From a bacterium (lineage in GTDB: Bacteria; Fibrobacterota; Chitinivibrionia; Chitinivibrionales; Chitinivibrionaceae): DNA of 64,000 bases. Numbering within the stretch: position 1 is the first letter of the stretch; every line of letters begins with the position of its first letter. The notes under the pieces were generated by a model. It was not told where the DNA came from and searched no databases. It was given only the letters and a program-made list of their open reading frames with translations. The stretch is from positions 1 through 64,000 of the forward strand of contig JAIFMU010000009.1 of NCBI GenBank assembly GCA_020048285.1. The letters run 5' to 3'. The position numbers were made by a program, and so were the translations under genes. This document shows positions 1 through 64,000 of this stretch, piece after piece.

Positions 1-147
1 CCCACTGGCCCGCGAGCTTTTGAAGGGCGCTTGCGACCAAGAAAGCCGCTGGGACAGGAAGCGGTTTGGAAGGAAGACCGGCACCGGCCGCATCCTGCGG
101 CATTAATCTACTGCGAAAATTTGGTTAAATGTACGCATCCGGTTCCA

Positions 148-192
148 AAGCTTGTCGAAGGATCCATGGATATTGGCGGTTCGACGAGCTCG
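148..192. repeat. Dispersed inverted repeat of the GCTTGTCGAA / TTCGACGAGC type
   Basis: Two arms, AGCTTGTCGAA at 149-159 and TTCGACGAGCT at 180-190, face each other across about 20 bases. The same arm type recurs at 21798-21842. This is a common dispersed bacterial repeat. The rest of 1-297 shows no convincing gene; the small open frame across it merely reads through this repeat. Confidence 0.6.
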
Positions 193-297
193 CCGACCAT
201 AATGCAAGAGACATCTATTTCGCACCGGGGCAATATTCTGTCGCACATTGAATGGAACAGGTACGTTCGTGCACAGGCCTAGTGAATTTTAAAAAAG

Positions 298-321
298 AGG
301 GAGACAGCGCACCGTCTCCCT
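298..321 (-). terminator. Rho-independent terminator of the PHP-glycosyltransferase gene
   Basis: An 8-bp perfect stem, AGGGAGAC paired with GTCTCCCT around an 8-base loop, is followed on the minus strand by six T residues (A run at 291-296 on the plus strand). It lies about 70 bases past the stop codon of the minus-strand gene ending at 394. Confidence 0.8.
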
Positions 322-393
322 ACATCGTTGTATCGGATTTCTCACGTTCGTATTGAACCGATCAATCATCAATTACCAGCACTGTTCACCCCA

Positions 394-2856
394 TTAAAAG
401 CCTGCAGATACTAATTCTGGAGCAGCCTTTGTGCTAAAATCGGAAGAGAACGAGAACAGATCGGCTCCGGGCATCTCTGACACGGGGTCATGATCGAGTT
501 CTATTCCCAAAACATCCTTAACCATATATGCCCAGCTGAACCGCGACATCGCCAAAGATCGCGTGCGGTGACGCAGTTCCAGATACTCTTCGGGGAAATG
601 ATTCACCATCTCCGCCATTTTCACCATCGCATCAACCCACGCTTCGCCGTTGCTGATAGAAACCGCTGCGCCTGTTTTTCCGTTCACGATAATCTCCTGA
701 GGTCCGCCGCGATCGGTGACAATCGCCGGGGTTCCCGCCATTTGTGCTTCGAGAACTGCCATGCCGAACGTGTCTGTGACACTGGGGAACAGCAGAAGAT
801 CCGCCGATGCGTAGAGTGTCGCCAGGTCATCCCGTTTCAACCGTCCCGTGAAGACGATGTAGCTCGAGCCATATTTTGCAGAGAGTTCTTCGTAGAGTGG
901 TCCATCGCCACAGAGAATGAGATTCGCCGTGGGAACTTTGCGCCGTAACTGCACAAAGAGATCGATCAATTTGCGACTGTTTTTCTCTTCGCTGATTCGC
1001 CCAGCGTAGATCATGTTCACCCCGTCGCTCACCCCGTAACGCTTGCCAAAGACACCTCGATCGCGATTGTCCGGTGAGTAGCGAACAGGATCAACACCGC
1101 GGCGGAAGGTGGTCAATTTTTCCGATTCATATCCCTGATCCACCAAAATGCGACGATAGGCCTGAGATGGTACAAAAATCTGATCCATCTGCGAATAGAA
1201 CAGTTTGATCAGATCGTTCACCATGAGCGTCACGTTTTCATCGTCGGTGACAATTTTCGTGTAGCTCGTGAAATCAGTATGGTAAATTCCCGAAACTTTC
1301 AGATTGAGCAGTTTTGCCGCGGTTAATCCCACAAGCCCCACCGGCCCGGGCGTTGAAATCACCAATTCGTCCGCATTGAACTCGGATATTTTCTGAAGCG
1401 CATCGAGAAGCGAAGGGATGCGCAGTGTCAATCCTTTAAAGAATGAGATCGGATATTCGCCCACTTGAGCGATCTCCATGATCATATCGCGAGCGACACC
1501 GGGAACATCGCCCTGCTCGGTAGTAACAATGCGCAGATGAAGATTTTCATCGTAGCCGATCTGCGCCAATTTCTGCAATGTCTCTGACACGCCGTTGAGA
1601 TCGGTGAACGTATCGGTAAACCAAAGAACACGCTTGTTCCGCGGTGATTCTGCGGGGAAATGGCGCCGTTTCAACTCATCGCTCACCGAACGCGATCCGT
1701 TTATCACGCTGAGCGTGGTGAAAAAGGGAAGTGAAATAAACACTGCCGGAAGCATTCCCGAGACGTTGCGAAGGACGCCGGAGAGATCGCCATCGCGAAT
1801 GGATTCGGAGATTCGCTGAACAAACTGTTCAAAAAAGAGATCCGAGAAGTTGGCCGCGTGACGGTAAATCTTTTCAACGCGATCGTCGATCGACGAGGTT
1901 TTACTTTTTTGAATATCGTTGATCAATTTTTCGAGCGCTTCGCCCAGTTTTGCCTGTTTTCGCATCATTGGCTTAATCGCAAGGCGCTGTTTTAGCCCCA
2001 GTTTTTCGCCGCTGAACACCATCCCAGAAAGAACGGAAAAAAGCGAATTGCTCAAACCAGACGAACGGGATTTTGAAAATTCCCAAGCGATTTTGTAGAG
2101 CGACAGGGCGAAACTGCGGTAGTCATTATGACGACCATCGGCGGTGGTGTGTTTGCGGCGAATCGATCCGAGAAACTCTTCCGCCGTATCAGCGTCATCT
2201 TCGGCACAGGTATAGGCGCTGGCGATAAACAATCCGCCATGGTCGTCTGAACCGCCGGTGATCCCTTTGATCCACGGGCGAGAACCATAAGGAACGATTC
2301 CGTGTTTCCGCTGAAGTTCATCGATTTTTGCCGGTGTGAGACTTTCGAGAAGGCTGATCAGAAACTGATTCGAACGCTGTTCACGACCGCCGTTAAGCCC
2401 TTCGAAATGGTCAAAAAGAAGAATCATTTTTTCTACCAGATCCGCGTCGAGGCGACGGTTCACCGAAAATGTTGCGTGAGCCACCGCATGGGTGAGATCG
2501 TGTTCTTTCAGATACTCGCGCAGTTCGTAAATACTGTGGCGAATTTCGGAAATTTCATCGAAATGACGGCGATCAAGTCCCCACACAAGCACGTGAACCT
2601 TGCACTCATTTTCGGGGAAATAGGTGGTGAATTCACAACCGGTGATCACGTCGTTCGGGTGAGCTTCTTTCAATTTCATCACCCCGCACACGCAGTTATG
2701 GTCGGTGATTGTTACAAAATCCATCCCTTTTGCTTTTGCATCGCGGTAGAGATCTTCTGGCTCGGTATAGGATTCGCGGGTTCCGATTCTTTGAAGGAAC
2801 CATTCTGAAGGGTGAGCGGAATATTTACTGTGGACATGCAAATCGGCGCGTTTCAT
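394..2856 (-). CDS. PHP-domain / GT4 glycosyltransferase fusion protein
   Basis: About 820 residues. The N-terminal third is a PHP-type metal hydrolase domain: it opens MKRADLHVHSKYS and has TITDHN further on, the His-rich metal motifs of the family. After a helical linker, residues about 410-800 form a GT-B glycosyltransferase of family GT4, with the nucleotide-sugar loop motifs YAGRISEEKN and EAQMAGTPAIV followed by GGPQEII. The start was set at the ATG preceded by AAAGGAAA rather than an in-frame ATG 47 codons upstream, which lacks a ribosome site and would run into the hairpin at 2994-3025. The GT4 half probably transfers a sugar to a glycolipid or polysaccharide at the inner membrane; what the PHP half hydrolyses cannot be read. 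It is a single-gene unit with its own terminator. Family assignment is firm, substrate unknown. Confidence 0.9.
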   Translation of the reverse strand: MKRADLHVHSKYSAHPSEWFLQRIGTRESYTEPEDLYRDAKAKGMDFVTITDHNCVCGVMKLKEAHPNDVITGCEFTTYFPENECKVHVLVWGLDRRHFDEISEIRHSIYELREYLKEHDLTHAVAHATFSVNRRLDADLVEKMILLFDHFEGLNGGREQRSNQFLISLLESLTPAKIDELQRKHGIVPYGSRPWIKGITGGSDDHGGLFIASAYTCAEDDADTAEEFLGSIRRKHTTADGRHNDYRSFALSLYKIAWEFSKSRSSGLSNSLFSVLSGMVFSGEKLGLKQRLAIKPMMRKQAKLGEALEKLINDIQKSKTSSIDDRVEKIYRHAANFSDLFFEQFVQRISESIRDGDLSGVLRNVSGMLPAVFISLPFFTTLSVINGSRSVSDELKRRHFPAESPRNKRVLWFTDTFTDLNGVSETLQKLAQIGYDENLHLRIVTTEQGDVPGVARDMIMEIAQVGEYPISFFKGLTLRIPSLLDALQKISEFNADELVISTPGPVGLVGLTAAKLLNLKVSGIYHTDFTSYTKIVTDDENVTLMVNDLIKLFYSQMDQIFVPSQAYRRILVDQGYESEKLTTFRRGVDPVRYSPDNRDRGVFGKRYGVSDGVNMIYAGRISEEKNSRKLIDLFVQLRRKVPTANLILCGDGPLYEELSAKYGSSYIVFTGRLKRDDLATLYASADLLLFPSVTDTFGMAVLEAQMAGTPAIVTDRGGPQEIIVNGKTGAAVSISNGEAWVDAMVKMAEMVNHFPEEYLELRHRTRSLAMSRFSWAYMVKDVLGIELDHDPVSEMPGADLFSFSSDFSTKAAPELVSAGF

Positions 2857-2993
2857 TTGATTTCCTTTGTTAGAGTGAGTGGCTCTGTGCCATCGGATAA
2901 AAAATGGTGGTTGAGTGTGGCTTCTCTGTTGCGGTTTGGTTAGCCCTTGCTCGAATTGCTGTGTGTTTTTCGTGAGCAGATCGATCTCAAAAT

Positions 2994-3025
2994 GCAAAGA
3001 GACACGGTTGCCCCTGTCTCTTTGC
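2994..3025 (-). terminator. Terminator hairpin after the TonB receptor gene
   Basis: An 11-bp perfect stem, GCAAAGAGACA with TGTCTCTTTGC, and a 10-base loop lie about 20 bases past the stop of the minus-strand gene at 3046. The T run after it on the minus strand is short (ATTTTG). Confidence 0.75.
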
Positions 3026-3045
3026 TGATCGAATCGGAAAATCGC

Positions 3046-6000
3046 TTACTTTTTTATGGCCGGAAATGATCCACTAATGCTGAGCGAGAAATCGACACCA
3101 CTCTTAGCCGATGACTTGAGATACTCTTTCACTTCCAACTCGGGATCCTTGTCGTTGTTTTCCACCTTGTAGAACACCAATTTCTTGTCAGGGTTGAGAA
3201 TGTTCTTGGCTCGGAATGATATTTTCATCGCCGAACCGACATCTTTGGTCAACGACAGATTGAGCAAATGTTCAGGCAGTTCCCACAAGTAAGGTTCAAT
3301 CTGATCGGTCAGTTCCGCAAGACGTCTTCCAAACACGTTGTAGTAGAGCGTTCCCGTGAGTCCAATTGGTTTGGCGTTATAGGACAAAAATGCGTTAATC
3401 ACGAATGGCGACTGCCCCTGAAATGGACGGTACATTCGATGTTCCGTGATATATTTGAATCGCTCCAAATCGGCTTTGTCAATCTTATCTTCGCTGATTT
3501 CAGGGAAATAGTTTGCCTGTTTTCTCGTAGTGCTATCAAGAGTCACACGAGACCACACAAAGGTCGCATTCCCACTGAATGAAAGGCCTTCAAGCGCGGG
3601 AACGAAATCTAACTTGCGCACCACTTCCAGTTCGGCTCCGAGAATATTCGCATCGGACGGCGTATTGATTGGCATGCGCTGATCGTTGTCGAGAAACTGC
3701 ACTTCGATCGGTTTTTGAATCTGCTTGTAAAATCCTCCGAGAGCAAAGAGATCGCCGGCCCGCGGGAAAAATTCGTAGCGTAGATCCACGTTGTCAATCA
3801 GCGATCGTTCGATCTTGCGATTGCCGAGGAACGCACCGCCACCGGTGAACGATTCAGTCATGTACTCCGCCTTTTCACGGATCGATGGGCGAACCAGTGT
3901 TTTACCGTAGGCTGATTTTACAACCATTTTGTCGGTAGGTTTCCACGTGATCAACGCCGCCGGAAGCACGTCGTAGTCATTGAGTTTCGCCGCCAACGAA
4001 TCGTTCTTTTTCGACTCCACGATTGTTTCATCATTCATCTTAGCCAACTCTCCGCGAACGCCCAGCGTAGTGGAAAGTTTGGCAAAAAGAGGCAGTTCGA
4101 TCTGAGCAAACTGAGCAAAAACTGAACTTTCGCCATCGCGCTGAGCGGCGTCACTGGAGTTATCCGACACGACCATTCCCCATGCATAGCCACTGGCGGA
4201 GACCTTCGGGTCGACTTCGCGAATCCCGAGACTATCTTTTTTGATTCGATCCCACGAAGGAACAAGTGATGTACCGCTGGGGAATTTATAGCTGATTCGG
4301 CGCGAACGCTGCTCCTGCCACGCTCCCTGCCAGCCCGCTCCGATCGATACTGTCGCAGAGTCATCGCTCCACTGCCAGAACGGAATCTGAAGTTGACCGG
4401 AACCGGTTCCCATGTTGCTTTTCACACTGCGCCACGAATGACTCGGTGCGGCCATGGTAGTCATCATCTGCCAGCTCGTGGAAGGCACATCCGGTTCATC
4501 TTCAGAACGAGTCGTGTCCTTGAAACAGTAGATATCGCGCATGTCCGGTTCATCCTGCATCGAACCGGTGTAGGTACCGTTCCAGGAGAACGTGAGTTCG
4601 TTGTTGCGCGTAGGAATCTTGTGCGTTCCCGATCCCTTGAAATAGTTCATGGTTCGTTCGATATAGTGAAGGCGCGACGCCATGAAAATTCCCTCGGGAA
4701 GATCTGACGCTGGATATGATCCTTCAACATTTTTGATTTTGTTTTCTCCACTGCGAAGGTAGAGATAGTCCGCGGTGAAACGATGATTTTTGGACGGTTC
4801 ATAGGCGGTGTTGCCCAAAATCGACCACATCACTTTCTCTTTCGAATCATCCACAAGGAAATCTTTGGTCAACCGCATAGGGCTGATCGAATCGTCCACT
4901 ACAAAGGATTTCTGGATCGATTCCGGTTTCTGTTTCCGTTCACTTTTGTAGGTGAGACTCACGTTGTAGCCCAATTTCCCTGAACCGATCGGCTTACTAT
5001 TCCCATAGGAAGTAGAAAAATCAAAGTTCGGGGCCGCCGTAACCTGACGACTGCGCATCTCCGTCGAAAGGGAAGTGGCCATTTCATCCACAAAAGGAAG
5101 ATGCATTTTGATTGAATCGGGAAGGTCTGGGCGATTGAGATTTTTTCCGTAGATAATGGTGTGTTTCTCAATCTCCTCTTTGCTGTTATTCTTGAAAATC
5201 TGGGGAAGTGCTCGAAGGCCATCGTCCGCGCCCAGCCAAAACAGCTTGCCATTATCAGACGTGTGGAACTGTTTGAACGTGGTGAGCGAATGAATACCCA
5301 TCCCGCCGCTGACAGTGAGTTTTTTCGATTCCGGGAACGGCTTGGTGGAAATATCGATAATCCCCCCGGCAAATGCTCCTGATTTTTCAGCCTGGAACGT
5401 CTTGAATACGCGAATATTTTCTATCACACCAGTGGGGAAAATATCCATCTGAACCGCATTTTCATCGGGATCGGAACTGGGGATCATCGATTCGTTGAGT
5501 GTCACTTGCGAATATTTCGCCGGGAGTCCGCGGACGATAACGTACTTGTCATCCACGATTGTCGCCCCGGTGATCTGTTTCATCGCGTCCGCCGCCGAAC
5601 TCGCCCCCGCTTTGGAAAACTCTTCCGCCGCCACAGCATCTACCACTTCGAATGTCTGCTGGCGCTCTTTCAGAAGTGCCGCGCCACTCGATTTGACTGC
5701 CACGCCGCGAATGGTCATTTTCGACATAGAAGAGACACCGGATTTTTCCATCATCACATCGTAACGACTATTTTTGCCCAGAACTACCGCAGTATTCTCT
5801 TCAGTTTTCGTTTCTAGTCCATCGCCAAGAATTGTCATTGTGTAGATTCCCGGAACCCCCTGAAGTGCAAATGATCCATCGGGATTGGTCACCGCATCGA
5901 CACTCTTTTTCCCTTTCAAGACCACACGTACACCGCCAATGGGCTGACCGGTTTCTGTAGAAACGACCACACCAACCACTCCCCCATTTCCGGGAAGAAT

Positions 6001-7074
6001 ATCCGGTCCGTCGTTCTCTTTGGCAAGAGTAATATCTGATGTGATAGTCTCTCCTCCCCAAAAATCGACATCATTCACCACGGTTGTGTCAAATCCATCA
6101 GCCCAGGTCGAAAGGGTAAAAACCCCGCTCTCCACGGAATCGATTTCATAGCGACCCAGATTATCCGTCATGGCAGACCGGTTTTTTTCCACAACCCGCA
6201 CTTCGATTCCCGCCACCGGTAATCCTTCAGGATCTACCACTTTTCCCATGACGCGGCCAAACTCGCGATTAGAGTTGTCCTGTTTTGAAAGAACCACCAA
6301 CCGTTCTACCACGTCGCCGGTTTTCATAGAGATATTGTTCACGATAGTCGCTTCGTATCCCCAGAGTGCCGCCATGAGAGAATATTTCCCCGGTTTCACT
6401 TCCGGAAGAGCAAACTCGCCATTTTGATTGGTCACTGCTGAGTAGTCGGTGTTCACAAAAGAGATTGCCACATTGGGAACCACTGCCCCACTTTCGTCGC
6501 GCACGATCCCGCGAATCTGAGCGAACTGCTTTTTCTGATCCTCCGTGGGAACCAGTTTCACCGTGAGATTCTGAACACTTCCCACGGTGGATTCCACGTG
6601 AACCACCGAGTCGCGGTACCCCTCGGCGGTGAGTATCAAGTTCAGCGCACTGTCGGGAATAATTGACGCCTGTCCTACCCCATCGGTTTCGACAACGCCT
6701 TGATTTGATACAATCTGACCCATCACCGGTGAACCGTCAGCCCCCAAAAGTGTTATCAAGACCACCGCTGGCCGAGCGGTTTCTACCACTTTTGGCCGTT
6801 TCAATACAACCTGAACCGAATCGCCGTCGACAATGGTGAGTTCCGAAGAAGCGTATCCTCCGGCAGAAACAGTGATCGATGTGGATCGTTTTTCCATGGT
6901 TCCGCGAAACACCCCTTCTTCATCACTAAAGAGAGATTCGCCTTTCAGCGTGGCAATTACGGCGGCGCGAATTGGATTTCCGTCGCTGTCCACAACGGTT
7001 CCAACAAAGGTTCCTGCCGCCGCGGTTCCGATAAGTGTTCCCATGAGTATTGATTGTAATCTCGTCCGTTTCAT
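3046..7074 (-). CDS. TonB-dependent receptor with repeated carboxypeptidase-regulatory-like domains
   Basis: About 1342 residues, outer membrane. The start at 7074 (MKRTRLQSILMG) follows GGGG at good spacing and begins a signal peptide. Residues about 20-460 hold at least four beta-sandwich domains of the CarboxypepD_reg type, each with a G-x-V-x-D-x-x-G-x-P core (VGTVVDSDGNPI, RGIVRDESGAVV, MGKVVDPEGLPV, VGVVVSTETGQPI). A TonB plug follows (VIVRGLPAKYSQVTLN and the GGIIDISTK motif), then a long beta-barrel with aromatic-rich strands to the C-terminus. Such receptors import a bound ligand with energy from TonB/ExbBD. One regulatory-like domain is usual and four is long, suggesting a periplasmic or cell-wall spacer. 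No SusD-like partner or transport gene is adjacent, so the ligand is unknown. Confidence 0.88.
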   Translation of the reverse strand: MKRTRLQSILMGTLIGTAAAGTFVGTVVDSDGNPIRAAVIATLKGESLFSDEEGVFRGTMEKRSTSITVSAGGYASSELTIVDGDSVQVVLKRPKVVETARPAVVLITLLGADGSPVMGQIVSNQGVVETDGVGQASIIPDSALNLILTAEGYRDSVVHVESTVGSVQNLTVKLVPTEDQKKQFAQIRGIVRDESGAVVPNVAISFVNTDYSAVTNQNGEFALPEVKPGKYSLMAALWGYEATIVNNISMKTGDVVERLVVLSKQDNSNREFGRVMGKVVDPEGLPVAGIEVRVVEKNRSAMTDNLGRYEIDSVESGVFTLSTWADGFDTTVVNDVDFWGGETITSDITLAKENDGPDILPGNGGVVGVVVSTETGQPIGGVRVVLKGKKSVDAVTNPDGSFALQGVPGIYTMTILGDGLETKTEENTAVVLGKNSRYDVMMEKSGVSSMSKMTIRGVAVKSSGAALLKERQQTFEVVDAVAAEEFSKAGASSAADAMKQITGATIVDDKYVIVRGLPAKYSQVTLNESMIPSSDPDENAVQMDIFPTGVIENIRVFKTFQAEKSGAFAGGIIDISTKPFPESKKLTVSGGMGIHSLTTFKQFHTSDNGKLFWLGADDGLRALPQIFKNNSKEEIEKHTIIYGKNLNRPDLPDSIKMHLPFVDEMATSLSTEMRSRQVTAAPNFDFSTSYGNSKPIGSGKLGYNVSLTYKSERKQKPESIQKSFVVDDSISPMRLTKDFLVDDSKEKVMWSILGNTAYEPSKNHRFTADYLYLRSGENKIKNVEGSYPASDLPEGIFMASRLHYIERTMNYFKGSGTHKIPTRNNELTFSWNGTYTGSMQDEPDMRDIYCFKDTTRSEDEPDVPSTSWQMMTTMAAPSHSWRSVKSNMGTGSGQLQIPFWQWSDDSATVSIGAGWQGAWQEQRSRRISYKFPSGTSLVPSWDRIKKDSLGIREVDPKVSASGYAWGMVVSDNSSDAAQRDGESSVFAQFAQIELPLFAKLSTTLGVRGELAKMNDETIVESKKNDSLAAKLNDYDVLPAALITWKPTDKMVVKSAYGKTLVRPSIREKAEYMTESFTGGGAFLGNRKIERSLIDNVDLRYEFFPRAGDLFALGGFYKQIQKPIEVQFLDNDQRMPINTPSDANILGAELEVVRKLDFVPALEGLSFSGNATFVWSRVTLDSTTRKQANYFPEISEDKIDKADLERFKYITEHRMYRPFQGQSPFVINAFLSYNAKPIGLTGTLYYNVFGRRLAELTDQIEPYLWELPEHLLNLSLTKDVGSAMKISFRAKNILNPDKKLVFYKVENNDKDPELEVKEYLKSSAKSGVDFSLSISGSFPAIKK

Positions 7075-7184
7075 GCATCCCCGTTTCTGGCCTGTACCGT
7101 TTGTGGAGAAAGATACGGCGCGGATATTTTGAATCTGCAAGGCTAAAATGAGTAGATTGTGAGCAGAGAATTTTTGTTTTGTAC

Positions 7185-7431
7185 AGACGCGATGTTCGCG
7201 TCTCCGGTTTCATTGTAGAGACGCGACGTTCGCGTCTATGATTTACCGCAATATAGAGACGCGATGTTCGCGTCTTCGATGATACAAAAATAGACGCCAG
7301 CATGGCGTCTCTACGAATTGGAATGATTTGCCGTACAGACGCGATGTTCGCGTCTCCGCGAACACAACACGCCAGCATGGCGTCTCTACGATTCGAGGAT
7401 TATTGGCCGTAGAGACGCGATGTTCGCGTCT
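7185..7431. repeat. Cluster of palindromic repeats (GACGCGA-TGT-TCGCGTC and GACGCCA-GCA-TGGCGTC types)
   Basis: Seven short palindromes lie in the gap between the TonB gene and the PIN-toxin gene. Five are type A (AGACGCGATGTTCGCGTCT or one base off) at 7185, 7219, 7257, 7337 and 7413. Two are type B (cores GACGCCAGCATGGCGTC and ACGCCAGCATGGCGT) at 7292 and 7367. Spacers such as TCGATGATACAAAAA and ATTCGAGGATTATTGGCCG are also shared with the cluster at 8177-8468, so the unit is composite. Small open frames across it only read the palindromes. No gene is seen in 7075-7510. Confidence 0.9.
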
Positions 7432-7510
7432 CCCCAATACTAAACGGGTGATGTTTTACCACCACCCGCATTGCGTTTTGCCTGTTACATTTTCCTGATT
7501 GCACGATATT

Positions 7511-7888
7511 TCACCAACCGATTGCTCGAACCGCCGGTGAGTTCAGAATTTGCTGATCACGTGTAATTAAAATCGCTTGAGCGTGCACGGCGGAAGCGGC
7601 AATAATTGCATCGGGAAGTTTCAAACGGGAAACGGATCTAATCTCGGTAACTTTTGAAATAACCGGTGTATCCATATGGAGAAGATCAATCACAGATACA
7701 ATTGATTCAAAATCTTTAAACAAGAGTACATCAGCAGTGGAAAGTCCTCTAAAAGAAAGGAACTCAATTGAAGAGATCACGGAAAATCCAATCCATGAAG
7801 CCTGTTTCAACAGCGATTCCAACGCAGAATCGCCAGCTAAAAGTGCAACGATTGCATTCGTGTCTAAGAAATAGCGTTCACCACTCAT
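7511..7888 (-). CDS. PIN-domain ribonuclease toxin (VapC-like)
   Basis: 125 residues, usual for a PIN toxin. The four acidic residues of the active site are visible: D9 in FLDTN, E42 in SSIEF, D93 in LPDAIIAA and D111 in TRDQ. Family members cut RNA, often tRNA or rRNA, when released from the antitoxin. The start at 7888 was chosen because its ATG overlaps the last codons of the upstream antitoxin gene (ATGAGTGGTGA), giving translational coupling; the longer open frame upstream is the antitoxin region in another frame. The pair is flanked on both sides by the same palindromic repeats. Confidence 0.85.
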   Translation of the reverse strand: MSGERYFLDTNAIVALLAGDSALESLLKQASWIGFSVISSIEFLSFRGLSTADVLLFKDFESIVSVIDLLHMDTPVISKVTEIRSVSRLKLPDAIIAASAVHAQAILITRDQQILNSPAVRAIGW

Positions 7889-8081
7889 CGCGAAGTTCTC
7901 TCTGCATCGCCACGGCATCGCCTTTCCACGCAAGCTTTCCAGCAAAACGAGCAAGGTCATACACAGGATATTTTTCTTCGATTACAATCTGAACATCCGC
8001 TTCAGCAAAGGCATGATTTAAGGGAATATCAAGATGAGCAATACCATTTTCATCACCGGTAACATGAGCTGTCAGTACCAT
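7878..8081 (-). CDS. Antitoxin partner of the PIN toxin
   Basis: 67 residues, with the start at 8081 preceded by GGGG. The middle part (DIPLNHAFAEADVQIVIEEKYPVYDLARFAGKL) has the look of small antitoxins paired with PIN toxins: a short N-terminal part, then a helix-rich region that would wrap the toxin. It overlaps the toxin gene by 11 bases, the standard antitoxin-first order. No classical AbrB or RHH motif could be named with certainty, so the identity rests on size, order and coupling. Such pairs usually repress their own promoter, which would lie in the repeat-rich stretch upstream of 8081. Confidence 0.7.
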   Translation of the reverse strand: MVLTAHVTGDENGIAHLDIPLNHAFAEADVQIVIEEKYPVYDLARFAGKLAWKGDAVAMQRELRDEW

Positions 8082-8176
8082 TGTGACCCCTTCGTTTGTA
8101 CATTTCGAAGTTAAAATACGTTTTCCACCGATCATAGATAGGTTGAAATTAGTTGCCCCGATTCCCCCACCTGTAC

Positions 8177-8468
8177 AGACGCGATGTTTGCGTCTCCGGT
8201 TTCATTGTAGAGACGCGATGTTCGCGTCTCCGATGTTCGCGTCTGCGATGATACAAAAAAGACGCCAGCATGGCGTCTCTACGATTCGAGGATTGTTGGC
8301 CGTAGAGACGCGATGTTCGCGTCTCCGATGATATAAACAGGGCACCCATAGGGGCGCCCCTACGGAACGAATTGTACGGGCGATTTGCGCTCGCCCAATC
8401 CCGGGCACCCACAAGGGGCGCCCCTACAAATTGGAATGATTTGCGGTAGAGACGCGATGTTCGCGTCT
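8177..8468. repeat. Second cluster of palindromic repeats, with embedded GGGGCGCCCC repeats
   Basis: Type A palindromes (AGACGCGATGTTCGCGTCT) are at 8177 (one mismatch), 8211, 8306 and 8450, with a partial one at 8231. A type B copy is at 8260 and a broken one near 8485. Between them lie two copies of a different repeat, GGGCACCC followed by AGGGGCGCCCCTAC, at 8339-8363 and 8403-8427, and a GGGCGA/TCGCCC inverted repeat between them. The composite order matches the cluster at 7185-7431. No gene is supported in 8082-8565. Confidence 0.9.
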
Positions 8469-8565
8469 TCGATGATACAAAAAAGACGCCATGTTCACCC
8501 AAACGAAAAGGGCGCCCCCTATAAACGGTCGCCCAAAACAGAAATTGCTCCTGCCGATAGAATTA

Positions 8566-9531
8566 CTACGCCTGATCTGTAATGAGCTGATCGATATCCA
8601 CGCCGGTGGATTCATCGATACGGCGACACGCTTCCATAAGAAGGTAGAGCGGATTTTCCGTGATCGTTTTCATCGATGTTTTCAAACCAAAGATAAAGGA
8701 GAACTCCCCTTTGTCGCTGCCAAATGCTTTCCAAAGAGCACTATGCCCCGTATCTCCCGCACCTTCAGCGTGAACAATTGCACCCTTTTCAAGGTGGATT
8801 GAAAACTGAAGAGCAAATTCGCCTTCGCCACACACCAGATCAAGCCGTCCGGTTTTTCTTCCCTGAACCATAAGTTGCATAAGGTCGATGAGCGAGAAAT
8901 CGCCCAGTGTTCCCTGAAGGTTCACTTTTCCAGGCATGCCGTTTGAAGTAGCACCGCTCTCTTCGATTGCATCGATTTCCGCTGCAGTAGCCGTAACCGC
9001 TGCCACTTTTCGTTCCCACACATCGGGGGAAACTTTTTGGTCGAGGAGATTTGCGGCCATGATTTTTTTCAACCGTTCATGATCGCGATTCGCCCGTTCA
9101 AGAGCCACATCATACTGTTTGAGTTGATAGCTCATCAATTTACGAATGGAGACCAGTCCACAAAACCGTCCTTTCGCAGAAATTGCAATATCGGTGTACA
9201 GAATTTCCACCGGTCTGGCCAGTGCCCTGCGCAGAGCATCCAACGGATCGGAACTGCTATCCACCACGAGAATTTGTTGAATCATTATTTCAGAAATTGG
9301 TTTATCCGCAAAGAGAGACCACCCAAACTTTCCACTCACTGTGCGGTTCACGATATCGCGGCTTATCAATCCGCAGATACCATTGGGGCCGGCCACTGCG
9401 GCGTATTCGATTGTTCGTACGCTGAAAAAGTCGCGCACTTCTCCGATTGGTTTTGTCGAAGCTACGGACTCATTTGTATAGATCATTGCCGTAAACAGGT
9501 CTGATGAAGAGTGATTTGGAATTTCAGTCAT
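8566..9531 (-). CDS. CBS-domain protein with C-terminal DUF4388 (PATAN-like) domain
   Basis: 321 residues, soluble. Residues about 10-140 look like a pair of CBS modules (GLISRDIVNRTVSG, then the second repeat ending GRFCGLVSIRKLMSY), which bind adenine nucleotides. Residues about 140-170 are a charged helical linker. The C-terminal half carries the DUF4388 signature LQGTLGDFSLIDLMQLM followed by GRKTGRLDL. DUF4388 proteins are thought to act in two-component or gliding-type signalling. The start at 9531 is preceded by GAGG. It appears to be a single-gene unit; likely an energy- or nucleotide-sensing regulator, partner unknown. Confidence 0.78.
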   Translation of the reverse strand: MTEIPNHSSSDLFTAMIYTNESVASTKPIGEVRDFFSVRTIEYAAVAGPNGICGLISRDIVNRTVSGKFGWSLFADKPISEIMIQQILVVDSSSDPLDALRRALARPVEILYTDIAISAKGRFCGLVSIRKLMSYQLKQYDVALERANRDHERLKKIMAANLLDQKVSPDVWERKVAAVTATAAEIDAIEESGATSNGMPGKVNLQGTLGDFSLIDLMQLMVQGRKTGRLDLVCGEGEFALQFSIHLEKGAIVHAEGAGDTGHSALWKAFGSDKGEFSFIFGLKTSMKTITENPLYLLMEACRRIDESTGVDIDQLITDQA

Positions 9532-9630
9532 AGGATACCTCACTCATTTTGACAGCTAAAATAAGGCAGGAGTATTCAGCCACCGTTCGCGCTTTGTGAG
9601 TATATCGTTATGTGAGTGGCTTGACTGATG

Positions 9631-9669
9631 AAAAAGGGAGTGATTCACTGTAGAACCACTCCCCTTTTT
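9631..9669 (-). terminator. Terminator of the rhodanese-fusion oxidoreductase gene
   Basis: AAAAAGGGAGTG pairs with CACTCCCCTTTTT (one bulged C) around a loop of about 14 bases. It lies 22 bases past the stop codon at 9691, and on the minus strand it ends in a run of T. It may work in both directions. Confidence 0.8.
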
Positions 9670-9690
9670 GTTTCAAATCAACAGGATTAC

Positions 9691-11961
9691 TTATTTGCCG
9701 CGCATCATCATGTGCATGATCCCACCGCCATTTTCCACGTTGGAATATCCTTGGGTCATAAGAATCTGTTGAGCGTAGGAACTTCGACCGCCGGAAGCAC
9801 AATAGACGGTAATTTTGCGGGATTTCGAACCAAACTCGGCGATCCGCGTAGGAACTTCATCAAGAGGAATATTGATGGATCCTGGATACATTCCACCAGC
9901 ACACTCTTCGCGAGTTCTCACATCCACCACCAGTGGCTCTTCAACTTTGGGCGTCATACAGGTCTTGAGTCGCGCCATCATGTGTGAGATCCCTCCGCCG
10001 TTTTCGAGATTCGTATATCCCACGCTAGCAAGAATCTGCTGAGCGTAGGAACTCCGACCGCCGGAAGCGCAATAGAGCGTGATCTGGCGATCTTTCGGCC
10101 CAAATTCATCGAGACGATCTTCTACCTGATCGAGAGGAATATTGATTGCGCCCGGGTACATTCCAGTGGCACACTCTTCCGGGGTGCGAACATCCACCAC
10201 AAGCGGTTCATTAGAAACCGCTACTTTCGCCGGTTCTACCGCAAGAAGTTCTGTTTTTTCTTCGCCAATCGTTTTTTCAACCGGCTCAGGTTGTTTCAAC
10301 ACAAACTGCGTTGGCGAAAGAGCGCGAACGTAACGAGACAGACTGCTGAATCCACCGCTCACGTTAATCACATCGACAAAGCCCGCGCCGATTAGCGTGC
10401 GCAGAGCTTGGTGCCCTTTTTTGCCTGTTACGTCGTAAAGAACTATTGTTTTGTCCCGAGGAAGTTCGTTCAATTTCGATGGAAGAAGTTCCAGCGGAAT
10501 ATTAACGGCCGATTGCACATGAGCTTTTTCAAAGGCAAAAGTATCGCGCAAGTCGATCCACAGAGCATCTTTGCCAGCGAGGAAATCGTTCAGTTCCGCC
10601 ACGGTCACCGATGGAGAATAGCCGGAGATGCGATTTTCAGCAGTGTAAGCAGCCATGTTGATCGCATCGTTGGCGGTTCCGATCGGAGGCGAGTAGGCAA
10701 AGTCCATATCGGCGAGATCAGCCACGGTCAGTTTTGCTGCCGCCGCTGTGGCAATAACGTCGAGTCGGCGATCTGCCCCCTTGTAACCGGCAGTCTGGCC
10801 ACCTAATACAACGCCGGTATCGCGATCGTATACCACCATCACCGTCACCGGTTCAGATCCGGGGAAGTACGACGTATGGTGTTCTTTGTGAATTGTGACC
10901 GCATCGGCATTGAGTCCTGCGGCGCGCGCTCCTTTGAGCGATAGTCCGGTGGTTCCGGCGACTGCTTCAAAGACGCGCACCACTGAAGTTCCCGTGGAGC
11001 CCTTGTATTCGTGATTTCCACCGAGAGCATTTTCTGCGGCAATCCGGCCCTGACGATTCGCAGGACCCGCAAGAGGAATGCGCACTTTTTTCCCATGAAC
11101 GCGATGCTCTATTTCCACCATATCACCGGCTGCATAGATTGAATCATCGCTTGTTTTCAACGTGGCATCCACTAACAACCCACCCGCTTCACCAATGGCA
11201 AGTCCCGCTTCCTGAGCGAGTTTCAGTGTAGGGCGCACGCCAATCGACATGAGTACCATGTCTGCGGCAATAGTTGTTCCATCATTGAGAGACACCGTAT
11301 TGGTTCCCACTTCGGTAACGCCTTTGTTGGTGAGCACGTTCACGCCATAAGAGATCATCTCTTCTTGAATGAATCCAGCGATTTCAGCTTCCATAATTGC
11401 CATAACGTGAGGCATCATCTCTACCACAGAAACTTTTAATCCCCGCTTAACCAGTGCTTCAACCATTTCCAGTCCGATAAATCCTCCGCCCACAACAACC
11501 GCAGTTTTGGGTGATTTTTCATCCATGTATGAACCGATCTTGTCCATATCTTCAAGAGTCCACAACTGGAACACGTGATCGCGATCAGCCCCCGGAATTG
11601 GCGGTGCAATGGGTCGTCCACCTTGAGCGAGAATCAATTTGGTGTATTCGTACGATTTTTTGTCGCCCGTGCGAGAATCAACCGCGTGAACAATTTTGTT
11701 CGATCGATCAATCTCTGTGGCGGTTGTGTAGATGTGAACAGCCGTTTGATACTGGTCGTTGAAACTTTCGGGGCTCTGAAGAATCAATTTTGAACGGCTT
11801 TTAATATCGCCACTGATGTAGTACGGCAAGCCGCAATTGGCAAAAGATATGTCTGGGCCTGATTCGAGAATGGTGATCTGTGCGTCTGCAGAAAGGCGAC
11901 GTACTTTAGCCGCTGCGGTTGCTCCTGCGGCTACTCCGCCAATAATAACGATCTTTTCCAT
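9691..11961 (-). CDS. CoA-disulfide-reductase-like flavoprotein with three rhodanese domains
   Basis: 756 residues, cytoplasmic. Residues 1-440 are a pyridine-nucleotide-disulfide oxidoreductase: the FAD loop IIGGVAAGATAA at the N-terminus, redox cysteine C43 in SFANCGLPYY as in CoA-disulfide reductases, a second nucleotide loop VVVGGGFIGLEMVEAL, and YAAGDM near the FAD ribityl site. Three rhodanese domains follow, at about 460-550, 580-665 and 672-756. The last two carry the active-site loop YCASGGRSS and are near-duplicates, while the first has YDVTGKKG and no catalytic cysteine. Usual CoADR-RHD proteins have one rhodanese domain and about 550 residues. The likely role is reduction of CoA disulfide or polysulfide and handling of sulfane sulfur. 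The start has GAGGAG upstream. It is a single-gene unit. Confidence 0.92.
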   Translation of the reverse strand: MEKIVIIGGVAAGATAAAKVRRLSADAQITILESGPDISFANCGLPYYISGDIKSRSKLILQSPESFNDQYQTAVHIYTTATEIDRSNKIVHAVDSRTGDKKSYEYTKLILAQGGRPIAPPIPGADRDHVFQLWTLEDMDKIGSYMDEKSPKTAVVVGGGFIGLEMVEALVKRGLKVSVVEMMPHVMAIMEAEIAGFIQEEMISYGVNVLTNKGVTEVGTNTVSLNDGTTIAADMVLMSIGVRPTLKLAQEAGLAIGEAGGLLVDATLKTSDDSIYAAGDMVEIEHRVHGKKVRIPLAGPANRQGRIAAENALGGNHEYKGSTGTSVVRVFEAVAGTTGLSLKGARAAGLNADAVTIHKEHHTSYFPGSEPVTVMVVYDRDTGVVLGGQTAGYKGADRRLDVIATAAAAKLTVADLADMDFAYSPPIGTANDAINMAAYTAENRISGYSPSVTVAELNDFLAGKDALWIDLRDTFAFEKAHVQSAVNIPLELLPSKLNELPRDKTIVLYDVTGKKGHQALRTLIGAGFVDVINVSGGFSSLSRYVRALSPTQFVLKQPEPVEKTIGEEKTELLAVEPAKVAVSNEPLVVDVRTPEECATGMYPGAINIPLDQVEDRLDEFGPKDRQITLYCASGGRSSYAQQILASVGYTNLENGGGISHMMARLKTCMTPKVEEPLVVDVRTREECAGGMYPGSINIPLDEVPTRIAEFGSKSRKITVYCASGGRSSYAQQILMTQGYSNVENGGGIMHMMMRGK

Positions 11962-12000
11962 GAATGCTCCTCGCTTACGTTTTTAACAGTGTACCAAAAA

Positions 12001-12084
12001 TGCAACCATTGTGCCAACTCAATTTTTGACGCGAGATCTGTTCTATTTGCCACCGATGCAACCATTGCAACGCACTCGTTGCAA
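12001..12084. repeat. TGCAACCATTG direct repeats and TTGCAACG inverted repeat downstream of repA
   Basis: TGCAACCATTG occurs at 12001-12011 and 12057-12067. TTGCAACG (12065-12072) and CGTTGCAA (12077-12084) form a perfect 8-bp dyad across four bases, and further TTGCAAC words follow at about 12091 and 12121. The stretch lies just past the stop codon of the RepA-like gene. It could be a terminator, an origin element or a protein-binding site; no T run is present. Confidence 0.55.
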
Positions 12085-12103
12085 CAGATATTGCAACACA
12101 GCG

Positions 12104-13507
12104 TTACACAGAGAGTCGTTTTGCAACGGTTGCCGTGAGTTGTACTCTCGCTTGAGCGGCGAGAAATGGATCGTTCAGAAAGTTGGAATCGCTTAAGATA
12201 TCGAGTTCAGCCAATTGTGTCTCGCTCAACATATCCTCTACTCCAATAGTCGCAGCCACTTCCTTGTGAAGTGCCAGTCGTTCAGGCTCAGCGAGCGAAT
12301 AGTAATAGTTTTGAATCTCTTCCGGTGAAGGGAGTGATCGCTTGTATCCGCGCTGTTCTGCTGTTGTTGCCAGAAGTTCACTAACCTTATGATGTGTGGC
12401 GATCTGGGGACGTGACTCTTCGGGAATTGACCATTCGTTGCGCAGGAATGAGTAAATAAATCCGGCGGGATTGTCGATTTTTTTCCCTTTTGACTGTTCA
12501 GATTTCAAGTGGCGAAGGATTAGTTTCACCTGAGGAAGTGATTCGCGAATCATCGATTCCACTTTGTTGCGTGCAATCCCGAGCGAAAGCAACTCTTGAG
12601 AGATCTCTGATTCCGGTGCGGTGGCAATTACCGTGCGTTTTCGTTCAGCCACTTCGCGATTTTGAAACTCTTGGCTAAATTGATAGCGATATTCAGAACC
12701 TCTTCCTCGCACTTTCACTAGTTCCGCAGAAAGAAGAAAGTCAATCCCGATCAGTTCTTCGTGTGCTTTGCGAAGAGTTTTATCAATATCAGAAATGTAT
12801 TTCGCTTTCAATCCCATAAGTGTTCCCAGTTCGATCACATCAATTGAGAAGAGATCTCCGCGCTTAGCCATGAAAAAGGCCCGCTTATTAAGGTATTGAT
12901 AAAGCCGTTTGGCTACAGGAGATTTCAATTTTTCAAAGAATGTTTTCACCGATACGGGCGAAACATAGCCGTGGGTTCGGTTTGAAAGATAGGTTGAATT
13001 GAATCTTACCATGGAGACATCTTGATGTGATCCGTCGGGATAGGATATAGTCGTCATTTGAAATTCTGTGAGCAAACGGAAATTGTGGTATTTGCCCCGC
13101 TGATTTTTCTCTTTGTCCTGAAGAGTTAGGTGAGCGGTAATTTTAGTGTCCACAATTTTATCAATGGCTTCGCGAATAGCACGATAATCAGCCCCTCCCC
13201 TACTTTTCCATCCGAGCGTTGACAAGATATCTGCAATTGAAAAGTAAAGTGCTCCATCGCCACTGAGTCCTGATTTTTCAAGTTCTAATTCAAGAGCAGT
13301 AAAGACTTCGTACGAAAGTATACCTGGAAGACCTTCACTATTGGTAACATGCCACAGAGCTGTTCCTTCGGGAAGATCTATTTCAATTTTTATTTCACTG
13401 TCGGTGCTATTTTTTTTCCCCAATTTGAAATAAGGAAATTCTACGAAATTTGTTTCACTCCACAGAGCAACGGCATCTTTCTCTTTTTTCTGAATATGAA
13501 GTTCCAA
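12104..13507 (-). CDS. RepA-like replication initiator protein
   Basis: 467 residues. The central part (VRFNSTYLSNRTHGYVSPVS, then SPVAKRLYQYLNKRAFF and FSIDVIELGTLMGL) matches the layout of plasmid initiators of the RPA/RepA type, in which winged-helix domains bind origin repeats. The C-terminal third has helical segments such as PEEIQNYYYSLAEPERLAL. The start is TTG at 13507, preceded by AGAGGAG; the region before it has no better start. The gene lies downstream of parA and parB on the same strand, with 332 bases of repeat-bearing DNA between (13508-13839). This is a classical plasmid replication-partition order. The initiator call is from overall pattern, not one diagnostic motif. Confidence 0.72.
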   Translation of the reverse strand: MELHIQKKEKDAVALWSETNFVEFPYFKLGKKNSTDSEIKIEIDLPEGTALWHVTNSEGLPGILSYEVFTALELELEKSGLSGDGALYFSIADILSTLGWKSRGGADYRAIREAIDKIVDTKITAHLTLQDKEKNQRGKYHNFRLLTEFQMTTISYPDGSHQDVSMVRFNSTYLSNRTHGYVSPVSVKTFFEKLKSPVAKRLYQYLNKRAFFMAKRGDLFSIDVIELGTLMGLKAKYISDIDKTLRKAHEELIGIDFLLSAELVKVRGRGSEYRYQFSQEFQNREVAERKRTVIATAPESEISQELLSLGIARNKVESMIRESLPQVKLILRHLKSEQSKGKKIDNPAGFIYSFLRNEWSIPEESRPQIATHHKVSELLATTAEQRGYKRSLPSPEEIQNYYYSLAEPERLALHKEVAATIGVEDMLSETQLAELDILSDSNFLNDPFLAAQARVQLTATVAKRLSV

Positions 13508-13602
13508 AAAAACAACTCCTCTGTGTTTATTTGATAAATGAATTAGTGATTCTGTGAAATGAGCTATCTTATTTTATTTTTAGATAGTTACAAGCTCTAT
13601 CT

Positions 13603-13838
13603 CGGTTGCTATCCCGCAGTGTTCGATTCTTTTCACAGACCAATTCGTTTTATCTCCCTATGATTTCGTTTCATTTCCCGCTCGTTTTCGGTTGTTATCC
13701 CGAACTTTCTCACTATTGGCTCTATCCGTGAACTCATTGTACTAACTCAACCATACTTGCAGTACTCTCCGATTGGTTTGATCTCAATTCGGTTGTTTCT
13801 ACTGCGAATATTTAACTAATTTTTCGGTTGTTATCCCG
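13603..13838. other. Candidate replication origin or rep operator with CGGTTGYTATCCCG repeats
   Basis: The motif CGGTTG[C/T]TATCCCG occurs in the same orientation at 13603-13616, 13689-13702 and 13825-13838, with a partial copy (CGGTTGTT) at 13790. Each full copy is also a dyad, CGG-N8-CCG, best at 13687-13704 where TTCGG faces CCGAA. The repeats fill the gap between parB and repA, where plasmid iterons or rep operators lie. Spacing is uneven (86 and 136 bases), less regular than classical iterons. Confidence 0.6.
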
Positions 13839-13839
13839 A

Positions 13840-14781
13840 CTAGTTTTGCTCTCGTTTGAGTAACTCTTCTCGTATATAGGCCATGATCTTATCCGAATCA
13901 TTGTATTCTATGTCTTCTGGTAGCTTAAATTCCAGTGTGACCTTGTTGCGTGTACTCACTTCAAAGCGATTCCACTTCCCTCCGTCAATTTTCCACCGTT
14001 TTAATGGTTTTTTGATTTCAGGGATCCTTTGTTGAATCGGACTTTTGTTTATGGTTCGCAGTGAATCGATGGTCATTTCTCCCGACTGAATTGCTGCTAT
14101 AACGGTATGAGCCCAATTCTCGATATCCAGAACCGTCTCCCCTGCCCCTTCTCGCTTTTTACACCCTGCAGCGATTTCGTCGAGATGTCCTCCACTTAAG
14201 CCTTTTAGAACGGCTTCGCGAAGAATTCCCTGAATCGTTTCGGGAAGTGTAAGCAGTTTCAGTATGCGGGAAATTCTAGTTTTTGAAGAACCCACCGCAA
14301 CGGCAATTTCATCAAGAGTCAATGAATCGAGTTTTTGCATATCAGCATAGGCGCGAGCTTTTTCAAAGGCGGTAAAATCTTCGCGCTGCTCATTTTCGAT
14401 TACGGTTAAGAGTCTATGAGTACGGTCGTCGATTTCTGCATCAACCGTCGCTTTCACTGTTTTCATATCGGGAAGAAACCGGCGAATTGCCGTGAGTCGT
14501 CGCCAGCCTGCAATTAGAGTGTAGCTTTCACCGGTGCGTCGCACTTGGATCGGACTGCGCAACCCGTGTTCGCGAATCGATACAGCGAGACTTTCGAGTT
14601 CACTACTATTGAGGCTCTCTTCGTCGCGATACTGAAACGGATTGTCCGCTATTTGATCTACAGGGATTTCGAAAATCTTCTCCCGCGATACCACTCCGGC
14701 ATTTTTTCGAACCGTATCCCCGATGCGTTCTAAATGTGGATCCGCAAGCATAGATCGATCTCGTTTGGCCAGTCCTGCCAT
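13840..14781 (-). CDS. parB: ParB-like partition protein
   Basis: 313 residues. The N-terminal ParB/Srx domain has NPFQYRDEESLN, the CTP-binding region IAGWRRLTAIR, and ENEQREDFTAFEKARAY. A helix-turn-helix follows (SLTLDEIAVAVGSSKTRISRILKLLTLP), which in the family contacts the parS site. The C-terminus is charged. The start at 14781 (MAGLAKRDRS) was chosen because AAGAGA precedes it; a GTG nine codons upstream overlaps the end of parA and is possible. It follows ParA in the usual order, and works with it to segregate a replicon to daughter cells. Confidence 0.85.
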   Translation of the reverse strand: MAGLAKRDRSMLADPHLERIGDTVRKNAGVVSREKIFEIPVDQIADNPFQYRDEESLNSSELESLAVSIREHGLRSPIQVRRTGESYTLIAGWRRLTAIRRFLPDMKTVKATVDAEIDDRTHRLLTVIENEQREDFTAFEKARAYADMQKLDSLTLDEIAVAVGSSKTRISRILKLLTLPETIQGILREAVLKGLSGGHLDEIAAGCKKREGAGETVLDIENWAHTVIAAIQSGEMTIDSLRTINKSPIQQRIPEIKKPLKRWKIDGGKWNRFEVSTRNKVTLEFKLPEDIEYNDSDKIMAYIREELLKREQN

Positions 14782-14797
14782 TAATTTTTCTCTTGTA

Positions 14798-15595
14798 TTA
14801 TTTGACACGGCGCAATACCTCCTCAAAGACTTTTCGGTAGCGAATTGCAATTTTCGTGTTTTGACGACTCACCATGAGTGGCACATTTTCTGAAACTGAA
14901 TACGCCGCGGCAACGGTGCGAGGAATAGCCGGTTCGATAATGAGATTTCCCCAAATCGCTTTCAGATGTTCTTGAGCGACATCAAGGCCCACGGTATTTT
15001 CAACTGCCATGGTCAGAACGATACCGCTTAATTGAGGAAGGCCAAACCCATCGCTGCTATTCTCGGCAATGACAGAACTGATATCTCCCACCATTTTGTC
15101 CACGAGCCCAATTTTATCAATTGAATCCGAAGATGAAGTGGTGACGATAAATACGTGCGTGCTGGCAAATATCGACGCGATATTCACGTGGGAATTTGCT
15201 GGAGGACAGTCGATAACGACAATGTCGAATTGATTGGCACACTCGTGCAAGAGGTCGCGAAACCGTTCAAAGGTGTCTTCCTGTCGTGAAACGAGATGTT
15301 CGACATTTTTCAGCGATGCATTTGCACCAATGATACTCAAGTTTTCAAACGCGGTCGGGCGAATCGTAACACCTTTTTCAGGGTGAATGTTTTCAGCGAG
15401 AAAATCATAGACCGTGTATTCTACATTTTCTCGACCAAAGCCAACATACTCGGTGGAATCACCTTGTGGATCCCAGTCGATCAGAAGTGTTTCCAATCCT
15501 TTCTGCGCACAGTGAGTAGCGAAATTAACCGACACATTGGTTTTTCCTACTCCACCCTTGTAGTTCAGGAACGAAATAACTTTTGGTTCTCTCAT
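14798..15595 (-). CDS. parA: ParA-family partition ATPase
   Basis: 265 residues. The deviant Walker A motif KGGVGKT (lysines 13 and 18) sits near the N-terminus as in ParA/MinD proteins without an N-terminal HTH. The second motif is LLIDWDPQGD and Walker B is IVVIDCPPA. Family members bind DNA non-specifically in the ATP form and pull ParB-parS complexes apart. AGACGGAGATAACAG precedes the ATG. The gene is three bases downstream of the small HTH gene and just upstream of parB, so the three form one transcription unit. Confidence 0.92.
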   Translation of the reverse strand: MREPKVISFLNYKGGVGKTNVSVNFATHCAQKGLETLLIDWDPQGDSTEYVGFGRENVEYTVYDFLAENIHPEKGVTIRPTAFENLSIIGANASLKNVEHLVSRQEDTFERFRDLLHECANQFDIVVIDCPPANSHVNIASIFASTHVFIVTTSSSDSIDKIGLVDKMVGDISSVIAENSSDGFGLPQLSGIVLTMAVENTVGLDVAQEHLKAIWGNLIIEPAIPRTVAAAYSVSENVPLMVSRQNTKIAIRYRKVFEEVLRRVK

Positions 15596-15598
15596 CTG

Positions 15599-15787
15599 TT
15601 ATCTCCGTCTTCGTTCGATGTAATCATTGATGTTGGCAATGTTTTTTTCTGACCAAAGAAATTGATATACCGTCCGTTGTTCCGGTTCTGCTATCAATGT
15701 TTGGTCAAGCCATTTCAAGAGAGTGTTTTTGCTGATACCAACCAAGTCGCACACCTGTTTGCTGGTATAAAGTCCGTCTTTTTTCAA
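15599..15787 (-). CDS. Small MerR-type HTH protein at the head of the par operon
   Basis: 62 residues, starting LKKDGLYTSKQVCDLVG. The segment from residue 6 (YTSKQVCDLVGISKNTLLKWLD) is a MerR/excisionase-like winged helix-turn-helix, and the remainder ends in RRRR. The TTG at 15787 was chosen because GGGGGATCA precedes it at good spacing. A second in-frame TTG at 15856 would put the 16-bp palindrome at 15842-15857 inside the gene and has no ribosome site. Its place before parA suggests a regulator of the partition genes or an accessory site-binding protein. ParA proteins of other plasmids often carry such an HTH themselves; here it is a separate protein. Confidence 0.7.
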   Translation of the reverse strand: MKKDGLYTSKQVCDLVGISKNTLLKWLDQTLIAEPEQRTVYQFLWSEKNIANINDYIERRRR

Positions 15788-15841
15788 TGATCCCCCTTCT
15801 GCCCACCACGAGGGTGACGAGTTGTACGAGTTGGTTTGTCT

Positions 15842-15857
15842 GTTGCGAGCTCGCAAC
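15842..15857. promoter_or_regulatory. Perfect 16-bp palindrome GTTGCGAGCTCGCAAC, copy 1 (candidate parS or par operator)
   Basis: The palindrome is identical to the copy at 16113-16128; both are also flanked by T on each side. This copy lies 55 bases upstream of the chosen start of the first gene of the par operon. A perfect 16-bp dyad is the size and form of known parS sites, though the sequence differs from the chromosomal consensus TGTTTCACGTGAAACA. Confidence 0.7.
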
Positions 15858-16112
15858 TCTGCTGCAGAATCGTCTGCTTTAACATTTTTCTCTGTTCCGA
15901 TTTAAACATTAGCACTGCTAGAGTTACACGTTGTTCAATAGGAAACGATGTTTACTCCAACATTGGTTGCTTTTTCCCGTGATACAGCAGTAAGCCTTTT
16001 CATTGGTGTAACAATCATTATTGTTACGTTTGCGAGTTGCTCGTCTTGTACGAGTTTGTCAATGTAATATACAATTGATCGGAGTCGATAACGGTGAACA
16101 TTTTTGGGAATT

Positions 16113-16128
16113 GTTGCGAGCTCGCAAC
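16113..16128. promoter_or_regulatory. Perfect 16-bp palindrome GTTGCGAGCTCGCAAC, copy 2
   Basis: Exact second copy of the palindrome at 15842-15857, spaced 271 bases from it (start to start). Two identical 16-bp dyads next to a parAB operon are best read as binding sites of ParB or of the small HTH protein. Confidence 0.7.
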
Positions 16129-16302
16129 TGAATAGTTGGAATGTAGAATCATAATAATCGTTCGCTCTGAAATGAAGTGCATTGAGCGTTTCGATGGCGC
16201 ATCGATATGACCAGAAGGCTGGGAGGAATTGGTTATAGAGAATAGATATGCTGCATATTAAGCATTTCGACTGTTTGGCCAGAAACGTGGCCCTGAGAAC
16301 AG

Positions 16303-16339
16303 TTTTATGCGTGCATAAAAAGAGTTGATCGTGTATACT
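16303..16339 (+). promoter_or_regulatory. Possible promoter and operator of the MerR-type regulator
   Basis: TTTTATGC and GCATAAAA form a near-perfect dyad at 16303-16320, and TATACT at 16334-16339 is a good -10 box 28 bases before the TTG start. MerR proteins bind dyads in long promoter spacers. No clear -35 box was found, so this is tentative. Confidence 0.35.
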
Positions 16340-16366
16340 TAGGGATATGAAAAAGGAGAGGTCAGA

Positions 16367-17164
16367 TTGAACACTGAAGTGAAACAAAAGGAGTTCTGCC
16401 GACTCACCGGTTTAACGCGTAAGTCATTACTGATTTACGAAGAAAAAGGATTGTTAGTTCCATGCAGAATTGATAGTTCAACGGGATATCGTTTCTACTC
16501 AAGCTTGGAAATTGATCGGGGAACAAAAATAAGCATTTTGCGTGCACTGGATTTTGCCGTTCCGGAAATTGCAGCGGTTCTCGAACAAGGAGACAATGCT
16601 TTGTCTGTGTTAGAACAGAAAGAAGTAGAGTTGACTCGCAAAATGGCGGTAGTCGAAAATGGCTTGAGGTTTTTGGAAGTGAATAGAGGCGTAACCCCTT
16701 TTGTTGAAGATGTTCGTGAAACAAAGTTGTCGCTATTTCAGGTCGCCACAATGGAAGGACGAGGTTCAGTTCGCGATATTGCTGTTCATTTGAAATTGCT
16801 AAGTCGATATATTCGCAACTACGGAGCGCTTGAATGTGGTCCCACGGGAACGTTCTTTTACCCTGATAGCACGTTTGACGATTTTCATTTTAAGGTGTTT
16901 GTTCCGGTCAATGGTGAATGGTTGATTCCGACGAATGGATTTGTAATTGAAAATTTTGGAATGCCTCGATTCCTCTATCTTCGCCACTACGGATCCTATG
17001 AACTTCTTGCGCCACTCTACGAACGGTTGCGTATAGCCGTGGAAGAACGGGGTGAAACCCTTGATGGAAGTTATATAGAACTCTATAGAAATCCACCGCA
17101 CCAACTTCTCGGATCGGACACTTCCTTGCTTATAACCGATATTGGAGTTCCTTTATGGTATTGA
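16367..17164 (+). CDS. MerR-family regulator with GyrI-like effector domain
   Basis: 265 residues. The N-terminus is a MerR winged helix (KEFCRLTGLTRKSLLIYEEKGLL, then the R-Y-Y-like STGYRFYSS). A dimerisation coiled coil lies at about 75-105. The C-terminal 150 residues form a GyrI-like/BmrR-type ligand domain (LRHYGSYELLAPLYERL). Such proteins activate transport or stress genes on binding a small hydrophobic molecule. The start is TTG at 16367, with AAGGAGAGG upstream. The gene overlaps the next gene by 10 bases, so it probably controls its own operon, including the urea-transporter fusion. Confidence 0.85.
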   Translation: MNTEVKQKEFCRLTGLTRKSLLIYEEKGLLVPCRIDSSTGYRFYSSLEIDRGTKISILRALDFAVPEIAAVLEQGDNALSVLEQKEVELTRKMAVVENGLRFLEVNRGVTPFVEDVRETKLSLFQVATMEGRGSVRDIAVHLKLLSRYIRNYGALECGPTGTFFYPDSTFDDFHFKVFVPVNGEWLIPTNGFVIENFGMPRFLYLRHYGSYELLAPLYERLRIAVEERGETLDGSYIELYRNPPHQLLGSDTSLLITDIGVPLWY

Positions 17165-19239
17165 AAAAACAGTTCTCATATCTTCTTGAAAGCTATAGCT
17201 ACCTTCTGTTTTCCACCAATAAACTGTTGGGTGGAATTCTACTCGTGCTCTCTTTCGTGAACCCTTCAGCGGGGATCCATGCGCTTGTTGCTTTTTTCGC
17301 CGCATCAGCCTTTTCTAAAGTGTGCAATACGAATAACGCCCTAGATACACATACGCGCTATCTTTACAATTCTTTGATGACAGGGCTTGCAATTGGTTTT
17401 GTGTATGCTGTTTCTCCACTTTCTCTTCTAATGAGTGTGGTGGTGGGGATTCTGACATTTTTATTTAGTTCATCCTTACATGCACTTTTTTCTTATTACT
17501 TAGGTTTACCGATTCTCAATCTTCCCTTTGCAATTATCGCTACGCTGGTCTATTTGGCTGCAATGCAATACAGTTCGTTGTCGCATATTCATAACTCATT
17601 TGAAATGAGTATTTTGAATATTGATGCTTTGCCGGTAGCGATCCAGGGGTTATTGCGGTCGATAGGGGTACTGCTCTTTTTGCCCTACGATTGGATTGGA
17701 CTCATCATTTTGAGTATCGTCCTCGTTTTGTCGAGAATCAATTTCTTTCTCATTGTGATGGGATACTTTGCGGGAACATTTTTTCATTCGCTCTTAACGG
17801 GGATACCGCATTCTAGTGTCTCTAATCCTTTTAGTTTCAACTATATACTTATTGCTCTTTCGCTGGGAGGGTATTTTCTTATTCCATCGAAACGAACGTA
17901 CGGAATCGCGCTTATCGGGGTCTGTGTCAGTTCAATTTTACTTGATGGTATGACTGTTTTTTGGTCGACTTTCGGGATTCCTGCGTTTACTCTCCCTTTT
18001 GCCATTACTGTTCTTCTTTTTATACATGCGCTGTATATCGCAAAATACCCTTTCGTAACGCGACAATTTCGCAATTCGCCAGAACAAAATCTCGAAGAGT
18101 GGTGCACCAATGCGGAACGGTTCGGCGTCACTCTTCCGTCGCCTCGTTTACCCTTTAGCGGTGAATGGACGGTCTATCAAGGTTTTGATGATGATTGGAC
18201 ACATCAAGGTCTGTGGCGGTATGCGGTTGATTTTGTTATTGAAGATCCCGTGAATGGGACAACATTCCGCCATAGTGGAAAGCGGCTCGAAGATTTTTAC
18301 TGTTATAATAAACCAGTTCTCGCACCGGTAAGTGGAACCGTGGTTGCTCTTGTCTCGACGATTCCTGATAATCCGATCGGTTCGGTAAACAAGGAAGAAA
18401 ATTGGGGGAATTATATAATCCTCTATTCTGACTTTGGGTACTACGTTGAATTGTCACACTTTGCGAATGGATCGCTCGCAGTGAATATCGGTGATCGGGT
18501 TGTGGTGGGACAGGTAATCGGACGGTGTGGAAATTCCGGCCACTCCGCTCAGCCGCATATCCACATGCAGGTTCAGTATTGGGCTTATGCCGGAGCGCCG
18601 GCGGTACAATTTTCCTTTTCGCAAGCGGAATCAAATGGCGCAGTTATTCGCGGCGAAACACATCCACGAAAGGGTGATCGGTTCTCTTCGCTGGTAGTTT
18701 CAAAGAAAATGGGGGCGATGTTTCAATTTCTTTTGGATGATACTATTCGTTTTCGATACCACAAAAATGGTGTCGATGCAGGGCTTTTGGAACTGAAAGT
18801 GCGCATGGATGTCGATGGATCGTACTGCCTTGAAGATGTGGTTCGAAAGAGCAAACTCTACTTTATTCAACGTGAATCGGAGTTTCTTTTTACTTCCTAT
18901 ATCGGAACTGAAAATTCGCCTTTGAGGTTTCTGTTTACCGCTGTTCCGTCGATTCCCATGACAGAACAACCGGTTACATGGAAAGACTCACTTCCGGCAT
19001 CGGTAGTGCAAAGCCGGTTGCCGCTCTTTGCCTATCTTTTGAAATCATTTTATCATCCGCTCTACAGTGGAAAAGGATCATACAAGAGTGAAAATGGTGT
19101 AGTTCGTGGATCAGTCGTGCTGAATCATCTCTTCTCTACGGATCATTTTGAAAGTGAATTAACCCTTGATTCACATGCACGGTTTTCGCGAGTTAAAATG
19201 AAAATGAAAGGTGAGATACATGTGCTTGAAGCGCTGTAG
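17155..19239 (+). CDS. Urea-transporter / M23 peptidase fusion protein
   Basis: 694 residues in the inner membrane. Residues 1-310 have about ten membrane segments in the layout of the urea transporter family, including the conserved LGLPILNLPFAI and FGIPAFTLPF signatures, one from each half of the channel. Residues about 330-500 are an M23-type (LytM) domain: HSGKRLEDFYCYNKPVLAPV, NYIILYSDFGYYVELSH, and HSAQPHIHMQVQ with the HxH zinc motif. A beta-rich domain follows. In M23 enzymes these histidines bind zinc for peptidoglycan cross-link cleavage. The expected first zinc motif (HxGxD-like) is altered to YAVDF, so catalysis is uncertain. It starts inside the end of the regulator gene and its own end overlaps the next gene by 20 bases, so the genes are co-translated. 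Confidence 0.88.
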   Translation: MVLKKQFSYLLESYSYLLFSTNKLLGGILLVLSFVNPSAGIHALVAFFAASAFSKVCNTNNALDTHTRYLYNSLMTGLAIGFVYAVSPLSLLMSVVVGILTFLFSSSLHALFSYYLGLPILNLPFAIIATLVYLAAMQYSSLSHIHNSFEMSILNIDALPVAIQGLLRSIGVLLFLPYDWIGLIILSIVLVLSRINFFLIVMGYFAGTFFHSLLTGIPHSSVSNPFSFNYILIALSLGGYFLIPSKRTYGIALIGVCVSSILLDGMTVFWSTFGIPAFTLPFAITVLLFIHALYIAKYPFVTRQFRNSPEQNLEEWCTNAERFGVTLPSPRLPFSGEWTVYQGFDDDWTHQGLWRYAVDFVIEDPVNGTTFRHSGKRLEDFYCYNKPVLAPVSGTVVALVSTIPDNPIGSVNKEENWGNYIILYSDFGYYVELSHFANGSLAVNIGDRVVVGQVIGRCGNSGHSAQPHIHMQVQYWAYAGAPAVQFSFSQAESNGAVIRGETHPRKGDRFSSLVVSKKMGAMFQFLLDDTIRFRYHKNGVDAGLLELKVRMDVDGSYCLEDVVRKSKLYFIQRESEFLFTSYIGTENSPLRFLFTAVPSIPMTEQPVTWKDSLPASVVQSRLPLFAYLLKSFYHPLYSGKGSYKSENGVVRGSVVLNHLFSTDHFESELTLDSHARFSRVKMKMKGEIHVLEAL

Positions 19240-20779
19240 TATGTTGTTGTATGTGGTTTTTTTGTCTTCTGTTGCGTGGGCTGGTAGTCTTGAAAGTGCT
19301 TATGAAACGTACTTGGAAGGTTCATTTGAAAAAAGTTACCAACAATATGCAGATAACTATGAATCCACGGGGAATAGAGATGCCTTGTACGGGATGATTA
19401 ACTCCTTGGTTATGCTGAAACGGTATGATGAAGCTTTACTGCTTTGTCACACCGATGAACACGATGCAATATTGTTGGCTAAAGAGGTGTGGATACTTGG
19501 ATTAGGAAAAAACCGGGCCGTCGCTACAACACGAATGACTACAATTGAAACGGTAGTTCCTCAGGAATCGCGTCCCATGATTTTTCGCAGTGGCGGTGAC
19601 GGATTTTACGGTTCCGGTGAGTTCAAAGAGGCGATTCGCTGGTATGAGAAGGCACAAAAAATAGCCTTTGACTCTGCCACTCAGCGAGCGATCACTGCGG
19701 CGACTATCGAGAAAAAAACGGCAGTACTGCAAACCGTATCGGCTATGGGGGGGCCGATAATCTATTCAAAAGGTGAAATTAACGATCAAAAAAATCAATA
19801 TCGCTACGATCACGGATCATTTCTGTCCGCGGGAACACGTTTGAATGTTAAGAAAAGGTTCGCTGTTGAACTGGAGTACTGCCGGTTCGATGCATCCTTT
19901 GGGGAAAACGTGTATGGTGTCTCCTATGAATCACAACTTTATAAAAGTCGTGACAGTTCTGCAAATATGCCGTGGCCGATGCTCTACACTGTGCAAGATT
20001 CTGTTGATCATTGGGTCAATGAAAATCCTGAAACGCATAAATACTCAATTGTAGACTCGCTTAAAACCTACAAAAAGTTTAATGGAGTAGATACGACGTT
20101 CACCGATTCTATATGGACACTCTATTCCGAATCGTACATATCTGATTCGGATACAGCAAGCTACGATGACACTGTTTCCTTCGTACCGACATCGATTTTT
20201 CAAAATGGCATCTACGCGGGATTTTCGGTGTTCAATGCGTTCGGACGGCGATTGACCATGGTCACATCGGCGAATTTGTGGCAATCGAACATGGCCAACA
20301 TGAACCGAGGAGCATCTTTGGGAGCCTATGGAGGATTTAATGGGAACTATCTTACTATAGGATCGTACTTGTACGGGACTTTCACTGAAAAAGTGGGTAC
20401 AATTCAAGTGAGTCCTGATATTGGTGGCACCGTAAAACTCTTTTCGTGGAACGTTACCCCTTCCTCTGTGTTCAAAACGGGTGCTCCCGTGGCGATGAAA
20501 ATTCCCGGTGTGCAACTCTCGGCGGAAGTGGAACTGGGAGTAACGGGGAAACACGGTGCCGTCAGCGTTTCGGGTGTCGTGGGAAAACGAGCATTTACCG
20601 CAGAAAGTTCCGGCAAGAATGTGGTGACCATAACTCTGCCGCATCGGTTTTCGGGATCGTTCTATGGAGCGGTCATGCCGGGATCTGGTCGACTTTCTCT
20701 CTTTACCTTGTGGCGTTACGAAAATTATGAACAACTTTCCCGCCTGATCGCTCTTGGCGGAACAACGTTTAGCTTTTAG
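19220..20779 (+). CDS. TPR-containing exported protein with probable outer-membrane barrel
   Basis: 519 residues. A signal peptide ends at about VAWAG. Residues about 25-180 hold degenerate TPR helices (YETYLEGSFEKSYQQYADNYE, FYGSGEFKEAIRWYEKAQKIA). The rest is rich in alternating aromatic strands and ends in GGTTFSF with a terminal phenylalanine, typical of an outer-membrane barrel. ATG at 19220 is preceded by AAAGGTGAG; a GTG three codons upstream lacks spacing. Known outer-membrane family not recognised. It sits in the operon 16367-21421, suggesting an envelope role beside the M23 fusion. Confidence 0.72.
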   Translation: MCLKRCSMLLYVVFLSSVAWAGSLESAYETYLEGSFEKSYQQYADNYESTGNRDALYGMINSLVMLKRYDEALLLCHTDEHDAILLAKEVWILGLGKNRAVATTRMTTIETVVPQESRPMIFRSGGDGFYGSGEFKEAIRWYEKAQKIAFDSATQRAITAATIEKKTAVLQTVSAMGGPIIYSKGEINDQKNQYRYDHGSFLSAGTRLNVKKRFAVELEYCRFDASFGENVYGVSYESQLYKSRDSSANMPWPMLYTVQDSVDHWVNENPETHKYSIVDSLKTYKKFNGVDTTFTDSIWTLYSESYISDSDTASYDDTVSFVPTSIFQNGIYAGFSVFNAFGRRLTMVTSANLWQSNMANMNRGASLGAYGGFNGNYLTIGSYLYGTFTEKVGTIQVSPDIGGTVKLFSWNVTPSSVFKTGAPVAMKIPGVQLSAEVELGVTGKHGAVSVSGVVGKRAFTAESSGKNVVTITLPHRFSGSFYGAVMPGSGRLSLFTLWRYENYEQLSRLIALGGTTFSF

Positions 20780-20788
20780 GAGTGTCCT

Positions 20789-21421
20789 ATGAAATTGAAA
20801 CAGGTGATTTTACTATTGAGTATGATTGGTGTTGTTAGTATTGCTGCTGAACCGTCGGCGGCAGAAATCAGAAAAGCCTACTTTAGTTCCTATGAACTTG
20901 AAAAACAACAGCGATACGCCGATGCATCCCACGCGTTAGACCCTGTTGCTTCGGCATACCCTCAGAGTTACACGGTAAACTATCGACGTGGGTGGCTTGC
21001 CTATTTAGCGGGGAATTTTACCGATGCGAAAAAGTTCTACGGTGTGGCTTTGACCCAATATCCGGCATCGCTGGAGGTGCGCAAGGGATTGGTGTTAGTC
21101 GATGCGGCTCGAAGATCGTGGAAAGAGGTGGAACAGCAGTGTCGCATTGGAAGAAAAACCGATTACTACAACCTCGACTTTTGTTACTGGCAGGCGGTGG
21201 CACTTCGCGTACTTGGTCAGGCCGATGCGGCTTCGAAAGTGGTGGAAGAGATTACCGTTCGCTATCCGACGAACGTGAATTTTCTGACAGAACTGGCGCG
21301 GATTCGATTGGCTCAAGGGAAAAAAGATCAGGTATTAGCACTTCTTGAATCGGTATACATACTCGATCCGCTCAATCAGGAAGCGGTAGCGATTCAAAAG
21401 CAGATGACTGCAACAAAATAA
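20789..21421 (+). CDS. Periplasmic TPR protein
   Basis: 210 residues with a signal peptide (MKLKQVILLLSMIGVVSIAA). Four to five TPR motifs fill the rest (YELEKQQRYADASHALDPVA, NYRRGWLAYLAGNFTDAKKFY, CYWQAVALRVLGQADAASKVV). TPR proteins are scaffolds for other proteins. It starts 9 bases after the barrel gene, with TTAGGAG at the ribosome site, and is the last gene of the operon headed by the MerR regulator. It is probably a partner of the barrel protein. Confidence 0.8.
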   Translation: MKLKQVILLLSMIGVVSIAAEPSAAEIRKAYFSSYELEKQQRYADASHALDPVASAYPQSYTVNYRRGWLAYLAGNFTDAKKFYGVALTQYPASLEVRKGLVLVDAARRSWKEVEQQCRIGRKTDYYNLDFCYWQAVALRVLGQADAASKVVEEITVRYPTNVNFLTELARIRLAQGKKDQVLALLESVYILDPLNQEAVAIQKQMTATK

Positions 21422-21449
21422 ACGAAAAAATAGGAAAACCGTATCAAAC

Positions 21450-21470
21450 GGGTGAAATGAAGATTCACCC
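21450..21470 (+). terminator. Weak hairpin after the TPR operon
   Basis: GGGTGAA pairs with TTCACCC around a 7-base loop, 28 bases past the stop codon at 21421. No proper T run follows, so it may be only a partial terminator. Confidence 0.35.
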
Positions 21471-21533
21471 CAGCGGGTTTCCTACGCAAATTTGAATGAA
21501 AAACGACAAATTCCAACCAAAAGGATGGGCCCT

Positions 21534-21776
21534 ATGGAACTGAAAAAACTGCAGAATCTGGCGATCGCCGACAGTGGATACATTTTCGATCCCGCTTCGG
21601 GAAACAGCTATACTGCCAATGAAACGGCGCTGTTTATTATGGCTGACCTAAAAGCGGGGAAATCGACCGAAGAGATCATTGGGCATCTCTGCGAAGAGTA
21701 CGAAACTGATTCTGCCACTGCCGAAAGCGATACGATCAGAACGATCGAGCAGCTTCAGGCGAACTACCTTATTTAA
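21534..21776 (+). CDS. PqqD-like (RiPP recognition element) protein
   Basis: 80 residues, starting MELKKLQNLAIADSGYIFDP. It has the PqqD-fold pattern: two short strands (SGYIFDPASGNSYTANETA), a helix TALFIMADLKAG, then KSTEEIIGHLCEEYE and a last helix ending LQANYLI. This is the small winged-helix recognition element that binds RiPP leader peptides or partner enzymes. The ATG at 21534 is favoured because AAGGATG precedes it and earlier residues do not fit the family. An ATP-grasp gene and a PLP decarboxylase gene follow on the same strand, an association typical of peptide-tailoring clusters. Confidence 0.8.
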   Translation: MELKKLQNLAIADSGYIFDPASGNSYTANETALFIMADLKAGKSTEEIIGHLCEEYETDSATAESDTIRTIEQLQANYLI

Positions 21777-21797
21777 TGATCAAACGACACAATACGG

Positions 21798-21842
21798 TTC
21801 GACAAGCTCACTGACCGGACTTTGGGGCCTGAGCCTGTCGAA
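21798..21842. repeat. Dispersed inverted repeat TTCGACAAGCTCA / TGAGCCTGTCGAA
   Basis: Arms at 21798-21810 and 21830-21842 pair with one wobble across 19 bases, between the PqqD-like gene and the ATP-grasp gene. Same family as 148-192. It could fold in the transcript and tune expression of the downstream gene. Confidence 0.65.
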
Positions 21843-21874
21843 GGCGTATTAATCGTTTCAGCAAAGGAATAAAC

Positions 21875-22948
21875 ATGATAACAGTTGCAATGAGCGGAAT
21901 CAACGCGATTGACAATCCCGGGCCGGGAACCGGAATCGCGCGGTCGCTGAAAGAGAGCGATCTAGAGATCCGCACAATCGGGCTCGCCTATGACTCAATG
22001 GAGCCGGGAATCTTTATGGACTGGGTGATCGACAAGAGCTACATCCTTCCGTGGCCGTCGTGCGATCCGAAAGTGTATCTCGAACGGCTGTCGTATATCC
22101 ATGACCGTGAACAGATCGATGTGATTATTCCGGCGCTCGACGCGGAACTTCCGCTCTATATGAAACTTCGCCCGGAAATCGAAGCAATGGGGATCAAACT
22201 GCTGCTTCCGGATATCAAAACCTATATGCGCCGCGACAAGCAGAATCTGGTTCAGTTGGCGCCGGAACTGGGACTGTTGGTTCCGGAAACGCTGGTCATG
22301 AGTTCTCCGGCGGATATTGTCACCGCGGAATCGATGTTCGGCTATCCCATGATGATCAAAGGGCCGTTCTACGAAGCGTTCAAGGTGAGAACCCGTGCTG
22401 AAGCGGAAAAAGAGTTCTACAACATGGCGGCCAAGTGGGGATATCCGATTATTGCTCAACAGTTTATTGTCGGCGATGAGTACGATATGATCGGTCTGGC
22501 GGATGGTCACGGGATGGATATGGGAACCATGGCGATCAAAAAGATCATGACTACCAAACTGGGTAAAGTGTGGACAAATGTGGCGGTTCGCAACGATGCA
22601 ATTTTCGAAGCGGCGCGCAAGTTCGTCACGGGACTCAAGTGGGCAGGTGGTTATGAGTTGGAACTCCTTCAGAAAGCGGGTACCGACGAGTTCTATCTGA
22701 TCGAAATCAATCCGCGGTTTCCCGCGTGGCTCTATATGGCGGCAGGATGTGGGATCAATCTTCCGGAACGAATGGTGAAACATCTTCTGAATATGCCCTA
22801 TGAAACTCATTCGGACTACGAAGCGGGCAAGATGCTGATTCGCTACACCGGTGAAATGATTCGGCATATCAGCGATTTCGAACAGCTGACAACTCTGGGC
22901 GAGAGTCGGGAAAAGACAGATAAAACGAAAAATCGACAAAACGATTAA
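21875..22948 (+). CDS. ATP-grasp ligase of the PqqD/decarboxylase cluster
   Basis: 357 residues, soluble. The layout is of carbamoyl-phosphate-synthase-like ATP-grasp enzymes: an N-terminal Rossmann part (ITVAMSGINAI, DVIIPALDAELPLY), the ATP-binding lysine region YPMMIKGPFYEAFKV, and metal-binding ELELLQ and FYLIEINPRFPAW (E-x-N-x-R). Such enzymes join a carboxylate to an amine or thiol through an acyl-phosphate. AAAGGAATAAAC precedes the ATG. Its substrate is not readable; with a PqqD-like protein before and a PLP decarboxylase after, peptide or amino-acid tailoring is the likely role. The last 20 residues are charged and run into the tandem array. Confidence 0.85.
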   Translation: MITVAMSGINAIDNPGPGTGIARSLKESDLEIRTIGLAYDSMEPGIFMDWVIDKSYILPWPSCDPKVYLERLSYIHDREQIDVIIPALDAELPLYMKLRPEIEAMGIKLLLPDIKTYMRRDKQNLVQLAPELGLLVPETLVMSSPADIVTAESMFGYPMMIKGPFYEAFKVRTRAEAEKEFYNMAAKWGYPIIAQQFIVGDEYDMIGLADGHGMDMGTMAIKKIMTTKLGKVWTNVAVRNDAIFEAARKFVTGLKWAGGYELELLQKAGTDEFYLIEINPRFPAWLYMAAGCGINLPERMVKHLLNMPYETHSDYEAGKMLIRYTGEMIRHISDFEQLTTLGESREKTDKTKNRQND

Positions 22949-22983
22949 ACGGAATGCAGGCGCGGGTTGCATTATTTCAACCT

Positions 22984-23301
22984 GTGAAGAATGATGAGTA
23001 TCCAGCCGTCAAGTATGACCGCGGAATCGTGAAGAATGACGGGAGATTGTTAAGAATAGGTGTAAAAGCGTGAAGAATGGCCGCGTAATCGTGAAGAATG
23101 AGTGCAAAACCGTCAAGAATGAGCATGAAAATCAGCAGATTACGATTGATCTTCCCTTGTCTTGAGGTACGGATTTGAACATGAGTATTCGGATAATGAA
23201 CATTTATGCATAACTATTGAACATGACCATGAATCGTCGAACAGGAATGTGAAACCGATGAGCATGACCATGAAACCGTTGAACATGACCATGAACGACA
23301 G
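22984..23301. repeat. Degenerate tandem array with 21-bp period inside the PqqD cluster
   Basis: Two sub-arrays keep one phase. The first has units starting GTGAAGAATG or close to it at 22984, 23008, 23029, 23049, 23070, 23091 and 23112. The second has units starting GAACATGACC or close to it at 23177, 23198, 23219, 23239, 23260 and 23281. Steps are 21 bases, with rare 20 or 24, and the gap between the sub-arrays is about three periods. Because 20- and 24-base steps break any reading frame, open frames across it do not look coding. It fills most of 22949-23433, which holds no other gene. Confidence 0.85.
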
Positions 23302-23433
23302 GGTCTTACGTTGGATCCGTGGTAAAAGAAGATTCGTAACGGGTACTTTTGGGAATAATTTTTGAATTCAGCCCCAAAGCGGGCGACAGTATACCAACAC
23401 AGGTCGAAGGCCTGTGAACAATAAGGAGAAAAT

Positions 23434-24783
23434 ATGAAAAAAAGATATATCCGCCCCACAATCGTGAAACAAGTGGTGGGAGTGATGAACAAGTTCGGCA
23501 ATGTATCCATGAGAAATATCAAGGAGGATATCGACGGCGCTGCGATCACCGACATGGTGGAACAGTACGGTTCACCGCTCTTTGTGTTCAGTGAAAAACA
23601 GTTGCGCAATCAGTATCGCCGAGCGTACCAGGCGTTTTCGACCCGCTACCCGAACGTGCAGTTTTCATGGTCGTACAAGACCAACTATCTTGGCGCGATC
23701 TGTTCGGTGTTTCACCAAGAAGGGGAAATTGCCGAGGTTGTTTCGGGGTTTGAATACCAGAAAGCGCGTCAACTCGGCATGCGCGGTGATCAGATTATTT
23801 TCAACGGCCCGTGGAAAAATGATGATGAACTGAAACTCGCGTTCGAAGAGAATGCCATTGTCAATCTTGATAATTTCAACGAACTGCACCGCGCCGAAAA
23901 GATCGCCAAAGCGCTCGGGAAGAAAGTGGGTGTGGGAATTCGACTCAATATGGACACAGGAACCTACCCGCGATGGTCGAAATTCGGTTTCAATCTGGAG
24001 ACTTCTCAGGCGGCGGATGCGGCGGCACGGATTGCTCGTTCGGAATGGCTCGAACTGAAAGGGATCCACTCCCACATCGGAACATTTATGCTCGATCCCA
24101 ATGCCTATGTACTTCAGGTGCAAAAAATGGTGAATTTCATGCTTCACATGGAAAATGAACACGAAATCGAACTGGAGTATATCGATATCGGAGGCGGATT
24201 CCCGTCCAAAAGCCGACTCAAGGGGATCTACCTTCCGCCGGAAGTGTCGGTTCCGGAGATCGATGCCTATGCCGAAGCGATCTGCAATACGCTGACAGCG
24301 GTTCTTCCCGCAGGACGCACCCCAAAACTCTACCTCGAAACGGGACGCCACATGGTTGACGAAGCCGGTTCGCTGGTCAGTTCGGTGATCGGTCAGAAAC
24401 AGCTTCCCGACGGAAATTCGGGCTACTTCCTGGATGCGGGAGTGAACATGCTCTACACCGGATCGTGGTATAATTTCAACATTGCTCCGGCAGTGGACAC
24501 CGGCGGTGTCCCCGAAGCGTGTACCCTGTTCGGCCCGCTCTGCATGAACATTGATGTGGTGGCTGATTCGGCCTATCTTCCGCCGCTACCGATGAACACT
24601 CCACTGGTCATGTGGCCGGTGGGCGCGTACAATGTGACTCAGTGGATGCAGTTTATCACCTATCGCCCGGCTGTCGTGATGGTCATGGAGGATGGTTCCA
24701 CGGAACTGATTCGGCGCAAAGAGGTTCTGGAAGATGTCACCGGCCCAGAAATCGTTCCGGAAAAGGTTCGGGTGAAAAAATAG
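23434..24783 (+). CDS. PLP-dependent decarboxylase (DapDC/LysA fold) with leader-like N-terminus
   Basis: 449 residues. From about residue 30 it is a fold-type-III decarboxylase: the PLP lysine K82 in SWSYKTNYLG, the barrel motif GIHSHIGTFM, GGGFP, ETGRHMVDEAG, and FGPLCMNID aligning with the cysteine region of diaminopimelate decarboxylase. Enzymes of this fold decarboxylate or racemise amino acids. Residues 1-22 are extra and begin MKKRYIRPTIVKQVVG. They carry Y-x-x-P-x-I, the spacing seen in leaders recognised by PqqD-like domains. Translation from 23434 is supported by AAGGAGAAAAT, so the extra part is made. Whether it is docked to the PqqD-like protein, cut off, or a relic is open. Confidence 0.85.
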   Translation: MKKRYIRPTIVKQVVGVMNKFGNVSMRNIKEDIDGAAITDMVEQYGSPLFVFSEKQLRNQYRRAYQAFSTRYPNVQFSWSYKTNYLGAICSVFHQEGEIAEVVSGFEYQKARQLGMRGDQIIFNGPWKNDDELKLAFEENAIVNLDNFNELHRAEKIAKALGKKVGVGIRLNMDTGTYPRWSKFGFNLETSQAADAAARIARSEWLELKGIHSHIGTFMLDPNAYVLQVQKMVNFMLHMENEHEIELEYIDIGGGFPSKSRLKGIYLPPEVSVPEIDAYAEAICNTLTAVLPAGRTPKLYLETGRHMVDEAGSLVSSVIGQKQLPDGNSGYFLDAGVNMLYTGSWYNFNIAPAVDTGGVPEACTLFGPLCMNIDVVADSAYLPPLPMNTPLVMWPVGAYNVTQWMQFITYRPAVVMVMEDGSTELIRRKEVLEDVTGPEIVPEKVRVKK

Positions 24784-24820
24784 GGGAGAGGTGCGCTCCT
24801 GTATCGGATTTTGTTCATTG

Positions 24821-24848
24821 AGGGTAGGCATTCGTGTCTACCCTTTTT
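24821..24848 (+). terminator. Terminator of the PqqD/ATP-grasp/decarboxylase cluster
   Basis: GGGTAG pairs with CTACCC around a 10-base loop and is followed by five T residues. It lies 38 bases past the decarboxylase stop codon. Confidence 0.85.
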
Positions 24849-25062
24849 GCGATTGGTGCATGTGTCTCTGTGATACGTTCGCATGGAATGGTTATTTCAA
24901 CGTTGCATGGTCACATTCTCTAGGGAAATTGTTCTTCTTTTTGAGTTTTGAGTGAGCTATATTAGTGCACCTGTTTAGGGTAGATTTTTGCATTGGCATC
25001 GGCAGTGAAAAATGTGCTTTGTCGGGAATGCGGTAGTAACTCTAGTAAAGGTTTTCCTAAAA

Positions 25063-25629
25063 ATGATAGCTCGAATAATTGCATGTATTGCCTGTGTAAC
25101 GCTTTCACTCTATGGATTTGAACGCGTTCCGAAGCAGTACTCGTTGGAATTTGGTGGGATCTACGCTCATAAAAACGAAATTTCTCATGAGTCACTTCCG
25201 GGGGCGACGGTTCTGTTTGATTACTCCTGGCAGTTGTCTGGACTTGATGGTACACGGCCTGCATCGTTTATCACCGTTCCTATGGGATATACGGTGTTTT
25301 CCGGCGATTCGAGCCTTTCGATTTTACAGTATGGATGGACAATTCGACATGATCTCACAAAAAGTACGCCTGTAATTCCCTTTCTTGGGTACGGGCTCTT
25401 GTTGAATCAGCTTCATTATGAAGGTGACAAGGGGAGTCGTTTTGGCCATCAGACGCGATTTGATGTTGGAGCGGAGTGGTTCAACGATCGGCCGTTTCAT
25501 CTGTTTGCAAAAGGGGAGTGGAGTATGACTCGTTTTCCCGTAAAGCACCTCGAGAAAAAAAGAATACAATTGCCGAATAGATTATGTTTTCATAGTTATC
25601 AAAAGAGGTTTTCATGGTTGAAATATTAA
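25063..25629 (+). CDS. Small exported beta-rich protein upstream of cydA
   Basis: 188 residues from the ATG at 25063. A signal peptide (MIARIIACIACVTLSLYG) is followed by alternating strands (YSLEFGGIYAHKN, FITVPMGYTVFSG, PFLGYGLLLNQLHYEG, FDVGAEWF) as in small outer-membrane barrels. The last 35 residues are basic and unlike a final strand, and the frame runs 16 bases into cydA. Truncation by a frameshift near 25545 is possible. An upstream in-frame ATG at 25012 has no better ribosome site. Family not recognised. Confidence 0.5.
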   Translation: MIARIIACIACVTLSLYGFERVPKQYSLEFGGIYAHKNEISHESLPGATVLFDYSWQLSGLDGTRPASFITVPMGYTVFSGDSSLSILQYGWTIRHDLTKSTPVIPFLGYGLLLNQLHYEGDKGSRFGHQTRFDVGAEWFNDRPFHLFAKGEWSMTRFPVKHLEKKRIQLPNRLCFHSYQKRFSWLKY

Positions 25630-26768
25630 GTCGCATCCAATTTGCGTTTTCTGTGGGGTTCCATTTCCTGTTCGTACCTCTCAGTATCGGACTCATTTTT
25701 TTGGTCTGTTTGTACGAATACAACTACATGAAAAGCAAAAACCTTCGCTATAAACATCTCTCAGAGTTTTATGGCGATATGTTTGTGATTAACTATGCGT
25801 TCGGCATTGTGACAGGCTTTACCATGAGTTTGCAATTTGGCACAAACTGGTCAGCCTATTCGATTTTCATGGGGGATGTTTTCGGTGCACCGCTCGTTTT
25901 CGAAGCCATTATCGCCTTTTTCCTCGAATCAACGTTCACTGGTCTGTGGATTTTCAAGAAAAATAAAATGTCTAACCGGTTGCGGTTTATCACGGTTCTA
26001 ATGATTCTTATCGGTACAACATTCTCGGCTTTGTGGATTATCACCGCTAATGGATTTATGCAGAATCCGGTCGGGTATTCACTTGCCGCCGATGGAAGTC
26101 GTGTTGTTGTGGAAAATTTCAAAGAAATCCTGCTGAATCCCTATGCATGGTATATGCTTATTCACAACAATACCGCCTGTTTCCTCTTGGGAGCGTACTT
26201 TGTTCTTGGGATAGGAGCGTACCGGTATCTTCGCGTTGACAAAGATAGTGAAGAAGCCGCAACTTTCCGCCTAGGATTTAAGCCTGCAAATATTGTTCTT
26301 GTGGTGATGTCGTTTCTTATGCCGATTATCGGCAACGTGTACTATAATTATATTGTGCCAATCCAGCCAACAAAGATCGATGCGATCAGCGGTGGTTCTC
26401 CTATGGTGACAGTCTCTTTTGCGCTTATGGTGGGATTGGGAACGCTGTTTATTCTCTACTCAACGTATACCCTGGTGTTCTTTAAAAAGTACATGGCTTC
26501 ACCGGTGATGCAGAAAATTTATCTCTGGTCGTTTCCGCTTCCCTATATCGCGATTATGGCTGGGTGGATCGTAGCCGAAGTTGGCCGTCAACCTTATGTC
26601 GTTTATGGGCTTATGCTTACTAAAAATGCCGTGAGCAATGTTCCTGAAATGCAAGTGTGGTTTTCTCTCATGACAATTCTGATTATGTATTTCATTCTTG
26701 CTGTTGCTTGTGTATACTTGATGGTTAAACGAATCAATGCACCACTTTACAAAGAGGAGTTGGTATGA
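25614..26768 (+). CDS. cydA: Cytochrome bd-type oxidase subunit I lacking the Q-loop
   Basis: 384 residues, nine membrane segments. Haem ligands and proton-path residues are present: H17 (FHFLF), E97 and E105 (FEAIIAFFLESTF), H184 (MLIHNN), M272 (ALMVGLG) and E322 in AEVGRQP. Normal subunit I has 440-520 residues because a long Q-loop lies between segments 6 and 7; here only about 15 residues join them (IQPTKIDAISGGSP). K254 matches the conserved lysine, but the glutamate needed for quinol oxidation (E257 in E. coli) is S259. The enzyme could still bind haems and reduce O2 but looks unable to use quinol in the usual way. AAAGAGG precedes the ATG. It overlaps cydB by 4 bases and heads the Rnf gene chain. 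Confidence 0.9.
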   Translation: MVEILSRIQFAFSVGFHFLFVPLSIGLIFLVCLYEYNYMKSKNLRYKHLSEFYGDMFVINYAFGIVTGFTMSLQFGTNWSAYSIFMGDVFGAPLVFEAIIAFFLESTFTGLWIFKKNKMSNRLRFITVLMILIGTTFSALWIITANGFMQNPVGYSLAADGSRVVVENFKEILLNPYAWYMLIHNNTACFLLGAYFVLGIGAYRYLRVDKDSEEAATFRLGFKPANIVLVVMSFLMPIIGNVYYNYIVPIQPTKIDAISGGSPMVTVSFALMVGLGTLFILYSTYTLVFFKKYMASPVMQKIYLWSFPLPYIAIMAGWIVAEVGRQPYVVYGLMLTKNAVSNVPEMQVWFSLMTILIMYFILAVACVYLMVKRINAPLYKEELV

Positions 26769-27772
26769 GTCACGAATTACTCGCGAGTATTTGGTACTTT
26801 ATCCTTGCCCTTGTGTGGGCAATTTACGTAAGTCAGGAACTATTCGTTACCGGCGTGGGTATGCTCAGTTTGAAATACCGCGTCGAAGAGGATTATTTTC
26901 AGAAAATAAATGAGAGTGTTGCCACGTTTTGGGATGGTATACAAGTTTGGCTGATCGTAGCGGTGGGAGGGCTTTTTGCCACGTTCCCTACGGCCTATGG
27001 CTTGACACTTCAGGCGTTGTATATTCCTTTTTATCTACTGCTTATGGCTGTGATTTTTCGAGGAACTTCTATCGAGTTGCTCTATAAGTCTGACGATCGT
27101 CTGTGGCAAAAAGCAGTGAGTAAAGTGTGGGGCGTTTCCAGCCTTGCGATGATTCTTATCGTTGGGATTTACTTGATTAATCTGTTCACTGGCCTTCCGA
27201 TCAAAGATAATTTGATGACTGAAAGTTTCACGGTGATTTTCTCGCGGTCGGCTCAGTTTGGCGGAGCACTTTTTGTGTTGAGTGCCCTTACCATGGGGTA
27301 TTGTTGGATAAAAATGACTCTTGGCAAGGATTTCAAAACGCCGTCAAAGGCGTCAAGTTTGTGGATCAGTGGCGCTTCCATCTTTGCGGTGGCACTTTTG
27401 TTCCTCGCGCTGACCAATAAGAACAACGTGTTTGAAACAGGGTACTTTGCTAAGATACCTGCACTTTGGACGATGCCAATTTTGGCGATGTTGCTCTATG
27501 TTGCACAATTTTTGTTCATGTTGAAAGAACGCTATGTCGGTGCGTTTGTTTCGATCATTTTGGGTATTACTCTTGTGATTTTTACCGGATTTAGTGCGGC
27601 TTTTCCGTATATACTTCCGTCAACAGTTGCTCAAAGTGAAGGCTTATTGATTATCAAAGCCGCTTCTTCACAACATACATTAGAAATTATAACCGGTGTA
27701 ACACTGGTGTTTTTACCTGTTGTTATTGTCTATCAAGGTTGGAAATACCGTAAATTTTGGAGAAAGTTCTAA
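26765..27772 (+). CDS. cydB: Cytochrome bd-type oxidase subunit II
   Basis: 335 residues with about eight to nine membrane segments. The signature WDGIQVWLIVAVGGLFATFP near residue 57 matches the WDGNQVWL motif of subunit II. It forms the heterodimer with subunit I and helps hold the haem-bearing core. The ATG overlaps the cydA stop. It ends four bases before rnfD, so the oxidase and the Rnf genes are one transcription unit. A bd oxidase fused in operon with Rnf genes is not a usual arrangement. Confidence 0.9.
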   Translation: MSHELLASIWYFILALVWAIYVSQELFVTGVGMLSLKYRVEEDYFQKINESVATFWDGIQVWLIVAVGGLFATFPTAYGLTLQALYIPFYLLLMAVIFRGTSIELLYKSDDRLWQKAVSKVWGVSSLAMILIVGIYLINLFTGLPIKDNLMTESFTVIFSRSAQFGGALFVLSALTMGYCWIKMTLGKDFKTPSKASSLWISGASIFAVALLFLALTNKNNVFETGYFAKIPALWTMPILAMLLYVAQFLFMLKERYVGAFVSIILGITLVIFTGFSAAFPYILPSTVAQSEGLLIIKAASSQHTLEIITGVTLVFLPVVIVYQGWKYRKFWRKF

Positions 27773-27775
27773 GCG

Positions 27776-28918
27776 ATGGATATTCGAATTAACAAGGGAC
27801 CGATGGCCTATTTCAAGGGCGATTTAGAGAAAGTTAGCACCGATTTCTATCGCGTGCTCATTGTTCTTACGGCAATTGCAACGGTGTCACAGTTTGCGTA
27901 TGATTATGTTTTGGCAATTAAGGCAGCGTTGATTTTTGTTGTCAGTGTGTTTGTTGCCCGCGAATCGGAGATTTTCTTCGTGACTCAAAAGGCGAGCATC
28001 ATGCGCGATGAAGCAAAAGCAACTCTAAAAACCACAAAACCGGAAGTGACGGCGTTGATTTATGCGCTGATGCTTCCTGTGGGAACGCCTCTATTTGTCG
28101 TGGCAGTTGGATCCTTCGTCAGTGTGTTCATCGGGAAAATGGTGTTTGGTGGTTACTCGTTTAATGTGTTCAATCCGGCTATTGTGGGAAGATTGTTTGT
28201 GGGGATCTCTTGGCCTGCCTTGGTGACCACAAACTTTTCGCCGATTATGGACAATTACCTGTTACAGTTGATTTTTCAAAAAGATTTCACTGCGGTTGCA
28301 CTTTCGCCACTTATGGAACTGCACGCTAACGGAATTGTGTCACTGGCAAATATGCGCCCATTGACGGAATTGTTGTTCACGACAAATCATGGTATGCTGT
28401 TTTCGTTTCCGGTGATCGTCTATCCACTCGTATTGATCTTCTTTGCCGTGCGCAAAACCATTGATTTTCGCCCGCTGGGGATCACGCTAGTCACATCTCT
28501 TATTACACTCGCGGTAATTGCCATTTCATTCAATCAGAGTTTTGAATATCCGCTCTTTCACTTGTTGGCTGGTGGGTATCTCTTTGTGGCGATTCTAATG
28601 ATGACAGATCCGTTCACAAAGCCCTACACGACAATTGGAACCATTGCCTACGCGGCGATTTTTACACTCTCGTTCACCATGGTGCGCTTTCTCGGAAAAG
28701 ATTCTGACGGCGTTTTTTACGCACTGCTCTTTGCAAATCTCTTTGTTCCGCTGATTAATAAAAAAACTGATAAAGCGATCTTTGGTTTCAACCGTCAGAC
28801 TGTGACAACGCTTGTTGTGACTGTTTCGATTCTCGTTGGAACGGGGTTGTTTATCACGAAAATTCTTGAACAGCGAATTGCAAGTAAAGAAGTGACGGTT
28901 CTGTATGGTAAAAATTAG
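27776..28918 (+). CDS. rnfD: Rnf complex subunit D-like membrane protein
   Basis: 380 residues, about ten membrane segments, RnfD/NqrB family (FNVFNPAIVGRLFVGISWPAL, HLLAGGYLFVAILMMTDPFTKP). In other RnfD proteins a threonine in an S-G-A-T-P-L loop carries covalent FMN. The equivalent stretch here reads TAVALSPLMEL, without the GAT core, so covalent flavin is doubtful. The start at 27776 is four bases after the cydB stop. RnfD takes part in electron transfer across the membrane and ion pumping. It overlaps rnfG by 14 bases. Confidence 0.9.
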   Translation: MDIRINKGPMAYFKGDLEKVSTDFYRVLIVLTAIATVSQFAYDYVLAIKAALIFVVSVFVARESEIFFVTQKASIMRDEAKATLKTTKPEVTALIYALMLPVGTPLFVVAVGSFVSVFIGKMVFGGYSFNVFNPAIVGRLFVGISWPALVTTNFSPIMDNYLLQLIFQKDFTAVALSPLMELHANGIVSLANMRPLTELLFTTNHGMLFSFPVIVYPLVLIFFAVRKTIDFRPLGITLVTSLITLAVIAISFNQSFEYPLFHLLAGGYLFVAILMMTDPFTKPYTTIGTIAYAAIFTLSFTMVRFLGKDSDGVFYALLFANLFVPLINKKTDKAIFGFNRQTVTTLVVTVSILVGTGLFITKILEQRIASKEVTVLYGKN

Positions 28919-29444
28919 TTTTAAGTATGGTGTCATTCTCGGCGCCTGTTCGATCATCTGTGCTTCAATTGTTTCCGGTGTGTACGTGATTGTTCAACCC
29001 ATTATAATTGAGCGAACTATCCAAAAGGTGCGGGACAACCTGGACAAGGTTTTTTCGAATACACCTTTCGAATACGAAGAGATCACCGAAACGTCAAAGC
29101 TTGAAAAGTTGCTCGATGTCGATGGGCTGTACAAAGTCAAAATAGCCGGCGATTCTGTCAACTATGTGTATGAAATGAGTCCCGAAGGACGAAATGCGCC
29201 AATACTCTATCTCATCGCTTTTGACATAAAAGGTGCTGTAAAGAAAATCCAGTATGTTCAGATGCGCGAAACAAAGGGGCGTGGGGACAAAATTACCCAT
29301 GAAGAGTATCTCGCCGCTATTTATAAACAGAATGCATCGGCTATGAATGTCGATATTATCACCGGTGCGACCTATTCGACTAAGGCGATGAAACAGAGCA
29401 TTGAAACTGTTTCAAATCACTTGATAACTGAGGTGCTGAAATGA
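28905..29444 (+). CDS. rnfG: Rnf complex subunit G, covalent flavoprotein
   Basis: 179 residues: an N-terminal membrane anchor (ILGACSIICASIVSGVYVIV) and a periplasmic FMN-binding domain. The flavinylation motif is intact at residues 153-158 (TGATYS), so FMN should be attached by ApbE, which is not in the window. RnfG passes electrons between RnfD and RnfA/E in known complexes. The start codon lies inside the rnfD end, and its stop overlaps the rnfE start. Confidence 0.92.
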   Translation: MVKISFKYGVILGACSIICASIVSGVYVIVQPIIIERTIQKVRDNLDKVFSNTPFEYEEITETSKLEKLLDVDGLYKVKIAGDSVNYVYEMSPEGRNAPILYLIAFDIKGAVKKIQYVQMRETKGRGDKITHEEYLAAIYKQNASAMNVDIITGATYSTKAMKQSIETVSNHLITEVLK

Positions 29445-30178
29445 ATAAACTCGCCGCTGATATGTATCGCGGAATCATAAAAGACAATCCCACATTTGTC
29501 CTTTTCCTCGGGCTCTGCCCAACTTTGGCACTGACCAATAATCTTACCAATGCGGTGGGTATGGGGTTGAGTGTTGTGGTTGTTCTGGCGATTACGAACG
29601 CTTTGATTTCCATGGTTCGCAAAATCGTTCCTGCAGACATTCGCATTCCTGTCTATATCACGATCATCGCCTCGGTGGTGACGGTGATGGGAATGCTCAT
29701 GGAAGCGTATATGCCTGCTTTATTTGAAAGTATGGGAATCTATTTCCCGCTTATTGTGGTGAACTGTATCATTCTTGGTCGTGCAGAATCATTTGCCGCA
29801 GAAAATGGCGTGGTGGATTCGTTCTTTGATGGAGTATCCAGCGGGCTAGGGTTTTTACTCGGACTATCAGTGTTGGGATTCTCCCGCGAACTGATAGGCA
29901 CCGGCGCAGTGGATATGCTGAAATTTCGCATTCTCGATGCAAATCATGCGCCCACCATTTTTGTGGAATCTTCCGGCGCATTTCTCATGTTCGGATTGAT
30001 CGCTTGGATGATGAACACGATTAAACTCAACAAAGAGAAAAAAGAGAAAGAGATCGCCACTGCAGCAAAGGCCGCCGCGAAAGCTGCCGCCGAAGCAAAA
30101 AAAGCTGAAGAGGAAAAACTGTCTATAGCATCCGCTCAGCCCGAATCAACTCAACCTGAAGGAGATCTTCGTGGATAG
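29441..30178 (+). CDS. rnfE: Rnf complex subunit E
   Basis: 245 residues, six membrane segments of the RnfA/E/NqrD/E family. It contains TFVLFLGLCPTLALTNN, with the cysteine that helps hold an FeS centre in the membrane, and PLIVVNCIILGRAESFA. After the last segment it has an extra Lys/Ala/Glu-rich coiled tail of about 45 residues (EKEIATAAKAAAKAAAEAKK) not typical for RnfE. The ATG overlaps the rnfG stop by four bases, and rnfA starts within its last codons. Confidence 0.92.
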   Translation: MNKLAADMYRGIIKDNPTFVLFLGLCPTLALTNNLTNAVGMGLSVVVVLAITNALISMVRKIVPADIRIPVYITIIASVVTVMGMLMEAYMPALFESMGIYFPLIVVNCIILGRAESFAAENGVVDSFFDGVSSGLGFLLGLSVLGFSRELIGTGAVDMLKFRILDANHAPTIFVESSGAFLMFGLIAWMMNTIKLNKEKKEKEIATAAKAAAKAAAEAKKAEEEKLSIASAQPESTQPEGDLRG

Positions 30179-30776
30179 TGTTATTTCAATCTTGACGATC
30201 GCTTTTAGCGCGTTTCTGATTCAAAATATCGTTCTGACTCAGTTCCTTGGACTCTGTTCATTTTTCGGTGTGGGGAACAAAGAGGATTCTGCGCTGGGTA
30301 TGGGTCTTGCGGTTACATTCGTGATCACACTTTCTGCGGTTGCGACCTACGCACTCTACATCTTTGTGCTTGTACCGTTCAAGTTGGAGTTTCTCTCCAC
30401 GATTTCATTTATTCTCGTAATCAGTGGACTTGTTCAGTTTGTTGAAATGGTGATTAAAAAATATTCACCGGGACTCTACCAGAGCCTGGGAGTGTACCTT
30501 CCACTTATCACAACGAACTGTGCCGTTCTTGGTGTGGCTTTGTTGAACATTGACAAGAGCAATAGCGAACTCTCTTTGGGTATGAATTTTCTGATCATGA
30601 TAGTGTTCAGTTTTTTCACCTCTTCTGGATACGCTTTTGTTATTTACGTCTTTGCGCTGATTCGCGAACAAATTGCGAAGGCGCCGATTCATGCGGGACT
30701 AAAAGGGGTGCCGATCGCTTTGATCACTGCTTTTGTCATGGCCATGGCGTTTAACGGTTTTGTGGGGATGTTCTAA
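30171..30776 (+). CDS. rnfA: Rnf complex subunit A
   Basis: 201 residues, six membrane segments, paralogue of RnfE. IQNIVLTQFLGLCSFFGVGN and PLITTNCAVLGVALLN carry the conserved cysteines for the membrane FeS cluster shared with RnfE. The start is GTG at 30171, preceded by AAGGAGATCTTC, which decides it. The stop codon TAATG overlaps the start of the next small gene. Confidence 0.93.
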   Translation: MDSVISILTIAFSAFLIQNIVLTQFLGLCSFFGVGNKEDSALGMGLAVTFVITLSAVATYALYIFVLVPFKLEFLSTISFILVISGLVQFVEMVIKKYSPGLYQSLGVYLPLITTNCAVLGVALLNIDKSNSELSLGMNFLIMIVFSFFTSSGYAFVIYVFALIREQIAKAPIHAGLKGVPIALITAFVMAMAFNGFVGMF

Positions 30777-30958
30777 TGAGAATTGCTATAGCCATTATAG
30801 TCATCGTTGGATTGATTGCATTCTATTTCACCATGTGGAAATTGAATCGCAAACAGCAGTTACCGGAAGAGTTCAAAGGATCATTGCCAAAATGCGGTTC
30901 ATGTAGCGATTCACAATGTGCGCTCAGTGATTCGAAGGGAGATACTGAAAATGAATAG
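30776..30958 (+). CDS. Small membrane protein with Cys-x2-Cys-x4-Cys tail in the rnf operon
   Basis: 60 residues. Residues 2-21 are one membrane helix. The rest is hydrophilic with C40, C43 and C48 in KCGSCSDSQC, a spacing able to bind metal or take part in redox work; it resembles small Cys-rich membrane proteins. It overlaps rnfA by one base and rnfB by eight, so it is translationally coupled and probably a real part of the complex. No family name is claimed. It might stand in for a lost FeS domain. Confidence 0.75.
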   Translation: MRIAIAIIVIVGLIAFYFTMWKLNRKQQLPEEFKGSLPKCGSCSDSQCALSDSKGDTENE

Positions 30959-31250
30959 TCTTGTTCTGTCAGCGATTGCCGTGATCGGTATTGTCGGGAT
31001 TACTATTGGCGTTTTGTTGGGAATCGCCTCGATTGTGCTCGCTGTAAAAGTGGATGAACGCGTTCAGAAGATATACGACTCACTTCCTCATTTCAACTGC
31101 GGAGCCTGTGGATTTCCCGGATGTCAAGGAATGGCCGAGGGTCTTATCAAGTCGGCTGTTCCAATCAGCAATTGTAAACCTTCTAAGCCAGATCGCCGAC
31201 AGCTCATTAAAGAAATTTTAGATGAGTATGGAATTGAGAATAAACTGTAG
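30951..31250 (+). CDS. rnfB: Truncated RnfB: membrane helix plus first FeS domain only
   Basis: 99 residues, against roughly 190 or more in usual RnfB. Residues 5-33 form the membrane helix, and the 4Fe-4S domain follows with C50, C53, C58 and C75 (HFNCGACGFPGCQG, then ISNCKPS). The ferredoxin-type domains that take electrons from ferredoxin are missing, and the frame ends cleanly with a terminator 26 bases later. ATG at 30951 is preceded by AAGGGAG. No rnfC is in the window. The electron entry of this complex must therefore differ from that of normal Rnf, or come from a subunit encoded elsewhere. Confidence 0.88.
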   Translation: MNSLVLSAIAVIGIVGITIGVLLGIASIVLAVKVDERVQKIYDSLPHFNCGACGFPGCQGMAEGLIKSAVPISNCKPSKPDRRQLIKEILDEYGIENKL

Positions 31251-31275
31251 ATTATTCTATCCCTGCATAATTACA

Positions 31276-31309
31276 AATGCCGGAACTCCTAGGAGTTCCG
31301 GCATTGTTT
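31276..31309 (+). terminator. Terminator of the cyd-rnf operon
   Basis: A 30-base perfect palindrome with arms AATGCCGGAACTCCT and AGGAGTTCCGGCATT, followed by GTTTTG. The same CCGGAACTCCTAGGA core recurs in the hairpin at 32412-32437. Confidence 0.85.
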
Positions 31310-31467
31310 TGTCACTCCTGTCGATACGTATGACTTGGATGTGAGATACTATAGATGAAAGAGATTTGATGTTAGAATCACTTTCGTTTGTCGATAGAAA
31401 TTATTGCACGATACCGTTCACTGCACCTATCTTTATACTGTTAATTCTTTTCAAATAGGGGTGTTGT

Positions 31468-32382
31468 ATGAAAGCTGTAGGAATCATTCTACTTGTCGTA
31501 TGTTCCATTTTCGCTTTTGAAGTGATCGATACGAGTCGCCTTCATAAACACGTACAAATGCTTTCTGAGACGCTTGCCCCCAGATCATATACTGATCGCG
31601 AGAATCTTCTTAAAACTTCACAGTACATTTTCGATGAATTTGCGTCCCTTGGTTTACTTGCAAAGACTCAGCCATTTGTCGTGAAAGATTCATTGTATAT
31701 GAATATCTTTACTCACATTGGCCCTGACACCGGAAAGCAGATTATCGTTGGGGCACATTATGATGGGCATGGGCCATATCCGGCGGCCGATGACAATGCA
31801 AGTGGAGTGGCAGGAATTCTTGAATTGGCCCGACTTCTAAAAAATACGAAACTGACCCAAGGTATAACATTGATTGCGTATACACTTGAAGAGCCGCCCT
31901 TCTTTGGAACAAATTCGATGGGGAGTTTTGTCCACGCACAGTCCCTTCATGATGCAAATACCGCCGTTGATGTTATGATATCACTGGAAATGATTGGGTA
32001 TTTTTCTGATAAGTCCAATAGTCAGAAATATCCTGTTCCAGTCGATAAGGCCGTGTATCCCGATGAAGGGAATTTCATCATGGTGGTTGACAAAGAGGGC
32101 TCTATGCGCGCTAAAGGGATTCAAAGAATAATGTCTGCCAACTCAAAAATTCCCGTGAAGCTCTTTCTTGCTCCCGTCTCCGTAATTGGAGTAGATTTTT
32201 CAGATCATCGGAATTATTGGAATTTCGGATATGAAGCTGTGATGATCACAAATACGGCATTTTACCGCAACACCGCATATCATACAGCTAAAGATACACA
32301 TGATCGACTTGAATATTTCAAAATGGGTGAAGTAGTCCGCGGTGTGCATCAATATCTTCTCAGAGCCGCTGGTGCTCACTAG
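31468..32382 (+). CDS. Exported M28-family aminopeptidase
   Basis: 304 residues with a signal peptide (MKAVGIILLVVCSIFAF). M28 di-zinc residues are visible: H97 and D99 in GAHYDGHG, D108/D109 in ADDNASG, the EE pair at 141-142 (TLEEPPFF), a later SDHRNYW, and the final histidine near YHTAKDTHDR. It should remove amino acids from peptides in the periplasm. AGGGGTGTTGT precedes the ATG. It is a single gene with its own terminator and converges on dsbD. Confidence 0.88.
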   Translation: MKAVGIILLVVCSIFAFEVIDTSRLHKHVQMLSETLAPRSYTDRENLLKTSQYIFDEFASLGLLAKTQPFVVKDSLYMNIFTHIGPDTGKQIIVGAHYDGHGPYPAADDNASGVAGILELARLLKNTKLTQGITLIAYTLEEPPFFGTNSMGSFVHAQSLHDANTAVDVMISLEMIGYFSDKSNSQKYPVPVDKAVYPDEGNFIMVVDKEGSMRAKGIQRIMSANSKIPVKLFLAPVSVIGVDFSDHRNYWNFGYEAVMITNTAFYRNTAYHTAKDTHDRLEYFKMGEVVRGVHQYLLRAAGAH

Positions 32383-32411
32383 ATAGGTTATTCAATTTAC
32401 TAATGTAAAAT

Positions 32412-32437
32412 AGCCGGAACTCCTAGGATTTCCGGCT
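32412..32437. terminator. Bidirectional terminator between the M28 peptidase and dsbD
   Basis: AGCCGGAA and TTCCGGCT arms with TCCTAGGA in the middle and one mismatch pair, A-rich on the left and TTTT on the right. It lies between two convergent stop codons (32382 and 32462). Confidence 0.75.
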
Positions 32438-32461
32438 TTTCTCAAGTAATACAGTTGATAG

Positions 32462-34315
32462 TTACAACTTTTTGAGTTCTTCCATAACCGTTTTTTTATC
32501 CACCAAATCCCGCATAACCACGGGAGTCTTGTACTCTTTGCCATCAAAGATCGCGAGGAACGGAATCGACCGTGAACCGAGATGGTGCATGAGCGATTCT
32601 ATTTCCGCATTGTCCGTGGTGAGATCCCCTTTGATTGCCAGAATGTTTTTCTCTTTGATCAATGCTTCCACTTCCGGCGAATGGTAGACATTGACCTTAT
32701 TAAACTGACAGTTCATACACCAGTTCGCGGTGAAGTCAATCATGACAGGACGCCCTTCAGCATGAGCCGCCTGAATAGCTTCGACGGAGAATTTCTGCCA
32801 TGTCACGGTGGATTCTCCTTCCACTTTTTCCGATTGCGCCACGGTGCCATACATTTTTTCAAAGGTGATATAGTAGCCGATGCCGATCACCGCAAGCGCC
32901 ATCAATCCCGCCTGAATCTTCTTACCAATCGACACACCAAACGGAGCGACTTTGGTGTAGAGAATCACTGCCGCCGCCAGTGCAACCTGCATTCCCACCG
33001 TGGGAAGAACCATATCCTGCGGAAGTCCGATCATGAGATAGACCGCAAAGCCGAGCAGGAAAAATCCGAGAATCTGCTTGAATGTCTCCATCCATGCTCC
33101 CGGTTTCGGCACAAGGCGGGAGAGTCGTTTGGAAGCGGCTAGTAGCATATAGGGCGAAGCCATTCCGATACCCAGTGCGAGGAATACCAGATAGATCACC
33201 AGTTTCGGTTGGGTGAGCGTCCACGCCAGTGTTGCACCGAGAAAGGGCCCGCTACATGGTGTTGCCAAAATTGTGGCAAAGACACCTTTGGAAAAGTTCC
33301 CCCAAAAACCGTTCGTGTCCTGTTTCATATCCATTTCGGAGATCTTTGAAGGAACAAGAATAATAAAGAGATCGAACATTCCCATCGCGAACAGGAACAT
33401 CATTGACACAAGAATGACGATAAATACGGGGTTTTGGAACTGTTCACCCCAACTCATGCCAGCAAATGCTGCCACCGTGGCGAGAATCATAAAGACAAGA
33501 ATCATCCCAAGCGAAAAGGCAAAACTGTGTTTTAAAGCTGTCGCCTTGGATCCTTCGCGACCTTTAGAAAAGGAGAGAATTTTGATTCCTAAAACCGGAA
33601 GTACGCAGGGCATAAAGTTGAGTATCAGTCCGGCTATAAAGGCGAACACTAGCGCAAGAACAATGTTCAAGGATTTTCCCGCAGATTTGGGAGAATAATC
33701 CCACTGAGGAGGATTACTGGCACTCACATCAACTGTTGCTACTGGTTCGTCGGGAGTTGACGTAATGCCTTCAAGGGGAATCTCTTGCGCATTCGCTAAT
33801 AGGATCGCAGTAGATGACTCGGCAGCGAAGGCTAGAGAACTTTTTGTGCCAATACTTAACGAAAGTTTTACTGTTTGAGTCACGGGAATGCAGTTGGTTT
33901 TACAGATCAATCCATCCACCGAGATTTCCACCGGAACTGTTGCATTTGGTGAGGCAGTTACAACACCTTTCACAAAGAGTGTTGCAGAACGTTCCCACGA
34001 CCACGCCCAGAACTCCTCCATTCCTTCGGGAATGTACTTTTCCGGTTTCTGGGCGATCGCTCCAATCCATGTGATACCTTCAACCGTTTTCGGCGTGATT
34101 GTCACCGGTTTCCCCACACCGGGCCCCATGGGATTTGCATAGAGATGATACCCTTCGGGGATCGCAATCTTAAGAGCGATTATCGCCGTATCCCCAGGCG
34201 CAAACGTCTGCGATGATGCAAGGGGTGAAATACCTATGTTCGGCGGTGTTTCGCTAAATACTGCGCTACTTAATAGTAGTAGTAGTATCAAGGCGATCTG
34301 TTTAATCGTTTTCAT
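32462..34315 (-). CDS. dsbD: DsbD-type thiol:disulfide interchange protein
   Basis: 617 residues. A signal peptide is followed by an N-terminal immunoglobulin-like domain (about 25-165) with the pair in CKTNC. Eight membrane segments at about 210-480 carry the redox cysteines NFMPCVLP and ATPCSGPF. The C-terminal thioredoxin domain has TANWCMNCQFNK. The protein carries reducing power from cytoplasmic thioredoxin to the periplasm. It could feed the envelope thioredoxin-like proteins encoded at 35603-41739. GGAGGCC precedes the ATG. An IS630 element has inserted about 80 bases upstream of its start and may affect its promoter. Confidence 0.93.
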   Translation of the reverse strand: MKTIKQIALILLLLLSSAVFSETPPNIGISPLASSQTFAPGDTAIIALKIAIPEGYHLYANPMGPGVGKPVTITPKTVEGITWIGAIAQKPEKYIPEGMEEFWAWSWERSATLFVKGVVTASPNATVPVEISVDGLICKTNCIPVTQTVKLSLSIGTKSSLAFAAESSTAILLANAQEIPLEGITSTPDEPVATVDVSASNPPQWDYSPKSAGKSLNIVLALVFAFIAGLILNFMPCVLPVLGIKILSFSKGREGSKATALKHSFAFSLGMILVFMILATVAAFAGMSWGEQFQNPVFIVILVSMMFLFAMGMFDLFIILVPSKISEMDMKQDTNGFWGNFSKGVFATILATPCSGPFLGATLAWTLTQPKLVIYLVFLALGIGMASPYMLLAASKRLSRLVPKPGAWMETFKQILGFFLLGFAVYLMIGLPQDMVLPTVGMQVALAAAVILYTKVAPFGVSIGKKIQAGLMALAVIGIGYYITFEKMYGTVAQSEKVEGESTVTWQKFSVEAIQAAHAEGRPVMIDFTANWCMNCQFNKVNVYHSPEVEALIKEKNILAIKGDLTTDNAEIESLMHHLGSRSIPFLAIFDGKEYKTPVVMRDLVDKKTVMEELKKL

Positions 34316-34395
34316 GGGGCCTCCACAGCTAAAAGCAATTAGGTTCTGTCGACACGGTTTTTATAAAAGTAAAGATATACTCTTTCTTGAACATA

Positions 34396-35489
34396 CTCTA
34401 AAGTCGGTTAATTTGTAGACATTGTATACGCAGTATCAGGGGCACGGAAAAATGAAGCAACTTTATCTTTTGCACGCTGAAGTTTCATCAGACAACTTCG
34501 AGCAAATTTTGTCAAATCATCCTTCGTAGAAATCGATCTTTTTCCGATCTCTCGTTTCACATGGCTCCAAACCCATTCGTCAGGATTGAGTTTCGGTGAA
34601 TATGGAGGAAGAAATACCAGTTCAATTTTCTCTTTGTGTTTTTCGATAAATGCTTTTGTTTTCTTTGACCTATGCATTGGATGCCCATCAACGATGAGGA
34701 TAATTTTCTTTTTTTGACCTACCAGAAGTCGGCGTAAGAACTCAATAAACAATTCTGTCGTTCCGTTCTTTGCTGTGACCATGAACCGTAACTCTCCATA
34801 ACTGTTTACTGCCGATACTAGATTAATTCTAAATCGTGAACCAGTTGATGTCACAACGGGACGAGTGCCTTTTAATCCCCATGTTTTACCTGAGTGATGA
34901 TCAGAGCGTAAGCCTGACTCATCTTGAAACCAGATTTCTGCATTTTCTTTCTTCGCCCGTGCTACTAGCGCCGGATATTCAACATCACGCCAGTTTTGTA
35001 CCAAAACAGGATCTTGCTTGTCTGCAGCATACTTGGGCTTCTGAAAACTGAAACCAAGCTTTTTGAGTAGTTCACCAGTTTGTGTTTTCCCAAGGTCAAC
35101 ATTAAACTCCTTCTTTATAAGAACTTGAATCATGGATCGTGTCCAAAGTGCAAATTCAAACTTCAACTGCAAAGGCGTCTTATCTTTTAATATTTCAAGG
35201 AGTTTTACACCTTGCTCAGGACTGATTTTTGGTTCGCGCCCCGGTGCTGGTTTACGACGAAGACCTTCTTCGCCATAGGCTACGTATGTGGCTAACCATT
35301 TGTAAATAGTCGAACGGTTAAGCCCAAGACTGTCAACGACAAGTTCAGGACTGGCACCACCTTCGACCTGTTTCACTGCGCGAATCCGAATTTCGGCTTG
35401 CGCTTCTCTGCTGATTTTTCTTCCATCTATTTTCATGCCACGAAAATAATTCATGCATAAAAATGTTGCAATATTATCCGACTTTAGAG
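34396..35489 (-). mobile_element. Complete IS630-family insertion sequence
   Basis: About 1.09 kb. The ends are CTCTAAAGTCGG at 34396 and its reverse complement CCGACTTTAGAG ending at 35489. TA lies on both flanks (34394-34395 and 35490-35491), the target duplication expected of IS630/mariner elements. The transposase frame inside is intact, so the copy may be active and recent. Confidence 0.9.
34408..35454 (-). CDS. IS630-family transposase
   Basis: 348 residues, full length in one frame. The N-terminal HTH (AKQVEGGASPELVV region, then SLGLNRSTIYKWLATY) is of the winged-helix type found in IS630. The DDE catalytic region has FQDESGL, ILIVDGHPMHRSK and LPPYSPKLNPDEWVWSHVK. It cuts the element ends and inserts at TA. 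The inverted repeats at 34396 and 35489 bracket the gene closely. No frameshift is seen. Confidence 0.92.
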   Translation of the reverse strand: MNYFRGMKIDGRKISREAQAEIRIRAVKQVEGGASPELVVDSLGLNRSTIYKWLATYVAYGEEGLRRKPAPGREPKISPEQGVKLLEILKDKTPLQLKFEFALWTRSMIQVLIKKEFNVDLGKTQTGELLKKLGFSFQKPKYAADKQDPVLVQNWRDVEYPALVARAKKENAEIWFQDESGLRSDHHSGKTWGLKGTRPVVTSTGSRFRINLVSAVNSYGELRFMVTAKNGTTELFIEFLRRLLVGQKKKIILIVDGHPMHRSKKTKAFIEKHKEKIELVFLPPYSPKLNPDEWVWSHVKREIGKRSISTKDDLTKFARSCLMKLQRAKDKVASFFRAPDTAYTMSTN

Positions 35490-35602
35490 TATATCCTTGA
35501 AAGGTGTGTATCGAAGGTTGTCTATTCGTGAAAGCAATAATTATACCAACTATGGACGTAGAAGATGGCGGCTACTGGTCACCGCCATCTGAAAAAAAAT
35601 TC

Positions 35603-37351
35603 TTATGGAATCATAAATCGAGTTGCAGGAGAAGCAAAATCTCTTCCTTTAACAGAAACCATATACACACCACTGGCCAGATTCATTGCACCGAGATTGA
35701 CGGAAGATCCAGAGATAACCTGTTCCACCAATACTCGTCCATTGAAACCAATGACGCGAACGACTCCATTGGCAATTTCAGAGCCAATATTGAGGGTTAA
35801 TCCATTGAGGGAAAAGTTGGAGTTTTTGAGGGCTAGAGCGCTTCTGACGGAAACCGGATCTGGTTCGTAGTTCGTTGCTTTTAGTTCAGATAGATAAAAC
35901 AATGTGGTTGCATTAAGCGCTGTTGCTTCAAAACTGATCGACGAAACCTGAGAAAGATCGAGGGTTGTTTTAAGAGAATCAGGAGTCCACGAAGGTTGCA
36001 GGAAAAGCTCTTTTTTGAGATACAGAGTAGTATCCGCAGCAGGAAGTTCAACGCCAAAACTGACACCATCCTCGCTCAGTGTACCTTGAGACAGTACGAG
36101 CCCAATCGGCTTTGAAGCGGAGTAGGTTACTTTAAAAAGCGATGCCTCAGAAAACGACTTTGTATATGACGTTGATAATGAACCCCATGGATAGATTTCT
36201 TTCGTTTCATCACCGGCGACAAGCGCAAATGTTGCTCCTACTTTCTGAGCGACAGAGGTGGTGTCAATGGTCGCTGTCGAACCATAGGAATCAGCACTGA
36301 CACTCCAGGATCCGAAACTGAGAAGATTGACCGATAAATTTGCGGTATCGCTAACGACTGCCGCATCTTTGAATTCCGCCGTTACGGTGGCGGTTTTTCC
36401 GAGTGTCGTAATCGTAGTTGTCGATTTATTTGCGTCGGCGAAAACCACGCCGTCAGCAGAACTCCATTTTACAAACTCTTTACCTGAAGGAACTTCCGCA
36501 GTAATCGTAACCGTTTTGCCCGATTCGTACGACCCATCGCCGGTTCCGCCGGTTACAGTGAGCGCGAAAGTCGGTGTGGATCCTAATTCCTGGAATGTGT
36601 TATCTCGTGTGTAACCATTATAAACAATACCATCTTTGAACAATACAAGTGCGATTTTCAGGTCTTTCTGTTTCCAGCTTACCCAGTTTGTTTGTTCGAT
36701 AGCAATGCTGAGCGTATCTTTCCAAAGATTTCCCGAGAGGGCCTGTGATGGTAACGAAGTACCTTTTGCGCCCGTTTTGCTGATCAATGTCGACGTTTTC
36801 CGCAGAACATATCGGTGATTCACGGTACCCGTCTGACCTGATTGAGTAGCTTTCACACTGTCTTCGATAACCATGGTGTTCAGTTCGAAATTTCCCGTAA
36901 TAGCTCCGTTAGACTTGACGTACCGTATCACACGGATATTTGAGCCAATTATCTTAGCTTCAAAATTTATCCCGATTTCTTTTGCTTTTCCTGTTTCATT
37001 GGTTATGTATGTTTTGATTTCAGGCTGTCCTATCGAGCTGTTGTTGACTGCAAATGTGGGATATCCAGCTACCTTGTGGATCGACTCCCACGCAGTTGCA
37101 TAGGTGGTTTTTAGCATGGGAGTTCCGCCATCATAATAAGAACAGTTACTCTTAATTAAAACTGCATTATCTTTATAGATCGGGTTAGAATACAATTCCT
37201 GCCATTGCGTCCATCCCCAGGTACCGCACGGGCCACAGGTAGTACCAGTAAAAATGGTAGCTACCGGCATGGACTTGAAATCAACTATGGGCTGAGCGGT
37301 AAGCGCTGTGGCGGCAAGCAGTGCGGAAGCCGCGATCATTTTCGTTTTCAT
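35603..37351 (-). CDS. Secreted Omp28-like thioredoxin-fold protein with repeat domain and sorting-type tail
   Basis: 582 residues. After the signal peptide a thioredoxin-like domain has the pair C39-C42 (TTCGPCGTWGW). A beta domain lies at about 265-330 of the InlB/Listeria-Bacteroides repeat type (GSYESGKTVTITAEVPSG, EFVKWSS). After a further beta region the C-terminus resembles a type-IX secretion tail (ASGVYMVSVKG, ending RFMIP). It is the last gene of the redox operon starting at 41739. Predicted role: extracellular or surface thiol chemistry. Confidence 0.78.
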   Translation of the reverse strand: MKTKMIAASALLAATALTAQPIVDFKSMPVATIFTGTTCGPCGTWGWTQWQELYSNPIYKDNAVLIKSNCSYYDGGTPMLKTTYATAWESIHKVAGYPTFAVNNSSIGQPEIKTYITNETGKAKEIGINFEAKIIGSNIRVIRYVKSNGAITGNFELNTMVIEDSVKATQSGQTGTVNHRYVLRKTSTLISKTGAKGTSLPSQALSGNLWKDTLSIAIEQTNWVSWKQKDLKIALVLFKDGIVYNGYTRDNTFQELGSTPTFALTVTGGTGDGSYESGKTVTITAEVPSGKEFVKWSSADGVVFADANKSTTTITTLGKTATVTAEFKDAAVVSDTANLSVNLLSFGSWSVSADSYGSTATIDTTSVAQKVGATFALVAGDETKEIYPWGSLSTSYTKSFSEASLFKVTYSASKPIGLVLSQGTLSEDGVSFGVELPAADTTLYLKKELFLQPSWTPDSLKTTLDLSQVSSISFEATALNATTLFYLSELKATNYEPDPVSVRSALALKNSNFSLNGLTLNIGSEIANGVVRVIGFNGRVLVEQVISGSSVNLGAMNLASGVYMVSVKGRDFASPATRFMIP

Positions 37352-37464
37352 ATGAGTCTCTCTTTTTTGAAATATTATGAACTATTTATCTCTTTAGCGA
37401 TGTGAGAAAGTTCCTCTTTCTCTTTTGTACACATTCATTTTCTAGACATATCTATCATCTCCCG

Positions 37465-38937
37465 TTAAAAGCTACTGATAAAGGTGAGTTCTATTCCTTT
37501 GAGTTCCGGCTTTTTTACACAGGTTCCTCCGGCACAGATTTTCCCCTCTTTGCGGGTTCCCCCAAATATCTGAAGACGATGTTTCTCTTTGATTGTCATA
37601 TTAAACTGACCACCTCCCCACGCCTGAGTGACAAGCCCATCGCCACTCTCTTTTCTGTCCGGATCGGAAGTAGCCGCCCCGAGTGCCGAAAAGACAAACT
37701 GTTTCCAGCTGATTCCCAGTTCATAGGTTTGAAAAAAGTACTGTCGCGAAGGATCAAAATTCTGATCAAGCGTCCGGTGCTGGTGGGCAAAGTCCGCTTT
37801 TACGGCTATTGCCTTAATTGGCACTTCACCGTGAATCCCCGCATTGATATACCGCCCGGCTTGATCATTCTGAAAACCACCGCCGAAAGTCGTTTTCAGT
37901 TCGCCAAAATGGAGATCGGTCTGGCCGTAGAGTTCACTGAACAGGAGCGTTTTCGTGGAATCTTGCGAACGCGTATTGCTGTAACTCAGGCTAAACATGT
38001 TTTCCCCAGGAAGCGGCCCGGACAGTTCCGTCAGAAATCCCTGTTCATTATCTCCTTTGAATTCAGTGGGAGTCATGTCGGTAAAGAGAGAAAAAAGATG
38101 TTCTTTAATCGCCGCCGGTGGCGTATTGATCTGCAGTTTATCGTCCTTGAGACTGAACTTTCTGTAGTTTTTCCCTTCCGCAAAGAGTGTAAACGATCCG
38201 GCTGTCACCGTAGTGTTCAGATAGGCGGCACGACCGTGAACGAGAAAGTTGTCCCAATCTTTGAACATGGTCGGCACGGAAAACCCTGCGCCGGCTTTCC
38301 CGAAATCTTTTGCGGCAAACTCTCCTTTAAAAGTCACCGCAGGGAAGTAGAGTTCTCCCGTGATCGATCCCCAATAGTGCGTGGAACTATCTTTCTGAAC
38401 AATCACGCCGGTAGCTCCGGGGAAAAATGTTTTCCCCGGTGCAAGGCGGATTTTTGCTCCTTCGAGAAGAGCGTGCCGAACTCCTTCGAAATCGCGCATT
38501 TTCCCGCCAAAGAGTGAACCTTCAACTTTTTCTCCCGCAAAGGAAACCGCCAGACCATCGATATTCGTGTTCCACCCGAGATCGCGATCTTCGTAACTGC
38601 GAAGAGTAATCCCGTTGCCCAGAGTTGTAAAAAAGTGCCCCGCTTCCACCGTGATATTGTCGCCGTTCCAGCGGAATGTTCGTTTCATCATACCGATTGA
38701 ATCAGCCGGTGAAAACGATCCCGGAAACGGCGCGATCTGCGCTTCGAACCCGAGATCAACAGAAAAATTCCCCATAGAGGCGTTCAGATCGAACCACTCC
38801 TGAAAGTAGCGCGAAGGTTCCGGTTCATTGATTGAATCCAAAGCCGCCCGTAGTTCATTGCTGCCGCTCACCTGAAAATCAGCCGCAGAAAGCGTTGCGA
38901 CAGATCCGGCTACAAGCAGGATGTGTTTCGCTTTCAT
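37465..38937 (-). CDS. DUF6029-like outer-membrane beta-barrel protein
   Basis: 490 residues. A signal peptide (MKAKHILLVAGSVATLSA) precedes strands typical of a large barrel (YFQEWFDLNASMG, ITVEAGHFFTTLGNGITLRSYEDRDLG). The C-terminus ends with a phenylalanine (IELTFISSF) after a small Cys pair (ICAGGTCVKK). DUF6029 proteins are found next to TlpA and Omp28 genes in Bacteroidota, as here. The start lies directly after the tlpA stop. Function in the set is unknown; it may anchor or display the secreted redox proteins. Confidence 0.75.
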   Translation of the reverse strand: MKAKHILLVAGSVATLSAADFQVSGSNELRAALDSINEPEPSRYFQEWFDLNASMGNFSVDLGFEAQIAPFPGSFSPADSIGMMKRTFRWNGDNITVEAGHFFTTLGNGITLRSYEDRDLGWNTNIDGLAVSFAGEKVEGSLFGGKMRDFEGVRHALLEGAKIRLAPGKTFFPGATGVIVQKDSSTHYWGSITGELYFPAVTFKGEFAAKDFGKAGAGFSVPTMFKDWDNFLVHGRAAYLNTTVTAGSFTLFAEGKNYRKFSLKDDKLQINTPPAAIKEHLFSLFTDMTPTEFKGDNEQGFLTELSGPLPGENMFSLSYSNTRSQDSTKTLLFSELYGQTDLHFGELKTTFGGGFQNDQAGRYINAGIHGEVPIKAIAVKADFAHQHRTLDQNFDPSRQYFFQTYELGISWKQFVFSALGAATSDPDRKESGDGLVTQAWGGGQFNMTIKEKHRLQIFGGTRKEGKICAGGTCVKKPELKGIELTFISSF

Positions 38938-38938
38938 G

Positions 38939-39430
38939 TTAGTTTCCTTTTCCCAAGGTTTCTTCTATTACTTTTTTAAGAGCGACTTCATCACCTTTTG
39001 CATATCCGGTATGACGATATACGATCTGGTTATTTTGATCGATTACCACTGTGGTGGGGGTGGTTGTAGCTTTCAGTTTTGCGTAGACCGATTTTTCTGG
39101 ATCGAGAAGAATAGTCATGGGCCATTTGCGCGCATTGGCAAATCCCGGAACCTTGGCGGAACTTTTCGGGTCATCAATGGAGATTGAAATAAATTCGACG
39201 CCCTTGGTGGAAAATTCCGAGTGAAGTTTTGCTAACTCATTCATTTCACTCATACAGGGAACACACCAAGTCGCCCAGAAATTGATCACTTTTACTCCTT
39301 TTGCGCTTTTGGCGAGGGAGTAGGTCTGTCCTTTCACGGTCTTTGCGCTAAAATCCGGTGCTTTTTCTGAAACTGATCCGGCGAAAAGTGTTGCAACAGT
39401 AATAAGAGCGGTAAGAATTACTTTTTTCAT
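38939..39430 (-). CDS. TlpA/ResA-like periplasmic thioredoxin
   Basis: 163 residues with a signal peptide (MKKVILTALITVATLFAGS). The active-site pair is C56-C59 in FWATWCVPCM, as in TlpA/ResA. The cis-proline loop is present (TPTTVVID). It should reduce disulfides in periplasmic proteins, with electrons probably from DsbD. AAGGAGATTC precedes the ATG. It lies between the Omp28-like lipoprotein and the DUF6029 gene. Confidence 0.9.
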   Translation of the reverse strand: MKKVILTALITVATLFAGSVSEKAPDFSAKTVKGQTYSLAKSAKGVKVINFWATWCVPCMSEMNELAKLHSEFSTKGVEFISISIDDPKSSAKVPGFANARKWPMTILLDPEKSVYAKLKATTTPTTVVIDQNNQIVYRHTGYAKGDEVALKKVIEETLGKGN

Positions 39431-39444
39431 TTGAATCTCCTTGT

Positions 39445-40632
39445 TTAATACGAAATTTGAACTGACTGATAGACGCGCAGCGAACTGCTCTGTTGCAGGA
39501 ACGCTGTCAACTTGAGTGCCGTTCCTCCGGTAAGCTTATCGGTAGACACTACAAAAGTGCGTTCAACCGATTCTCCCGGAGCAATGGATACTCCTGTTTC
39601 TTTAAGCGGTTGATAGCGGAACAGATCGGCAAAAGATGTTTCACCGTTGGTTCCCGGTGCTTTGTCGAGAACCACCTTTTTTTCGGTGAGATTCACGAAT
39701 AGGGTTCCGGTAAATGTCGAATCAGATCGATTTGTAATCGAGATCGATTCGTGGGTGAGATTCATGGCGAGTTGTGCTGGTTCTGCCAACTTGCGCTGAA
39801 CCGTTTCGAGAAATAGCGATCGAAAAAGTGCTGTATCTCCATTGTGCTGAATCGGTTCTCCGTTCACTGCAAACATGGGAAGCGCGTATTTCAGTTTTGG
39901 TCCATACTGTTTTGCCAACTCTTCCTGCGGTTTCGGGTTGAATGCAAAGAACGGATCTCCTTTTCCCGGCCAGTTGGCGTGGCTGGCGATTTTTAGAATG
40001 CGACGGTTGTTCATGGAATCGAGTATTTCATACATGATTTTTCCGTAGGCGGGACAGTAGTTACAGTCCGTATTGCTCAAATATTCCACCAAAACACTCT
40101 GCTGAAGTTCGATTTTTGCCGAAATTGTCGCCGTCTTCCCCGCTTGTATTGTTGCGGCGGTATCGAGCGTCGAAGAACCGGAACTGATAAGAAGCGGATA
40201 GTCGCCCACGGGAAATCCCCCTTGAGTGAATATCCCCGTGGAGTCAGTGACTCCCAGTTTCAGACCTGCCAGTTCGACCATTGATCCCGGTTCGGCCTCG
40301 ACGGAAACCGTTCCCGACTCAGCACTGTTCAATTCAATGAGGATATTTTTCTGCTCCCCTTCAGAAAGAACGACCGTGGTTAGCGCAAGAGAAAATCCTT
40401 CGCGAAAAAGCACAATTTCGTGTTTTCCCGTAGAAATGGGTTCAATGGTGAACAGGCCGTTGTTCATAGTGCCAATCTCTTTCCCGTTGAGAAAAACGCG
40501 AGCTGATTGTTTGCTCTGTTCTACGATAGTTATGGCACCGGGTTGCGCCTGTTTTACCACGCCATCGCGAGTCATACAACTCGTAAGCGATATGAGCGCC
40601 ACGCCAATGAGAACTTTGATTATTGTATTCAT
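39445..40632 (-). CDS. PEGA-domain lipoprotein with thioredoxin-fold (Omp28-like) domain
   Basis: 395 residues. The lipobox LTSC gives a lipid anchor at C19. Residues about 35-105 form a PEGA-type domain (SARVFLNGKEIGTMNNG, GKHEIVLFREGF), followed by a second small beta domain. From about 178 a thioredoxin-like domain has the pair C190-C193 (NTDCNYCPAYG) and a cis-proline loop ALPMFAVNG. It belongs to the five-gene redox operon and is probably held in the outer or inner membrane facing the periplasm. Confidence 0.8.
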   Translation of the reverse strand: MNTIIKVLIGVALISLTSCMTRDGVVKQAQPGAITIVEQSKQSARVFLNGKEIGTMNNGLFTIEPISTGKHEIVLFREGFSLALTTVVLSEGEQKNILIELNSAESGTVSVEAEPGSMVELAGLKLGVTDSTGIFTQGGFPVGDYPLLISSGSSTLDTAATIQAGKTATISAKIELQQSVLVEYLSNTDCNYCPAYGKIMYEILDSMNNRRILKIASHANWPGKGDPFFAFNPKPQEELAKQYGPKLKYALPMFAVNGEPIQHNGDTALFRSLFLETVQRKLAEPAQLAMNLTHESISITNRSDSTFTGTLFVNLTEKKVVLDKAPGTNGETSFADLFRYQPLKETGVSIAPGESVERTFVVSTDKLTGGTALKLTAFLQQSSSLRVYQSVQISY

Positions 40633-40662
40633 GAGTATCTCACTCTCTTCCGGAGTTTCTCG

Positions 40663-41739
40663 TTACTTGCCTGTATACACGAAAGGCATTGCTGTTTCTA
40701 CGCCGTTTTGAACAACGGTGAGGAGGTAGTTTCCGGCCGAATGCCCTTGCATAGAAAAAAGAAGGGGCGTACTTGCGTTGGCATTTCCATTGAACAGTTC
40801 CGCAATTTTACGACCGCGGAAATCGACCAGCTCTACTCGCGCTGCACCGCTGAAAGGGAGTTTCAACTCAGCCATGGAACCGCGAACCGCAAGTGCCACG
40901 GGAGCGATTGCTTTTCCTTGACTGCCGAGAACTGGAGTCGCTGACGATCCATAGGTGGGAAAGGAAAAGAGCATCGAAACCTGTTCGTCTGTTTTAGTAT
41001 CTTTCAGGTCGAAGGCGAGAAACGCCACACCGGAATCGGTAGGGGTTACATCGATGTCCAAGGAGACTTGTCCGTTCGGTGCAATGTCAAACTCCGACTC
41101 TTCGATGAACGGCGGGAGGCAAAGGTCGTTGACACACATGGTGATATCCCAATTTTGTGGAGCCTGAAGAGCGCGCCGTTTCAAAATGACCGAAGTTTTT
41201 TCATTGCGAGTTGATTTCAGTGACCCGTGAAGTTGGGTCATTTGACCGATTTTTGAGATTGTCCCAGCAGATTCAAAGGAGAACGCCAGAGTTTCAGTTG
41301 GTTTTGCCACAGGAGTAAAATTAACGCCGTAGAGTCGTTCATATTTTTCCGTTTTGTCATCGAGATTGATAATTGTAAACTGAACTGCCCCTTCGCCGGT
41401 AGAAGCATCGTCTTCAAAAATGAAATCCACATCGAGACTCACCTCCTTTCCGCCCGCAAGTACATACTCGAGGGTATCCATAAACGGCGGAAGGCATGAT
41501 TCAACACACATGGCCACATCCCATTTGTTCGGCAAAGCAAGCCGGGTTTTAATCACCTGAATATTTGCTGAACTTGCGGAGATGTTTGTAATTTTTGTAT
41601 GTAACTGCACCATCTTGGTTTCAGGAATTGCGTTCACCATACTGAAATTCGACTGGTCGGTGAGTTGTAACACCCCCGCTTCGAGAGAGAACATCATCGC
41701 AGCCATAGCGAGAGCTGTTTTTGTGGTTTTTAGTTTCAT
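40663..41739 (-). CDS. Secreted protein with duplicated Cys-pair domain and sorting-type tail
   Basis: 358 residues. After a signal peptide two copies of one beta domain occur, each with a tryptophan followed by a Cys pair: C78-C82 in NKWDVAMCVESCLPPF and C202-C207 in QNWDITMCVNDLCLPPF. The C-terminal 75 residues look like a type-IX sorting tail (AAELKLPFSG, RVELVDFRGRK). The start at 41739 was chosen for the ribosome site AGAAGG. It is the first gene of the operon with TlpA and Omp28-like proteins and may be their substrate or partner. Family not named. Confidence 0.72.
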   Translation of the reverse strand: MKLKTTKTALAMAAMMFSLEAGVLQLTDQSNFSMVNAIPETKMVQLHTKITNISASSANIQVIKTRLALPNKWDVAMCVESCLPPFMDTLEYVLAGGKEVSLDVDFIFEDDASTGEGAVQFTIINLDDKTEKYERLYGVNFTPVAKPTETLAFSFESAGTISKIGQMTQLHGSLKSTRNEKTSVILKRRALQAPQNWDITMCVNDLCLPPFIEESEFDIAPNGQVSLDIDVTPTDSGVAFLAFDLKDTKTDEQVSMLFSFPTYGSSATPVLGSQGKAIAPVALAVRGSMAELKLPFSGAARVELVDFRGRKIAELFNGNANASTPLLFSMQGHSAGNYLLTVVQNGVETAMPFVYTGK

Positions 41740-41835
41740 GGGGGAACCTTCTTTCATCTTTCATTGTTTGCACACTTAATGAATACCAAAAAGGTGAAGG
41801 TATTCCTTGGAAATCCCTGTATGAGTAGAACATGG

Positions 41836-41853
41836 TGGTAACTGTAGATACCA
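41836..41853. promoter_or_regulatory. Dyad TGGTA-N8-TACCA, copy 1
   Basis: TGGTA at 41836-41840 faces TACCA at 41849-41853, about 97 bases upstream of the redox operon start at 41739. The spacer (ACTGTAGA) is nearly the same as in the copy at 42081-42100. Candidate operator. Confidence 0.5.
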
Positions 41854-41956
41854 TAGCTTCTCAACTAGTTTATAGTCTTAGTCTTGCATTAATTGCTTTT
41901 TCGCGTTTTACCGTGAATATGACAAAAATGTAACGAGTTGTCTGTGTATTCTCTTG

Positions 41957-41989
41957 TCTTGTGCGTGTCTTGTGCGTGTCTTATGTGTA
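41957..41989. repeat. Three 11-bp direct repeats TCTTGTGCGTG
   Basis: TCTTGTGCGTG at 41957 and 41968 and TCTTATGTGTA at 41979, in the middle of the divergent promoter region 41740-42198, which holds no gene. One unit per helical turn could mark a regulator site or be simple slippage. Confidence 0.6.
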
Positions 41990-42080
41990 AAACTGCTTTT
42001 GTGCTAGTAAGCAAAGATTTTCCGTGTAGCTATTTTCAGAAAAGTGCAAATATTTGAAAAAGGGCGACAATTTTGTTGTA

Positions 42081-42100
42081 GTGGTAACGACAGATACCAC
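42081..42100. promoter_or_regulatory. Dyad GTGGTA-N8-TACCAC, copy 2
   Basis: A perfect 6-bp dyad with spacer ACGACAGA, about 100 bases upstream of the TIGR02147 gene. It shares TGGTAAC and AGATACCA with copy 1, so each divergent gene has one site at a like distance. Confidence 0.5.
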
Positions 42101-42198
42101 TCGGATGGATTATCTGTTTTTATTCGGTGCGCAGTGGCAATTTTATGAACATATTGTTATACTAGACGCGCTCATTAGAGCAAATGAAAGGAGCACGT

Positions 42199-43071
42199 AT
42201 GCTCTCAGGAAAACAGATAGTTGATAATCTTTATATGTATGATGACTACAGACTCTTTCTGCAGGAGTGGTTTGCTGCGAAACGGCTCGAACGAGATTCG
42301 TTCTCTATGCGTGAATTTTCTACGCGGGCAGGGTTTGCGGCTCACAACTTTTGTAATTATCTCATGAAAGGGGAGCGGAATTGTTCTGTCGAATCGGCGC
42401 GAAAACTGGCCGTGGCAATCGGTTTGAAAAGTCGTGCGGCGGATTTTTTTGAAAACCTTGTGCTTTATACGCAGTCGGAGACGTCGGCAGATCGCGATTT
42501 TTACTACGCCAAGATGCGCCAGTGTAACAAAGCTTCCCGTTTCAAAAATCTCGAACTAGAGCAGTTCCCTTTTTATGAACACTGGTACTACCCGGTGTTG
42601 CGGGAACTTATGGTTATTAGTGTGTGGGAAGGAGATATGCAGAAACTATGCGATCTCGTATACCCGAAAATTACCGTTTCTGAAACAGCGCAGGCTGTTG
42701 AATTTCTACTTGCCACTGGCATGGTTATTAAAGGCGAAAACGGAATCTATGCACTTCCTCATATAATTGTCACATCGGAACAGGTTCCGGTTTATATCAA
42801 GAAAAAATCTCGCCGCGATGTACTGCTGAAAGGTGCTGATGTCATTGATCTTGTTCATCCCACAGAAAAATATCTCGCCTATTCCACCGTATCAATGAGT
42901 TCGTCGTGTTTTCACGATGTGCGTAAGATTCTCGATGATGCCCGTGAGACTGTATTGGCGAGAATCGCTACTGACACTGATCAAGATGTTGTGTACGAAG
43001 TTGTTTTTCAGATGTTTCCCGTATCGCGGAACAGTAAAAAATCTTCAAAATCGAAAGGAGGCCACGTATGA
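42199..43071 (+). CDS. TIGR02147-family protein
   Basis: 290 residues, starting MLSGKQIVDNLYMYDDYRLF. The N-terminal part (FSMREFSTRAGFAAHNFCNYLMKGERN) looks like a Cro/XRE-type helix-turn-helix, then the family core FPFYEHWYYPVLRELM. TIGR02147 is a paralogous family best known from Fibrobacter; members are thought to be regulators often placed before secreted protein genes, as here. ATG at 42199 was chosen for AAAGGAG upstream. It overlaps the lipoprotein gene by four bases. Confidence 0.85.
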   Translation: MLSGKQIVDNLYMYDDYRLFLQEWFAAKRLERDSFSMREFSTRAGFAAHNFCNYLMKGERNCSVESARKLAVAIGLKSRAADFFENLVLYTQSETSADRDFYYAKMRQCNKASRFKNLELEQFPFYEHWYYPVLRELMVISVWEGDMQKLCDLVYPKITVSETAQAVEFLLATGMVIKGENGIYALPHIIVTSEQVPVYIKKKSRRDVLLKGADVIDLVHPTEKYLAYSTVSMSSSCFHDVRKILDDARETVLARIATDTDQDVVYEVVFQMFPVSRNSKKSSKSKGGHV

Positions 43072-44603
43072 AAGTGGTTTCCCAAATACTGAGCCTTGCT
43101 ATAGTTTTTATTCTTGGTTGTTCTGCACCAACTTCGGTAGCAGGCGGTTCAGATAATCCCGACTTTGCCATTGGAATTGCCATGACCAGCGATGGGAAAC
43201 CTGCGGTAGGCGCGCGAATTGAATGTGCATCAAGTACCTATAACCCAATCAACGGTTCTTCGGGAAATCTTGTTGTGGCGACAACTGATTCCAAGGGACG
43301 CTATGCTCTTCAGCTTCCGGGAAAAGGGAACATAACAATCACCATCTATGAACCAACTTCGTGTGAAAGGGCAATCGGCGGTACTATCAATACGACCACT
43401 AGCGATACTATAGTCGTTGACACGCTGAAAACTTCCGCGCCGGCTTCGATTACCTTGCTTGTTGCCGACACGATTGCTCATTCAGGTGGATACATCGAGG
43501 GAACATCAATCAAATTTGGTGAAGCTACAAAACCTTCCACTGTGCCGGGGTACAATGAAATTACCATTGACTCCATTCCGGCGGGAAAAGTTCCCGTGAT
43601 TAATTTGATTGTTCCCAAAGAGGAATCACCAGTTCAAGTGGTGGGCTCATTCTCCATTGTATCGGGAAGTTCTACTGAACTGGTGGCTCAGCCTCAGAGT
43701 TCTTCGGCTAAACCGGTTTGGAAAATCCGCATGGCAGTGGGAATTCGTTCTGCGCTCTATGACGCTCAGAACGTGGATTCTATGGTGCGCGCTCAGATCC
43801 AGCGTATTAATGATTCATTACAAGATACTCGTCTTAATGGAACGCTTCTTTTTGCGATAGACACCTTGTTTGCGTTCACGGGCACCTCTGCTGACCTGAC
43901 GGTTCCTATACCCAATAAGGAGTTAACTCTAATAGTAACTGATGAGTTCACCAATGATTTTGCTGAATTTTCGATGAAAAAGCTCTCTATTCTACATACA
44001 CCCACAGGGGCAACGCGATCGTCGCTGTTTACACCTCAAGGAGACTATTCGTTAGTGCGGGCACTCATGCTGTCGCGCGGATGTTTTGATCGATATGGTG
44101 CAACCGTTGATTCCGCAAAAAATCCTCTGACTAATCGCAATTACGGGTATAGTTCTAACTATGCCACTCTTGCAAAAGGGTTTATACTTACTGACTATGA
44201 TATTTTCTTTTTAAATCGAGCGGCTAAGCATCCGTCATATGTGGAATCCGTTCTTGTGGGAAATTCTCCTGATACACTTGGTTTTTCGGTGATGAAAAAT
44301 GGTGTTCCAGTAGTGGGGTGGAAAGTGGAATTGTATGGTGTTCCCTATGGTCTGCGTTCGGTTAATTCTGCGATAACATTCTCCGGCGTAACCAATAGCA
44401 ATGGTGAGTATCACATTGGTTCGAGGCCGTTTTCGTATGGTGTCGTCTATCCACTTCAGTATGGTGCATTTGTGTGCCGATTTTCGAAAGATGCGGAAGA
44501 GTTTTGGCAGTGGGTTTCATTTGAAGCATTTGGCGAATACGGCGTTCGAACAGCTACTACGATAGTGGGGACAAAACAGTTGTACCCTATCTATCTCCCC
44601 TGA
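43068..44603 (+). CDS. Lipoprotein with carboxypeptidase-regulatory-like domain
   Basis: 511 residues. The lipobox FILGC gives lipid attachment at C19. Residues about 30-110 form a CarboxypepD_reg-like beta domain (AIGIAMTSDGKPAVGARIECA, TDSKGRYALQLPG). The remainder is beta-rich without a recognised catalytic motif; a second such fold may lie at about 415-460 (VPVVGWKVELYG). Pairing with the TIGR02147 gene, with overlapping start and stop, is the typical Fibrobacter arrangement. It probably acts at the cell surface, function unknown. Confidence 0.75.
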   Translation: MKVVSQILSLAIVFILGCSAPTSVAGGSDNPDFAIGIAMTSDGKPAVGARIECASSTYNPINGSSGNLVVATTDSKGRYALQLPGKGNITITIYEPTSCERAIGGTINTTTSDTIVVDTLKTSAPASITLLVADTIAHSGGYIEGTSIKFGEATKPSTVPGYNEITIDSIPAGKVPVINLIVPKEESPVQVVGSFSIVSGSSTELVAQPQSSSAKPVWKIRMAVGIRSALYDAQNVDSMVRAQIQRINDSLQDTRLNGTLLFAIDTLFAFTGTSADLTVPIPNKELTLIVTDEFTNDFAEFSMKKLSILHTPTGATRSSLFTPQGDYSLVRALMLSRGCFDRYGATVDSAKNPLTNRNYGYSSNYATLAKGFILTDYDIFFLNRAAKHPSYVESVLVGNSPDTLGFSVMKNGVPVVGWKVELYGVPYGLRSVNSAITFSGVTNSNGEYHIGSRPFSYGVVYPLQYGAFVCRFSKDAEEFWQWVSFEAFGEYGVRTATTIVGTKQLYPIYLP

Positions 44604-44649
44604 AGTTAACTATGATCGTACTGATCGTTCAGGCAGAAATCTCTATTTC

Positions 44650-44684
44650 AATGCCACGATAGAGTTGTTATCGTGGCATTTTTT
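44650..44684 (+). terminator. Terminator of the TIGR02147-lipoprotein pair
   Basis: A 12-bp perfect stem (AATGCCACGATA with TATCGTGGCATT), a 7-base loop and a run of six T. It may also stop the convergent operon ending at 44733. Confidence 0.9.
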
Positions 44685-44732
44685 CAACTATACAAAAAAT
44701 TGCGGCGAGTTGCGTTCCGTCCGCATCTCTGT

Positions 44733-46466
44733 TTACACTGAATAGGCGCGATAATACCGTTCGATATCTTTGTACAGTTTAAGATTCGCCGCATCGTGAT
44801 CAAACTCGTCACTACTGCCATGATCATGATCCATTCCCGATAAATCATAGACATAGAGAGGCTCATTCACAAATGAGCAACGATCTGGACCTGCTAGTTC
44901 AATCATTCGCGAGTTCGTGATTGAATCGTGCCGTTCTGATAGCCAGTTGTTCGAAGTTCGATCGAGAAAGTATTCGATTTCAACTTTTGATGCAATTGAT
45001 CGATGACACGATCTCAGGGGGAGCCACGCGTTGCACGCAGAAAGTGCCCAGGGACGACTAAAATCACAGTTTTCTAGGCGGTTCAAGAGTGATTTTGCCA
45101 CGTTGTTTTCATTGTCGGGATAAGCAATAAACGATCCGGATGTTTTCAATATTCCTCTCGAGTACTCCCGATCCAAGCGTACAAGCACCTCATCTCCATT
45201 GAGAAAATCATCGCCATCGAGTTCGATAATCACCGAGTCTGATCCAGTGGTAAGTACATTGATTATGTTGTAAAAGTTGCGTGAAGCAAACCGGCGAAGA
45301 CGGTTTTTCACTAAGACAAAAGGGATGTTTTTATCGGCGAGGTATTGGAGAATTAATTCGGAAGAACGGTCGGCGGATCCATCGTCAACAATCGCAATGC
45401 CGATATCAAAATTACCCTTCTGCGCGACAATAGATTCAAGAGCGCGCACAATCTTGGACTCTTGATTGCGAAAACAGATTGAAAAAATGTAGCGGTTGTT
45501 CAGTGGTGTACCGTGCACAATATCAAGCGTTTCCCACGTATCAATTTCGGTCGAAGCGATTCGTGCTTCTTGTTTCTGGAGTGAATCTGCTCTGTTCACG
45601 GCGATATCCCTGACCATGTCCGCAGCGAATTGTTCAATGGTGAGAACCTCTTCGGAATCAGAAAGGCGAGAGCGAAGTACACCACCGAAGGAGTTTGCAC
45701 ACTGCAATTTTGCCGATTTCATCAGTTCAATAGTGGCATCGGATTCAAATGGAATGTAGAGAAGTGCCGATTTTTTCTGTTCAAGAAGTTCAAGGATCTG
45801 TTCTGAAGAGATTTCTTGGCGGAAATATTCACCCCACGCGGCGCTGGCGATCATGTGGCGAACATCGGTTTGAGTGCATTCATGGGTTCCTACTAAGCGA
45901 ATGCGCTGGTCGTTGTTTGTTGCAAGGAATGTTCGCCGGAACTGTTCAAATGGATTGGAGTCGAGAGGATCGACTTCGAATAGAATGTGAACCATCGCTG
46001 GCGAAACGCAGGGAAACCAACTGGAAGCACAAGCTATAACGTCTGTATACCACGCGGAATTGGCTGGGTCGAATGGTTTTCCCACGGCGGTAAACACATT
46101 GTGTCGCGTTGGGTCGGGAGTGATTGGCTCAACCGGAAATGGCAAGGATTTTCCGGGATAGGAAAATCCTAGTAGATCTTTGACAATTCGCTCCTGCATT
46201 GGGCCAAACCAGATGATCTGATCGGCAGTTTTGAGATAAGGGACGACTGCTCCGGTGAGTGTAAAGATCCAAAAAACGACATAGGTTGACGCAGGGATTT
46301 GTACCCGTTCGAGAAAGTCGATCGCCTGTTGGTTTCCCACACAGACAATGAGCACATCCGCAGTTCCTGTTGGCACTTCCACCGTCGAAAGGGGAGTGTA
46401 TGCCTTCACCTGTTCTGCGAAAGTAAGAGCCGGTGCAAAATGATTCGTTATAACTTCTATTTTCAT
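44733..46466 (-). CDS. Two-domain glycosyltransferase, paralogue 3 (GT-B-like half plus GT2)
   Basis: 577 residues. Residues 1-280 look like a GT-B-type Rossmann half (IEVITNHFAPALTFAEQ, TADVLIVCVGN). From about 315 a family-2 GT-A domain follows: NRYIFSICFRNQESKIVRAL, IAIVDDGSADRSSELIL, and the metal-binding DGDD in IELDGDDFLNGDE. The acceptor region has WLSERHDSITNSRMIELAG. Start chosen at 46466 for GGAGG. It is the last gene of the operon, and a paralogue of the genes at 46490 and 56186. It probably transfers a sugar to an exported product of the locus. Confidence 0.85.
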   Translation of the reverse strand: MKIEVITNHFAPALTFAEQVKAYTPLSTVEVPTGTADVLIVCVGNQQAIDFLERVQIPASTYVVFWIFTLTGAVVPYLKTADQIIWFGPMQERIVKDLLGFSYPGKSLPFPVEPITPDPTRHNVFTAVGKPFDPANSAWYTDVIACASSWFPCVSPAMVHILFEVDPLDSNPFEQFRRTFLATNNDQRIRLVGTHECTQTDVRHMIASAAWGEYFRQEISSEQILELLEQKKSALLYIPFESDATIELMKSAKLQCANSFGGVLRSRLSDSEEVLTIEQFAADMVRDIAVNRADSLQKQEARIASTEIDTWETLDIVHGTPLNNRYIFSICFRNQESKIVRALESIVAQKGNFDIGIAIVDDGSADRSSELILQYLADKNIPFVLVKNRLRRFASRNFYNIINVLTTGSDSVIIELDGDDFLNGDEVLVRLDREYSRGILKTSGSFIAYPDNENNVAKSLLNRLENCDFSRPWALSACNAWLPLRSCHRSIASKVEIEYFLDRTSNNWLSERHDSITNSRMIELAGPDRCSFVNEPLYVYDLSGMDHDHGSSDEFDHDAANLKLYKDIERYYRAYSV

Positions 46467-46489
46467 TTGTTCCTCCATTGGAAAAAGTA

Positions 46490-48217
46490 TTACCGCATTG
46501 AAAAGGGGCGGTAGAGGGTGTCGAGATTTTTGTACATTTTGATTTGTGTGGCATTTTTATCGTGAATGTCACTTCCGCCGTGAATATGATCATCCCCTGA
46601 AATATCATAGATATAGAGAATTTCTGGTACGACCACACAGTTCTCTGCTCCGGCTAATTCGATCACGCGGGATTGGGTAATAGAGTCGTGGCGACATTTA
46701 AGCCAATCTTTTGTCCGCCGTTCGAGAAAGTACTCTATCGAAAGTTGGCGCAGGAGTTTCAGTTTGCAACTTCGCAGCATGAGCCAGGAGTTGCAGGCAG
46801 AGATGTTCCACGGATGAGAAAAGTCCATTCGGTTTTGCTGATCCATGAACGATTGTCCCATGTCAGAATCTTCGGGAAGTGTCACCAAGCGACCGCTTGT
46901 TTTTAGAGCTCCCTTGGAATATTCCCGATCGAGCACTTCGAGCACATAGTCGCCGGCAAGGTAGTCGTCGCCGTCTAGTTCAATCAGGATTGACTCGTCG
47001 TCCACGGTGAGAAAATGGATTACATTGTAAAAGTTACGCGCGGTAAACCGACGTTTTTCATTAGTGACGAGCACAAAATCTATCTCTTTTTCGCGCAGGT
47101 GGTTTAGAATGAGTTCGCTGGATCCATCGGTGGAACAGTCGTCCACTATGGCAATCCCGTAGTCAAAATTTCCTCGCTGAATCAATATCGAATCAATTGC
47201 ACGAATGATTTTATCGTACTGATTTCTAAAGCAAATAGAAAAGATATACCGATTCGAAAGCGGCGAACCGTGGACAAAATTGAGCGTTTCTGCGGTGTCA
47301 ATTTCGGTGGTTCCTGCGAATGCCCTTTGAGCAGCCACAATTTCCTGACTCTGCTGAGCAAGGAGTAACAACTTGTGGGAAAACTGTTCGAAAGTGATCT
47401 GCTGGTGGCCATCGACAAGTTGTTGTCGCGACACGCCCACGCTTTCACTCGCCGAGGTCAATCCGCAATAGGCCATCTGTTCAAGGATCCAGTTGGAACG
47501 AAGGGGAAGATAAAATGCCTCGCAATCTTTGTTCTCGATTAAATCGCGAACTTGCTGTTCGGTCTTTTCGTGTACGAAATATTCGCCCACCATCGATGTG
47601 GCGATCATAGAAACAATTGCGTCGTTCGATAGCGTTTCGATGTCGATTATTTCTACCCGTGGATCGGCGTTCGGTTCTGCATATCTAGCCTGAACAAACC
47701 GAGCGAAGGCTCCCTTCTGTTCTTCTGGAACGGTAAACAGGACGCGGATTGTTCCATTTTCGGGACACCAAAACCAATTTTTTGCCATGACACAATCGCG
47801 GAACCACTGATCATTTTCATCGGTAAAGGATTGGGCACAGTAGAGAAACATATCGTTGCGTACGGTGGGGGTAGCAATCGGTACAATGGGCATTGGCACC
47901 GTTTCACCGCGATAGTTCAACTCGAGAATACCACTGATAAGATCTGATTGCAGTTGATTGCTCCACACAATGTAATCGGCGCATTTCAAGAAGGGAATCA
48001 GATCTTCCGACATGGTAACAACGAAAAAGACCACAAATTTTTCATTGGACAAATTTGTCTGTTTGAGAAATGCAATTGATTCCGGGGCATCGATCGCCAC
48101 AATGGTCATATCCGCTTTTCCCGAAGGTGTTTTCACCTGTTCAATGGGCAAATGTGGCGCCATTCCTGCGAACAGATACTCTGCGGAAGATGAGAATGAG
48201 CACATTTCTATACGCAT
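46490..48217 (-). CDS. Two-domain glycosyltransferase, paralogue 2
   Basis: 575 residues, same plan as its neighbour. An N-terminal Rossmann-like half (SAEYLFAGMAPHLPIEQ, KADMTIVAIDAPES) is followed by a GT2 domain with NRYIFSICFRNQYDKIIRAI, IAIVDDCSTDGSSELIL, and DGDD in IELDGDDYLAGD. The shared words NRYIFSICFRNQ and RNFYN identify the three paralogues. The start at 48217 follows AAAGGAGTAGTA; upstream in-frame codons belong to the acetyltransferase spacer. Located 23 bases upstream of paralogue 3, so duplicated in tandem. Confidence 0.87.
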   Translation of the reverse strand: MRIEMCSFSSSAEYLFAGMAPHLPIEQVKTPSGKADMTIVAIDAPESIAFLKQTNLSNEKFVVFFVVTMSEDLIPFLKCADYIVWSNQLQSDLISGILELNYRGETVPMPIVPIATPTVRNDMFLYCAQSFTDENDQWFRDCVMAKNWFWCPENGTIRVLFTVPEEQKGAFARFVQARYAEPNADPRVEIIDIETLSNDAIVSMIATSMVGEYFVHEKTEQQVRDLIENKDCEAFYLPLRSNWILEQMAYCGLTSASESVGVSRQQLVDGHQQITFEQFSHKLLLLAQQSQEIVAAQRAFAGTTEIDTAETLNFVHGSPLSNRYIFSICFRNQYDKIIRAIDSILIQRGNFDYGIAIVDDCSTDGSSELILNHLREKEIDFVLVTNEKRRFTARNFYNVIHFLTVDDESILIELDGDDYLAGDYVLEVLDREYSKGALKTSGRLVTLPEDSDMGQSFMDQQNRMDFSHPWNISACNSWLMLRSCKLKLLRQLSIEYFLERRTKDWLKCRHDSITQSRVIELAGAENCVVVPEILYIYDISGDDHIHGGSDIHDKNATQIKMYKNLDTLYRPFSMR

Positions 48218-48227
48218 TACTACTCCT

Positions 48228-49364
48228 TTAGAATAAGTCTGTTGACCAAAGATATGGTGACTTTTCCGGCACCAGTTGTTCTGCCAGTTCCGCGTTGTTG
48301 CACCTGATTGAACCGGTGGGATCAATCAAAAGATCGTCTAGTGCGCGATACCCGTGCAACAGTTGGGAAAGATTCTGTTGAGGAACCGAGAATTGTTGAT
48401 CACTGTGGCGATCTTCCAGCGTGAGAACTCCTCTGGAACAGACCAGTGTTACCGACCCAAGGTCAGTGATGATCTGAAGTTCACCGGTGTACTCTTCACT
48501 AAGGTTTAAACGAATCCGTTCCTGCACTTCGAGGCGAAGTTTTTCCATCAGCGGTTTCAGGTTGCAGATTCGCGTCATCCCCATACCGTTTTGCGGATAT
48601 TCGGTGGCAACAGTGCACCCGTACCGGCGAATGAACCGCGCGAAGGGGTGAAGATCGGGAAGGAAAAAGTGAATGTCACCGAAATCGCGTGAAGGAATCT
48701 GGTCGAGTTTTTTCAGTTCATCCATGATCACGTAGTAGAGCGAATTGTCAAGTGTTTCGATTTCGCACACGTTCAAGACTGTTTCATTGCGATCGTAGAC
48801 AACATAGGCAAGTAGTTCTTTTTTCTCATTTTCAATGAGAAAGTGATCTGCTTTCGAGTAGAGTTCTGCGCCGCGGGCAAATCCCCAGAAAAACTCGCGG
48901 GTGCGCACAAATGATCCGGTCTGATCGGCGTTGTTGCGGTTGTAGAGCGCGAGCACATTTTCAAAGTCATCCACGTCGATTGGGCGAATGGTCAACCCTT
49001 CGCGATTGACTGCCACGTCGTGGATAAATTCATAATCCAACGTGTACTTGATCTGCGGAAGTGACACAGCAAAGCCGAATTTGTGGTAGAAATGAGGAAT
49101 TCCCAGTAGGGTGGAAATATCAAATCCTTCGCTGGCCATCCAGTCGATCGTGTCGTTCATAAGGAGTTTCATATATCCTTTTTTCTGATGCTGTTCCGGT
49201 GTGCGAACATACCCGATACCGCCGGTTCTCACCGGGGAAGTTCCCAGTCTGACCGTGAAATCCGTCACGGCCAGTGCGGAAATCTCTTCGTCGTTCAGGT
49301 AGAGATAGCGATGAAAATTCCGACCTTCAGAAACCGTTTTTACGCTCATATTTTCAGGAAGCAT
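48228..49364 (-). CDS. Eis-like GNAT acetyltransferase
   Basis: 378 residues. An N-terminal GNAT domain has the acetyl-CoA loop TPEQHQKKGYMKLLMNDTI (the R/Q-x-x-G-x-A-like site) and LLGIPHFYHKFGF. A second GNAT-like region covers about 145-260. The C-terminal 110 residues are of the sterol-carrier-like type (LVCSRGVLTLEDRHSDQQF), as in Eis enzymes that acetylate amines on drugs, peptides or sugars. GGAGGATCT precedes the ATG. It lies within the glycosylation-export operon, so amino-sugar or peptide acetylation is possible. Confidence 0.8.
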   Translation of the reverse strand: MLPENMSVKTVSEGRNFHRYLYLNDEEISALAVTDFTVRLGTSPVRTGGIGYVRTPEQHQKKGYMKLLMNDTIDWMASEGFDISTLLGIPHFYHKFGFAVSLPQIKYTLDYEFIHDVAVNREGLTIRPIDVDDFENVLALYNRNNADQTGSFVRTREFFWGFARGAELYSKADHFLIENEKKELLAYVVYDRNETVLNVCEIETLDNSLYYVIMDELKKLDQIPSRDFGDIHFFLPDLHPFARFIRRYGCTVATEYPQNGMGMTRICNLKPLMEKLRLEVQERIRLNLSEEYTGELQIITDLGSVTLVCSRGVLTLEDRHSDQQFSVPQQNLSQLLHGYRALDDLLIDPTGSIRCNNAELAEQLVPEKSPYLWSTDLF

Positions 49365-49421
49365 AGATCCTCCGCTGTTCGTTGTTTACTGTTATCGTCC
49401 TGTGATGTTGACCCGATGGTA

Positions 49422-50168
49422 TTAGAAATTATTCACTGTCCGCAGATCTATATCGGTGTTGCCGATGATCCGCGAAATGAGTTGCCAGTAGTAGTCCGGA
49501 TCGAGTTCGATATCTGCCAGAAGCGCGTCCCACTCTTCGTGCTTTTGGTCGTTGAACTCGATATCCCACGAACTGACAATCACGTTGGTAATGCCCGATT
49601 CGGCGATCCAGTTGCGTATGCTTTCATATCGTTTCAGAGGAACTGCAATAGATAGATCGAACGGTTTTCCCCCGCGAAGATCAGCAAGCGCAGCCAGTAG
49701 ATCGGCAATGTCCGAAGGTTCCACCGATGTCTCTTTGGGATTGGGCCAGTTCATCGCCTTGAGCACGAACCGGATATTTTCATACTGGTCGCACTGTTTG
49801 AGAAACACCTCTTCGAGAAAGGCCAGTTTTTCCCGGAATTGATCATAGGTAGCAAACTCGTTTCCTTCGGGATTTTCACTCTCCATAAAGTTGTGATTGC
49901 TCACGAGGTCGTACTTGTTGTCGTAGACCTTGCGAAGTGGAGTTTCGGGGCCACAGACCGCGGAATACTCTTTAACCACTTTTCCAAAGCCCATGTTTTC
50001 CAGTCGCCAGTAGTGTTCAAACCGGCTGTTCAAAATCTCGGTAATACTCTGCCACCGCTTGATGCCAAAGTTGTCCAGCGGTGAATTGATATTTTTAAGT
50101 CCGTAGAGCCAAAGGGCACCACCGACCTGACAAAAACTTCCGAGACTGATAACTGCATCGTATTTCAT
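49422..50168 (-). CDS. DUF1796-family putative cysteine-peptidase-like protein
   Basis: 248 residues. The N-terminus YDAVISLGSFCQVGGALWLYG and SPLDNFGIKRWQSI are the signature of DUF1796 (putative papain-like cysteine peptidase); the candidate nucleophile is the cysteine in GSFCQ. The ATG at 50168 was chosen for AAAGGGTGA. Members are often found beside glycosyltransferases. Role in the locus unknown: processing an exported polypeptide or modifying sugars are both possible. Confidence 0.78.
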   Translation of the reverse strand: MKYDAVISLGSFCQVGGALWLYGLKNINSPLDNFGIKRWQSITEILNSRFEHYWRLENMGFGKVVKEYSAVCGPETPLRKVYDNKYDLVSNHNFMESENPEGNEFATYDQFREKLAFLEEVFLKQCDQYENIRFVLKAMNWPNPKETSVEPSDIADLLAALADLRGGKPFDLSIAVPLKRYESIRNWIAESGITNVIVSSWDIEFNDQKHEEWDALLADIELDPDYYWQLISRIIGNTDIDLRTVNNF

Positions 50169-50272
50169 ATATTTCACCCTTTCATTACACTCTTCCCAAA
50201 CGATTCAATGATTCCGCTATTCAACGAAATGTCATTGTGTCACTCTGCTGTTGTATCGCAGGATCGTTCCGT

Positions 50273-51976
50273 TCACGATTCACTGGTCATAAACAGATTG
50301 TAGAAATTTTTCTTGTTCGTCATAAGTTCTTCGTAGGTTCCCGATTCGACCACTTCGCCATTTTCAAGAACGTAAATAGTGTCACACTCGCGCACATTGG
50401 ACAGTCGATGAGCCACGGTGATCGCTGTTTTGCTCTGGCGCAGTTGTTTCAAAGTTTCAAGAACAAGATGTTCCGTTTTTCCATCTAGCGCCGAAGTTGC
50501 TTCATCAAAAATGAGCAGTTCCGCATTTTTCGCGATTGCGCGCGCCAAAAAGAGCCGTTGCCGTTCTCCTCCTGAAAGCGATTCGTCCGTGACTTTCGCA
50601 TTGAGTCCCCCTTCGAGCCGGGAGAGTATCTCGTCCATCTGCACGGAGTGACAGATCTCCAAAATCTGCTTGTCGCTGTATTTTTTCAAGGGATCGATAT
50701 TATCCCGTACCGTCCCGATAAAGCAGAGCGAATCCTGCCCGAGATAGGAGATTGTATCGCGCAGTGAATCGTTTTCAAAGGCGGAGATTGCCGTTCCCCC
50801 GATGGTGATATTCCCTTCGTACTGGTGGTGCAGTTTGAGTAGAAGCGAGAGCAACGTCGATTTTCCACATCCCGTGTGTCCCACGATACCAACGTGTTTC
50901 CCCTTGGGGATTCGCACTGTAACCCCTTTGAGAATTATTCGTTCCGGGTTGTAGGAGAAGGAAACATTATTGATTTCGATATCTCCAGAAATGCCGGCAC
51001 ATTTGAGTTTCCCTGTCGGTTCCGGCTTGGTGTGATTCAAATCTTTCAGCAGTTTAGCCCCGGCCATCCCTGTTTGAATTCCGGTGAAACAGAGAGTAAT
51101 GTTCACGATCGGCGTGAGAAGTAGATAGACCACGGAGGTGAACGCCGACATCATACCCAGCGAGTATTCACCGCCTTGAACTTTCACGAGAACGATATAG
51201 AGAATAATCGCGTACCCCAGTGATCCTAAGGGTTGGTTCAGAAACATAATCATATAGTTCAGAATATCGTGGAACCATAGGGTGTGCTTTTGGCGGCCCT
51301 GAATGTTTCCAAACTCTTTCATCTTGGCATTTTCAAGACCCAAAATCTTCACTTCGCGAAAGGCCCCAATGGATCCCCAGAGAAACCCGTAGGACTCGGT
51401 GTTGATACGTCCGTACTTTTCCGCTACGGCAAAGTATATCGGTTTCCAAAAGAGGTTCCAGGCGAAATAGATTCCGATCATAACGGCGTAGATTTTGAGA
51501 TACCACGGCGCAATGATGTAGCAACCAACCGCCATGAGAACAATCTGTACCATATTGGTGGCGGTCATGACTAACTCTTTGAGTCCCAGAGCTACCGAAT
51601 CGGTGTCTCGAACAATCAGTTTAGAGAGTTCCCCCGAATTGCTGTCGTTGTAAAAGCTATAGGGAAAGCGGAGTGCTTTATCTACAAGGCGCACTTTGAT
51701 CCGCGATGACAGTTTGAAGTGAATATGTGATCCCACGGTTTCAATCATCACGTCGAGAAACAGGGTAAATCCCAACAGAGCCACCAGTAGTCCGATGATT
51801 TTGAGAAGAACCATAACGTCAAAGCTCACGAACAACCGGTCAAAGACCGCCGGCATGAGCAAGAGGTTTAGAAATATATAAAACACTTTCGCACAGGAAA
51901 GAAGAACCATCGTCAGCAGTGGAATTGCCGCGTGTCGCAAGGTCGGCGCATATTTCAATAGATAGATAAAGTTCAT
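50273..51976 (-). CDS. ABC exporter, membrane and ATPase domains (second)
   Basis: 567 residues. Six membrane helices lie in residues 1-310, with no N-terminal C39 peptidase domain. The ATPase domain has Walker A VGHTGCGKSTLL, signature LSGGERQRLFLARA, Walker B LLIFDEATSALD, and the H-loop VAHRLSNV. It forms, probably as a heterodimer with the product of 54480-56177, the energy unit of a type-I-like secretion system with the adaptor and TolC-like genes next to it. It overlaps the upstream gene by four bases. Confidence 0.9.
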   Translation of the reverse strand: MNFIYLLKYAPTLRHAAIPLLTMVLLSCAKVFYIFLNLLLMPAVFDRLFVSFDVMVLLKIIGLLVALLGFTLFLDVMIETVGSHIHFKLSSRIKVRLVDKALRFPYSFYNDSNSGELSKLIVRDTDSVALGLKELVMTATNMVQIVLMAVGCYIIAPWYLKIYAVMIGIYFAWNLFWKPIYFAVAEKYGRINTESYGFLWGSIGAFREVKILGLENAKMKEFGNIQGRQKHTLWFHDILNYMIMFLNQPLGSLGYAIILYIVLVKVQGGEYSLGMMSAFTSVVYLLLTPIVNITLCFTGIQTGMAGAKLLKDLNHTKPEPTGKLKCAGISGDIEINNVSFSYNPERIILKGVTVRIPKGKHVGIVGHTGCGKSTLLSLLLKLHHQYEGNITIGGTAISAFENDSLRDTISYLGQDSLCFIGTVRDNIDPLKKYSDKQILEICHSVQMDEILSRLEGGLNAKVTDESLSGGERQRLFLARAIAKNAELLIFDEATSALDGKTEHLVLETLKQLRQSKTAITVAHRLSNVRECDTIYVLENGEVVESGTYEELMTNKKNFYNLFMTSES

Positions 51977-53304
51977 CGCCCACCCCCAGATATTTCTGGA
52001 AGTTGCGCCATGTATCGCAACCGAAGAAGATCTCTCTGTAGGTAGCTGTTTTTCAGAGCGAAATAGGCTAACTGGTGGCTTTGAATTGCGCTGAGATTGT
52101 CCGATATTTCATAGATACTGCTTGTTTCACCGAGAGCTATTCTTTCCAAAGTGGTGCGTATCCACGCGGTAGCCTCTTGAGCTTGCGCTTTTGCCGCCGC
52201 TTTGTAGGATTCGAGAAGCTCTTGGGAGTTTTCGGGAAAGGCGATGTTTTCCGACTTTTTCAGCGGAGTAAGCGTGGGCAATGCACGCTTGTTGAACGTG
52301 TACTGCACTTGAGCTATGGCGCTGGTGGTGTAGAGCGACGGTTCTGAAGGATCTACAAATGATACGCCTCCGCCGGCGGATAGTTTCCACGAATCGCCGT
52401 TTTGTTCTTTCGCGCTGAAATGTTGGATCAGATTGTTGAGCGAATCGATTTTCCAACTGTAGTCGCTGATCGCCGCGCCGCTGGCAAGATCGGCCTGTTT
52501 CATGCACTGATCGATCTCTAGCGCCTTGAAAAGTGTCGAATCGATTCCTAACTGATAGGCTGTGGTGGAACTGATCAACTCTTGTTCCAGCTCAATTGCC
52601 CGCAGTCGCAGAGCGTTGTTTTTTATGAACAACTGAAGACTCTGCACGGCGTTGCGCGGAATAGAACCGGTGGCGATTATTTTCTGAAGTCGGGCGAGAA
52701 ACTCTTCCGCCCGAATGGTCGTTTCGCGGCGCACCTGTGCTTCATCGGCGAGATTCTGCACACTCATCCGATAGTGAAGAACCTGCTTGAAATCGGCAAA
52801 GATCATTGCTTCGCGAGTGAGTGTTGCCTTTTTTTCAATCAAGGAGATCACTGTATCGATCTGAGCGGTTCGTTTTTTTGTATCCGACAGCAGTGTGAGC
52901 AGCACTTGGGCGGAGGCAGACTGGACCGGGTTCTCGCCGGCCATAAACGAAACAGAACTGTTCAGTCGCGCCGAATTGTAGGTCGCCGTGGTCCCATAGA
53001 GCAGTTGTCCATCGGACAAGGCGCGGGGTGTGGTGAACAACGTGGGAGAAATCCCCACGGTTTTGCTGTTCAATAGTTGATCGCGCCGCGTTTCGTAGCC
53101 TATGACAGCATCCTTGTGATAGCGGTAGGTCGCATCAGTGCGAAGGGTGAGCCGAGAAATAACGTCTTCTACGGAGGAGGTTGCCCATGAACTTGAAATG
53201 AGACAAAAGAGTATCACACAAGCAACGAGTCGTGAACCGCCTCGTGTGGGAACTCTATCATACTCTCTGTTCATCTCCAACAATCTTTCAAAATGAGTGG
53301 TCAT
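51973..53304 (-). CDS. TolC-like outer-membrane efflux protein
   Basis: 443 residues. A long N-terminus precedes the signal-like CVILFCLISSSWA. The rest is long alternating helices (TAQIDTVISLIEKKATLTREA, ELEQELISSTTAYQLG), then strands and a second helical set as in TolC. Similarity to the family is low and the call rests on architecture and position between HlyD-like and ABC genes. Start at 53304 chosen for GGGGTAACA. The stop codon of the adaptor gene lies inside this ribosome site. Confidence 0.72.
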   Translation of the reverse strand: MTTHFERLLEMNREYDRVPTRGGSRLVACVILFCLISSSWATSSVEDVISRLTLRTDATYRYHKDAVIGYETRRDQLLNSKTVGISPTLFTTPRALSDGQLLYGTTATYNSARLNSSVSFMAGENPVQSASAQVLLTLLSDTKKRTAQIDTVISLIEKKATLTREAMIFADFKQVLHYRMSVQNLADEAQVRRETTIRAEEFLARLQKIIATGSIPRNAVQSLQLFIKNNALRLRAIELEQELISSTTAYQLGIDSTLFKALEIDQCMKQADLASGAAISDYSWKIDSLNNLIQHFSAKEQNGDSWKLSAGGGVSFVDPSEPSLYTTSAIAQVQYTFNKRALPTLTPLKKSENIAFPENSQELLESYKAAAKAQAQEATAWIRTTLERIALGETSSIYEISDNLSAIQSHQLAYFALKNSYLQRDLLRLRYMAQLPEISGGGR

Positions 53305-53306
53305 TG

Positions 53307-54218
53307 TTACCCCTGAACCCAAAGAATGAAACGGTTGAGCGGTTCGAACAGTTTCATGTTGTACTTTTTCGCCAGTGATGCGTAGAGATCGTATCCGAAA
53401 AACGATTCATAGAGGCTGGTGTTGGTCACCAAGATTCCCACATTGATCTGACTTCCCGCACTGTATTCGGCAAAATCGTTGTAGCCGGTGGTGACAGTGC
53501 CGTAGAGAAGCAGTTCGTTCTTTTCGCGATTGATCTCTTTGCGGTAGAGGACACCTTTCATCTGTTTTCGTTTTTGATCCAGTTCGCGAGAAAAAAGTTT
53601 AATCGGTGCACTGTTTTGGAACCGTCGAAAATCTCCCGTGGAAGTGGTGATCTTGAGAATTTTTCTGTCTGTGGGATAGAGATAGCCCACGGTTTGCCCC
53701 ACATAGGCGAACTGACCGCGCAACTCTTCGGCGGCGCTGTTGAAATAGATTTTCCCGCCATAAGGGGCGCGAACCACCTTGTCCGCCATTTGATTGCGAC
53801 GAAGTGAGAGGCTCTTTACTGCCAACTCCTGCTCGCGCACCGTTATAGGCGAAACAGATCCCAGTGAGACCAACTCTTTGGTTTTGGCCAACTGTTCCCG
53901 CGCCTTGGCGATCTCTACGTTCATGATCGATGACTCTTTGATATTGGCGGCATTGCTCAAGCGAATAATCGGTTGCCCTTCGTATACGGTGGCGTGATCT
54001 TGTATCAGCACGTCGGTTATCAAGCCTCCCTCTTCAACCGCCACTGGAATTTCATTCTGATATTCAACTGTGGCCGGGAAGTAGCGATAGGTGGGGAAGG
54101 GGTAGAGAAATCCCACAAAGGCGATTAATCCGAACACCACTACGACGCTTACGGTGATCGCAAGGACAGACAATTCTAGGAGAAGGTCTGATAGTTTTGG
54201 CGATAATTGCAGTTTCAT
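53307..54218 (-). CDS. HlyD-like periplasmic adaptor protein
   Basis: 303 residues. One membrane helix at about 17-38, then the lipoyl-like half domain (EEGGLITDVLIQDHATVYEGQPIIRLSN), a coiled coil at about 98-135, the return half (KVVRAPYGGKIYF), and a beta domain. It would connect the ABC exporter to the TolC-like protein. AAGAGG precedes the ATG. The stop of the small repeat-encoded frame upstream overlaps this start (TAATG). Confidence 0.85.
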   Translation of the reverse strand: MKLQLSPKLSDLLLELSVLAITVSVVVVFGLIAFVGFLYPFPTYRYFPATVEYQNEIPVAVEEGGLITDVLIQDHATVYEGQPIIRLSNAANIKESSIMNVEIAKAREQLAKTKELVSLGSVSPITVREQELAVKSLSLRRNQMADKVVRAPYGGKIYFNSAAEELRGQFAYVGQTVGYLYPTDRKILKITTSTGDFRRFQNSAPIKLFSRELDQKRKQMKGVLYRKEINREKNELLLYGTVTTGYNDFAEYSAGSQINVGILVTNTSLYESFFGYDLYASLAKKYNMKLFEPLNRFILWVQG

Positions 54219-54424
54219 TATATCCTCTTATTGGTGTTATTCATAGTTTTATAGAGCGAAATTGAACTTTTGTGCTCCTCTATCATCCCGTTGAACATTC
54301 TGACCGTCCCGTTGAACATTCTGACCGTCCCGTTGAACATTTCGACCGTCCCGTTGAACATTTCGACCGTCCCGTTGAACATTTCGACCGTCCCGTTGAA
54401 CATTTTGAACGTCCCGTTGAACAT
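54218..54424 (-). CDS. Possible small protein of M-F-N-G-T-V-E heptad repeats
   Basis: 68 codons: seven near-perfect heptads (MFNGTVE, MFNGTVR and variants) and a 20-residue tail ending NNTNKRI. Its stop codon overlaps the start of the adaptor gene (TAATG), as in coupled genes. Each heptad holds N-G-T, an N-x-T sequon. No good ribosome site precedes the first ATG, and near-identical units could result only from slippage, so coding is unproven. Confidence 0.3.
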   Translation of the reverse strand: MFNGTFKMFNGTVEMFNGTVEMFNGTVEMFNGTVRMFNGTVRMFNGMIEEHKSSISLYKTMNNTNKRI

Positions 54425-54436
54425 TTCGAACGTTCT
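54290..54436. repeat. Tandem array with exact 21-bp period, seven units
   Basis: GTTGAACAT starts each unit at 54290, 54311, 54332, 54353, 54374, 54395 and 54416. The remaining 12 bases are mostly TCTGACCGTCCC or TTCGACCGTCCC. Each unit can form a short hairpin (GTTGAA with TTCGAC around CAT). It lies in the 261-base gap between the ABC gene at 54480 and the adaptor gene at 54218. Same period and same opening word as the array at 23177-23301. Confidence 0.95.
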
Positions 54437-54479
54437 GCACTATCTATTGATCAACGCGATCACTCTCAGGTCTGAAGTT

Positions 54480-56177
54480 TTATCCCAAATGGAAAAGATC
54501 GCAGAACAACCCTCTCGTTTCTACCAGCTCTTTCGGAGAACCCTCTTCGACGAGAACCCCATCCTGAAGAACAAGTATGCGATCGCATTTGGAAACCAAA
54601 TTGTAGTTGTGAGATACGGTTATGATTGTCAATTCTGGTTTCATCTGGCGCAGAAGATCGATATTTTCAAGTATCTTTCGTTCTGTTTCAGGATCTACTG
54701 CTGACGTGGGTTCGTCGAGAAGCAAAATCCGAGGATTATTGACCAAGGCGCGGGCAAGCCCGATGCGCTGGCGTTCTCCCCCTGAAAGATTTGATCCAAA
54801 CTCTGCCACGGTATAGTCTAGTCCTTCGGGCGTTTTTGCGATCAGGTCGTCGATGCGCGCTAAGCGACAGGCATCGAGAATTGCGGCGTCACTGTAGATT
54901 CCGTGCACATCGATGTTGGCGCGAAGCGAACCTTCGAACATATAGAGCCACTGCGGAATGTAGCCCAACGCGGAGCGAAAGCTTTTCAGATCCACGTCAT
55001 CGAGAGAAACGCCATCCACGGAGATCGTTCCCTTGTTGTTGAAATAGAGTCGCAAGAGGTTGTTGATTATGGTCGATTTCCCCGAACCGGACGACCCGAC
55101 GAGTGCTGTGTGCGAGCCGGCGGCAATGCGGCATGACAATCCTTTCAGCACCCAGTTTTCTCTGTCGTAGGCGAACCACACATTGTCAAAGCGAACCGCA
55201 TCATTCAGTGAAATAAATGGATGGTCGCCACTTTTTTCTCGCGCCAATCCCTTGATCTGATCCATCCGTTTTACGGCGACAATCCCGATCTGCCAACTGC
55301 TGAAAAACTGAGCAATGGCGATAATGGGCGGCGCGGTATATCCCACGAGCATGCCGAGGAACACGTATTCACCCAAAGACATGGTTCCGTTTTTAACGCC
55401 AAAAAAGACCATGGCGATAAGAAGCGTTGTACCGAGACTTACCTGAATAAACGCACCCTGTTTGAGAAGCGAGTTAATTCCATCGCGGCGAACCATACGG
55501 TTTTTCAGATTGAAAAGAGATGATTCGAAGATTTTACTGTAGTGCCCATAGGTATTAAAACATTTGATCTGCTTCACCGAACGGAAAAAGTGGCGACTGT
55601 CCGAATAGAGGTTGCCACTGCCGACGCCGATCCGACTGTTGAGATGCTGAAGCGGCTGTTTCCAGATCCAGTTCCACAACAGATTGAGCAGCGTTAAGAA
55701 CGCAACGAGAAAAAAGACTCGCGGTTCCATAATAAAGAGCAGTAGGTAAATCACCGCCAGTTGCACAACCGAAATGGCAATAACCCCCATCTTTGATACG
55801 AGATCTGCAAGCATTTCCACTTCAATCATGATCCGTTGCACAATGCCGCCGGTATCTTCTTTTGAAACAAAGGAGAAGGGGTAGTGGAAAATGTCGTCCA
55901 TCATTTCAAGACGGATCGTGCGAATAATCGCCGCTTTCATGTGGCTTTGCACGGCGTGGCGAATCAGTTCGAGAATGGTGGTTCCTATGGCGAGAAGTAC
56001 CAAGCCGACTAAAACGGCGCTAATCTGCTGTTCATCAAAGGTCTTGACGAGATCTTCGTAGACGACTTTCGCCACCCAGGGATTTGCAAAGAGCAGAAGC
56101 GCGATGAGTGAGGAGATTCCCACGGTAATTGCCGTGGGAAACCAAACCATTCGAAGATAGGGGAGAAGTATAGCCAC
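54480..56177 (-). CDS. ABC exporter, membrane and ATPase domains (first)
   Basis: 565 residues. Six membrane helices lie in about 1-310, then the ATPase domain with Walker A VGSSGSGKSTIINNL, signature LSGGERQRIGLARAL, Walker B ILLLDEPTSAVD, and the H-loop VSHNYNL. No C39 peptidase domain. The start is GTG at 56177, preceded by GGAGAACT. It is a paralogue of the exporter at 50273 and probably its heterodimer partner. The 21-bp array follows its stop codon. Confidence 0.9.
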   Translation of the reverse strand: MAILLPYLRMVWFPTAITVGISSLIALLLFANPWVAKVVYEDLVKTFDEQQISAVLVGLVLLAIGTTILELIRHAVQSHMKAAIIRTIRLEMMDDIFHYPFSFVSKEDTGGIVQRIMIEVEMLADLVSKMGVIAISVVQLAVIYLLLFIMEPRVFFLVAFLTLLNLLWNWIWKQPLQHLNSRIGVGSGNLYSDSRHFFRSVKQIKCFNTYGHYSKIFESSLFNLKNRMVRRDGINSLLKQGAFIQVSLGTTLLIAMVFFGVKNGTMSLGEYVFLGMLVGYTAPPIIAIAQFFSSWQIGIVAVKRMDQIKGLAREKSGDHPFISLNDAVRFDNVWFAYDRENWVLKGLSCRIAAGSHTALVGSSGSGKSTIINNLLRLYFNNKGTISVDGVSLDDVDLKSFRSALGYIPQWLYMFEGSLRANIDVHGIYSDAAILDACRLARIDDLIAKTPEGLDYTVAEFGSNLSGGERQRIGLARALVNNPRILLLDEPTSAVDPETERKILENIDLLRQMKPELTIITVSHNYNLVSKCDRILVLQDGVLVEEGSPKELVETRGLFCDLFHLG

Positions 56178-56185
56178 AGTTCTCC

Positions 56186-57913
56186 TTATTCCGCTAAAAT
56201 CAAGGGGTGGTAAATCTTGTCAATGTGGCCAAAGAGTTTGAGATACTCTTCTTCCCACTGGCTGTTATCGTGGTCGTGGTTATCGCCGGAAATGTCGTAG
56301 TTGTAAATCACTTCGGTGACAAAAACCGATTTCCCTTCGGAAAGTTCGATCACCCGCGGTTGAATTGCCGCGTCGTGGCGATCGGGAAGCCACGAGTGGG
56401 TGTTCCGGTCGAGGAAATGGTTGATTTCCACGGCGCGAAGGAGTTTTCGCTTGCTTGTGCGAAGGTGAAGCCAGGCGTTGCACTTGTCGAGATTCCATGG
56501 ATTTGCGTAATCCATGAGATCGTGGTTGCGCTTCACTGCTTCTTCGTCCATGAACTCCTGCCCATCGGGATACATCTTATACGAACCGTTGGTTTTCAGG
56601 GCGCCCGCGGCGTAGTATTTGTCCAGAGATTCGAGCACGGTGGTTCCATTGAGAAAATCGTCGCCGTCCAGTTCCATGATCACCGATTCATCGTTGGTGG
56701 TGTAGAGATTGATCACGTTGTAGAAATTTCGTGCTGCGTAGTTGCGATTTTTGTTGCTTACCACGCAGACATCCACGTCCGAGTTTTCGAGATGCTTCAG
56801 AATCTGTTCTATGGAACCATCGATGGAACAGTCATCGACAAGAGCGATTCCAAAATCGAACTGGCGGTTTTGAGCGAGGATCGAATCGATACAGCGACCG
56901 ATTTTTTTCTCCTGATTGCGAAAGCAGATAGAAAAGATATAACGATTCGAGAGCGGTTTCCCTTTCACGATAGTCACATCTTCCAGCGAGTCATAGGGAA
57001 GATTGTCGAGCCATCCCTGCTTGCGACTGAGACTCGCCTCATAGTCTGATTCGATGCGCGACCGAAGTATCGCCGCCCACGTTTCATAGGTGATCAGTTC
57101 CGCATGGGCAAAGTTGTAACTGGTGATCCCATTTTCTGCTCGCACTTGTGGAATACCGAGGTATTTCAGGTCGGCCAAGAGAGGCGAGTCCACGATCAGT
57201 TCGTGAACCATGCCGCTGTTTCGCCGTGCCATGTGTCCTTCGTAATCGTCGAAATTCATTTCCGATTTGAAATACTGGAACTGAGAACAGGTTTTCATCA
57301 CCGCTTGAATAGCTTCGCGAGTCATTGCCGTTCCGTTGTAGAGGATCACTTCTGGCGTCGCACTCAGGGCAATTTTTTGCAGAGATTCAAAGTCGGCGGT
57401 GTGTTCACAGAACACCACCGTGTGCAGTGGCGAAGCGACAGCGTGCACGTCGGTGTGAAATGGAGTGGCAATGCGCTCTTCGATATAGACCCGCTTATCT
57501 TTGCTAAACGGCGTATCGATAACCACAAAGCAGGCTGATCCGGCGATCGCAGGATAAAAATCTCCCGTGGGAAGGGGCAGGACAATCGAGTTGTCGTTCA
57601 GGCGAAGAAGTTCTTCACAGATTCGTTTTTGGTATTCGCTCGTGAATACAACCAGATCCGCCAACTTGAGATAGGGGAGTGTCGAACGATAGAGTTCGTT
57701 GACAATCATAATCTTGTAGAGCTTTTCGTCGGGCATCATTTTCGAAAAGAGGGCTTTCCCGCTTTTCCGTGTGAGCGTGGTGATCAAAACCTGAGCATCC
57801 GCCGGTATTGACTCCACAATTGACAAGGGGAGATGTTCAGCCAGTCGTTCCAGAAGGTGTTGTTCCGGCGCGAAAGGATTTGTTGTGTCCGCCCCGATTC
57901 CGTAGATTTTCAT
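56186..57913 (-). CDS. Two-domain glycosyltransferase, paralogue 1
   Basis: 575 residues. The N-terminal half (KIYGIGADTTNPFAPEQHLL, ADLVVFTSEYQKRICEEL, NDNSIVLPLPTG) resembles the acceptor half of a GT-B enzyme. The GT2 domain from about 335 has NRYIFSICFRNQEKKIGRCI, IALVDDCSIDGSIEQIL, and DGDD in MELDGDDFLNG. Start at 57913 (MKIYGIG) is preceded by GGAACAG. It is followed by the exporter gene after 8 bases. Same plan as the paralogues at 46490 and 44733 but more distant, so an older duplication. Confidence 0.86.
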   Translation of the reverse strand: MKIYGIGADTTNPFAPEQHLLERLAEHLPLSIVESIPADAQVLITTLTRKSGKALFSKMMPDEKLYKIMIVNELYRSTLPYLKLADLVVFTSEYQKRICEELLRLNDNSIVLPLPTGDFYPAIAGSACFVVIDTPFSKDKRVYIEERIATPFHTDVHAVASPLHTVVFCEHTADFESLQKIALSATPEVILYNGTAMTREAIQAVMKTCSQFQYFKSEMNFDDYEGHMARRNSGMVHELIVDSPLLADLKYLGIPQVRAENGITSYNFAHAELITYETWAAILRSRIESDYEASLSRKQGWLDNLPYDSLEDVTIVKGKPLSNRYIFSICFRNQEKKIGRCIDSILAQNRQFDFGIALVDDCSIDGSIEQILKHLENSDVDVCVVSNKNRNYAARNFYNVINLYTTNDESVIMELDGDDFLNGTTVLESLDKYYAAGALKTNGSYKMYPDGQEFMDEEAVKRNHDLMDYANPWNLDKCNAWLHLRTSKRKLLRAVEINHFLDRNTHSWLPDRHDAAIQPRVIELSEGKSVFVTEVIYNYDISGDNHDHDNSQWEEEYLKLFGHIDKIYHPLILAE

Positions 57914-57951
57914 ATACTGTTCCATTCGATAATTTTTACTAGCTAACTGGT

Positions 57952-59442
57952 TTAACACTCAACGTCGATCATGAGGTGATTTTCAAAAATTGTTCGGCGA
58001 CCGATCTCTTTGTATTCCAATGTGCTGAGACCATTGGCTGATGTGTCGAGCTCGCCGGTCATCACTTCCTTAACGAGAATCTCTTCGTTGCGCGCACTGG
58101 TTCCGCCTTTTACATAGGTGTTGTTGGCGATCCCCTCGGTTTGGTGAGGAAGATTGCGATACCGTCCGCGACGGCGATGTGGTTTTGCCGCGGTCTGAAG
58201 ATTGGTCACTGCGGCGGTCAAGAGGTCGATATCAGTGATCAGCGCGGTATTGCCGTTTCCGCTAAGATCAATCAATTGGTTCGATTCAACGTTCGAGAAA
58301 TCATAGTGAAGAATCATACCGGTGTCGGGAAGTATCAACTGTTCGTTCGCATAGATCGATGTGATCTCTTCTGAAGACAGCGGGCGATTCCAGAACGCAA
58401 TGTCGGCGATTTCACCTTTAAAATGTGAGTGAGTTCCCATATCCCAACTAGGTGAATCGGAACTTCCCACGAGAAATGGTTCGCTGAAATAGTGGCGAGT
58501 TGCCTGGTCTAGTTTGACTTTCGAGTTTGGCGATTCATACCCGTTGAGAAAGAAACGAAGTTCACCTTTTTCGCAGTCAACGGTGCAGATAACATGTTGC
58601 CACAGGCCATGAGTATTGGTTAGATATGCCGAAGATGGTTCATTTTTGCTGTTCCAATGATAGCCCATGAGCACGTTGGTGTTCACCCAAACCAATTGGT
58701 CGAATGCGCCTTTGGAAAGGAGCGGCGTGGCGAGATAGGTCGAGTCAGATTTTCCGCGGAGATAGGGTGCGACATCGTGGCGCAAGTCCGTCTTTACGAG
58801 CATCGAGAAAGTGTAGCTACCTCGCATCATAGATTGAAGTGATTCTGTGTAGGGTATTTCTATTTTTGAAGAAACCCCGTTGAATCGGGCGACACGCTGG
58901 GTTTTGTCCACCGGATACACGTCAATATCGAGAAGGTTGTGGCGGCGACATCTCCAGAACAGGTCGTCGTCTTCTGCGCCCCAATCCCAGTAGTCATTGT
59001 AGTAGCCGTTGACCTGTTCGAACTGTTCTTTGGTGAACATCAGTGCACCACCGAAATTTTCTAAATAGGGAAGTGTGTAACCGTAATCGCTAAGGTAGTA
59101 CGAAATATGTACGGGGAAATCGGGACAGTAGGAGTAATCGCAACTATCATCTTCTGGTATCATATCAATATCGTGAAAACAGAAGTAGTCATACCCTTCG
59201 CTGCGAGCAATATCGAAGGCGATATTCTTGATTTTCCCGCGATTGAACAGCTTGGTATCGGCTTGATGCGCCACGAATATTTTGTGTTCAATTCCTCTGC
59301 GGGAAAGGTAGGTTGTCAACGATGGGACAAATTCGTTGAGATGTTGTTCGCGATTGCGATAGGGTACGCAGATAGCAAGTTTTTTTGTCACAGATTTCAC
59401 ACTTTCGTCTAAAATGTCTATCTGTGTGCGATGGCAATACAT
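57952..59442 (-). CDS. GT7-type galactosyltransferase with LamG-like domain
   Basis: 496 residues. Residues about 20-180 are of the beta-1,4-galactosyltransferase kind: AICVPYRNREQHLNEFVPSL, HDIDMIPEDD with the D-x-D metal site, NFGGALMFTKEQFEQVNGYYNDYW, and WGAEDDDLFWR. Residues about 190-390 form a concanavalin-like/LamG domain (VARFNGVSSKIEIPYTES, EIADIAFWNRPLSSEEI). It is the first gene of the minus-strand operon. No strong ribosome site precedes the ATG at 59442, and a GTG 14 codons further in is possible. The LamG part may hold the sugar or protein acceptor. Confidence 0.83.
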   Translation of the reverse strand: MYCHRTQIDILDESVKSVTKKLAICVPYRNREQHLNEFVPSLTTYLSRRGIEHKIFVAHQADTKLFNRGKIKNIAFDIARSEGYDYFCFHDIDMIPEDDSCDYSYCPDFPVHISYYLSDYGYTLPYLENFGGALMFTKEQFEQVNGYYNDYWDWGAEDDDLFWRCRRHNLLDIDVYPVDKTQRVARFNGVSSKIEIPYTESLQSMMRGSYTFSMLVKTDLRHDVAPYLRGKSDSTYLATPLLSKGAFDQLVWVNTNVLMGYHWNSKNEPSSAYLTNTHGLWQHVICTVDCEKGELRFFLNGYESPNSKVKLDQATRHYFSEPFLVGSSDSPSWDMGTHSHFKGEIADIAFWNRPLSSEEITSIYANEQLILPDTGMILHYDFSNVESNQLIDLSGNGNTALITDIDLLTAAVTNLQTAAKPHRRRGRYRNLPHQTEGIANNTYVKGGTSARNEEILVKEVMTGELDTSANGLSTLEYKEIGRRTIFENHLMIDVEC

Positions 59443-59945
59443 GCGTGTTCTGTGGTTAGGGATTCCCCTCGATTCAACATGGCCAATATATATCTGTACT
59501 TTTGCGGTAGAGTATATGTTAACAATAAAAATACAAAATGCTTAAAAAACTTCAGTTTGGTAAAAATACATTGCAAGTCATTGAAATATAGATGTCATGT
59601 GACGGCGAGCAAAAAGTGATGCACGACTGCTAAAGTGATGTGCGTAGCAGTTTATGTCACACTTTATGTTCTCGAAATGGGAGAACATTATGATTGATTC
59701 GGTGGTGAAATTAAGTGTTAAAAAGGGAGAACAAAGAGGGGAAAATTGAAGAGTTGTTTGAGTTCAGGCTCGGAATGATCAACTTCTGTTATTCATAAGC
59801 TTGAAAGTTGAAAAGGACCGTTTTTGATCCTTTGTTCTCATAAGAGTCAAAGGCAAAAACAAATGTCAGACTTTTCTTTTTCATTTTCTTGTTCGACGGC
59901 GCGGTGATTGACTATTTTCGGACACAATTTCGAAGGGGCGCAGCG
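59443..59945. other. Divergent intergenic region with two hairpins
   Basis: ACTGCTA (59626-59632) faces TAGCAGT (59645-59651). A few bases on, ATGTTCTC (59666-59673) faces GAGAACAT (59681-59688) across seven bases. The region lies between the heads of the export locus and the LRR-kinase gene and should hold both promoters. No gene is supported. Confidence 0.6.
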
Positions 59946-61139
59946 ATGAAAACCACCATGGAACAACTTGCATCTGGAGCATTAGCGGGGAGCACCCACC
60001 TTGCTCTATCCGATTCGCTCACCACATTTCCTCGGGAACTGTTTGCTCTGGAAGATTCATTGGAGGTTCTTGATCTTTCGAAGAATCAGTTAACCGAACT
60101 CCCTGTTGATTTTGGCCGGTTCACAAAACTGAAAATTGCCTTTTTTTCTGATAATCTCTTTGAAGAACTTCCGGAAGTGCTCGGTGATTGCCCAAATCTT
60201 GCCATCGTAGGCTTTCGTTCAAACCGGATTCGCACTATTCACGAGCGTTCTCTCTCGCCCTCGATTCACTGGCTTACATTAACGAACAATGCAATTGAAG
60301 CAATTCCTGACTCGATCGGGAACTGCGCGGGCCTGCGCAAGGTCGGCCTCGCGGGAAACCGGATCAAACGGTTGCCTGAATCGATGCAAAATTGCATCAA
60401 TTTGGAATTACTAAGAATCTCTGCGAATGACCTTCAAGAACTTCCGCTGTGGCTTTTGCAGCTGCCGAAACTGCGGTGGTTGGCCTATTCGGGAAATCCA
60501 TGTGCTCATCAACCGACAGACACACCACAATTGGCAACCATTTCGTGGGCTTCGGTTGAACTGAAAGAACTACTCGGGCAAGGTGCTTCGGGGCATATCT
60601 CTCGCGCCATATGTCATGGTGATGAACACTCGGAAGAGGTGGCGATTAAGGTGTTTAAGGGTGAAGTAACGAGTGATGGCTATCCGGAAGATGAAATGGC
60701 TGCCTGTATCAGTGCGGGCACTCATGCCCATTTAGTTCCGCTTAAAGGAAAAATTGAAGATCATCCCGAAGGCAAAGAGGGCGTTGTTCTCGGATTGATG
60801 CCGCAGCGCTACGCTGTTTTGGGCAATCCGCCTTCACTTGATAGTTGCACACGGGATCAGTTCCCTGCAGCACGGCGGATGTCGAAAGAGGTGGCAGATG
60901 CGATCTATCACGGAGTCCGGTCAGCCATGGAACACCTGCACTGTCGAGGTATTCTTCACGGCGATCTCTATGCACACAACACTTTTTTTGATGAAACGGG
61001 TCATGCGATTCTCGGTGATTTTGGGGCCGCAACCTTCTTTGATCCATCTCATGAACACGCTGATTTACACAAAGAGCTAGACAGAAGAGCCCTCGATGTT
61101 CTTCGCGAAGATCTGGGTGGAATGATATCTGATGAATGA
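59946..61139 (+). CDS. Leucine-rich-repeat protein kinase
   Basis: 397 residues, soluble. About eight LRR units cover residues 15-190 (LEVLDLSKNQLTELPVDFGRF, IHWLTLTNNAIEAIPDSIGN, LRKVGLAGNRIKRLPES). A short kinase domain follows: LGQGASGHISRA glycine loop, VAIKVF with the ATP lysine, ILHGDLYAHNTFF catalytic loop, LGDFGAAT metal loop. The C-lobe is short, as in other bacterial LRR-kinases. ATG at 59946 is chosen for AAGGGG; an earlier in-frame GTG is unlikely. No partner gene is clear. Confidence 0.9.
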   Translation: MKTTMEQLASGALAGSTHLALSDSLTTFPRELFALEDSLEVLDLSKNQLTELPVDFGRFTKLKIAFFSDNLFEELPEVLGDCPNLAIVGFRSNRIRTIHERSLSPSIHWLTLTNNAIEAIPDSIGNCAGLRKVGLAGNRIKRLPESMQNCINLELLRISANDLQELPLWLLQLPKLRWLAYSGNPCAHQPTDTPQLATISWASVELKELLGQGASGHISRAICHGDEHSEEVAIKVFKGEVTSDGYPEDEMAACISAGTHAHLVPLKGKIEDHPEGKEGVVLGLMPQRYAVLGNPPSLDSCTRDQFPAARRMSKEVADAIYHGVRSAMEHLHCRGILHGDLYAHNTFFDETGHAILGDFGAATFFDPSHEHADLHKELDRRALDVLREDLGGMISDE

Positions 61140-61307
61140 CCACTTTCGCGAGTTATTTCACAGTGTGGATTATCTCGCAAGAGTTATCATTATACACAAC
61201 CTGTTTTCCTCATTGGCGTGCAGCCGGTTATGAACCCGGCGAAACACAATTTCTAGTTCAGAAACAATATTCCGCAGTGTAAAAGATAAAAAATACAGAG
61301 GTGTTGT

Positions 61308-64000
61308 ATGGGATATAAAAAAGGACAAGTTCTTCAGTTCATGAGTGCATCTTCGCCGGAAAAGATAGAACAGGCGATATACGAGCTATGTCTTTTTCGC
61401 GCCACGATTCTGACTAAAACAGATATCGCAGAGTATCTCAATACCCAAAAAATTGCCACCACCGGAGGAAAACGATTCACCACAGCGGATGTGAACGCTC
61501 ACTTGGTTTCTCTGCTGGATAAGAAAAAAATCACCAAGATTTATCACTCTGGATCTGATCGATTTGGACTGGCCAGCACAAATAGTTTGGGTGATTCAGA
61601 CGCTATGGATCTGATCTTTTCAGGAAGACTCAAGGAGTTAGGCGAAAGCGAATTTTTGGATTCGTTGAGCAAGCAGTTTGAGTTCCCGAGTATTTGGTAT
61701 TCACAAGATCGCCAGTTTGGGATTCTTCGCTGGGCATGGGCAACGGGAAGCAAAGCGGTGGAAGCACTTATGGAGTATCGCGGTGCTTATTCATCCCGAG
61801 TAGAGCCATACAGCTCGGAACAGTACCGGCGAATATTTCCAGCTGATCGCATTGAAGAGATGTACAACTTCATAGACAACAATCTTCAGAATGAAATGGT
61901 CAACCACCTGATTTCAATATCCTATGGGCCTGGAATAGAAAAGGTTATCGCCTTGTTAGATCGTGTACTCAAAAAAGATGTCCGATCAAACCTCACCTTT
62001 AACGAATCATATTTGTTTCATTTTGTGGGAACATCCGATCGCGAAGGAGCTAAGTCGCTATTCGGTGAAGAGTCGTTTTCCTATAAACTCTTCGATGGCC
62101 TTACCGCTCTGCTTGAATTGCGCGGCACTGATGCGTCATCACAACTCACCGCCGCCGTGGCGATGTACCGCAAGGTATCCAAAAAGCGAGCCTTTGTTCC
62201 TGAAAAAACCGTGGGAGCAATCTGGCTTTTGCTCTTGTGGGCAGAAAATCGCGAACGGGAGTTCACTGAAGAGTTTGAAAGATTCAAAAAGCAAAATAAA
62301 TATTACCTCTCAGTTGATCTTCCTCTCTCCGCGGCATCAACAAGCAAAACCAATGGAACCACTGGAACGATTGACTCGTATTCGTATTACTGCGCGAAAA
62401 ATGTGACCTCCCCGTTTGATGCAATTCCCGCGGTGTTGGGTCAGTTCGTCGCGCGGCGAAAGTGCAACAATCAGCTTTCAGATGAACTCTTGACGCTTGC
62501 GGGAACAGCAGAGTCGTGCGGGTATGTGCAACTGGCGAAATTCCTCGGCGAAGGTGTGCAAGCGAAGGGGATTCCGCTGGATGGAAAACTGTTCAAAAAG
62601 GTGGAAAACTGGGAACTGCTTATGCGCCGTCTCGAAGAGTTGGCAGATGGAACGTCCGCTGCAGCAAAGGAGAGCAGTGTAACCACGAAACGTCTGGCGT
62701 GGTATCTTTCATGGTCTGACGACTTCCAACATTTTCAGCTCGACCCATTCGAACAATCACTTCAGAAAAAAGGGTGGTCTGCCGGGAAAAAAGTTGCCTT
62801 GAAACGACTGAAAACGAATACCGGCGACCTGTCGTTCTTGATTCCTCAGGATATGGCCATTATAAAGGCGATCCGAAAAGAGAGTGGCGGGTGGTACGGC
62901 GACACCTTTTTCAATATGGAGATGGCGAAAGCGTGGCCGGCGCTGATAGGTCATCCCCATCTTTTTTGTGATCAGGCGAATGGACAGATTTCTGTGGAAC
63001 GCAAAGAACCTCAACTCATAGTCGAGAAAAAGTCCGGGCGAGTGGAACTGAAAATCGATCCGGCACCGGGGAATCGGGTCGATGGATTCTACACGATTAC
63101 TCGTTCTCTTGATGGAAATACCCTCTACTATACAGCCTTTACCGCTGAAATTCGCGATCTTCACAAGTTGATTTCCGGCGAAAATTCGATTCCCGCCGAA
63201 GCGCTTCCGCAGATCGAAAAGCTTGTGGGAAAACTGTCGCGAGTTATCACCGTGGGCGGAAATGTTGCCTCGGCTGACATCAAACTGGAACGCGGCGATT
63301 CGTCGGTAAAAGTTCGCTGTACACCGCAGGATGGCGGACTGTTGGTGTCACTTATCGTGATCCCTTCCGAAGCGACTGGCGCGGTGGTTCCGGGAACGGG
63401 CACGGAAATTCTTCAGGTGAGAAAAGGAACAAAACCGGTTCAAATTCAACGAGATCTCAAAGCTGAACTCAAATCGGCAAAAGCAATTCTCGCCGCGTGC
63501 GAATCGCTCATTCCCCACAAATCATTCAGTTGGTACTTGGCGGATCTCAACGAACAGCTTTCGTTTTTGTCGCAACTCAAAACCGTTACTCCTCAGCCGG
63601 AAATTCTGTGGCCCGAAGGGAAAAATCTCGAAGTATCCGCTCCCGTTTCTGCGAAGGGGCTGAAAATCAGCGTAAACGGCACAACGGATTGGCTCGAACT
63701 GGACGGCTTGGTAAAAATCGGGGAAAAAGAGGAGATCACCCTTTCAGAAATTCTTTCAAAAATGCAGGAGTCAAACGGCAGTCGTTTCATTGCGTTGTCG
63801 GATCGAAAATTTCTGGCAATCACGGAAAAACTGCGCAAACAACTCGATCTTCTGGCGGGGGTAAGCAAAAATTCCAAGAAAAAAGTGGAACTTCACCCGC
63901 TGGCGCTATTGGCTTCGGCAGAGCTGATCGAAGAGTCTTCGCTGACGGACAAAAAGAAATTGTGGGAAACGGTTCAAGATCGGTGGGAGCGAAGTGTGAC
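61308..64000 (+). CDS. N-terminal part of a large SNF2-helicase-like protein (runs off the window)
   Basis: About 897 codons without a stop, open at the window end. ATG at 61308 follows ACAGAGG. The first 100 residues look like a winged-helix part (ELCLFRATILTKTDIAEYLNT, VNAHLVSLLDKKKITKIYH), followed by a long helical-repeat region. From about residue 540 the sequence has the features found before the motor of bacterial SNF2 proteins (WLELDGLVKIGEKEEITLSE, SNGSRFIALSDRKFLAITEKL, ELHPLALLA). The Walker motifs would lie beyond 64000. Predicted DNA translocase or remodeler; partners unseen. Confidence 0.75.
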   Translation, partial: MGYKKGQVLQFMSASSPEKIEQAIYELCLFRATILTKTDIAEYLNTQKIATTGGKRFTTADVNAHLVSLLDKKKITKIYHSGSDRFGLASTNSLGDSDAMDLIFSGRLKELGESEFLDSLSKQFEFPSIWYSQDRQFGILRWAWATGSKAVEALMEYRGAYSSRVEPYSSEQYRRIFPADRIEEMYNFIDNNLQNEMVNHLISISYGPGIEKVIALLDRVLKKDVRSNLTFNESYLFHFVGTSDREGAKSLFGEESFSYKLFDGLTALLELRGTDASSQLTAAVAMYRKVSKKRAFVPEKTVGAIWLLLLWAENREREFTEEFERFKKQNKYYLSVDLPLSAASTSKTNGTTGTIDSYSYYCAKNVTSPFDAIPAVLGQFVARRKCNNQLSDELLTLAGTAESCGYVQLAKFLGEGVQAKGIPLDGKLFKKVENWELLMRRLEELADGTSAAAKESSVTTKRLAWYLSWSDDFQHFQLDPFEQSLQKKGWSAGKKVALKRLKTNTGDLSFLIPQDMAIIKAIRKESGGWYGDTFFNMEMAKAWPALIGHPHLFCDQANGQISVERKEPQLIVEKKSGRVELKIDPAPGNRVDGFYTITRSLDGNTLYYTAFTAEIRDLHKLISGENSIPAEALPQIEKLVGKLSRVITVGGNVASADIKLERGDSSVKVRCTPQDGGLLVSLIVIPSEATGAVVPGTGTEILQVRKGTKPVQIQRDLKAELKSAKAILAACESLIPHKSFSWYLADLNEQLSFLSQLKTVTPQPEILWPEGKNLEVSAPVSAKGLKISVNGTTDWLELDGLVKIGEKEEITLSEILSKMQESNGSRFIALSDRKFLAITEKLRKQLDLLAGVSKNSKKKVELHPLALLASAELIEESSLTDKKKLWETVQDRWERSV

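Follow-up and report, generated by a model that had tools for sequence, protein, structure and literature searches.

A degenerate 21-bp array between two Fibrobacterota genes and its probable place in a genus-specific family of intergenic minisatellites

The unit lengths of variable-number tandem repeat (VNTR, MLVA) loci vary widely within one genome, and minisatellites that all have the same unit length would not be expected in one bacterial genome. Repeats of about two helical turns that share one orientation are known from plasmid replication iterons, in which one sequence is repeated at one Rep-bound origin. Genome-wide direct repeats have been described in marine Beggiatoaceae, an uncultured lineage, in which the intergenic heptamer TAACTGA, a repeat of no agreed function, occurs as one fixed sequence just upstream of start codons (PMC4679880). 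Additionally, an analysis with SPADE revealed an over-representation of intergenic heptamer tandem repeats, the reason for which is unexplained (PMC6344855). Our search for literature on 21-bp arrays in Fibrobacterota or in bacteria generally, which covered open papers, found none, and this is not proof of absence.

The array described here lies in a window of 64,000 nucleotides (the whole stretch of DNA that was analyzed), which belongs to contig C197 in a Fibrobacterota MAG. It occupies an intergenic interval of 485 bp (22949-23433), and both neighboring genes are on the plus strand. The relevant features of the window are as follows:

21875-22948, plus strand: left neighbor, ATP-grasp ligase gene (Pfam, tblastn, gap lengths)
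22984-23132, plus strand: sub-array A, seven degenerate GTGAAGAATGACCGCGAAATC units (sequence, TRF, unit scan)
23133-23174, unstranded: gap with no recognizable unit (unit scan)
23175-23301, plus strand: sub-array B, six TTGAACATGACCATGAAACCG units (sequence, TRF, unit scan)
23434-24783, plus strand: right neighbor, PLP-dependent (Orn/DAP/Arg) decarboxylase-family gene (Pfam)
54286-54433, unstranded: young 21-bp array, TCCCGTTGAACATTTCGACCG x 7, 96% matches (TRF)

The first-pass annotation of this DNA had described thirteen units that keep a 21-base step over about 320 bases, and this description was borne out by the unit scan, TRF, and the lag-21 identity. The 13 units, as seen in the sequence and in the unit scan, lie within 22984-23299 (the span was noted as 22984-23301). 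Those of sub-array A start at 22984, 23008, 23029, 23049, 23070, 23091, and 23112 (steps of 24, 21, 20, 21, 21, and 21), and those of sub-array B at 23175, 23196, 23217, 23237, 23258, and 23279 (steps of 21, 21, 20, 21, and 21). The first B unit starts exactly 63 bp (3 x 21) beyond the last A unit, in agreement with the earlier estimate that the gap between the sub-arrays is about three periods. TRF called the two sub-arrays separately, each with a period of 21. The lag-21 identity of 22984-23301 was 0.481, as compared with a mean of 0.268 (sd 0.028, maximum 0.370) in 2000 first-order Markov controls, and the best lag among 10-39 never exceeded 0.381 in 500 Markov controls. A weak signal at lags 21 and 43 was also seen at 13600-13840, where irregularly spaced copies of TTCGGTTGTTATCCCGA possibly represent another decayed array.

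The 20- and 24-base steps were measured and do disrupt reading frames, as the first reading of the sequence had held. The open reading frame over the array (23162-23365) has no Pfam match, and the coding of a peptide repeat was rejected, as the array reading frames lack such matches and these steps disrupt the frame. As to the proposed DNA- or RNA-level role, its first part stands, since this is a non-coding array at the DNA level, and its second part does not. No Rfam match was present in the 64,000 nucleotides of the window, which excludes a known RNA family, and the predicted RNA folding was weak or at chance (the sub-arrays gave z = -0.5 and -1.9, and the array at 54286 gave +1.1 and -1.5 when its two strands were folded). 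Other classes of repeats were discarded too. A CRISPR array is excluded by units that directly adjoin each other with no spacers, and a REP-like palindromic intergenic repeat by the hairpin potential of the units, as the inverted-repeat scores of 33 arrays did not differ from chance expectation (mean p 0.47). Plasmid iterons do not fit mostly unrelated units at many loci, or neighbors that encode an ATP-grasp protein and a PLP decarboxylase. An origin from heptamers (21 = 3 x 7) is excluded by lags 7 and 14, which were at background.

When arrays were listed, as the first-pass annotation had suggested, in 843 kb (25%) of the 3.4-Mb MAG, which is 70% complete, dozens of 21- and 42-bp intergenic arrays were found; thus, an isolated chance minisatellite, the outcome that the first pass had named as a refutation, is not what the genome contains. 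Intergenic and coding arrays were told apart by a home-made codon score, so the labels may err in single cases. The periods of the intergenic TRF arrays were 21 (17 arrays), 42 (10 arrays), 20 (4 arrays), and 41 (1 array), and ten other periods occurred once each. Of the intergenic arrays that reached 2.4 copies or more, 25/29 had a period of 20-22 or 41-43 bp, and in 21 it was exactly 21 or 42. The corresponding numbers were 5/21 in unrelated bacteria (1.16 Mb; Fisher p = 2e-5 versus this MAG) and 5/16 in the other Fibrobacterota sampled (p = 5e-4 versus this MAG). In a sister species of the same genus (G001, 141 kb), 5/8 intergenic arrays had a period of 21 bp and one had a period of 41. Examples of units found elsewhere are TCGTGGTTCGATGTAGCGGTT, CATCGGCGTTTTGTGTCGTTA, TCTTTGTCATGACGGGGTAAA, GGAGTCAGAACTCCCTCTTAA, and TGTACCCCGATCGACCGTGTA.

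Within the 42-bp arrays, 21 was the only internal lag among 5-37 that stood out (z = 5.0, with about 2 for lags 20 and 22), indicating that each 42-mer consists of two diverged 21-mers, and arrays of 63-65 bp (L254 and L256) are built of 21-bp sub-units. No array with a period of 31-32 or 52-53 was observed. Two-copy duplications outside arrays showed no more than a slight excess at 21, 41, and 42 bp, in part owing to array remnants. The autocorrelation that had been proposed for the whole genome was run on non-coding sequence and gave peaks at 42, 21, 84, and 63; its value as evidence is reduced, most of all in unrelated genomes, by a 3-bp comb that results from the crude gene calls. Taken together, these results show that a 21-bp step, or a step of 42 (41) or 63-65 bp in the form of dimers or trimers, recurs at many loci of this genome and of its sister.

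Several other repeats were noticed in the course of the survey. Contigs C13 (L020, 1-98) and C195 (L062, 1-80) of this MAG (G000) both begin in one 42-mer array in opposite orientation, so these ends probably join and the assembly breaks at arrays. The segments of L254 and L256 (G000:C220 and C263) are similar, each with a palindromic element followed by the 63-65-bp higher-order array. That element has a counterpart close to our locus, as a dispersed palindromic element (GCCCCAAAGCGGGC, TATACCAA, CACAGGTCGAAGGCCTGTG) lies at 23367-23419, just before the decarboxylase gene; its copies occur in both species of the genus, and several of them adjoin arrays with 21n periods (L248, L254, and L256). 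In the sister species, 8-bp CGTTGAAT arrays flank a related palindromic element (L255, G001:C313), which represents a second favored period there. Units of 34-82 bp made of the palindromes GAGACGCGATGTTCGCGTCTC and GACGCCAGCATGGCGTCTC form another class of repeats at 7179-7433 and 8150-8250, also present in L207. A repeat with a 67-bp period (GTTTCAATCCACACCCCCCGCGAAGGGGGCGAC) and a CRISPR-like look was seen at 8-174 of L155, at the end of contig G003:C10.

In contrast to the step, the sequence of the units is mostly not shared. When units from different loci were compared in every circular phase, the best match averaged 9.97/21, as compared with 10.01 for random intergenic 21-mers, and similarity was in excess only at 14 matches or more (17 pairs versus 7 expected), owing to a few unit families. 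A change of sub-family in phase, as between sub-arrays A and B, is general: in L023 a block of TCTTTGTCATGACGGGGTAAA gives way to ACTGTGTCCGAACGGGGATAA without loss of register, and three blocks are present in L012. The two-part array itself has one relative in its own genome (C199:28540-28820), with an identical order of sub-families; the gap between them is shorter there by about 62 bp, one base less than three units. When 40 genomes of the order were searched at the DNA level, the sequence of 22984-23301 occurred in its own genome only and in none of the 39 others. It could be argued that all arrays descend from one ancient dispersed 21-bp satellite and that their common period means common descent only, as clear relationships between some arrays extend across loci and species, and the higher-order 42 and 63 repeats resemble eukaryotic satellites. 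However, the resemblance between most units does not exceed that between random intergenic 21-mers, and young arrays exist without any relative, which makes this explanation quite unlikely.

Judged by the decarboxylase gene, the nearest named relatives of our MAG are Fibrobacterota MAGs (Fibrobacter sp. AS10tlH2TH_155 and Chitinispirillaceae). In seven relatives outside the genus, which have no array here, the distance from the ATP-grasp stop codon to the aligned decarboxylase start is 8-69 bp, as compared with 485 bp in our MAG. The sister species keeps the gene order TPR - PqqD - ATP-grasp, with an ATP-grasp protein of 93% amino acid identity, and directly after the ATP-grasp stop codon it too has a 21-bp array, of AGTTCGATGTACCCGTTTTGC units, before its contig ends, so that the ATP-grasp side alone is visible and the decarboxylase gene is not seen. 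As to conservation in relatives, which the first pass had raised, the sister has an array at the same place with a different unit. The AGTTCGATGTACCCGTTTTGC unit is of the L010 type, a family that occurs also at C3 and C111 of our MAG and at C301 and C303 of the sister. Thus, place and step are common to the two species at this locus, and the unit sequence differs. In our MAG the array separates two genes that lie close together in relatives, and the sister too has an array at this place, which could suggest a gene-specific control element, such as an operator array, an RNA leader, or a terminator, for the decarboxylase or the ATP-grasp gene. Against this, the unit is not the same in the sister; the array at 22984-23301 contains neither a sigma-70-like promoter nor a terminator; the RNA folding is as weak as described above; and arrays elsewhere follow no rule of gene orientation (11 co-directional, 5 convergent, and 2 divergent, a distribution close to that of the intergenic bases). 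We therefore consider gene-specific control very improbable.

The second array of the window, at 54286, is placed between an ABC transporter gene and an HlyD-like gene. In the sister, which lacks the array, 30 bp separate these two genes, as compared with 261 bp here, and the array has no relative elsewhere in this genome or in that of the sister. Well-preserved arrays at C194 and C5 are likewise without a relative in either genome. Local birth of three such arrays at exactly 21 bp needs more than slippage, which counts against the overall reading given below, and they favor a rule that acts at birth or survival. A run of related large glycosyltransferase-like genes lies at 44733-48325 and 56186-59442, with ABC transporter and HlyD-like genes in between; as read by eye from translations, this is probably a cluster for surface glycan or secretion. 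The comparisons at 54286 and at the ATP-grasp locus demonstrate that arrays were gained, lost, or replaced between the sister species. Most units are unrelated between loci, and some are common.

The first-pass annotation had also pointed out that 21 bases equal two turns of B-DNA, so that each motif would face the same side of the helix. The equality is arithmetic, not evidence, and neither helix-phased binding sites nor an RNA found support, as units are not conserved across loci or in the sister, the A/T harmonic at 10.5 bp does not exceed chance, RNA folding is weak or at chance, and arrays are gained and lost. A rival explanation is a docking array, to which a nucleoid or architectural protein of low sequence specificity would bind once every two turns; selection would hold the 21n spacing while the sequence drifts. 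At 10.5 bp per turn, no whole-number period below 21 stays in phase; the periods seen are 21 and its multiples, with none at 31-32 or 52-53; and the step of 22984-23301 has persisted in spite of a strong divergence of its units. On the other hand, the 10.5-bp A/T harmonic was absent (mean p 0.51 over 24 units), which excludes A-tract curved DNA as well, and the half-repeat at lags 10 and 11 within units gave no significant signal. Units and flanks have no common motif: 7-mers in 60 flanks, in which a shared motif would be a sign of insertion, were A-rich words with a few weak excesses, namely ATAATGA and TCGCAGA (6 versus 0.9 expected, raw values uncorrected for the number of words tried). Moreover, the sister dispenses with the array at 54286, and the length and place of arrays vary. 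Docking is thus an unlikely explanation.

We consider it probable, on balance, that the arrays are intergenic minisatellites with a fast turnover, which form a genus-specific family kept in a 21-bp register, and that the array at 22984-23301 is an old, decayed member of it. Such arrays would arise locally and now and then be copied from another array, for which the relative at C199 and the recurrence of the L010 unit speak. Slippage or unequal exchange would make them grow and homogenize, with whole 21-bp steps as the unit of change. Drift, replacement, or reseeding would follow, and the register would be the heritable feature. Growth in whole steps followed by drift would let the register outlast the sequence. 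The arrays would then act as fast-turnover spacers in intergenic DNA rather than sequence-specific regulatory sites; neither a conserved binding site nor an RNA gene is supported, and there is no sign of a sequence-specific function.

As for why the period is 21, two helical turns (10.5 x 2) are the obvious candidate for a rule of birth or survival, albeit a hypothetical one. Alternatively, copying between loci could carry the register while the memory of sequence fades fast. The register may therefore be either merely inherited, or enforced since only 21n keeps one helix face during amplification or packing. The strict form of the latter, in which helical phase gates the arrays, so that only units of 21n bp arise or persist and the genome contains about a hundred phase-locked arrays (as extrapolated from the sampled quarter), is a tentative idea that we regard as possible but doubtful; if it is true, the sequence of the arrays is irrelevant and the step is decisive. 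A genus with a nearly fixed 21n period and free sequence thus offers a natural test of whether helical geometry, an enzyme, or inheritance sets repeat length. Additionally, the arrays provide a lineage that is poorly cultured with fast markers, and they help to account for contig breaks in its MAGs.

By the tests made, the arrays belong to the bacterial intergenic minisatellites: they consist of head-to-tail units in several copies above chance, are non-coding, and vary between close relatives, as judged from one genome per species by the replaced unit at the ATP-grasp locus and the absence of the 54286 array. They are a variant of this class, since one period dominates the genome. With VNTR loci they share intergenic head-to-tail organization, turnover of copy number and sequence, and drift of units within an array; unlike in VNTR loci, 21n is common to nearly all of the intergenic arrays. 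Iterons are similar in their repeat of about two turns and single orientation, whereas the arrays described here have many sequences at many chromosomal loci. As in eukaryotic satellites with higher-order repeats, unit length outlasts sequence and dimeric or trimeric units occur, but these arrays are short, tens to hundreds of bp, and lie between bacterial genes. The nearest published parallels are the heptamers of Beggiatoaceae and the heptamer excess found with SPADE. The former are also genome-wide intergenic direct repeats without an agreed function in an uncultured lineage; in our case, it is the step that is fixed, the sequence varies freely, and the arrays take no set position relative to genes. 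The latter likewise represent an over-represented intergenic period without a known reason, with a period of 7 in place of a 21-bp unit that has no 7-bp sub-period.

Follow-up and report, generated by a model that had tools for sequence, protein, structure and literature searches.

Known RREs bind the leader motif [Y/W]xxPx[L/V/I/F/A], with the Tyr going to Asp70; in LppB, whose complex is solved, the leader Tyr forms a bond with Asp70, the Pro is packed against Phe74, and a kink is held by Asn33 (PMC13381572). The substrates of the decarboxylases FslC/FigC, SbnH, MccE, and BtrK are conjugated amino acids; MccE decarboxylates a modified peptide–nucleotide and BtrK a glutamylated carrier protein (PMC7857480). 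Searches for RiPP pathways by way of RREs assume that the leader is carried by a short peptide, but at the locus described here a conserved enzyme bears the only leader that could be detected. This enzyme, a decarboxylase, is encoded in a 64,000-nucleotide stretch of bacterial DNA that we analyzed (hereafter the window), downstream of genes for a PqqD-like protein and an ATP-grasp ligase.

Results

An extra N-terminal segment precedes the decarboxylase fold

The decarboxylase ORF occupies positions 23434–24783 of the forward strand, with its ATG at 23434, and the N-terminus of its product reads MKKRYIRPTIVKQVVGVMNKFGNVSMRNIKED. The start of the protein, MKKRYIRPTIVKQVVGVMNKFGN, lies ahead of the enzyme fold. 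The features of the locus, all on the forward (+) strand, are as follows.

17155–19239 (+): urea-transporter/M23 peptidase fusion (PF03253, 1.8e-46; PF01551, 1.6e-11); homologue in 66/67 loci
19211–20779 (+): exported protein, probably of the outer membrane, cassette partner; signal-like start, only weak TPR matches
20789–21421 (+): exported TPR protein, cassette partner; TPR matches, homologue in 60/67 loci
21534–21776 (+): PqqD-like discrete RRE of 80 aa (PF05402, E = 8e-13, 49 bits against a cut-off of 23.4); sole PqqD match in the genome of the window
21875–22948 (+): ATP-grasp ligase (PF15632, PF02655); nearest solved structure 2pn1
23423–23428 (+): ribosome binding site AAGGAG, read in the sequence, five bases 5′ of the decarboxylase ATG
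23446–23463 (+): putative RRE-recognition motif of the decarboxylase tag, Y5-I-R-P8-T-I10; 110/110 homologues match [YF]xxPx[ILVM], and the strand in the L004 model (see below) corresponds to residues 10–12
23479–23499 (+): second conserved block of the tag, core-like, G16-V-M-N-K20-F-G22; Gly16 in 104/110, Lys20 in 104/110, Lys at 20–22 in 110/110; undocked in the model, pLDDT < 50
23500–23529 (+): mostly variable linker from tag to enzyme, residues 23–32; residues 23–28 of low information content
23530–24783 (+): alanine-racemase-fold PLP decarboxylase body (PF02784, 2.4e-32; PF00278, 7.6e-09); Lys82, Cys370-Met-Asn, and Tyr399 conserved; nearest solved enzyme FslC (7kh2)

Matches to the enzyme family (Pfam, NCBIfam, and the best alignments to solved enzymes) began at residues 24–60 of the decarboxylase, those to NCBIfam FslC, NCBIfam lysA, and solved FslC (7kh2) at residues 28, 29, and 30, respectively. 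Since the family match begins this late, the first 22–23 residues are extra, and no domain described in Pfam, NCBIfam, or the solved enzymes covers the first 22. A first-pass annotation of this DNA had placed the first 22 residues ahead of the enzyme fold and a ribosome site, AAGGAG, just before the start codon; the family matches from residue 24 or later and the site five bases upstream agree with both statements.

A hairpin, CACAGG-N7-CCTGTG, lies at 23398–23416, directly 5′ of the ribosome site. It falls within the 485-base gap between the ATP-grasp and decarboxylase genes (22949–23433), which contains imperfect 21-base repeats with the 11-mer CGTSAAGAATG; this 11-mer occurs in ten copies in the genome, four of them within the gap. 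The corresponding gap is almost nil in most other loci.

The N-terminal tag is conserved in homologous decarboxylases

A contig scan with patterns taken from the enzyme body only (ITDMVEQY onward) yielded 80 loci from many phyla. Tag residues played no part in finding these first 80 homologues, and the tag was present on all complete N-termini among them. Weighted conservation, calculated from 83 homologues equivalent to about 40 effective sequences, was 100% for Pro8, 100% for Tyr/Phe5, 95% for Ile/Leu10, 95% for Gly16, and 97% for Lys20, and the commonest ending of the tag was NKFG; residues 23–28, by the same measure, were variable and among the least conserved. Judged from the sequences, the tag segment is not due to chance, because Pro8, Tyr/Phe5, Gly16, and Lys20 are conserved against this variable background. 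The addition of 34 further Bacteroidota loci gave 110 complete sets, in all of which, across several phyla, the decarboxylase carried [YF]xxPx[ILVM] with an invariant Pro8, as well as a Lys at tag position 20–22. The tag thus meets the criterion of a [Y/W]xxPx[L/V/I/F/A]-type motif in 110/110 cases, with Y or F in first place. The motif was absent from 30 LysA proteins of the same phylum and from seven other decarboxylases of the same fold, none of whose loci (0/7) had a PqqD-like gene.

The tagged set occurs in Fibrobacterota, Bacteroidota, Myxococcota, Thermodesulfobacteriota, Campylobacterota, and others. Thermodesulfobacteria tags (L013–L018) end in REKKS or RDKKS rather than NKFG, the lysine being kept one or two places further on. 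In Campylobacterota (Sulfurimonas; L021, L023, and L077), Gly16 is replaced (EFAMASKYG), with YxxPxI and the Lys kept.

The tagged decarboxylase has constant gene partners

Both the PqqD-like and the ATP-grasp genes were found in 70/70 loci for which 1.5 kb of upstream sequence was available. The frequencies listed above for the urea-transporter/M23 fusion (66/67) and the TPR protein (60/67) refer to the loci with 2.5 kb of downstream sequence; the cassette in the window has the same genes, but with the transporter, exported protein, and TPR genes standing in front. These genes (17155–21421) travel across phyla with the PqqD/ATP-grasp/decarboxylase set. The M23 metal residues His350, Asp359, His468, and His470 are kept in at least 97% of the fusion proteins. 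A MerR-type regulator with a GyrI-like domain (16367–17164), a possible regulator of the cassette, adjoins the transporter gene.

A search of 17 whole genomes recovered the tag in 16, a single time in each and never on anything but the decarboxylase, and PqqD was usually single per genome; a further 23-residue match (E = 2.4) was at chance level. In genome G026 (locus L007), the decarboxylase N-terminus has been lost beside a transposase-like remnant and no PqqD was found, one case consistent with joint decay. Neither the loci nor the 17 whole genomes contained a free-standing ORF bearing the full motif, and the RiPP-precursor criterion of a separate short leader–core gene was likewise unmet there. 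A motif search for a standalone precursor gave two matches only, both attributable to chance. The tag, its conservation, its constant gene partnership, and the lack of any other full-motif tag are thus direct observations.

Neither the lasso B2 protease nor the C cyclase was detected by a Pfam scan of the cassette genes of the window, which also took in selected genes of other loci, and PADLOC gave no defence match. Our literature search, which did not reach most subscription journals, found no paper joining PqqD, ATP-grasp, and the decarboxylase or urea transporter, and the cassette is undescribed in the passages searched of graspetide and RRE surveys.

Tag residue 5 covaries with a predicted contact residue of PqqD

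The PqqD-like protein (21534–21776) meets the criteria of the PqqD/RRE family, with a PF05402 match and conserved leader-cleft residues, an Asn where strand 3 ends and Asp, Phe, and Leu on helix 3. Its N29, Y/F56, D66, F70, L74, and L79 are spaced like N33, Y60, D70, F74, M78, and L83 of LppB, a numbering match that rests on the text of PMC13381572 and not on an alignment. Of these cleft positions, N29 is kept in 108/110 homologues, D66 in 85/110, an aromatic residue at 70 in 103/110, and L74 in 104/110; the PqqD encoded in the window has Thr as residue 70.

If the Tyr–Asp contact is real, a tag with Phe should not need the PqqD Asp. Among the 110 sets, tag residue 5 and PqqD residue 66 were paired as Tyr–Asp in 85, Tyr–Asn/His in 7, and Phe–Tyr/Ser/His/Ala in 18; Phe–Asp did not occur. 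PqqD 66 ranked first of 868 columns (PqqD, ATP-grasp, and decarboxylase body) for association with tag residue 5, with a normalised information of 0.46 against 0.24 for the next column (0.46 against 0.29 in the first 76 loci). Since the other columns share the same tree, this ranking serves as a partial control for kinship. By parsimony the Tyr/Phe switch took place about six times, in a poorly resolved Bacteroidota region of the tree, which is too few for an independent-pairs test of the covariation to have any power, even after the 34 loci were added. The contact of the tag Tyr with the PqqD Asp therefore remains a prediction, supported by covariation with too few switches for a phylogenetic test.

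The tag is predicted to dock on PqqD as an added β strand

For AlphaFold modeling we chose locus L004, where the PqqD, ATP-grasp, and decarboxylase genes share a reading frame, and translated across the stop codons to give a read-through construct of 886 residues. In the model with PqqD, the tag block KSYVKPTLVK had a pLDDT of 78, between linkers at 35 and 41, and formed a strand at residues 448–450. The same construct without PqqD showed values below 50 throughout 347–378 and no strand, suggesting that the tag strand depends on PqqD. The NKFG block was undocked in the L004 model (pLDDT < 50). The docking model is a single replicate of a read-through construct, and the strand partner was inferred from the PqqD-free control rather than from coordinates. 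Foldseek searches with both models returned only decarboxylases among the matches listed and were uninformative on docking. Binding of the tag to the RRE as an added β strand is accordingly a computational prediction, without binding data.

The first-pass annotation had proposed that the decarboxylase may carry its own docking tag and that Y-x-x-P-x-I resembles leaders bound by PqqD-like domains, and it had named the conservation of Tyr and Pro and the folding of the tag with PqqD as checks. Both proposals gained support, by computation only: the motif is found in 110/110 homologues, all with Tyr/Phe5 and Pro8, a confident tag strand appears only with PqqD in the read-through model, and the Tyr–Asp pair covaries.

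The decarboxylase resembles enzymes acting on conjugated amino acids

The decarboxylase meets the criterion of an alanine-racemase-fold PLP decarboxylase, with K82, C370, and Y399 present in at least 97% of the tagged enzymes, as is the Cys-Met-Asn sequence. The nearest solved enzyme, 7kh2, is the N-citrylornithine decarboxylase FslC, which likewise has "CM" at the catalytic Cys, whereas DAP decarboxylase has "CE". Neither identity was reached in the curated models: TIGR01048 (LysA) scored 215.8 bits, below its equivalog cut-off of 297.9, and NF041039 (FslC) 222.1 bits, below its cut-off of 500. Because Met follows the Cys as in FslC and the relatives act on conjugated amino acids, the ATP-grasp ligase likely makes a conjugate that the decarboxylase uses, although this is an inference.

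Discussion

We propose, with a probability of roughly two in three, that the tag is an RRE-recognition sequence by which the decarboxylase docks on PqqD and is thereby tethered to the ATP-grasp ligase for decarboxylation of a conjugate. Its first 13 or so residues would be a sequence of the kind usual in RiPP precursor leaders and would add a β strand to the PqqD-like protein, whose hydrophobic cleft would take up Tyr/Phe5, Pro8, and Ile/Leu10. Through the PqqD-like protein, the decarboxylase would be held to the ATP-grasp ligase, whose gene lies between the other two, and the conjugate that the ligase makes could be decarboxylated without loss. Docking in the cell and the conjugated-amino-acid substrate are inferred, and the docked decarboxylase is only presumably coupled to the ligase, an inference for which there is no evidence of a PqqD/ATP-grasp contact.

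Docking alone does not explain the conservation of NKFG, and the role of this block is what decides between a tether and an enzyme that is its own carrier. In the latter case, PqqD would present the tag, the ATP-grasp ligase would load an amino acid onto the NKFG lysine, and the decarboxylase would act on it, as BtrK does. Known RREs deliver a substrate peptide to a modifying enzyme; every tag has a Lys at 20–22, Gly16 and FG are conserved beyond the docked part, and the model leaves the NKFG part flexible, which would suit a core that is being presented. Precedents exist in BtrK (glutamylated carrier protein) and MccE (modified peptide–nucleotide) (PMC7857480), and the ATP-grasp protein has a weak match to a PylC-like N-terminal domain. 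No modification has been observed, however, the specificity of the ligase is unknown and its family match generic, and NKFG could bind a protein surface instead; we consider this combination of enzyme and carrier unlikely. Its full form, in which the RRE docks a RiPP-type N-terminus, the ligase loads the NKFG Lys, the body decarboxylates, and a peptide tail replaces an acyl carrier protein, is if anything slightly more doubtful. That the decarboxylase is both enzyme and precursor has been neither shown nor excluded.

Enzymes of this fold are dimers, and our models, made without dimers, do not exclude an inter-subunit arm. The tag could then be a structural arm of the decarboxylase, for example a dimer-swapped one, with only a coincidental likeness to leaders. 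This seems very unlikely to us: the tag is disordered in the model without PqqD, PqqD 66 is the strongest covariation partner of tag residue 5 and outranks all decarboxylase-body and ATP-grasp columns, and PqqD is present at 70/70 loci. The leader-like and core-like blocks, in that order, and the M23 peptidase within the cassette would suit a true RiPP precursor that is translated with the enzyme and then cut off as a small product, but no cleavage signal or leader protease was identified, the M23 domain, joined as it is to a membrane protein, is probably located outside the cytoplasm, and one enzyme molecule per peptide would be costly, making this reading highly improbable.

With the tag on the decarboxylase and a matching helper gene next to it in all complete loci that we examined, it seems that a system for peptide recognition has been redeployed to bring enzymes of metabolism together. 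If binding is confirmed, metabolism would also use RRE–leader pairs as a way of tethering proteins, orphan RREs that lack a precursor would in some cases have an explanation, and the genes of an undescribed pathway could be tested one by one.

Compared with FslC/FigC, SbnH, AcsE, MccE, and BtrK, the tagged decarboxylase has the fold and PLP lysine in common and the catalytic Cys-Met of FslC. It differs from FslC and LysA in falling below the curated cut-offs, the examined LysA-type relatives having no tag and solved FslC aligning only from residue 30. The butirosin system, whose ATP-grasp enzyme is BtrJ, offers a further parallel. BtrJ–BtrK–BtrI likewise combines an ATP-grasp enzyme with this type of decarboxylase in conjugated amino acid chemistry (for BtrK and BtrI, PMC7857480). 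The butirosin carrier is an acyl carrier protein, in whose place PqqD and the tag stand here. The PqqD-like protein resembles the discrete RREs PadeB1, TfuB1, and LppB in being an 80-residue PF05402 protein with a recognition motif, a predicted added strand, and the Asn/Asp positions. In lasso and LPP systems, however, the motif sits on a short precursor, whereas here a decarboxylase of about 450 residues carries it, and neither a leader protease nor a lasso cyclase was recognised in the cassette. Leader-fused RiPP synthetases made in the laboratory also carry a leader on the enzyme N-terminus, but there the fusion is engineered and the leader works on the enzyme to which it is attached; the present fusion is natural, and a separate protein apparently reads the leader.

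Follow-up and report, generated by a model that had tools for sequence, protein, structure and literature searches.

This locus raises the question of how a cytochrome bd oxidase obtains its electrons when the region that binds quinol has been lost and the enzyme is encoded together with part of an Rnf complex. Quinol-type bd oxidases draw on the quinone pool; for bd types that have no quinol site, cytochrome c is the presumed donor. In the bacterial DNA analyzed here (a stretch of 64,000 nucleotides, termed the window below) eight plus-strand genes occupy positions 25614–31250, in the order cydA, cydB, rnfD, rnfG, rnfE, rnfA, a gene for a 60-aa Cys protein and rnfB (Table 1). All eight frames are intact and consecutive genes overlap or abut, with intergenic spacings of −4, +3, −14, −4, −8, −1 and −8 bases in operon order. 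Seven of the eight gave Pfam or NCBIfam matches well beyond chance, the exception being the 60-aa protein, for which these profile searches found no family. The best start for RnfB is at 30951. Downstream lies a 13-bp hairpin, followed on its 3′ side by a short T-rich stretch, with a fold z-score of −4.5 that was equaled by none of 200 shuffled sequences. The frames, family matches, spacings and hairpin bear out the chain of overlapping or touching genes with a single terminator that was proposed in a preliminary description of this DNA.

Table 1. Features of the cyd–rnf operon, in window coordinates.
Feature	Coordinates	Strand	Description	Basis
cydA	25614..26768	+	cytochrome bd oxidase subunit I, 384 aa	PF01654; alignment to E. 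coli CydA
cydB	26765..27772	+	cytochrome bd oxidase subunit II, 335 aa	PF02322, TIGR00203 above cut-off; PDB matches
rnfD	27776..28918	+	membrane subunit, 380 aa, without covalent-FMN motif	PF03116; matches C. tetanomorphum RnfD 7zc6
rnfG	28905..29444	+	predicted membrane-anchored extracytoplasmic FMN-binding subunit	PF04205; alignment
rnfE	29441..30178	+	membrane subunit; in-membrane C26, C109	PF02508, TIGR01948 above cut-off
rnfA	30171..30776	+	membrane subunit, GTG start; in-membrane C29, C117	PF02508; best to TIGR01943
60-aa protein	30776..30958	+	single helix, C-x2-C-x4-C	ORF; no family match
short rnfB	30951..31250	+	membrane helix and one [4Fe-4S] motif, about 99 aa	PF04060
terminator-like hairpin	31276..31305	+	intrinsic type, 13 pairs, then GTTTTG	fold statistics

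The QP motif and the methionine ligand of haem b558 are separated by 19 residues in the window CydA, compared with 74–144 in the quinol-type CydAs compared, and HMMER alignments to E. coli CydA bypass the Q-loop, which was thus rightly described as missing. Equivalents of the haem ligands are retained (H17, H184 and M272), as are E97, E105, E322 and R325, the counterparts of E. coli Glu99, Glu107, Glu445 and the GRQP arginine. His19, His186, Met393 and Glu445/GRQP are conserved in the window protein and in all six of the Mycoplasmatota relatives described below. According to PMC13189123, the quinol of cytochrome bd sits 6.7 Å from the b558 iron, under the Q-loop at the outer face, and the pocket for quinol or inhibitor next to b558 is lined or braced by Glu257 and Arg391. 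The window CydA has S259 and A270 at these two positions, and in our residue table of 15 CydA proteins both equivalents are lost in every Rnf-linked CydA. Lys252 of the QP-x-K motif is conserved in all, so that some remnant of the quinol site persists; this is a point against a quinone-independent reading. Of the quinol-type (qOR) features, therefore, the Q-loop is deleted, Glu257 is replaced and Lys252 alone is kept. An AlphaFold model of the window CydA has pLDDT 90.8 and pTM 0.90, and its top match in the PDB is the CydA of E. coli bd-II with TM 0.92 (solved CydA chains fall in the range 0.83–0.92). Judged from so confident a model, the window CydA is an intact bd-family subunit that lacks the quinol lid.

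Homologues of RnfA, RnfE, RnfG and RnfD are all encoded in the operon. The four in-membrane cysteines of RnfA and RnfE are retained, and RnfG keeps the flavinylation motif D-IITGATYS, with D150, G154 and A155 invariant in the alignment. The window RnfB has the [4Fe-4S] motif NCGACGFPGC...C, lacks the C-terminal polyferredoxin domain and aligns solely with the N-terminal part of solved RnfB. Across the cyd–rnf operons the RnfA/E cysteines, the RnfB cysteines and the RnfG flavin motif are retained in five of five, and the covalent-FMN motif of RnfD, present in the comparison RnfD proteins, is missing in the same number. A structural model of RnfD was of moderate confidence (pLDDT 71) and was left out of the analysis. 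As the preliminary description stated, RnfC is missing: rnfC was found neither in the window operon nor in four Mycoplasmatota operons, and the window genome, in an assembly that is 70% complete, gave no RnfC-like match above cut-off. Its statement that both entry points for electrons are missing holds for the Q-loop and RnfC but is too strong for RnfB, which still has the anchor in the membrane and the first of the [4Fe-4S] motifs. RnfB is indeed short, with one FeS domain, but we rejected its length as a marker of a link to the oxidase, as a short RnfB is widespread among Mycoplasmatota and occurs in some of their clusters that contain rnfC.

The same arrangement recurs outside the phylum of the window organism, which is of Fibrobacterota type. 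Among 168 genomes searched within that phylum, including one from the same genus that is 96% complete, no other has a CydA of this type, and querying genome contigs with the window CydA in a close-peptide search turned up no relatives. We then have the result of a DNA pattern based on the shortened loop (MQxP, Met-x-G at b558 and GW..E.GRxP at fixed spacing), applied to about 85,000 species genomes. Fifteen hits were obtained, of which L063 is a true relative and L061, from Treponema, is a related CydA; L069 gave no tblastn match, and the remaining hits are other CydA proteins. The pattern matched a Q-less CydA, 47% identical, in the Tenericutes assembly JAFLJX010000015.1, whose contig carries cydA-cydB-rnfD-rnfG-rnfE-rnfA-rnfB without rnfC. 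It recovered one of the four full-operon relatives, so the number of relatives is a lower bound.

A CydA of this type was found at E ≤ 1e−30 in six of 392 genomes of Mycoplasmatota, a label that for the other relatives is the phylum assigned to G169. Four of the six have adjacent rnf genes in the same order, overlapping and without rnfC, and their CydA proteins are 47–52% identical; a search for cydAB followed by rnfDGEA without rnfC, suggested at the outset, has therefore succeeded. The gene for the 60-aa Cys protein was not found between rnfA and rnfB in these operons, which lie on large contigs. The fifth genome, G385, has its rnf genes in the same cluster, a one-way array of ~13 kb that begins with rnfD-G-E-A and a short B, continues with nuoE- and nuoF-like genes, two hydrogenase-like FeS genes, an RnfC-like and a ferric-reductase-like gene, and then reaches a Q-less cydAB. 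The sixth, G382, has a Q-less cydAB without adjacent rnf, and its CydA is the sole relative in which Glu257 is retained. Since the Treponema L061 CydA likewise has no adjacent rnf, Rnf need not be the sole possible partner of these oxidases. In three of the four Mycoplasmatota operons and in G385 (loci L101–L104) cydA is immediately preceded by a gene for a ferric-reductase-like haem protein, which may act in those bacteria as the electron donor or as an alternative one. ApbE was found in all six of the Mycoplasmatota genomes.

The Q-less CydA proteins form one clade with support of 100/100, and the Cyd-linked RnfD, RnfE and RnfA form a group that is moderately supported (86/91). We could reject an origin by local duplication of the Rnf already in the genome, the p-AU for joining the Rnf of the window operon with the ordinary Rnf being 0.00017. 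From these sequence comparisons the cyd–rnf association looks like an old, transferred one, and not a local accident.

The prenyltransferases that serve the synthesis of ubiquinone and menaquinone belong to the UbiA family. No member was found in G169, G196, G270, G294 or G385, and the same search was positive in 14 of 14 control genomes. Because no UbiA-type prenyltransferase is detectable, these five Mycoplasmatota probably make no quinone, as far as gene content can indicate. G382, without linked rnf, has a UbiA protein. The window genome encodes two proteins of the family, neither of which passes any MenA cut-off, and with these two proteins in a 70%-complete assembly quinone synthesis is possible in that organism.

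The surroundings of the operon bear on its origin. A plasmid-type replication initiator, ParB and ParA are encoded at window positions 12104–15595, an IS630 transposase lies 3 kb from the operon, and no tRNA gene was found in the window. We suggest that the operon is plasmid-borne and horizontally acquired, which would explain why it is missing from the sister genome. A circular contig received no support, as the contig ends do not overlap. We judged contamination of the assembly to be unlikely, given that the contig carries a Fibrobacter-type TIGR02147 gene, that the decarboxylase gene neighboring the operon has a 64% identical match in the same family, and that the G+C content is similar. 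Elsewhere in the genome there is a second, ordinary Rnf cluster on contig C193, encoding an RnfB of 342 aa, with the contig end falling inside rnfD. Of the separate machinery that could do the work of each half independently, an ordinary Rnf cluster whose RnfB is full-length thus exists, but neither a second cydA nor an RnfC-like match over the cut-off was found in this fragmented, 70%-complete assembly. The preliminary description had advised looking elsewhere in the genome for apbE and rnfC, and neither was found. ApbE was also not found in the sister genome, which belongs to the same genus and is 96% complete, so that flavinylation of RnfG is unaccounted for.

We consider it probable that the operon encodes a quinone-independent cytochrome bd oxygen reductase that receives its electrons from the outward half of Rnf. 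In the Rnf complex RnfB passes electrons on to the [2Fe-2S] cluster of RnfA/E, from which they reach the FMN of RnfG at the outer face and then return through RnfD and RnfC to NAD+ (PMC12174285). In the window operon a low-potential cytosolic donor (ferredoxin, flavodoxin or an NADH-dehydrogenase module) would reduce the [4Fe-4S] cluster of RnfB, the [2Fe-2S] cluster that RnfA and RnfE share would carry the electron across the membrane, and the FMN of RnfG would receive it at the outer face. The return path to NAD+ appears to be cut, as the FMN site of RnfD and RnfC are both missing. Instead RnfG would pass the electron to haem b558 of CydA, near the outer face where quinol normally binds; we propose this transfer because removal of the Q-loop would expose b558 right where RnfG delivers electrons. 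From b558 the path would continue through b595 and haem d to O2. RnfD probably serves either for docking, as a structural partner, or as a path for ions. For A. woodii it has been proposed that the RnfA/E switch is coupled to the movement of ions (PMC12174285); if that is so here, the half complex could still pump ions. The composition of the G385 cluster suggests that the donor to the short RnfB is an NADH-dehydrogenase-like module or ferredoxin. The transfer from RnfG to CydA, the direction of flow, a physical complex and ion pumping by RnfA/E are what we infer from these genes. The fullest version, a supercomplex in which half of Rnf pumps ions and drives electrons into cytochrome bd with neither quinone nor cytochrome c, horizontally transferred between the wall-less Mycoplasmatota and Fibrobacterota, is more tentative, and we would put it a little short of an even chance.

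The preliminary description had already proposed that Rnf feeds the oxidase without quinone. Comparison lends this idea strong support through the presence of the operon in another phylum, the loss of quinol-site residues and of the RnfD flavin motif with the outward Rnf path and the haem ligands retained, and Mycoplasmatota hosts in which no UbiA protein was found. Two details of that description are to be corrected: the window genome also has an ordinary Rnf cluster, and the short RnfB is not specific to the operon. In NQR, homologues of the NqrB/RnfD type function with quinone (PMC12174285). Just as NQR reduces ubiquinone, the Rnf-like part might reduce quinone or another small lipid-soluble carrier that the bd oxidase still oxidizes at a remodeled site lacking the Q-loop, which would make the operon a compact quinone loop. 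The conserved Lys252 equivalent, the UbiA-family proteins of the window genome and the combination in G382 of a UbiA protein with a Q-less, Glu257-bearing CydA are all consistent with such a loop. We nevertheless find it quite unlikely, because the Q-loop, Glu257 and Arg391 are lost together, the operon has no subunit of the RnfC/NqrA type, the flavin site of RnfD is gone, and no UbiA-family protein was found in the four full-operon Mycoplasmatota genomes.

The two halves might also be transcribed together and work separately, Rnf reducing some other acceptor at the outer face and CydAB taking electrons from a different donor, for instance a soluble reductase or the ferric-reductase-like haem protein. 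The operon would then reflect common control of both halves by oxygen, and both the ferric-reductase-like genes of L101, L102, L103 and L104 and the unaccompanied cydAB of G382 could be read in this way. Yet gene order and overlaps are maintained across two phyla, no ferric-reductase-like gene was found beside the window operon, and the parallel loss of the quinol site, RnfC and the RnfD flavin fits a single rerouted path, so we regard separate work as unlikely. That the operon is a functionless degenerate or an artefact of assembly is highly improbable. The assembly is fragmented and no relative in its own phylum carries the operon, but the eight frames are intact with conserved cofactor residues, the same operon occurs independently on large contigs of other genomes across phyla, and the neighboring decarboxylase has its close match within the family.

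Direct feeding of the oxidase by Rnf, our preferred reading, can be set beside known systems. Like E. coli CydAB, a qOR1 quinol oxidase, the window enzyme has the bd fold (TM 0.92), three haem sites, the catalytic glutamate, GRQP and a CydB partner; it differs in the deleted Q-loop, the loss of the Glu257 and Arg391 equivalents and the co-encoded Rnf genes. The OR-N and OR-C cytochromes bd are also family members that are not quinol oxidases, and OR-N is thought to receive electrons from cytochrome c (PMC13189123, PMC10839748). Compared with the published summaries of these types, the window CydA is distinguished by its b558 ligands and its close alignment to the E. coli protein, and the available text of the same two sources describes no link of OR-N or OR-C to Rnf. 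The operon shares with Rnf proper (ferredoxin:NAD+ oxidoreductase, RnfABCDGE) the cofactor residues of the outward arm in RnfA, E, G and B, and departs from it in lacking RnfC, the RnfD FMN motif and the RnfB polyferredoxin domain and in co-encoding an oxidase. In the NQR/RNF-like, NapH-like (Nos, Pce) and MsrQ-like conduits cytosolic electrons likewise reach a flavinylated protein at the outer face and then a partner enzyme (eLife 66878). The NQR/RNF-like examples, however, fuse an RnfD/NqrB domain to an NqrF-type one, which is the other arm, and have no bd oxidase; neither CydA nor cytochrome bd occurs in that paper. A search of the open full-text literature found no published description of a cyd–rnf operon. 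From its sequence the operon appears to comprise known parts, joined in a manner that we have not found described there.

A bd oxidase thus seems to be connected to a transmembrane conduit based on flavin, in lineages seemingly unable to make quinone. If this is true, one half of Rnf can be separated from the other and put to new use in feeding electrons to a partner, the use or removal of O2 by quinone-less fermenters is accounted for, and these enzymes offer a natural test of how haem b558 receives electrons without quinol. Models in the literature in which bacteria of this kind are given a quinone pool would then be corrected. In genomes of Izemoplasma-type Mycoplasmatota, Rnf, 'complex I' and cytochrome bd have been reported side by side (PMC8397711, PMC7761423), with a shared quinone pool assumed for the electron chain (PMC8397711) and farnesyl-PP synthase reported missing (PMC7761423). 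The bd oxidases encoded in such genomes may likewise be linked to Rnf and work without quinone.

The contig that carries the cyd-rnf operon contains the genes of an RPA/Rep3 plasmid-type initiator, ParB and ParA. Because these cluster together and no tRNA genes were found within the 64-kb window, the data suggest that the contig is a plasmid or similar replicon, although comparison of its ends revealed no overlap. The IS630 transposase is consistent with mobility. The features discussed are collected in the table.

Location of features in the window and in stretches of other contigs and genomes (L-numbers)
Feature	Location	Remark
RPA/Rep3 plasmid-type replication initiator, ParB, ParA	window 12104-15595	grouped
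205-aa reading frame	window 25012-25629	no known family; shares 16 bases with cydA start
IS630 transposase	window 34408-35454	3 kb downstream of operon
Treponema sp. UBA12037 CydAB	L061 2161-4334	related to this CydAB family
Actinobacterial CydA-like proteins (Nocardiopsis, Jiangella)	L064 2388-4055, L065 584-1765	
One-way cluster of G385 (Mycoplasmatota)	L116 449-10259 and L104 6929-9939	
RnfG-like protein, 639 aa	L093 3457-5376	ordinary Rnf cluster of G169 (Tenericutes)
rnfE and rnfA in single frame	L032 3797-4930	ordinary Rnf cluster of window genome

The G385 cluster combines rnf genes and Q-less cydAB with NADH-dehydrogenase and hydrogenase-like FeS genes, an RnfC-like gene and a ferric-reductase-like gene. 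One of its hydrogenase-like proteins seems to lack some cysteines of the H-cluster.

The Treponema CydA shows its relation to this family at 56% over the first half of the protein. Unknown bases fill the middle of its gene, which leaves the length of its loop uncertain. A gene for a Fur-like regulator adjoins this cydAB, and the sequence stretch examined contains no rnf genes. The Q-loop region is also very short in the actinobacterial CydA-like proteins, and that of L065 has lost the equivalent of Met393, a haem b558 ligand.

The RnfG proteins of the window genome have intact flavin motifs, yet no ApbE flavin transferase was found on searching that whole genome, nor in the whole genome of a congener, which is 96% complete.

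The RnfG-like protein of G169 contains several FMN-binding repeats, and the fusion of rnfE and rnfA in the window genome is probably a frameshift or an assembly error.

Follow-up and report, generated by a model that had tools for sequence, protein, structure and literature searches.

A loop-less cytochrome bd encoded in one operon with Rnf-like genes is a candidate quinone-independent oxygen reductase

The cydAB-rnf operon and its surroundings

The window analysed here, a stretch of 64,000 nt, comes from a single MAG that is 70% complete; a genus mate that is 96% complete served for comparison. Eight same-strand genes, identified with Pfam and NCBIfam profiles, overlap or abut in the order cydA-cydB-rnfD-rnfG-rnfE-rnfA-small Cys protein-short rnfB (Table 1). 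Their junctions are overlaps of 4, 14, 4, 8, 1 and 8 nt and one 3-nt gap. The rnf operons published for the likely lineage of the host have the order rnfCDGEAB (PMC4814513), compared with which cydAB stands at the place of rnfC. No rnfC was found in the operon among the ORFs of the window, and RnfC_N had no match in the genome at its 70% completeness. Besides CydAB and the Rnf parts, no further redox protein was recognised in the operon, and it holds no cytochrome c gene.

Table 1. Features of the cydAB-rnf operon and its downstream flank (positions in the window)
Feature	Position	Strand	Observation
cydA, loop-less cytochrome bd subunit I	25614..26768	+	384 aa; haem ligands complete, quinol pocket predicted to be lost
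Q-loop remnant, CydA residues 251-262, QPTKIDAISGGS	26364..26399	+	S259 codon (26388-26390) replaces E257
cydB, cytochrome bd subunit II	26765..27772	+	PF02322 E 4e-56; TIGR00203 144 bits (cut-off 117); 4-nt overlap with cydA
rnfD-like membrane subunit	27776..28918	+	PF03116 E 3e-49; both flavin-site motifs lost (motif comparison); additional C-terminal TM helix
RnfD residues 171-179, FTAVALSPL	28286..28312	+	Replaces flavinylation motif DxxSSATPL, found in 20/20 comparison RnfDs
RnfD residues 204-211, NHGMLFSF	28385..28408	+	At the place of GGCIGETS (riboflavin-site motif); GxxxG(E/A) in 20/21 comparison RnfDs
rnfG-like FMN-binding subunit	28905..29444	+	N-terminal TM; PF04205 E 2e-10; TIGR01947 below cut-off
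RnfG flavinylation motif DIITGAT, residues 150-156	29352..29372	+	Intact (motif comparison)
rnfE	29441..30178	+	[2Fe-2S] cysteines C26 and C109 kept; TIGR01948 227 bits (cut-off 213)
rnfA	30171..30776	+	[2Fe-2S] cysteines C29 and C117 kept; TIGR01943 218 bits
60-aa ORF	30776..30958	+	Single TM helix and a CxxCxxxxC motif; flanked by rnfA and rnfB
Short rnfB	30951..31250	+	TM anchor and one [4Fe-4S] domain (four Cys); PF04060 E 2e-11
Terminator-like intrinsic hairpin	31276..31305	+	13-bp stem and T tail; directly after rnfB, operon end
DDE_3 (IS630-type) transposase	34408..35454		Downstream flank, some 3 kb from the operon

Upstream of the operon, a PqqD-like small ORF (recognised by eye), an ATP-grasp/PylC-like protein and a PLP decarboxylase lie in a row (21492-24783) and may form a cluster for modifying a peptide or an amino acid. 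Further upstream, a urea transporter domain is fused to an M23 peptidase domain (17155-19239), adjoining a MerR-type regulator (16367-17164).

Several observations bear on the origin of the operon. The genus mate does not encode a CydA of this type, identity between this RnfD and those of the host's order is low, at about 30%, and a transposase lies nearby; horizontal gain is therefore likely. The CydA is the only one in the genome as assembled. A DsbD-like gene downstream of the operon has relatives in the host's order, from which it follows that the contig belongs to the lineage; no synteny around this gene was seen in related genomes.

A subunit I without the Q-loop lid

The earlier note on this DNA had described a CydA in which only about 15 residues join membrane segments 6 and 7, with a serine at the place of the quinol-site glutamate and with the haem ligands intact, and alignment bears it out on each point. 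The PF01654 match (E 1e-112) falls into two blocks that skip profile positions 251-310, the Q-loop part. Between the columns of E. coli residues 257 and 393 the window CydA has 12 residues, against 66-135 (median 70) in the 106 other CydAs, E. coli included, that formed the comparison set (107 with the window CydA); the lid of the Q-loop, E. coli residues 259-306, is deleted. The E. coli haem ligands H19, H186 and M393 correspond to H17, H184 and M272, and the acids E99, E107 and E445 to E97, E105 and E322.

Four further positions of the E. coli enzyme are replaced. E257 has become S259, at a column where 105 of the 106 other CydAs carry glutamate; R391 has become A270, which is unique among the 107; D239 has become N241, also unique, the others having D or H; and H126 aligns with R124. 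Q249 and K252 are kept, as Q251 and K254. The AlphaFold model (pLDDT 89.9) has helix 6 at residues 213-250, a short helix or linker at 252-260 and helix 7 from residue 263, and it agrees with E. coli bd structures at TM 0.87-0.93, that is, with the bd fold.

The quinol site lies on the periplasmic side, beside haem b558, and in E. coli structures of 2026 the quinol head sits 6.7 Å from the haem b558 iron, below the lid formed by residues 259-306 (PMC13189123). In the same structures K252 and E257 fix the Q-loop in position and make no direct contact with the quinol (PMC13189123). The earlier note had concluded that the oxygen-reducing core is kept while the quinol site is gone. The comparison points the same way, with one correction: since K252 and E257 anchor the loop and not the quinol, the missing lid is a stronger argument than the serine. 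The predicted loss of the quinol site thus rests mainly on the absent lid together with the R391A replacement, and less on E257S alone; for the same question the retained K252 is not decisive.

Sequencing or assembly error is an unlikely cause of the loop loss, a concern that the earlier note had itself raised, since the deletion keeps the reading frame, the ORF is unbroken and overlaps cydB tightly, and the neighbouring Rnf genes show matching losses.

As for its placement in a tree, which the same note had called for, the window CydA is nested (98%) among the quinol-type CydAs of an 80-row set, on a long branch (1.72); that set holds no OR-C or OR-N reference sequences. With this position and an ordinary CydB as partner, the loss of the quinol site looks like a separate, secondary event. 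CydAs from the phylum (168 genomes) reached no more than about 40%, and the ones examined whole had Q-loops. A strict scan of genome contigs yielded no relative; an alignment-based scan returned at least 595 CydAs, the best 80 of which all have loops and none of which has Rnf neighbours. No close relatives were found in IMG/VR or plasmids, and among the matches listed no other genome has the same cydAB-Rnf arrangement. Titles and abstracts matched by a full-text literature search held no description of a bd-Rnf arrangement, a weak negative given the many journals outside its coverage.

The Rnf-like subunits and the host

In Rnf, an outward leg leads from RnfB through the [2Fe-2S] cluster of RnfA/E to the periplasmic FMN carried by RnfG, and a return leg leads from the FMN of RnfD through riboflavin to RnfC and NAD+ (PMC12174285). 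The operon divides along this line. Parts of the outward leg are all kept, namely the RnfA/E cysteines, the four cysteines of RnfB and the DIITGAT motif of RnfG, whereas the redox parts of the return leg are lost or missing. RnfD has neither of its flavin-site motifs; it matches PF03116 only, with no PF00175 NAD-binding domain fused to it, and its structure predicted from the single sequence (pLDDT 44.5) was unusable. The RnfB ORF, of at most 110 aa and followed by the terminator, lacks the ferredoxin-accepting C-terminal domain that is present in other RnfBs (PMC12174285).

A second, canonical Rnf lies on another contig (C193) of the same genome, with a long RnfB and an RnfD carrying the normal GGCIGETS; the Rnf of the window is thus a second, specialised copy. 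On that contig rnfE and rnfA share one frame (3797-4930), apparently through an assembly frameshift, and the contig ends inside rnfD, leaving rnfC out of view. The 60-aa ORF of the window matched no family; it resembles FeoB-associated Cys-rich proteins weakly, below the threshold. By analogy with NqrM, which serves Nqr, its product may help to insert the [2Fe-2S] cluster. The canonical Rnf has no counterpart of this ORF at its rnfA/rnfB junction.

The host belongs to the phylum Fibrobacterota, one CydA of which is identical to that of a named Fibrimonadaceae record. Its lineage appears to make no quinones. MqnA/D was found in none of 40 genomes of the order, and MenD above the cut-off in only one of them (G037), which has an ordinary Q-loop CydA; neither MqnA nor MenD above the cut-off was found in the host's own genome (70% complete) or in the genus mate (96%). 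UbiA-family prenyltransferases, which do occur in the genome, were set aside as a quinone marker, being universal and so uninformative. Cofactor genes were also sought: ferrochelatase was found in no member of the order except G037, and ApbE, present in family members, in neither the host's genome nor the genus mate. G037, as the sole member of the order with MenD, ferrochelatase and a Q-loop CydA, has apparently an ordinary respiratory set. Two other members encode a CydA but no MenD above the cut-off (G001, contig C351, L030; G002, contig C92, L018), the second of these CydAs on a very long branch. Canonical Rnf occurs in the order, and cultured bacteria that probably belong to the host's group are described as having Rnf but no respiration (PMC4814513, PMC4704652).

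A proposed electron route and its alternatives

The earlier note had suggested that the neighbouring genes indicate the electron donor of this CydA, and the Rnf core in the cydA operon gives that suggestion substance. The reading that we consider probable is that the eight genes encode a single membrane complex, a quinone-independent oxygen reductase fed by the outward half of an Rnf pump. A low-potential cytoplasmic donor, probably reduced ferredoxin, would pass electrons to the single [4Fe-4S] cluster of the short RnfB; the intramembrane [2Fe-2S] cluster of RnfA and RnfE would move them across the membrane; and the covalent FMN of RnfG would receive them on the periplasmic side. From there they would go to haem b558 of CydA, which lies near that side with its Q-loop cover gone, instead of to the RnfD flavins, RnfC and NAD+, and then through haems b595 and d to O2. 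Direct docking of RnfG on CydA is, we infer, the simplest arrangement, because CydAB is the only acceptor encoded in the operon and haem b558 is periplasmic and uncovered. RnfD may have been kept as a scaffold or an ion path with no electron carriers of its own. More tentatively, and with somewhat less than even confidence, we suggest that an ion-pumping half-Rnf joined directly to cytochrome bd could act as a ferredoxin:oxygen oxidoreductase, by which an anaerobic fermenter without quinones might remove or respire O2 and conserve energy. Several observations run against the half-pump reading: the arrangement comes from one MAG, with no relative that shares it among the matches listed; neither ferrochelatase (in the order outside G037) nor ApbE (in this genome and the genus mate) was found; K252 and Q249 are retained in CydA; and the operon as a whole evolves fast, for which relaxed constraint would be another explanation.

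Another periplasmic donor, such as a cytochrome c or a flavoprotein, might instead feed CydAB, the Rnf-like genes being co-transcribed as a separate outward electron or ion system. In keeping with this, the soluble donor of the short RnfB and the docking of RnfG on CydA are only predicted, and cytochrome c is the presumed donor of OR-N enzymes (PMC10839748). We regard such an arrangement as unlikely: the operon encodes no other recognised redox protein, and with RnfC and the RnfD flavins gone a half-Rnf has nothing of its own to pass electrons to, leaving CydAB as the only acceptor that the operon offers.

Equally improbable, in our judgement, is that the operon does not work at all, being a decaying or chimeric remnant of horizontal acquisition or a product of misassembly. 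The source is a single MAG whose genus mate lacks this CydA, the CydA branch is long, a transposase lies close downstream, and the genome yielded no ferrochelatase or ApbE. Yet none of the eight frames is interrupted, their junctions are tight, a terminator follows them, and the DsbD-like gene downstream belongs to the host's order. Neutral decay is further disfavoured because it would not keep the haem ligands, the iron-sulphur cysteines and the RnfG motif, all on the outward leg or in the oxygen-reducing core, while removing specifically the return-leg and quinol sites.

Least likely of all is that CydAB still oxidises quinol, the site having been rebuilt close to haem b558, with quinone taken from the surroundings and reduced in Nqr fashion by the Rnf-like proteins. 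In favour of this, the equivalents of Q249 and K252 remain, D256 lies close to the lost E257, an operon that pairs a quinone reductase with an oxidase would be no surprise, and UbiA-family prenyltransferases are encoded, though that family is broad. Against it, the lid is deleted with R391 and E257 replaced, both RnfD flavin motifs from which quinone would be reduced are lost, and MqnA and MenD are missing from the genome at its 70% completeness and from nearly all of the order.

To our knowledge, quinols are the electron donors of every bd oxidase that has been characterised biochemically, and for bd relatives without a quinol site the donor is mostly unknown. In this operon the sequence points to a particular donor module and route, and the losses on the two sides of the proposed junction match. 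If the reading of a bd enzyme fed by half an Rnf is correct, a low-potential chain of flavin and iron-sulphur centres can directly drive O2 reduction by a bd enzyme in the absence of a quinone pool, Rnf can be split and its outward half re-used, and the handling of O2 in a lineage described as lacking respiration would be explained.

Set beside known systems, the window CydA shares with quinol-oxidising (qOR) cytochrome bd, as in E. coli CydAB, the nine-TM fold, the ligands of haems b558, b595 and d, the E99/E107 acids and a conventional CydB. It differs in the missing lid, in E257S, R391A and D239N, and in its Rnf genes and seemingly quinone-free lineage; the quinol site that defines the qOR enzymes is, as far as the alignment can tell, not there. 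With the OR-C and OR-N bd-type reductases, bacterial CydAA' candidates included, as summarised in later papers (PMC10839748, PMC13189123), it has in common the lack of a recognisable quinol site and the need for another donor. It is not an obvious member of either, since its partner is CydB and not a further CydA and since it clusters with CydAs of the quinol type, in a tree that holds no sequences of OR-C or OR-N; it was not filed as OR-N for these reasons.

On the Rnf side, the putative complex retains RnfA, RnfE, RnfG, RnfD and the membrane end of RnfB of the RnfABCDGE complex, with the ligands of the outward-leg cluster and of the RnfG FMN. It lacks RnfC, the RnfD flavin motifs and the ferredoxin domain of RnfB, and its acceptor is apparently O2, reached through CydAB, rather than NAD+; judged by RnfC, RnfB and RnfD, its predicted composition is not that of an Rnf complex. 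The Rnf of Methanosarcina acetivorans is likewise coupled to an extra haem protein, a multihaem cytochrome, but it keeps the full set of six Rnf subunits and delivers electrons to methanophenazine or an extracellular acceptor rather than O2 (PMC12174285). Lastly, the NQR/RNF-like single-path flavinylation systems (PMC8238504) also use one of the two legs, with one-way flow to an extracytosolic flavin; theirs is an NqrB/RnfD-NqrF fusion, whereas the window keeps the opposite leg, RnfB-A/E-G, which would end at a membrane oxygen reductase.
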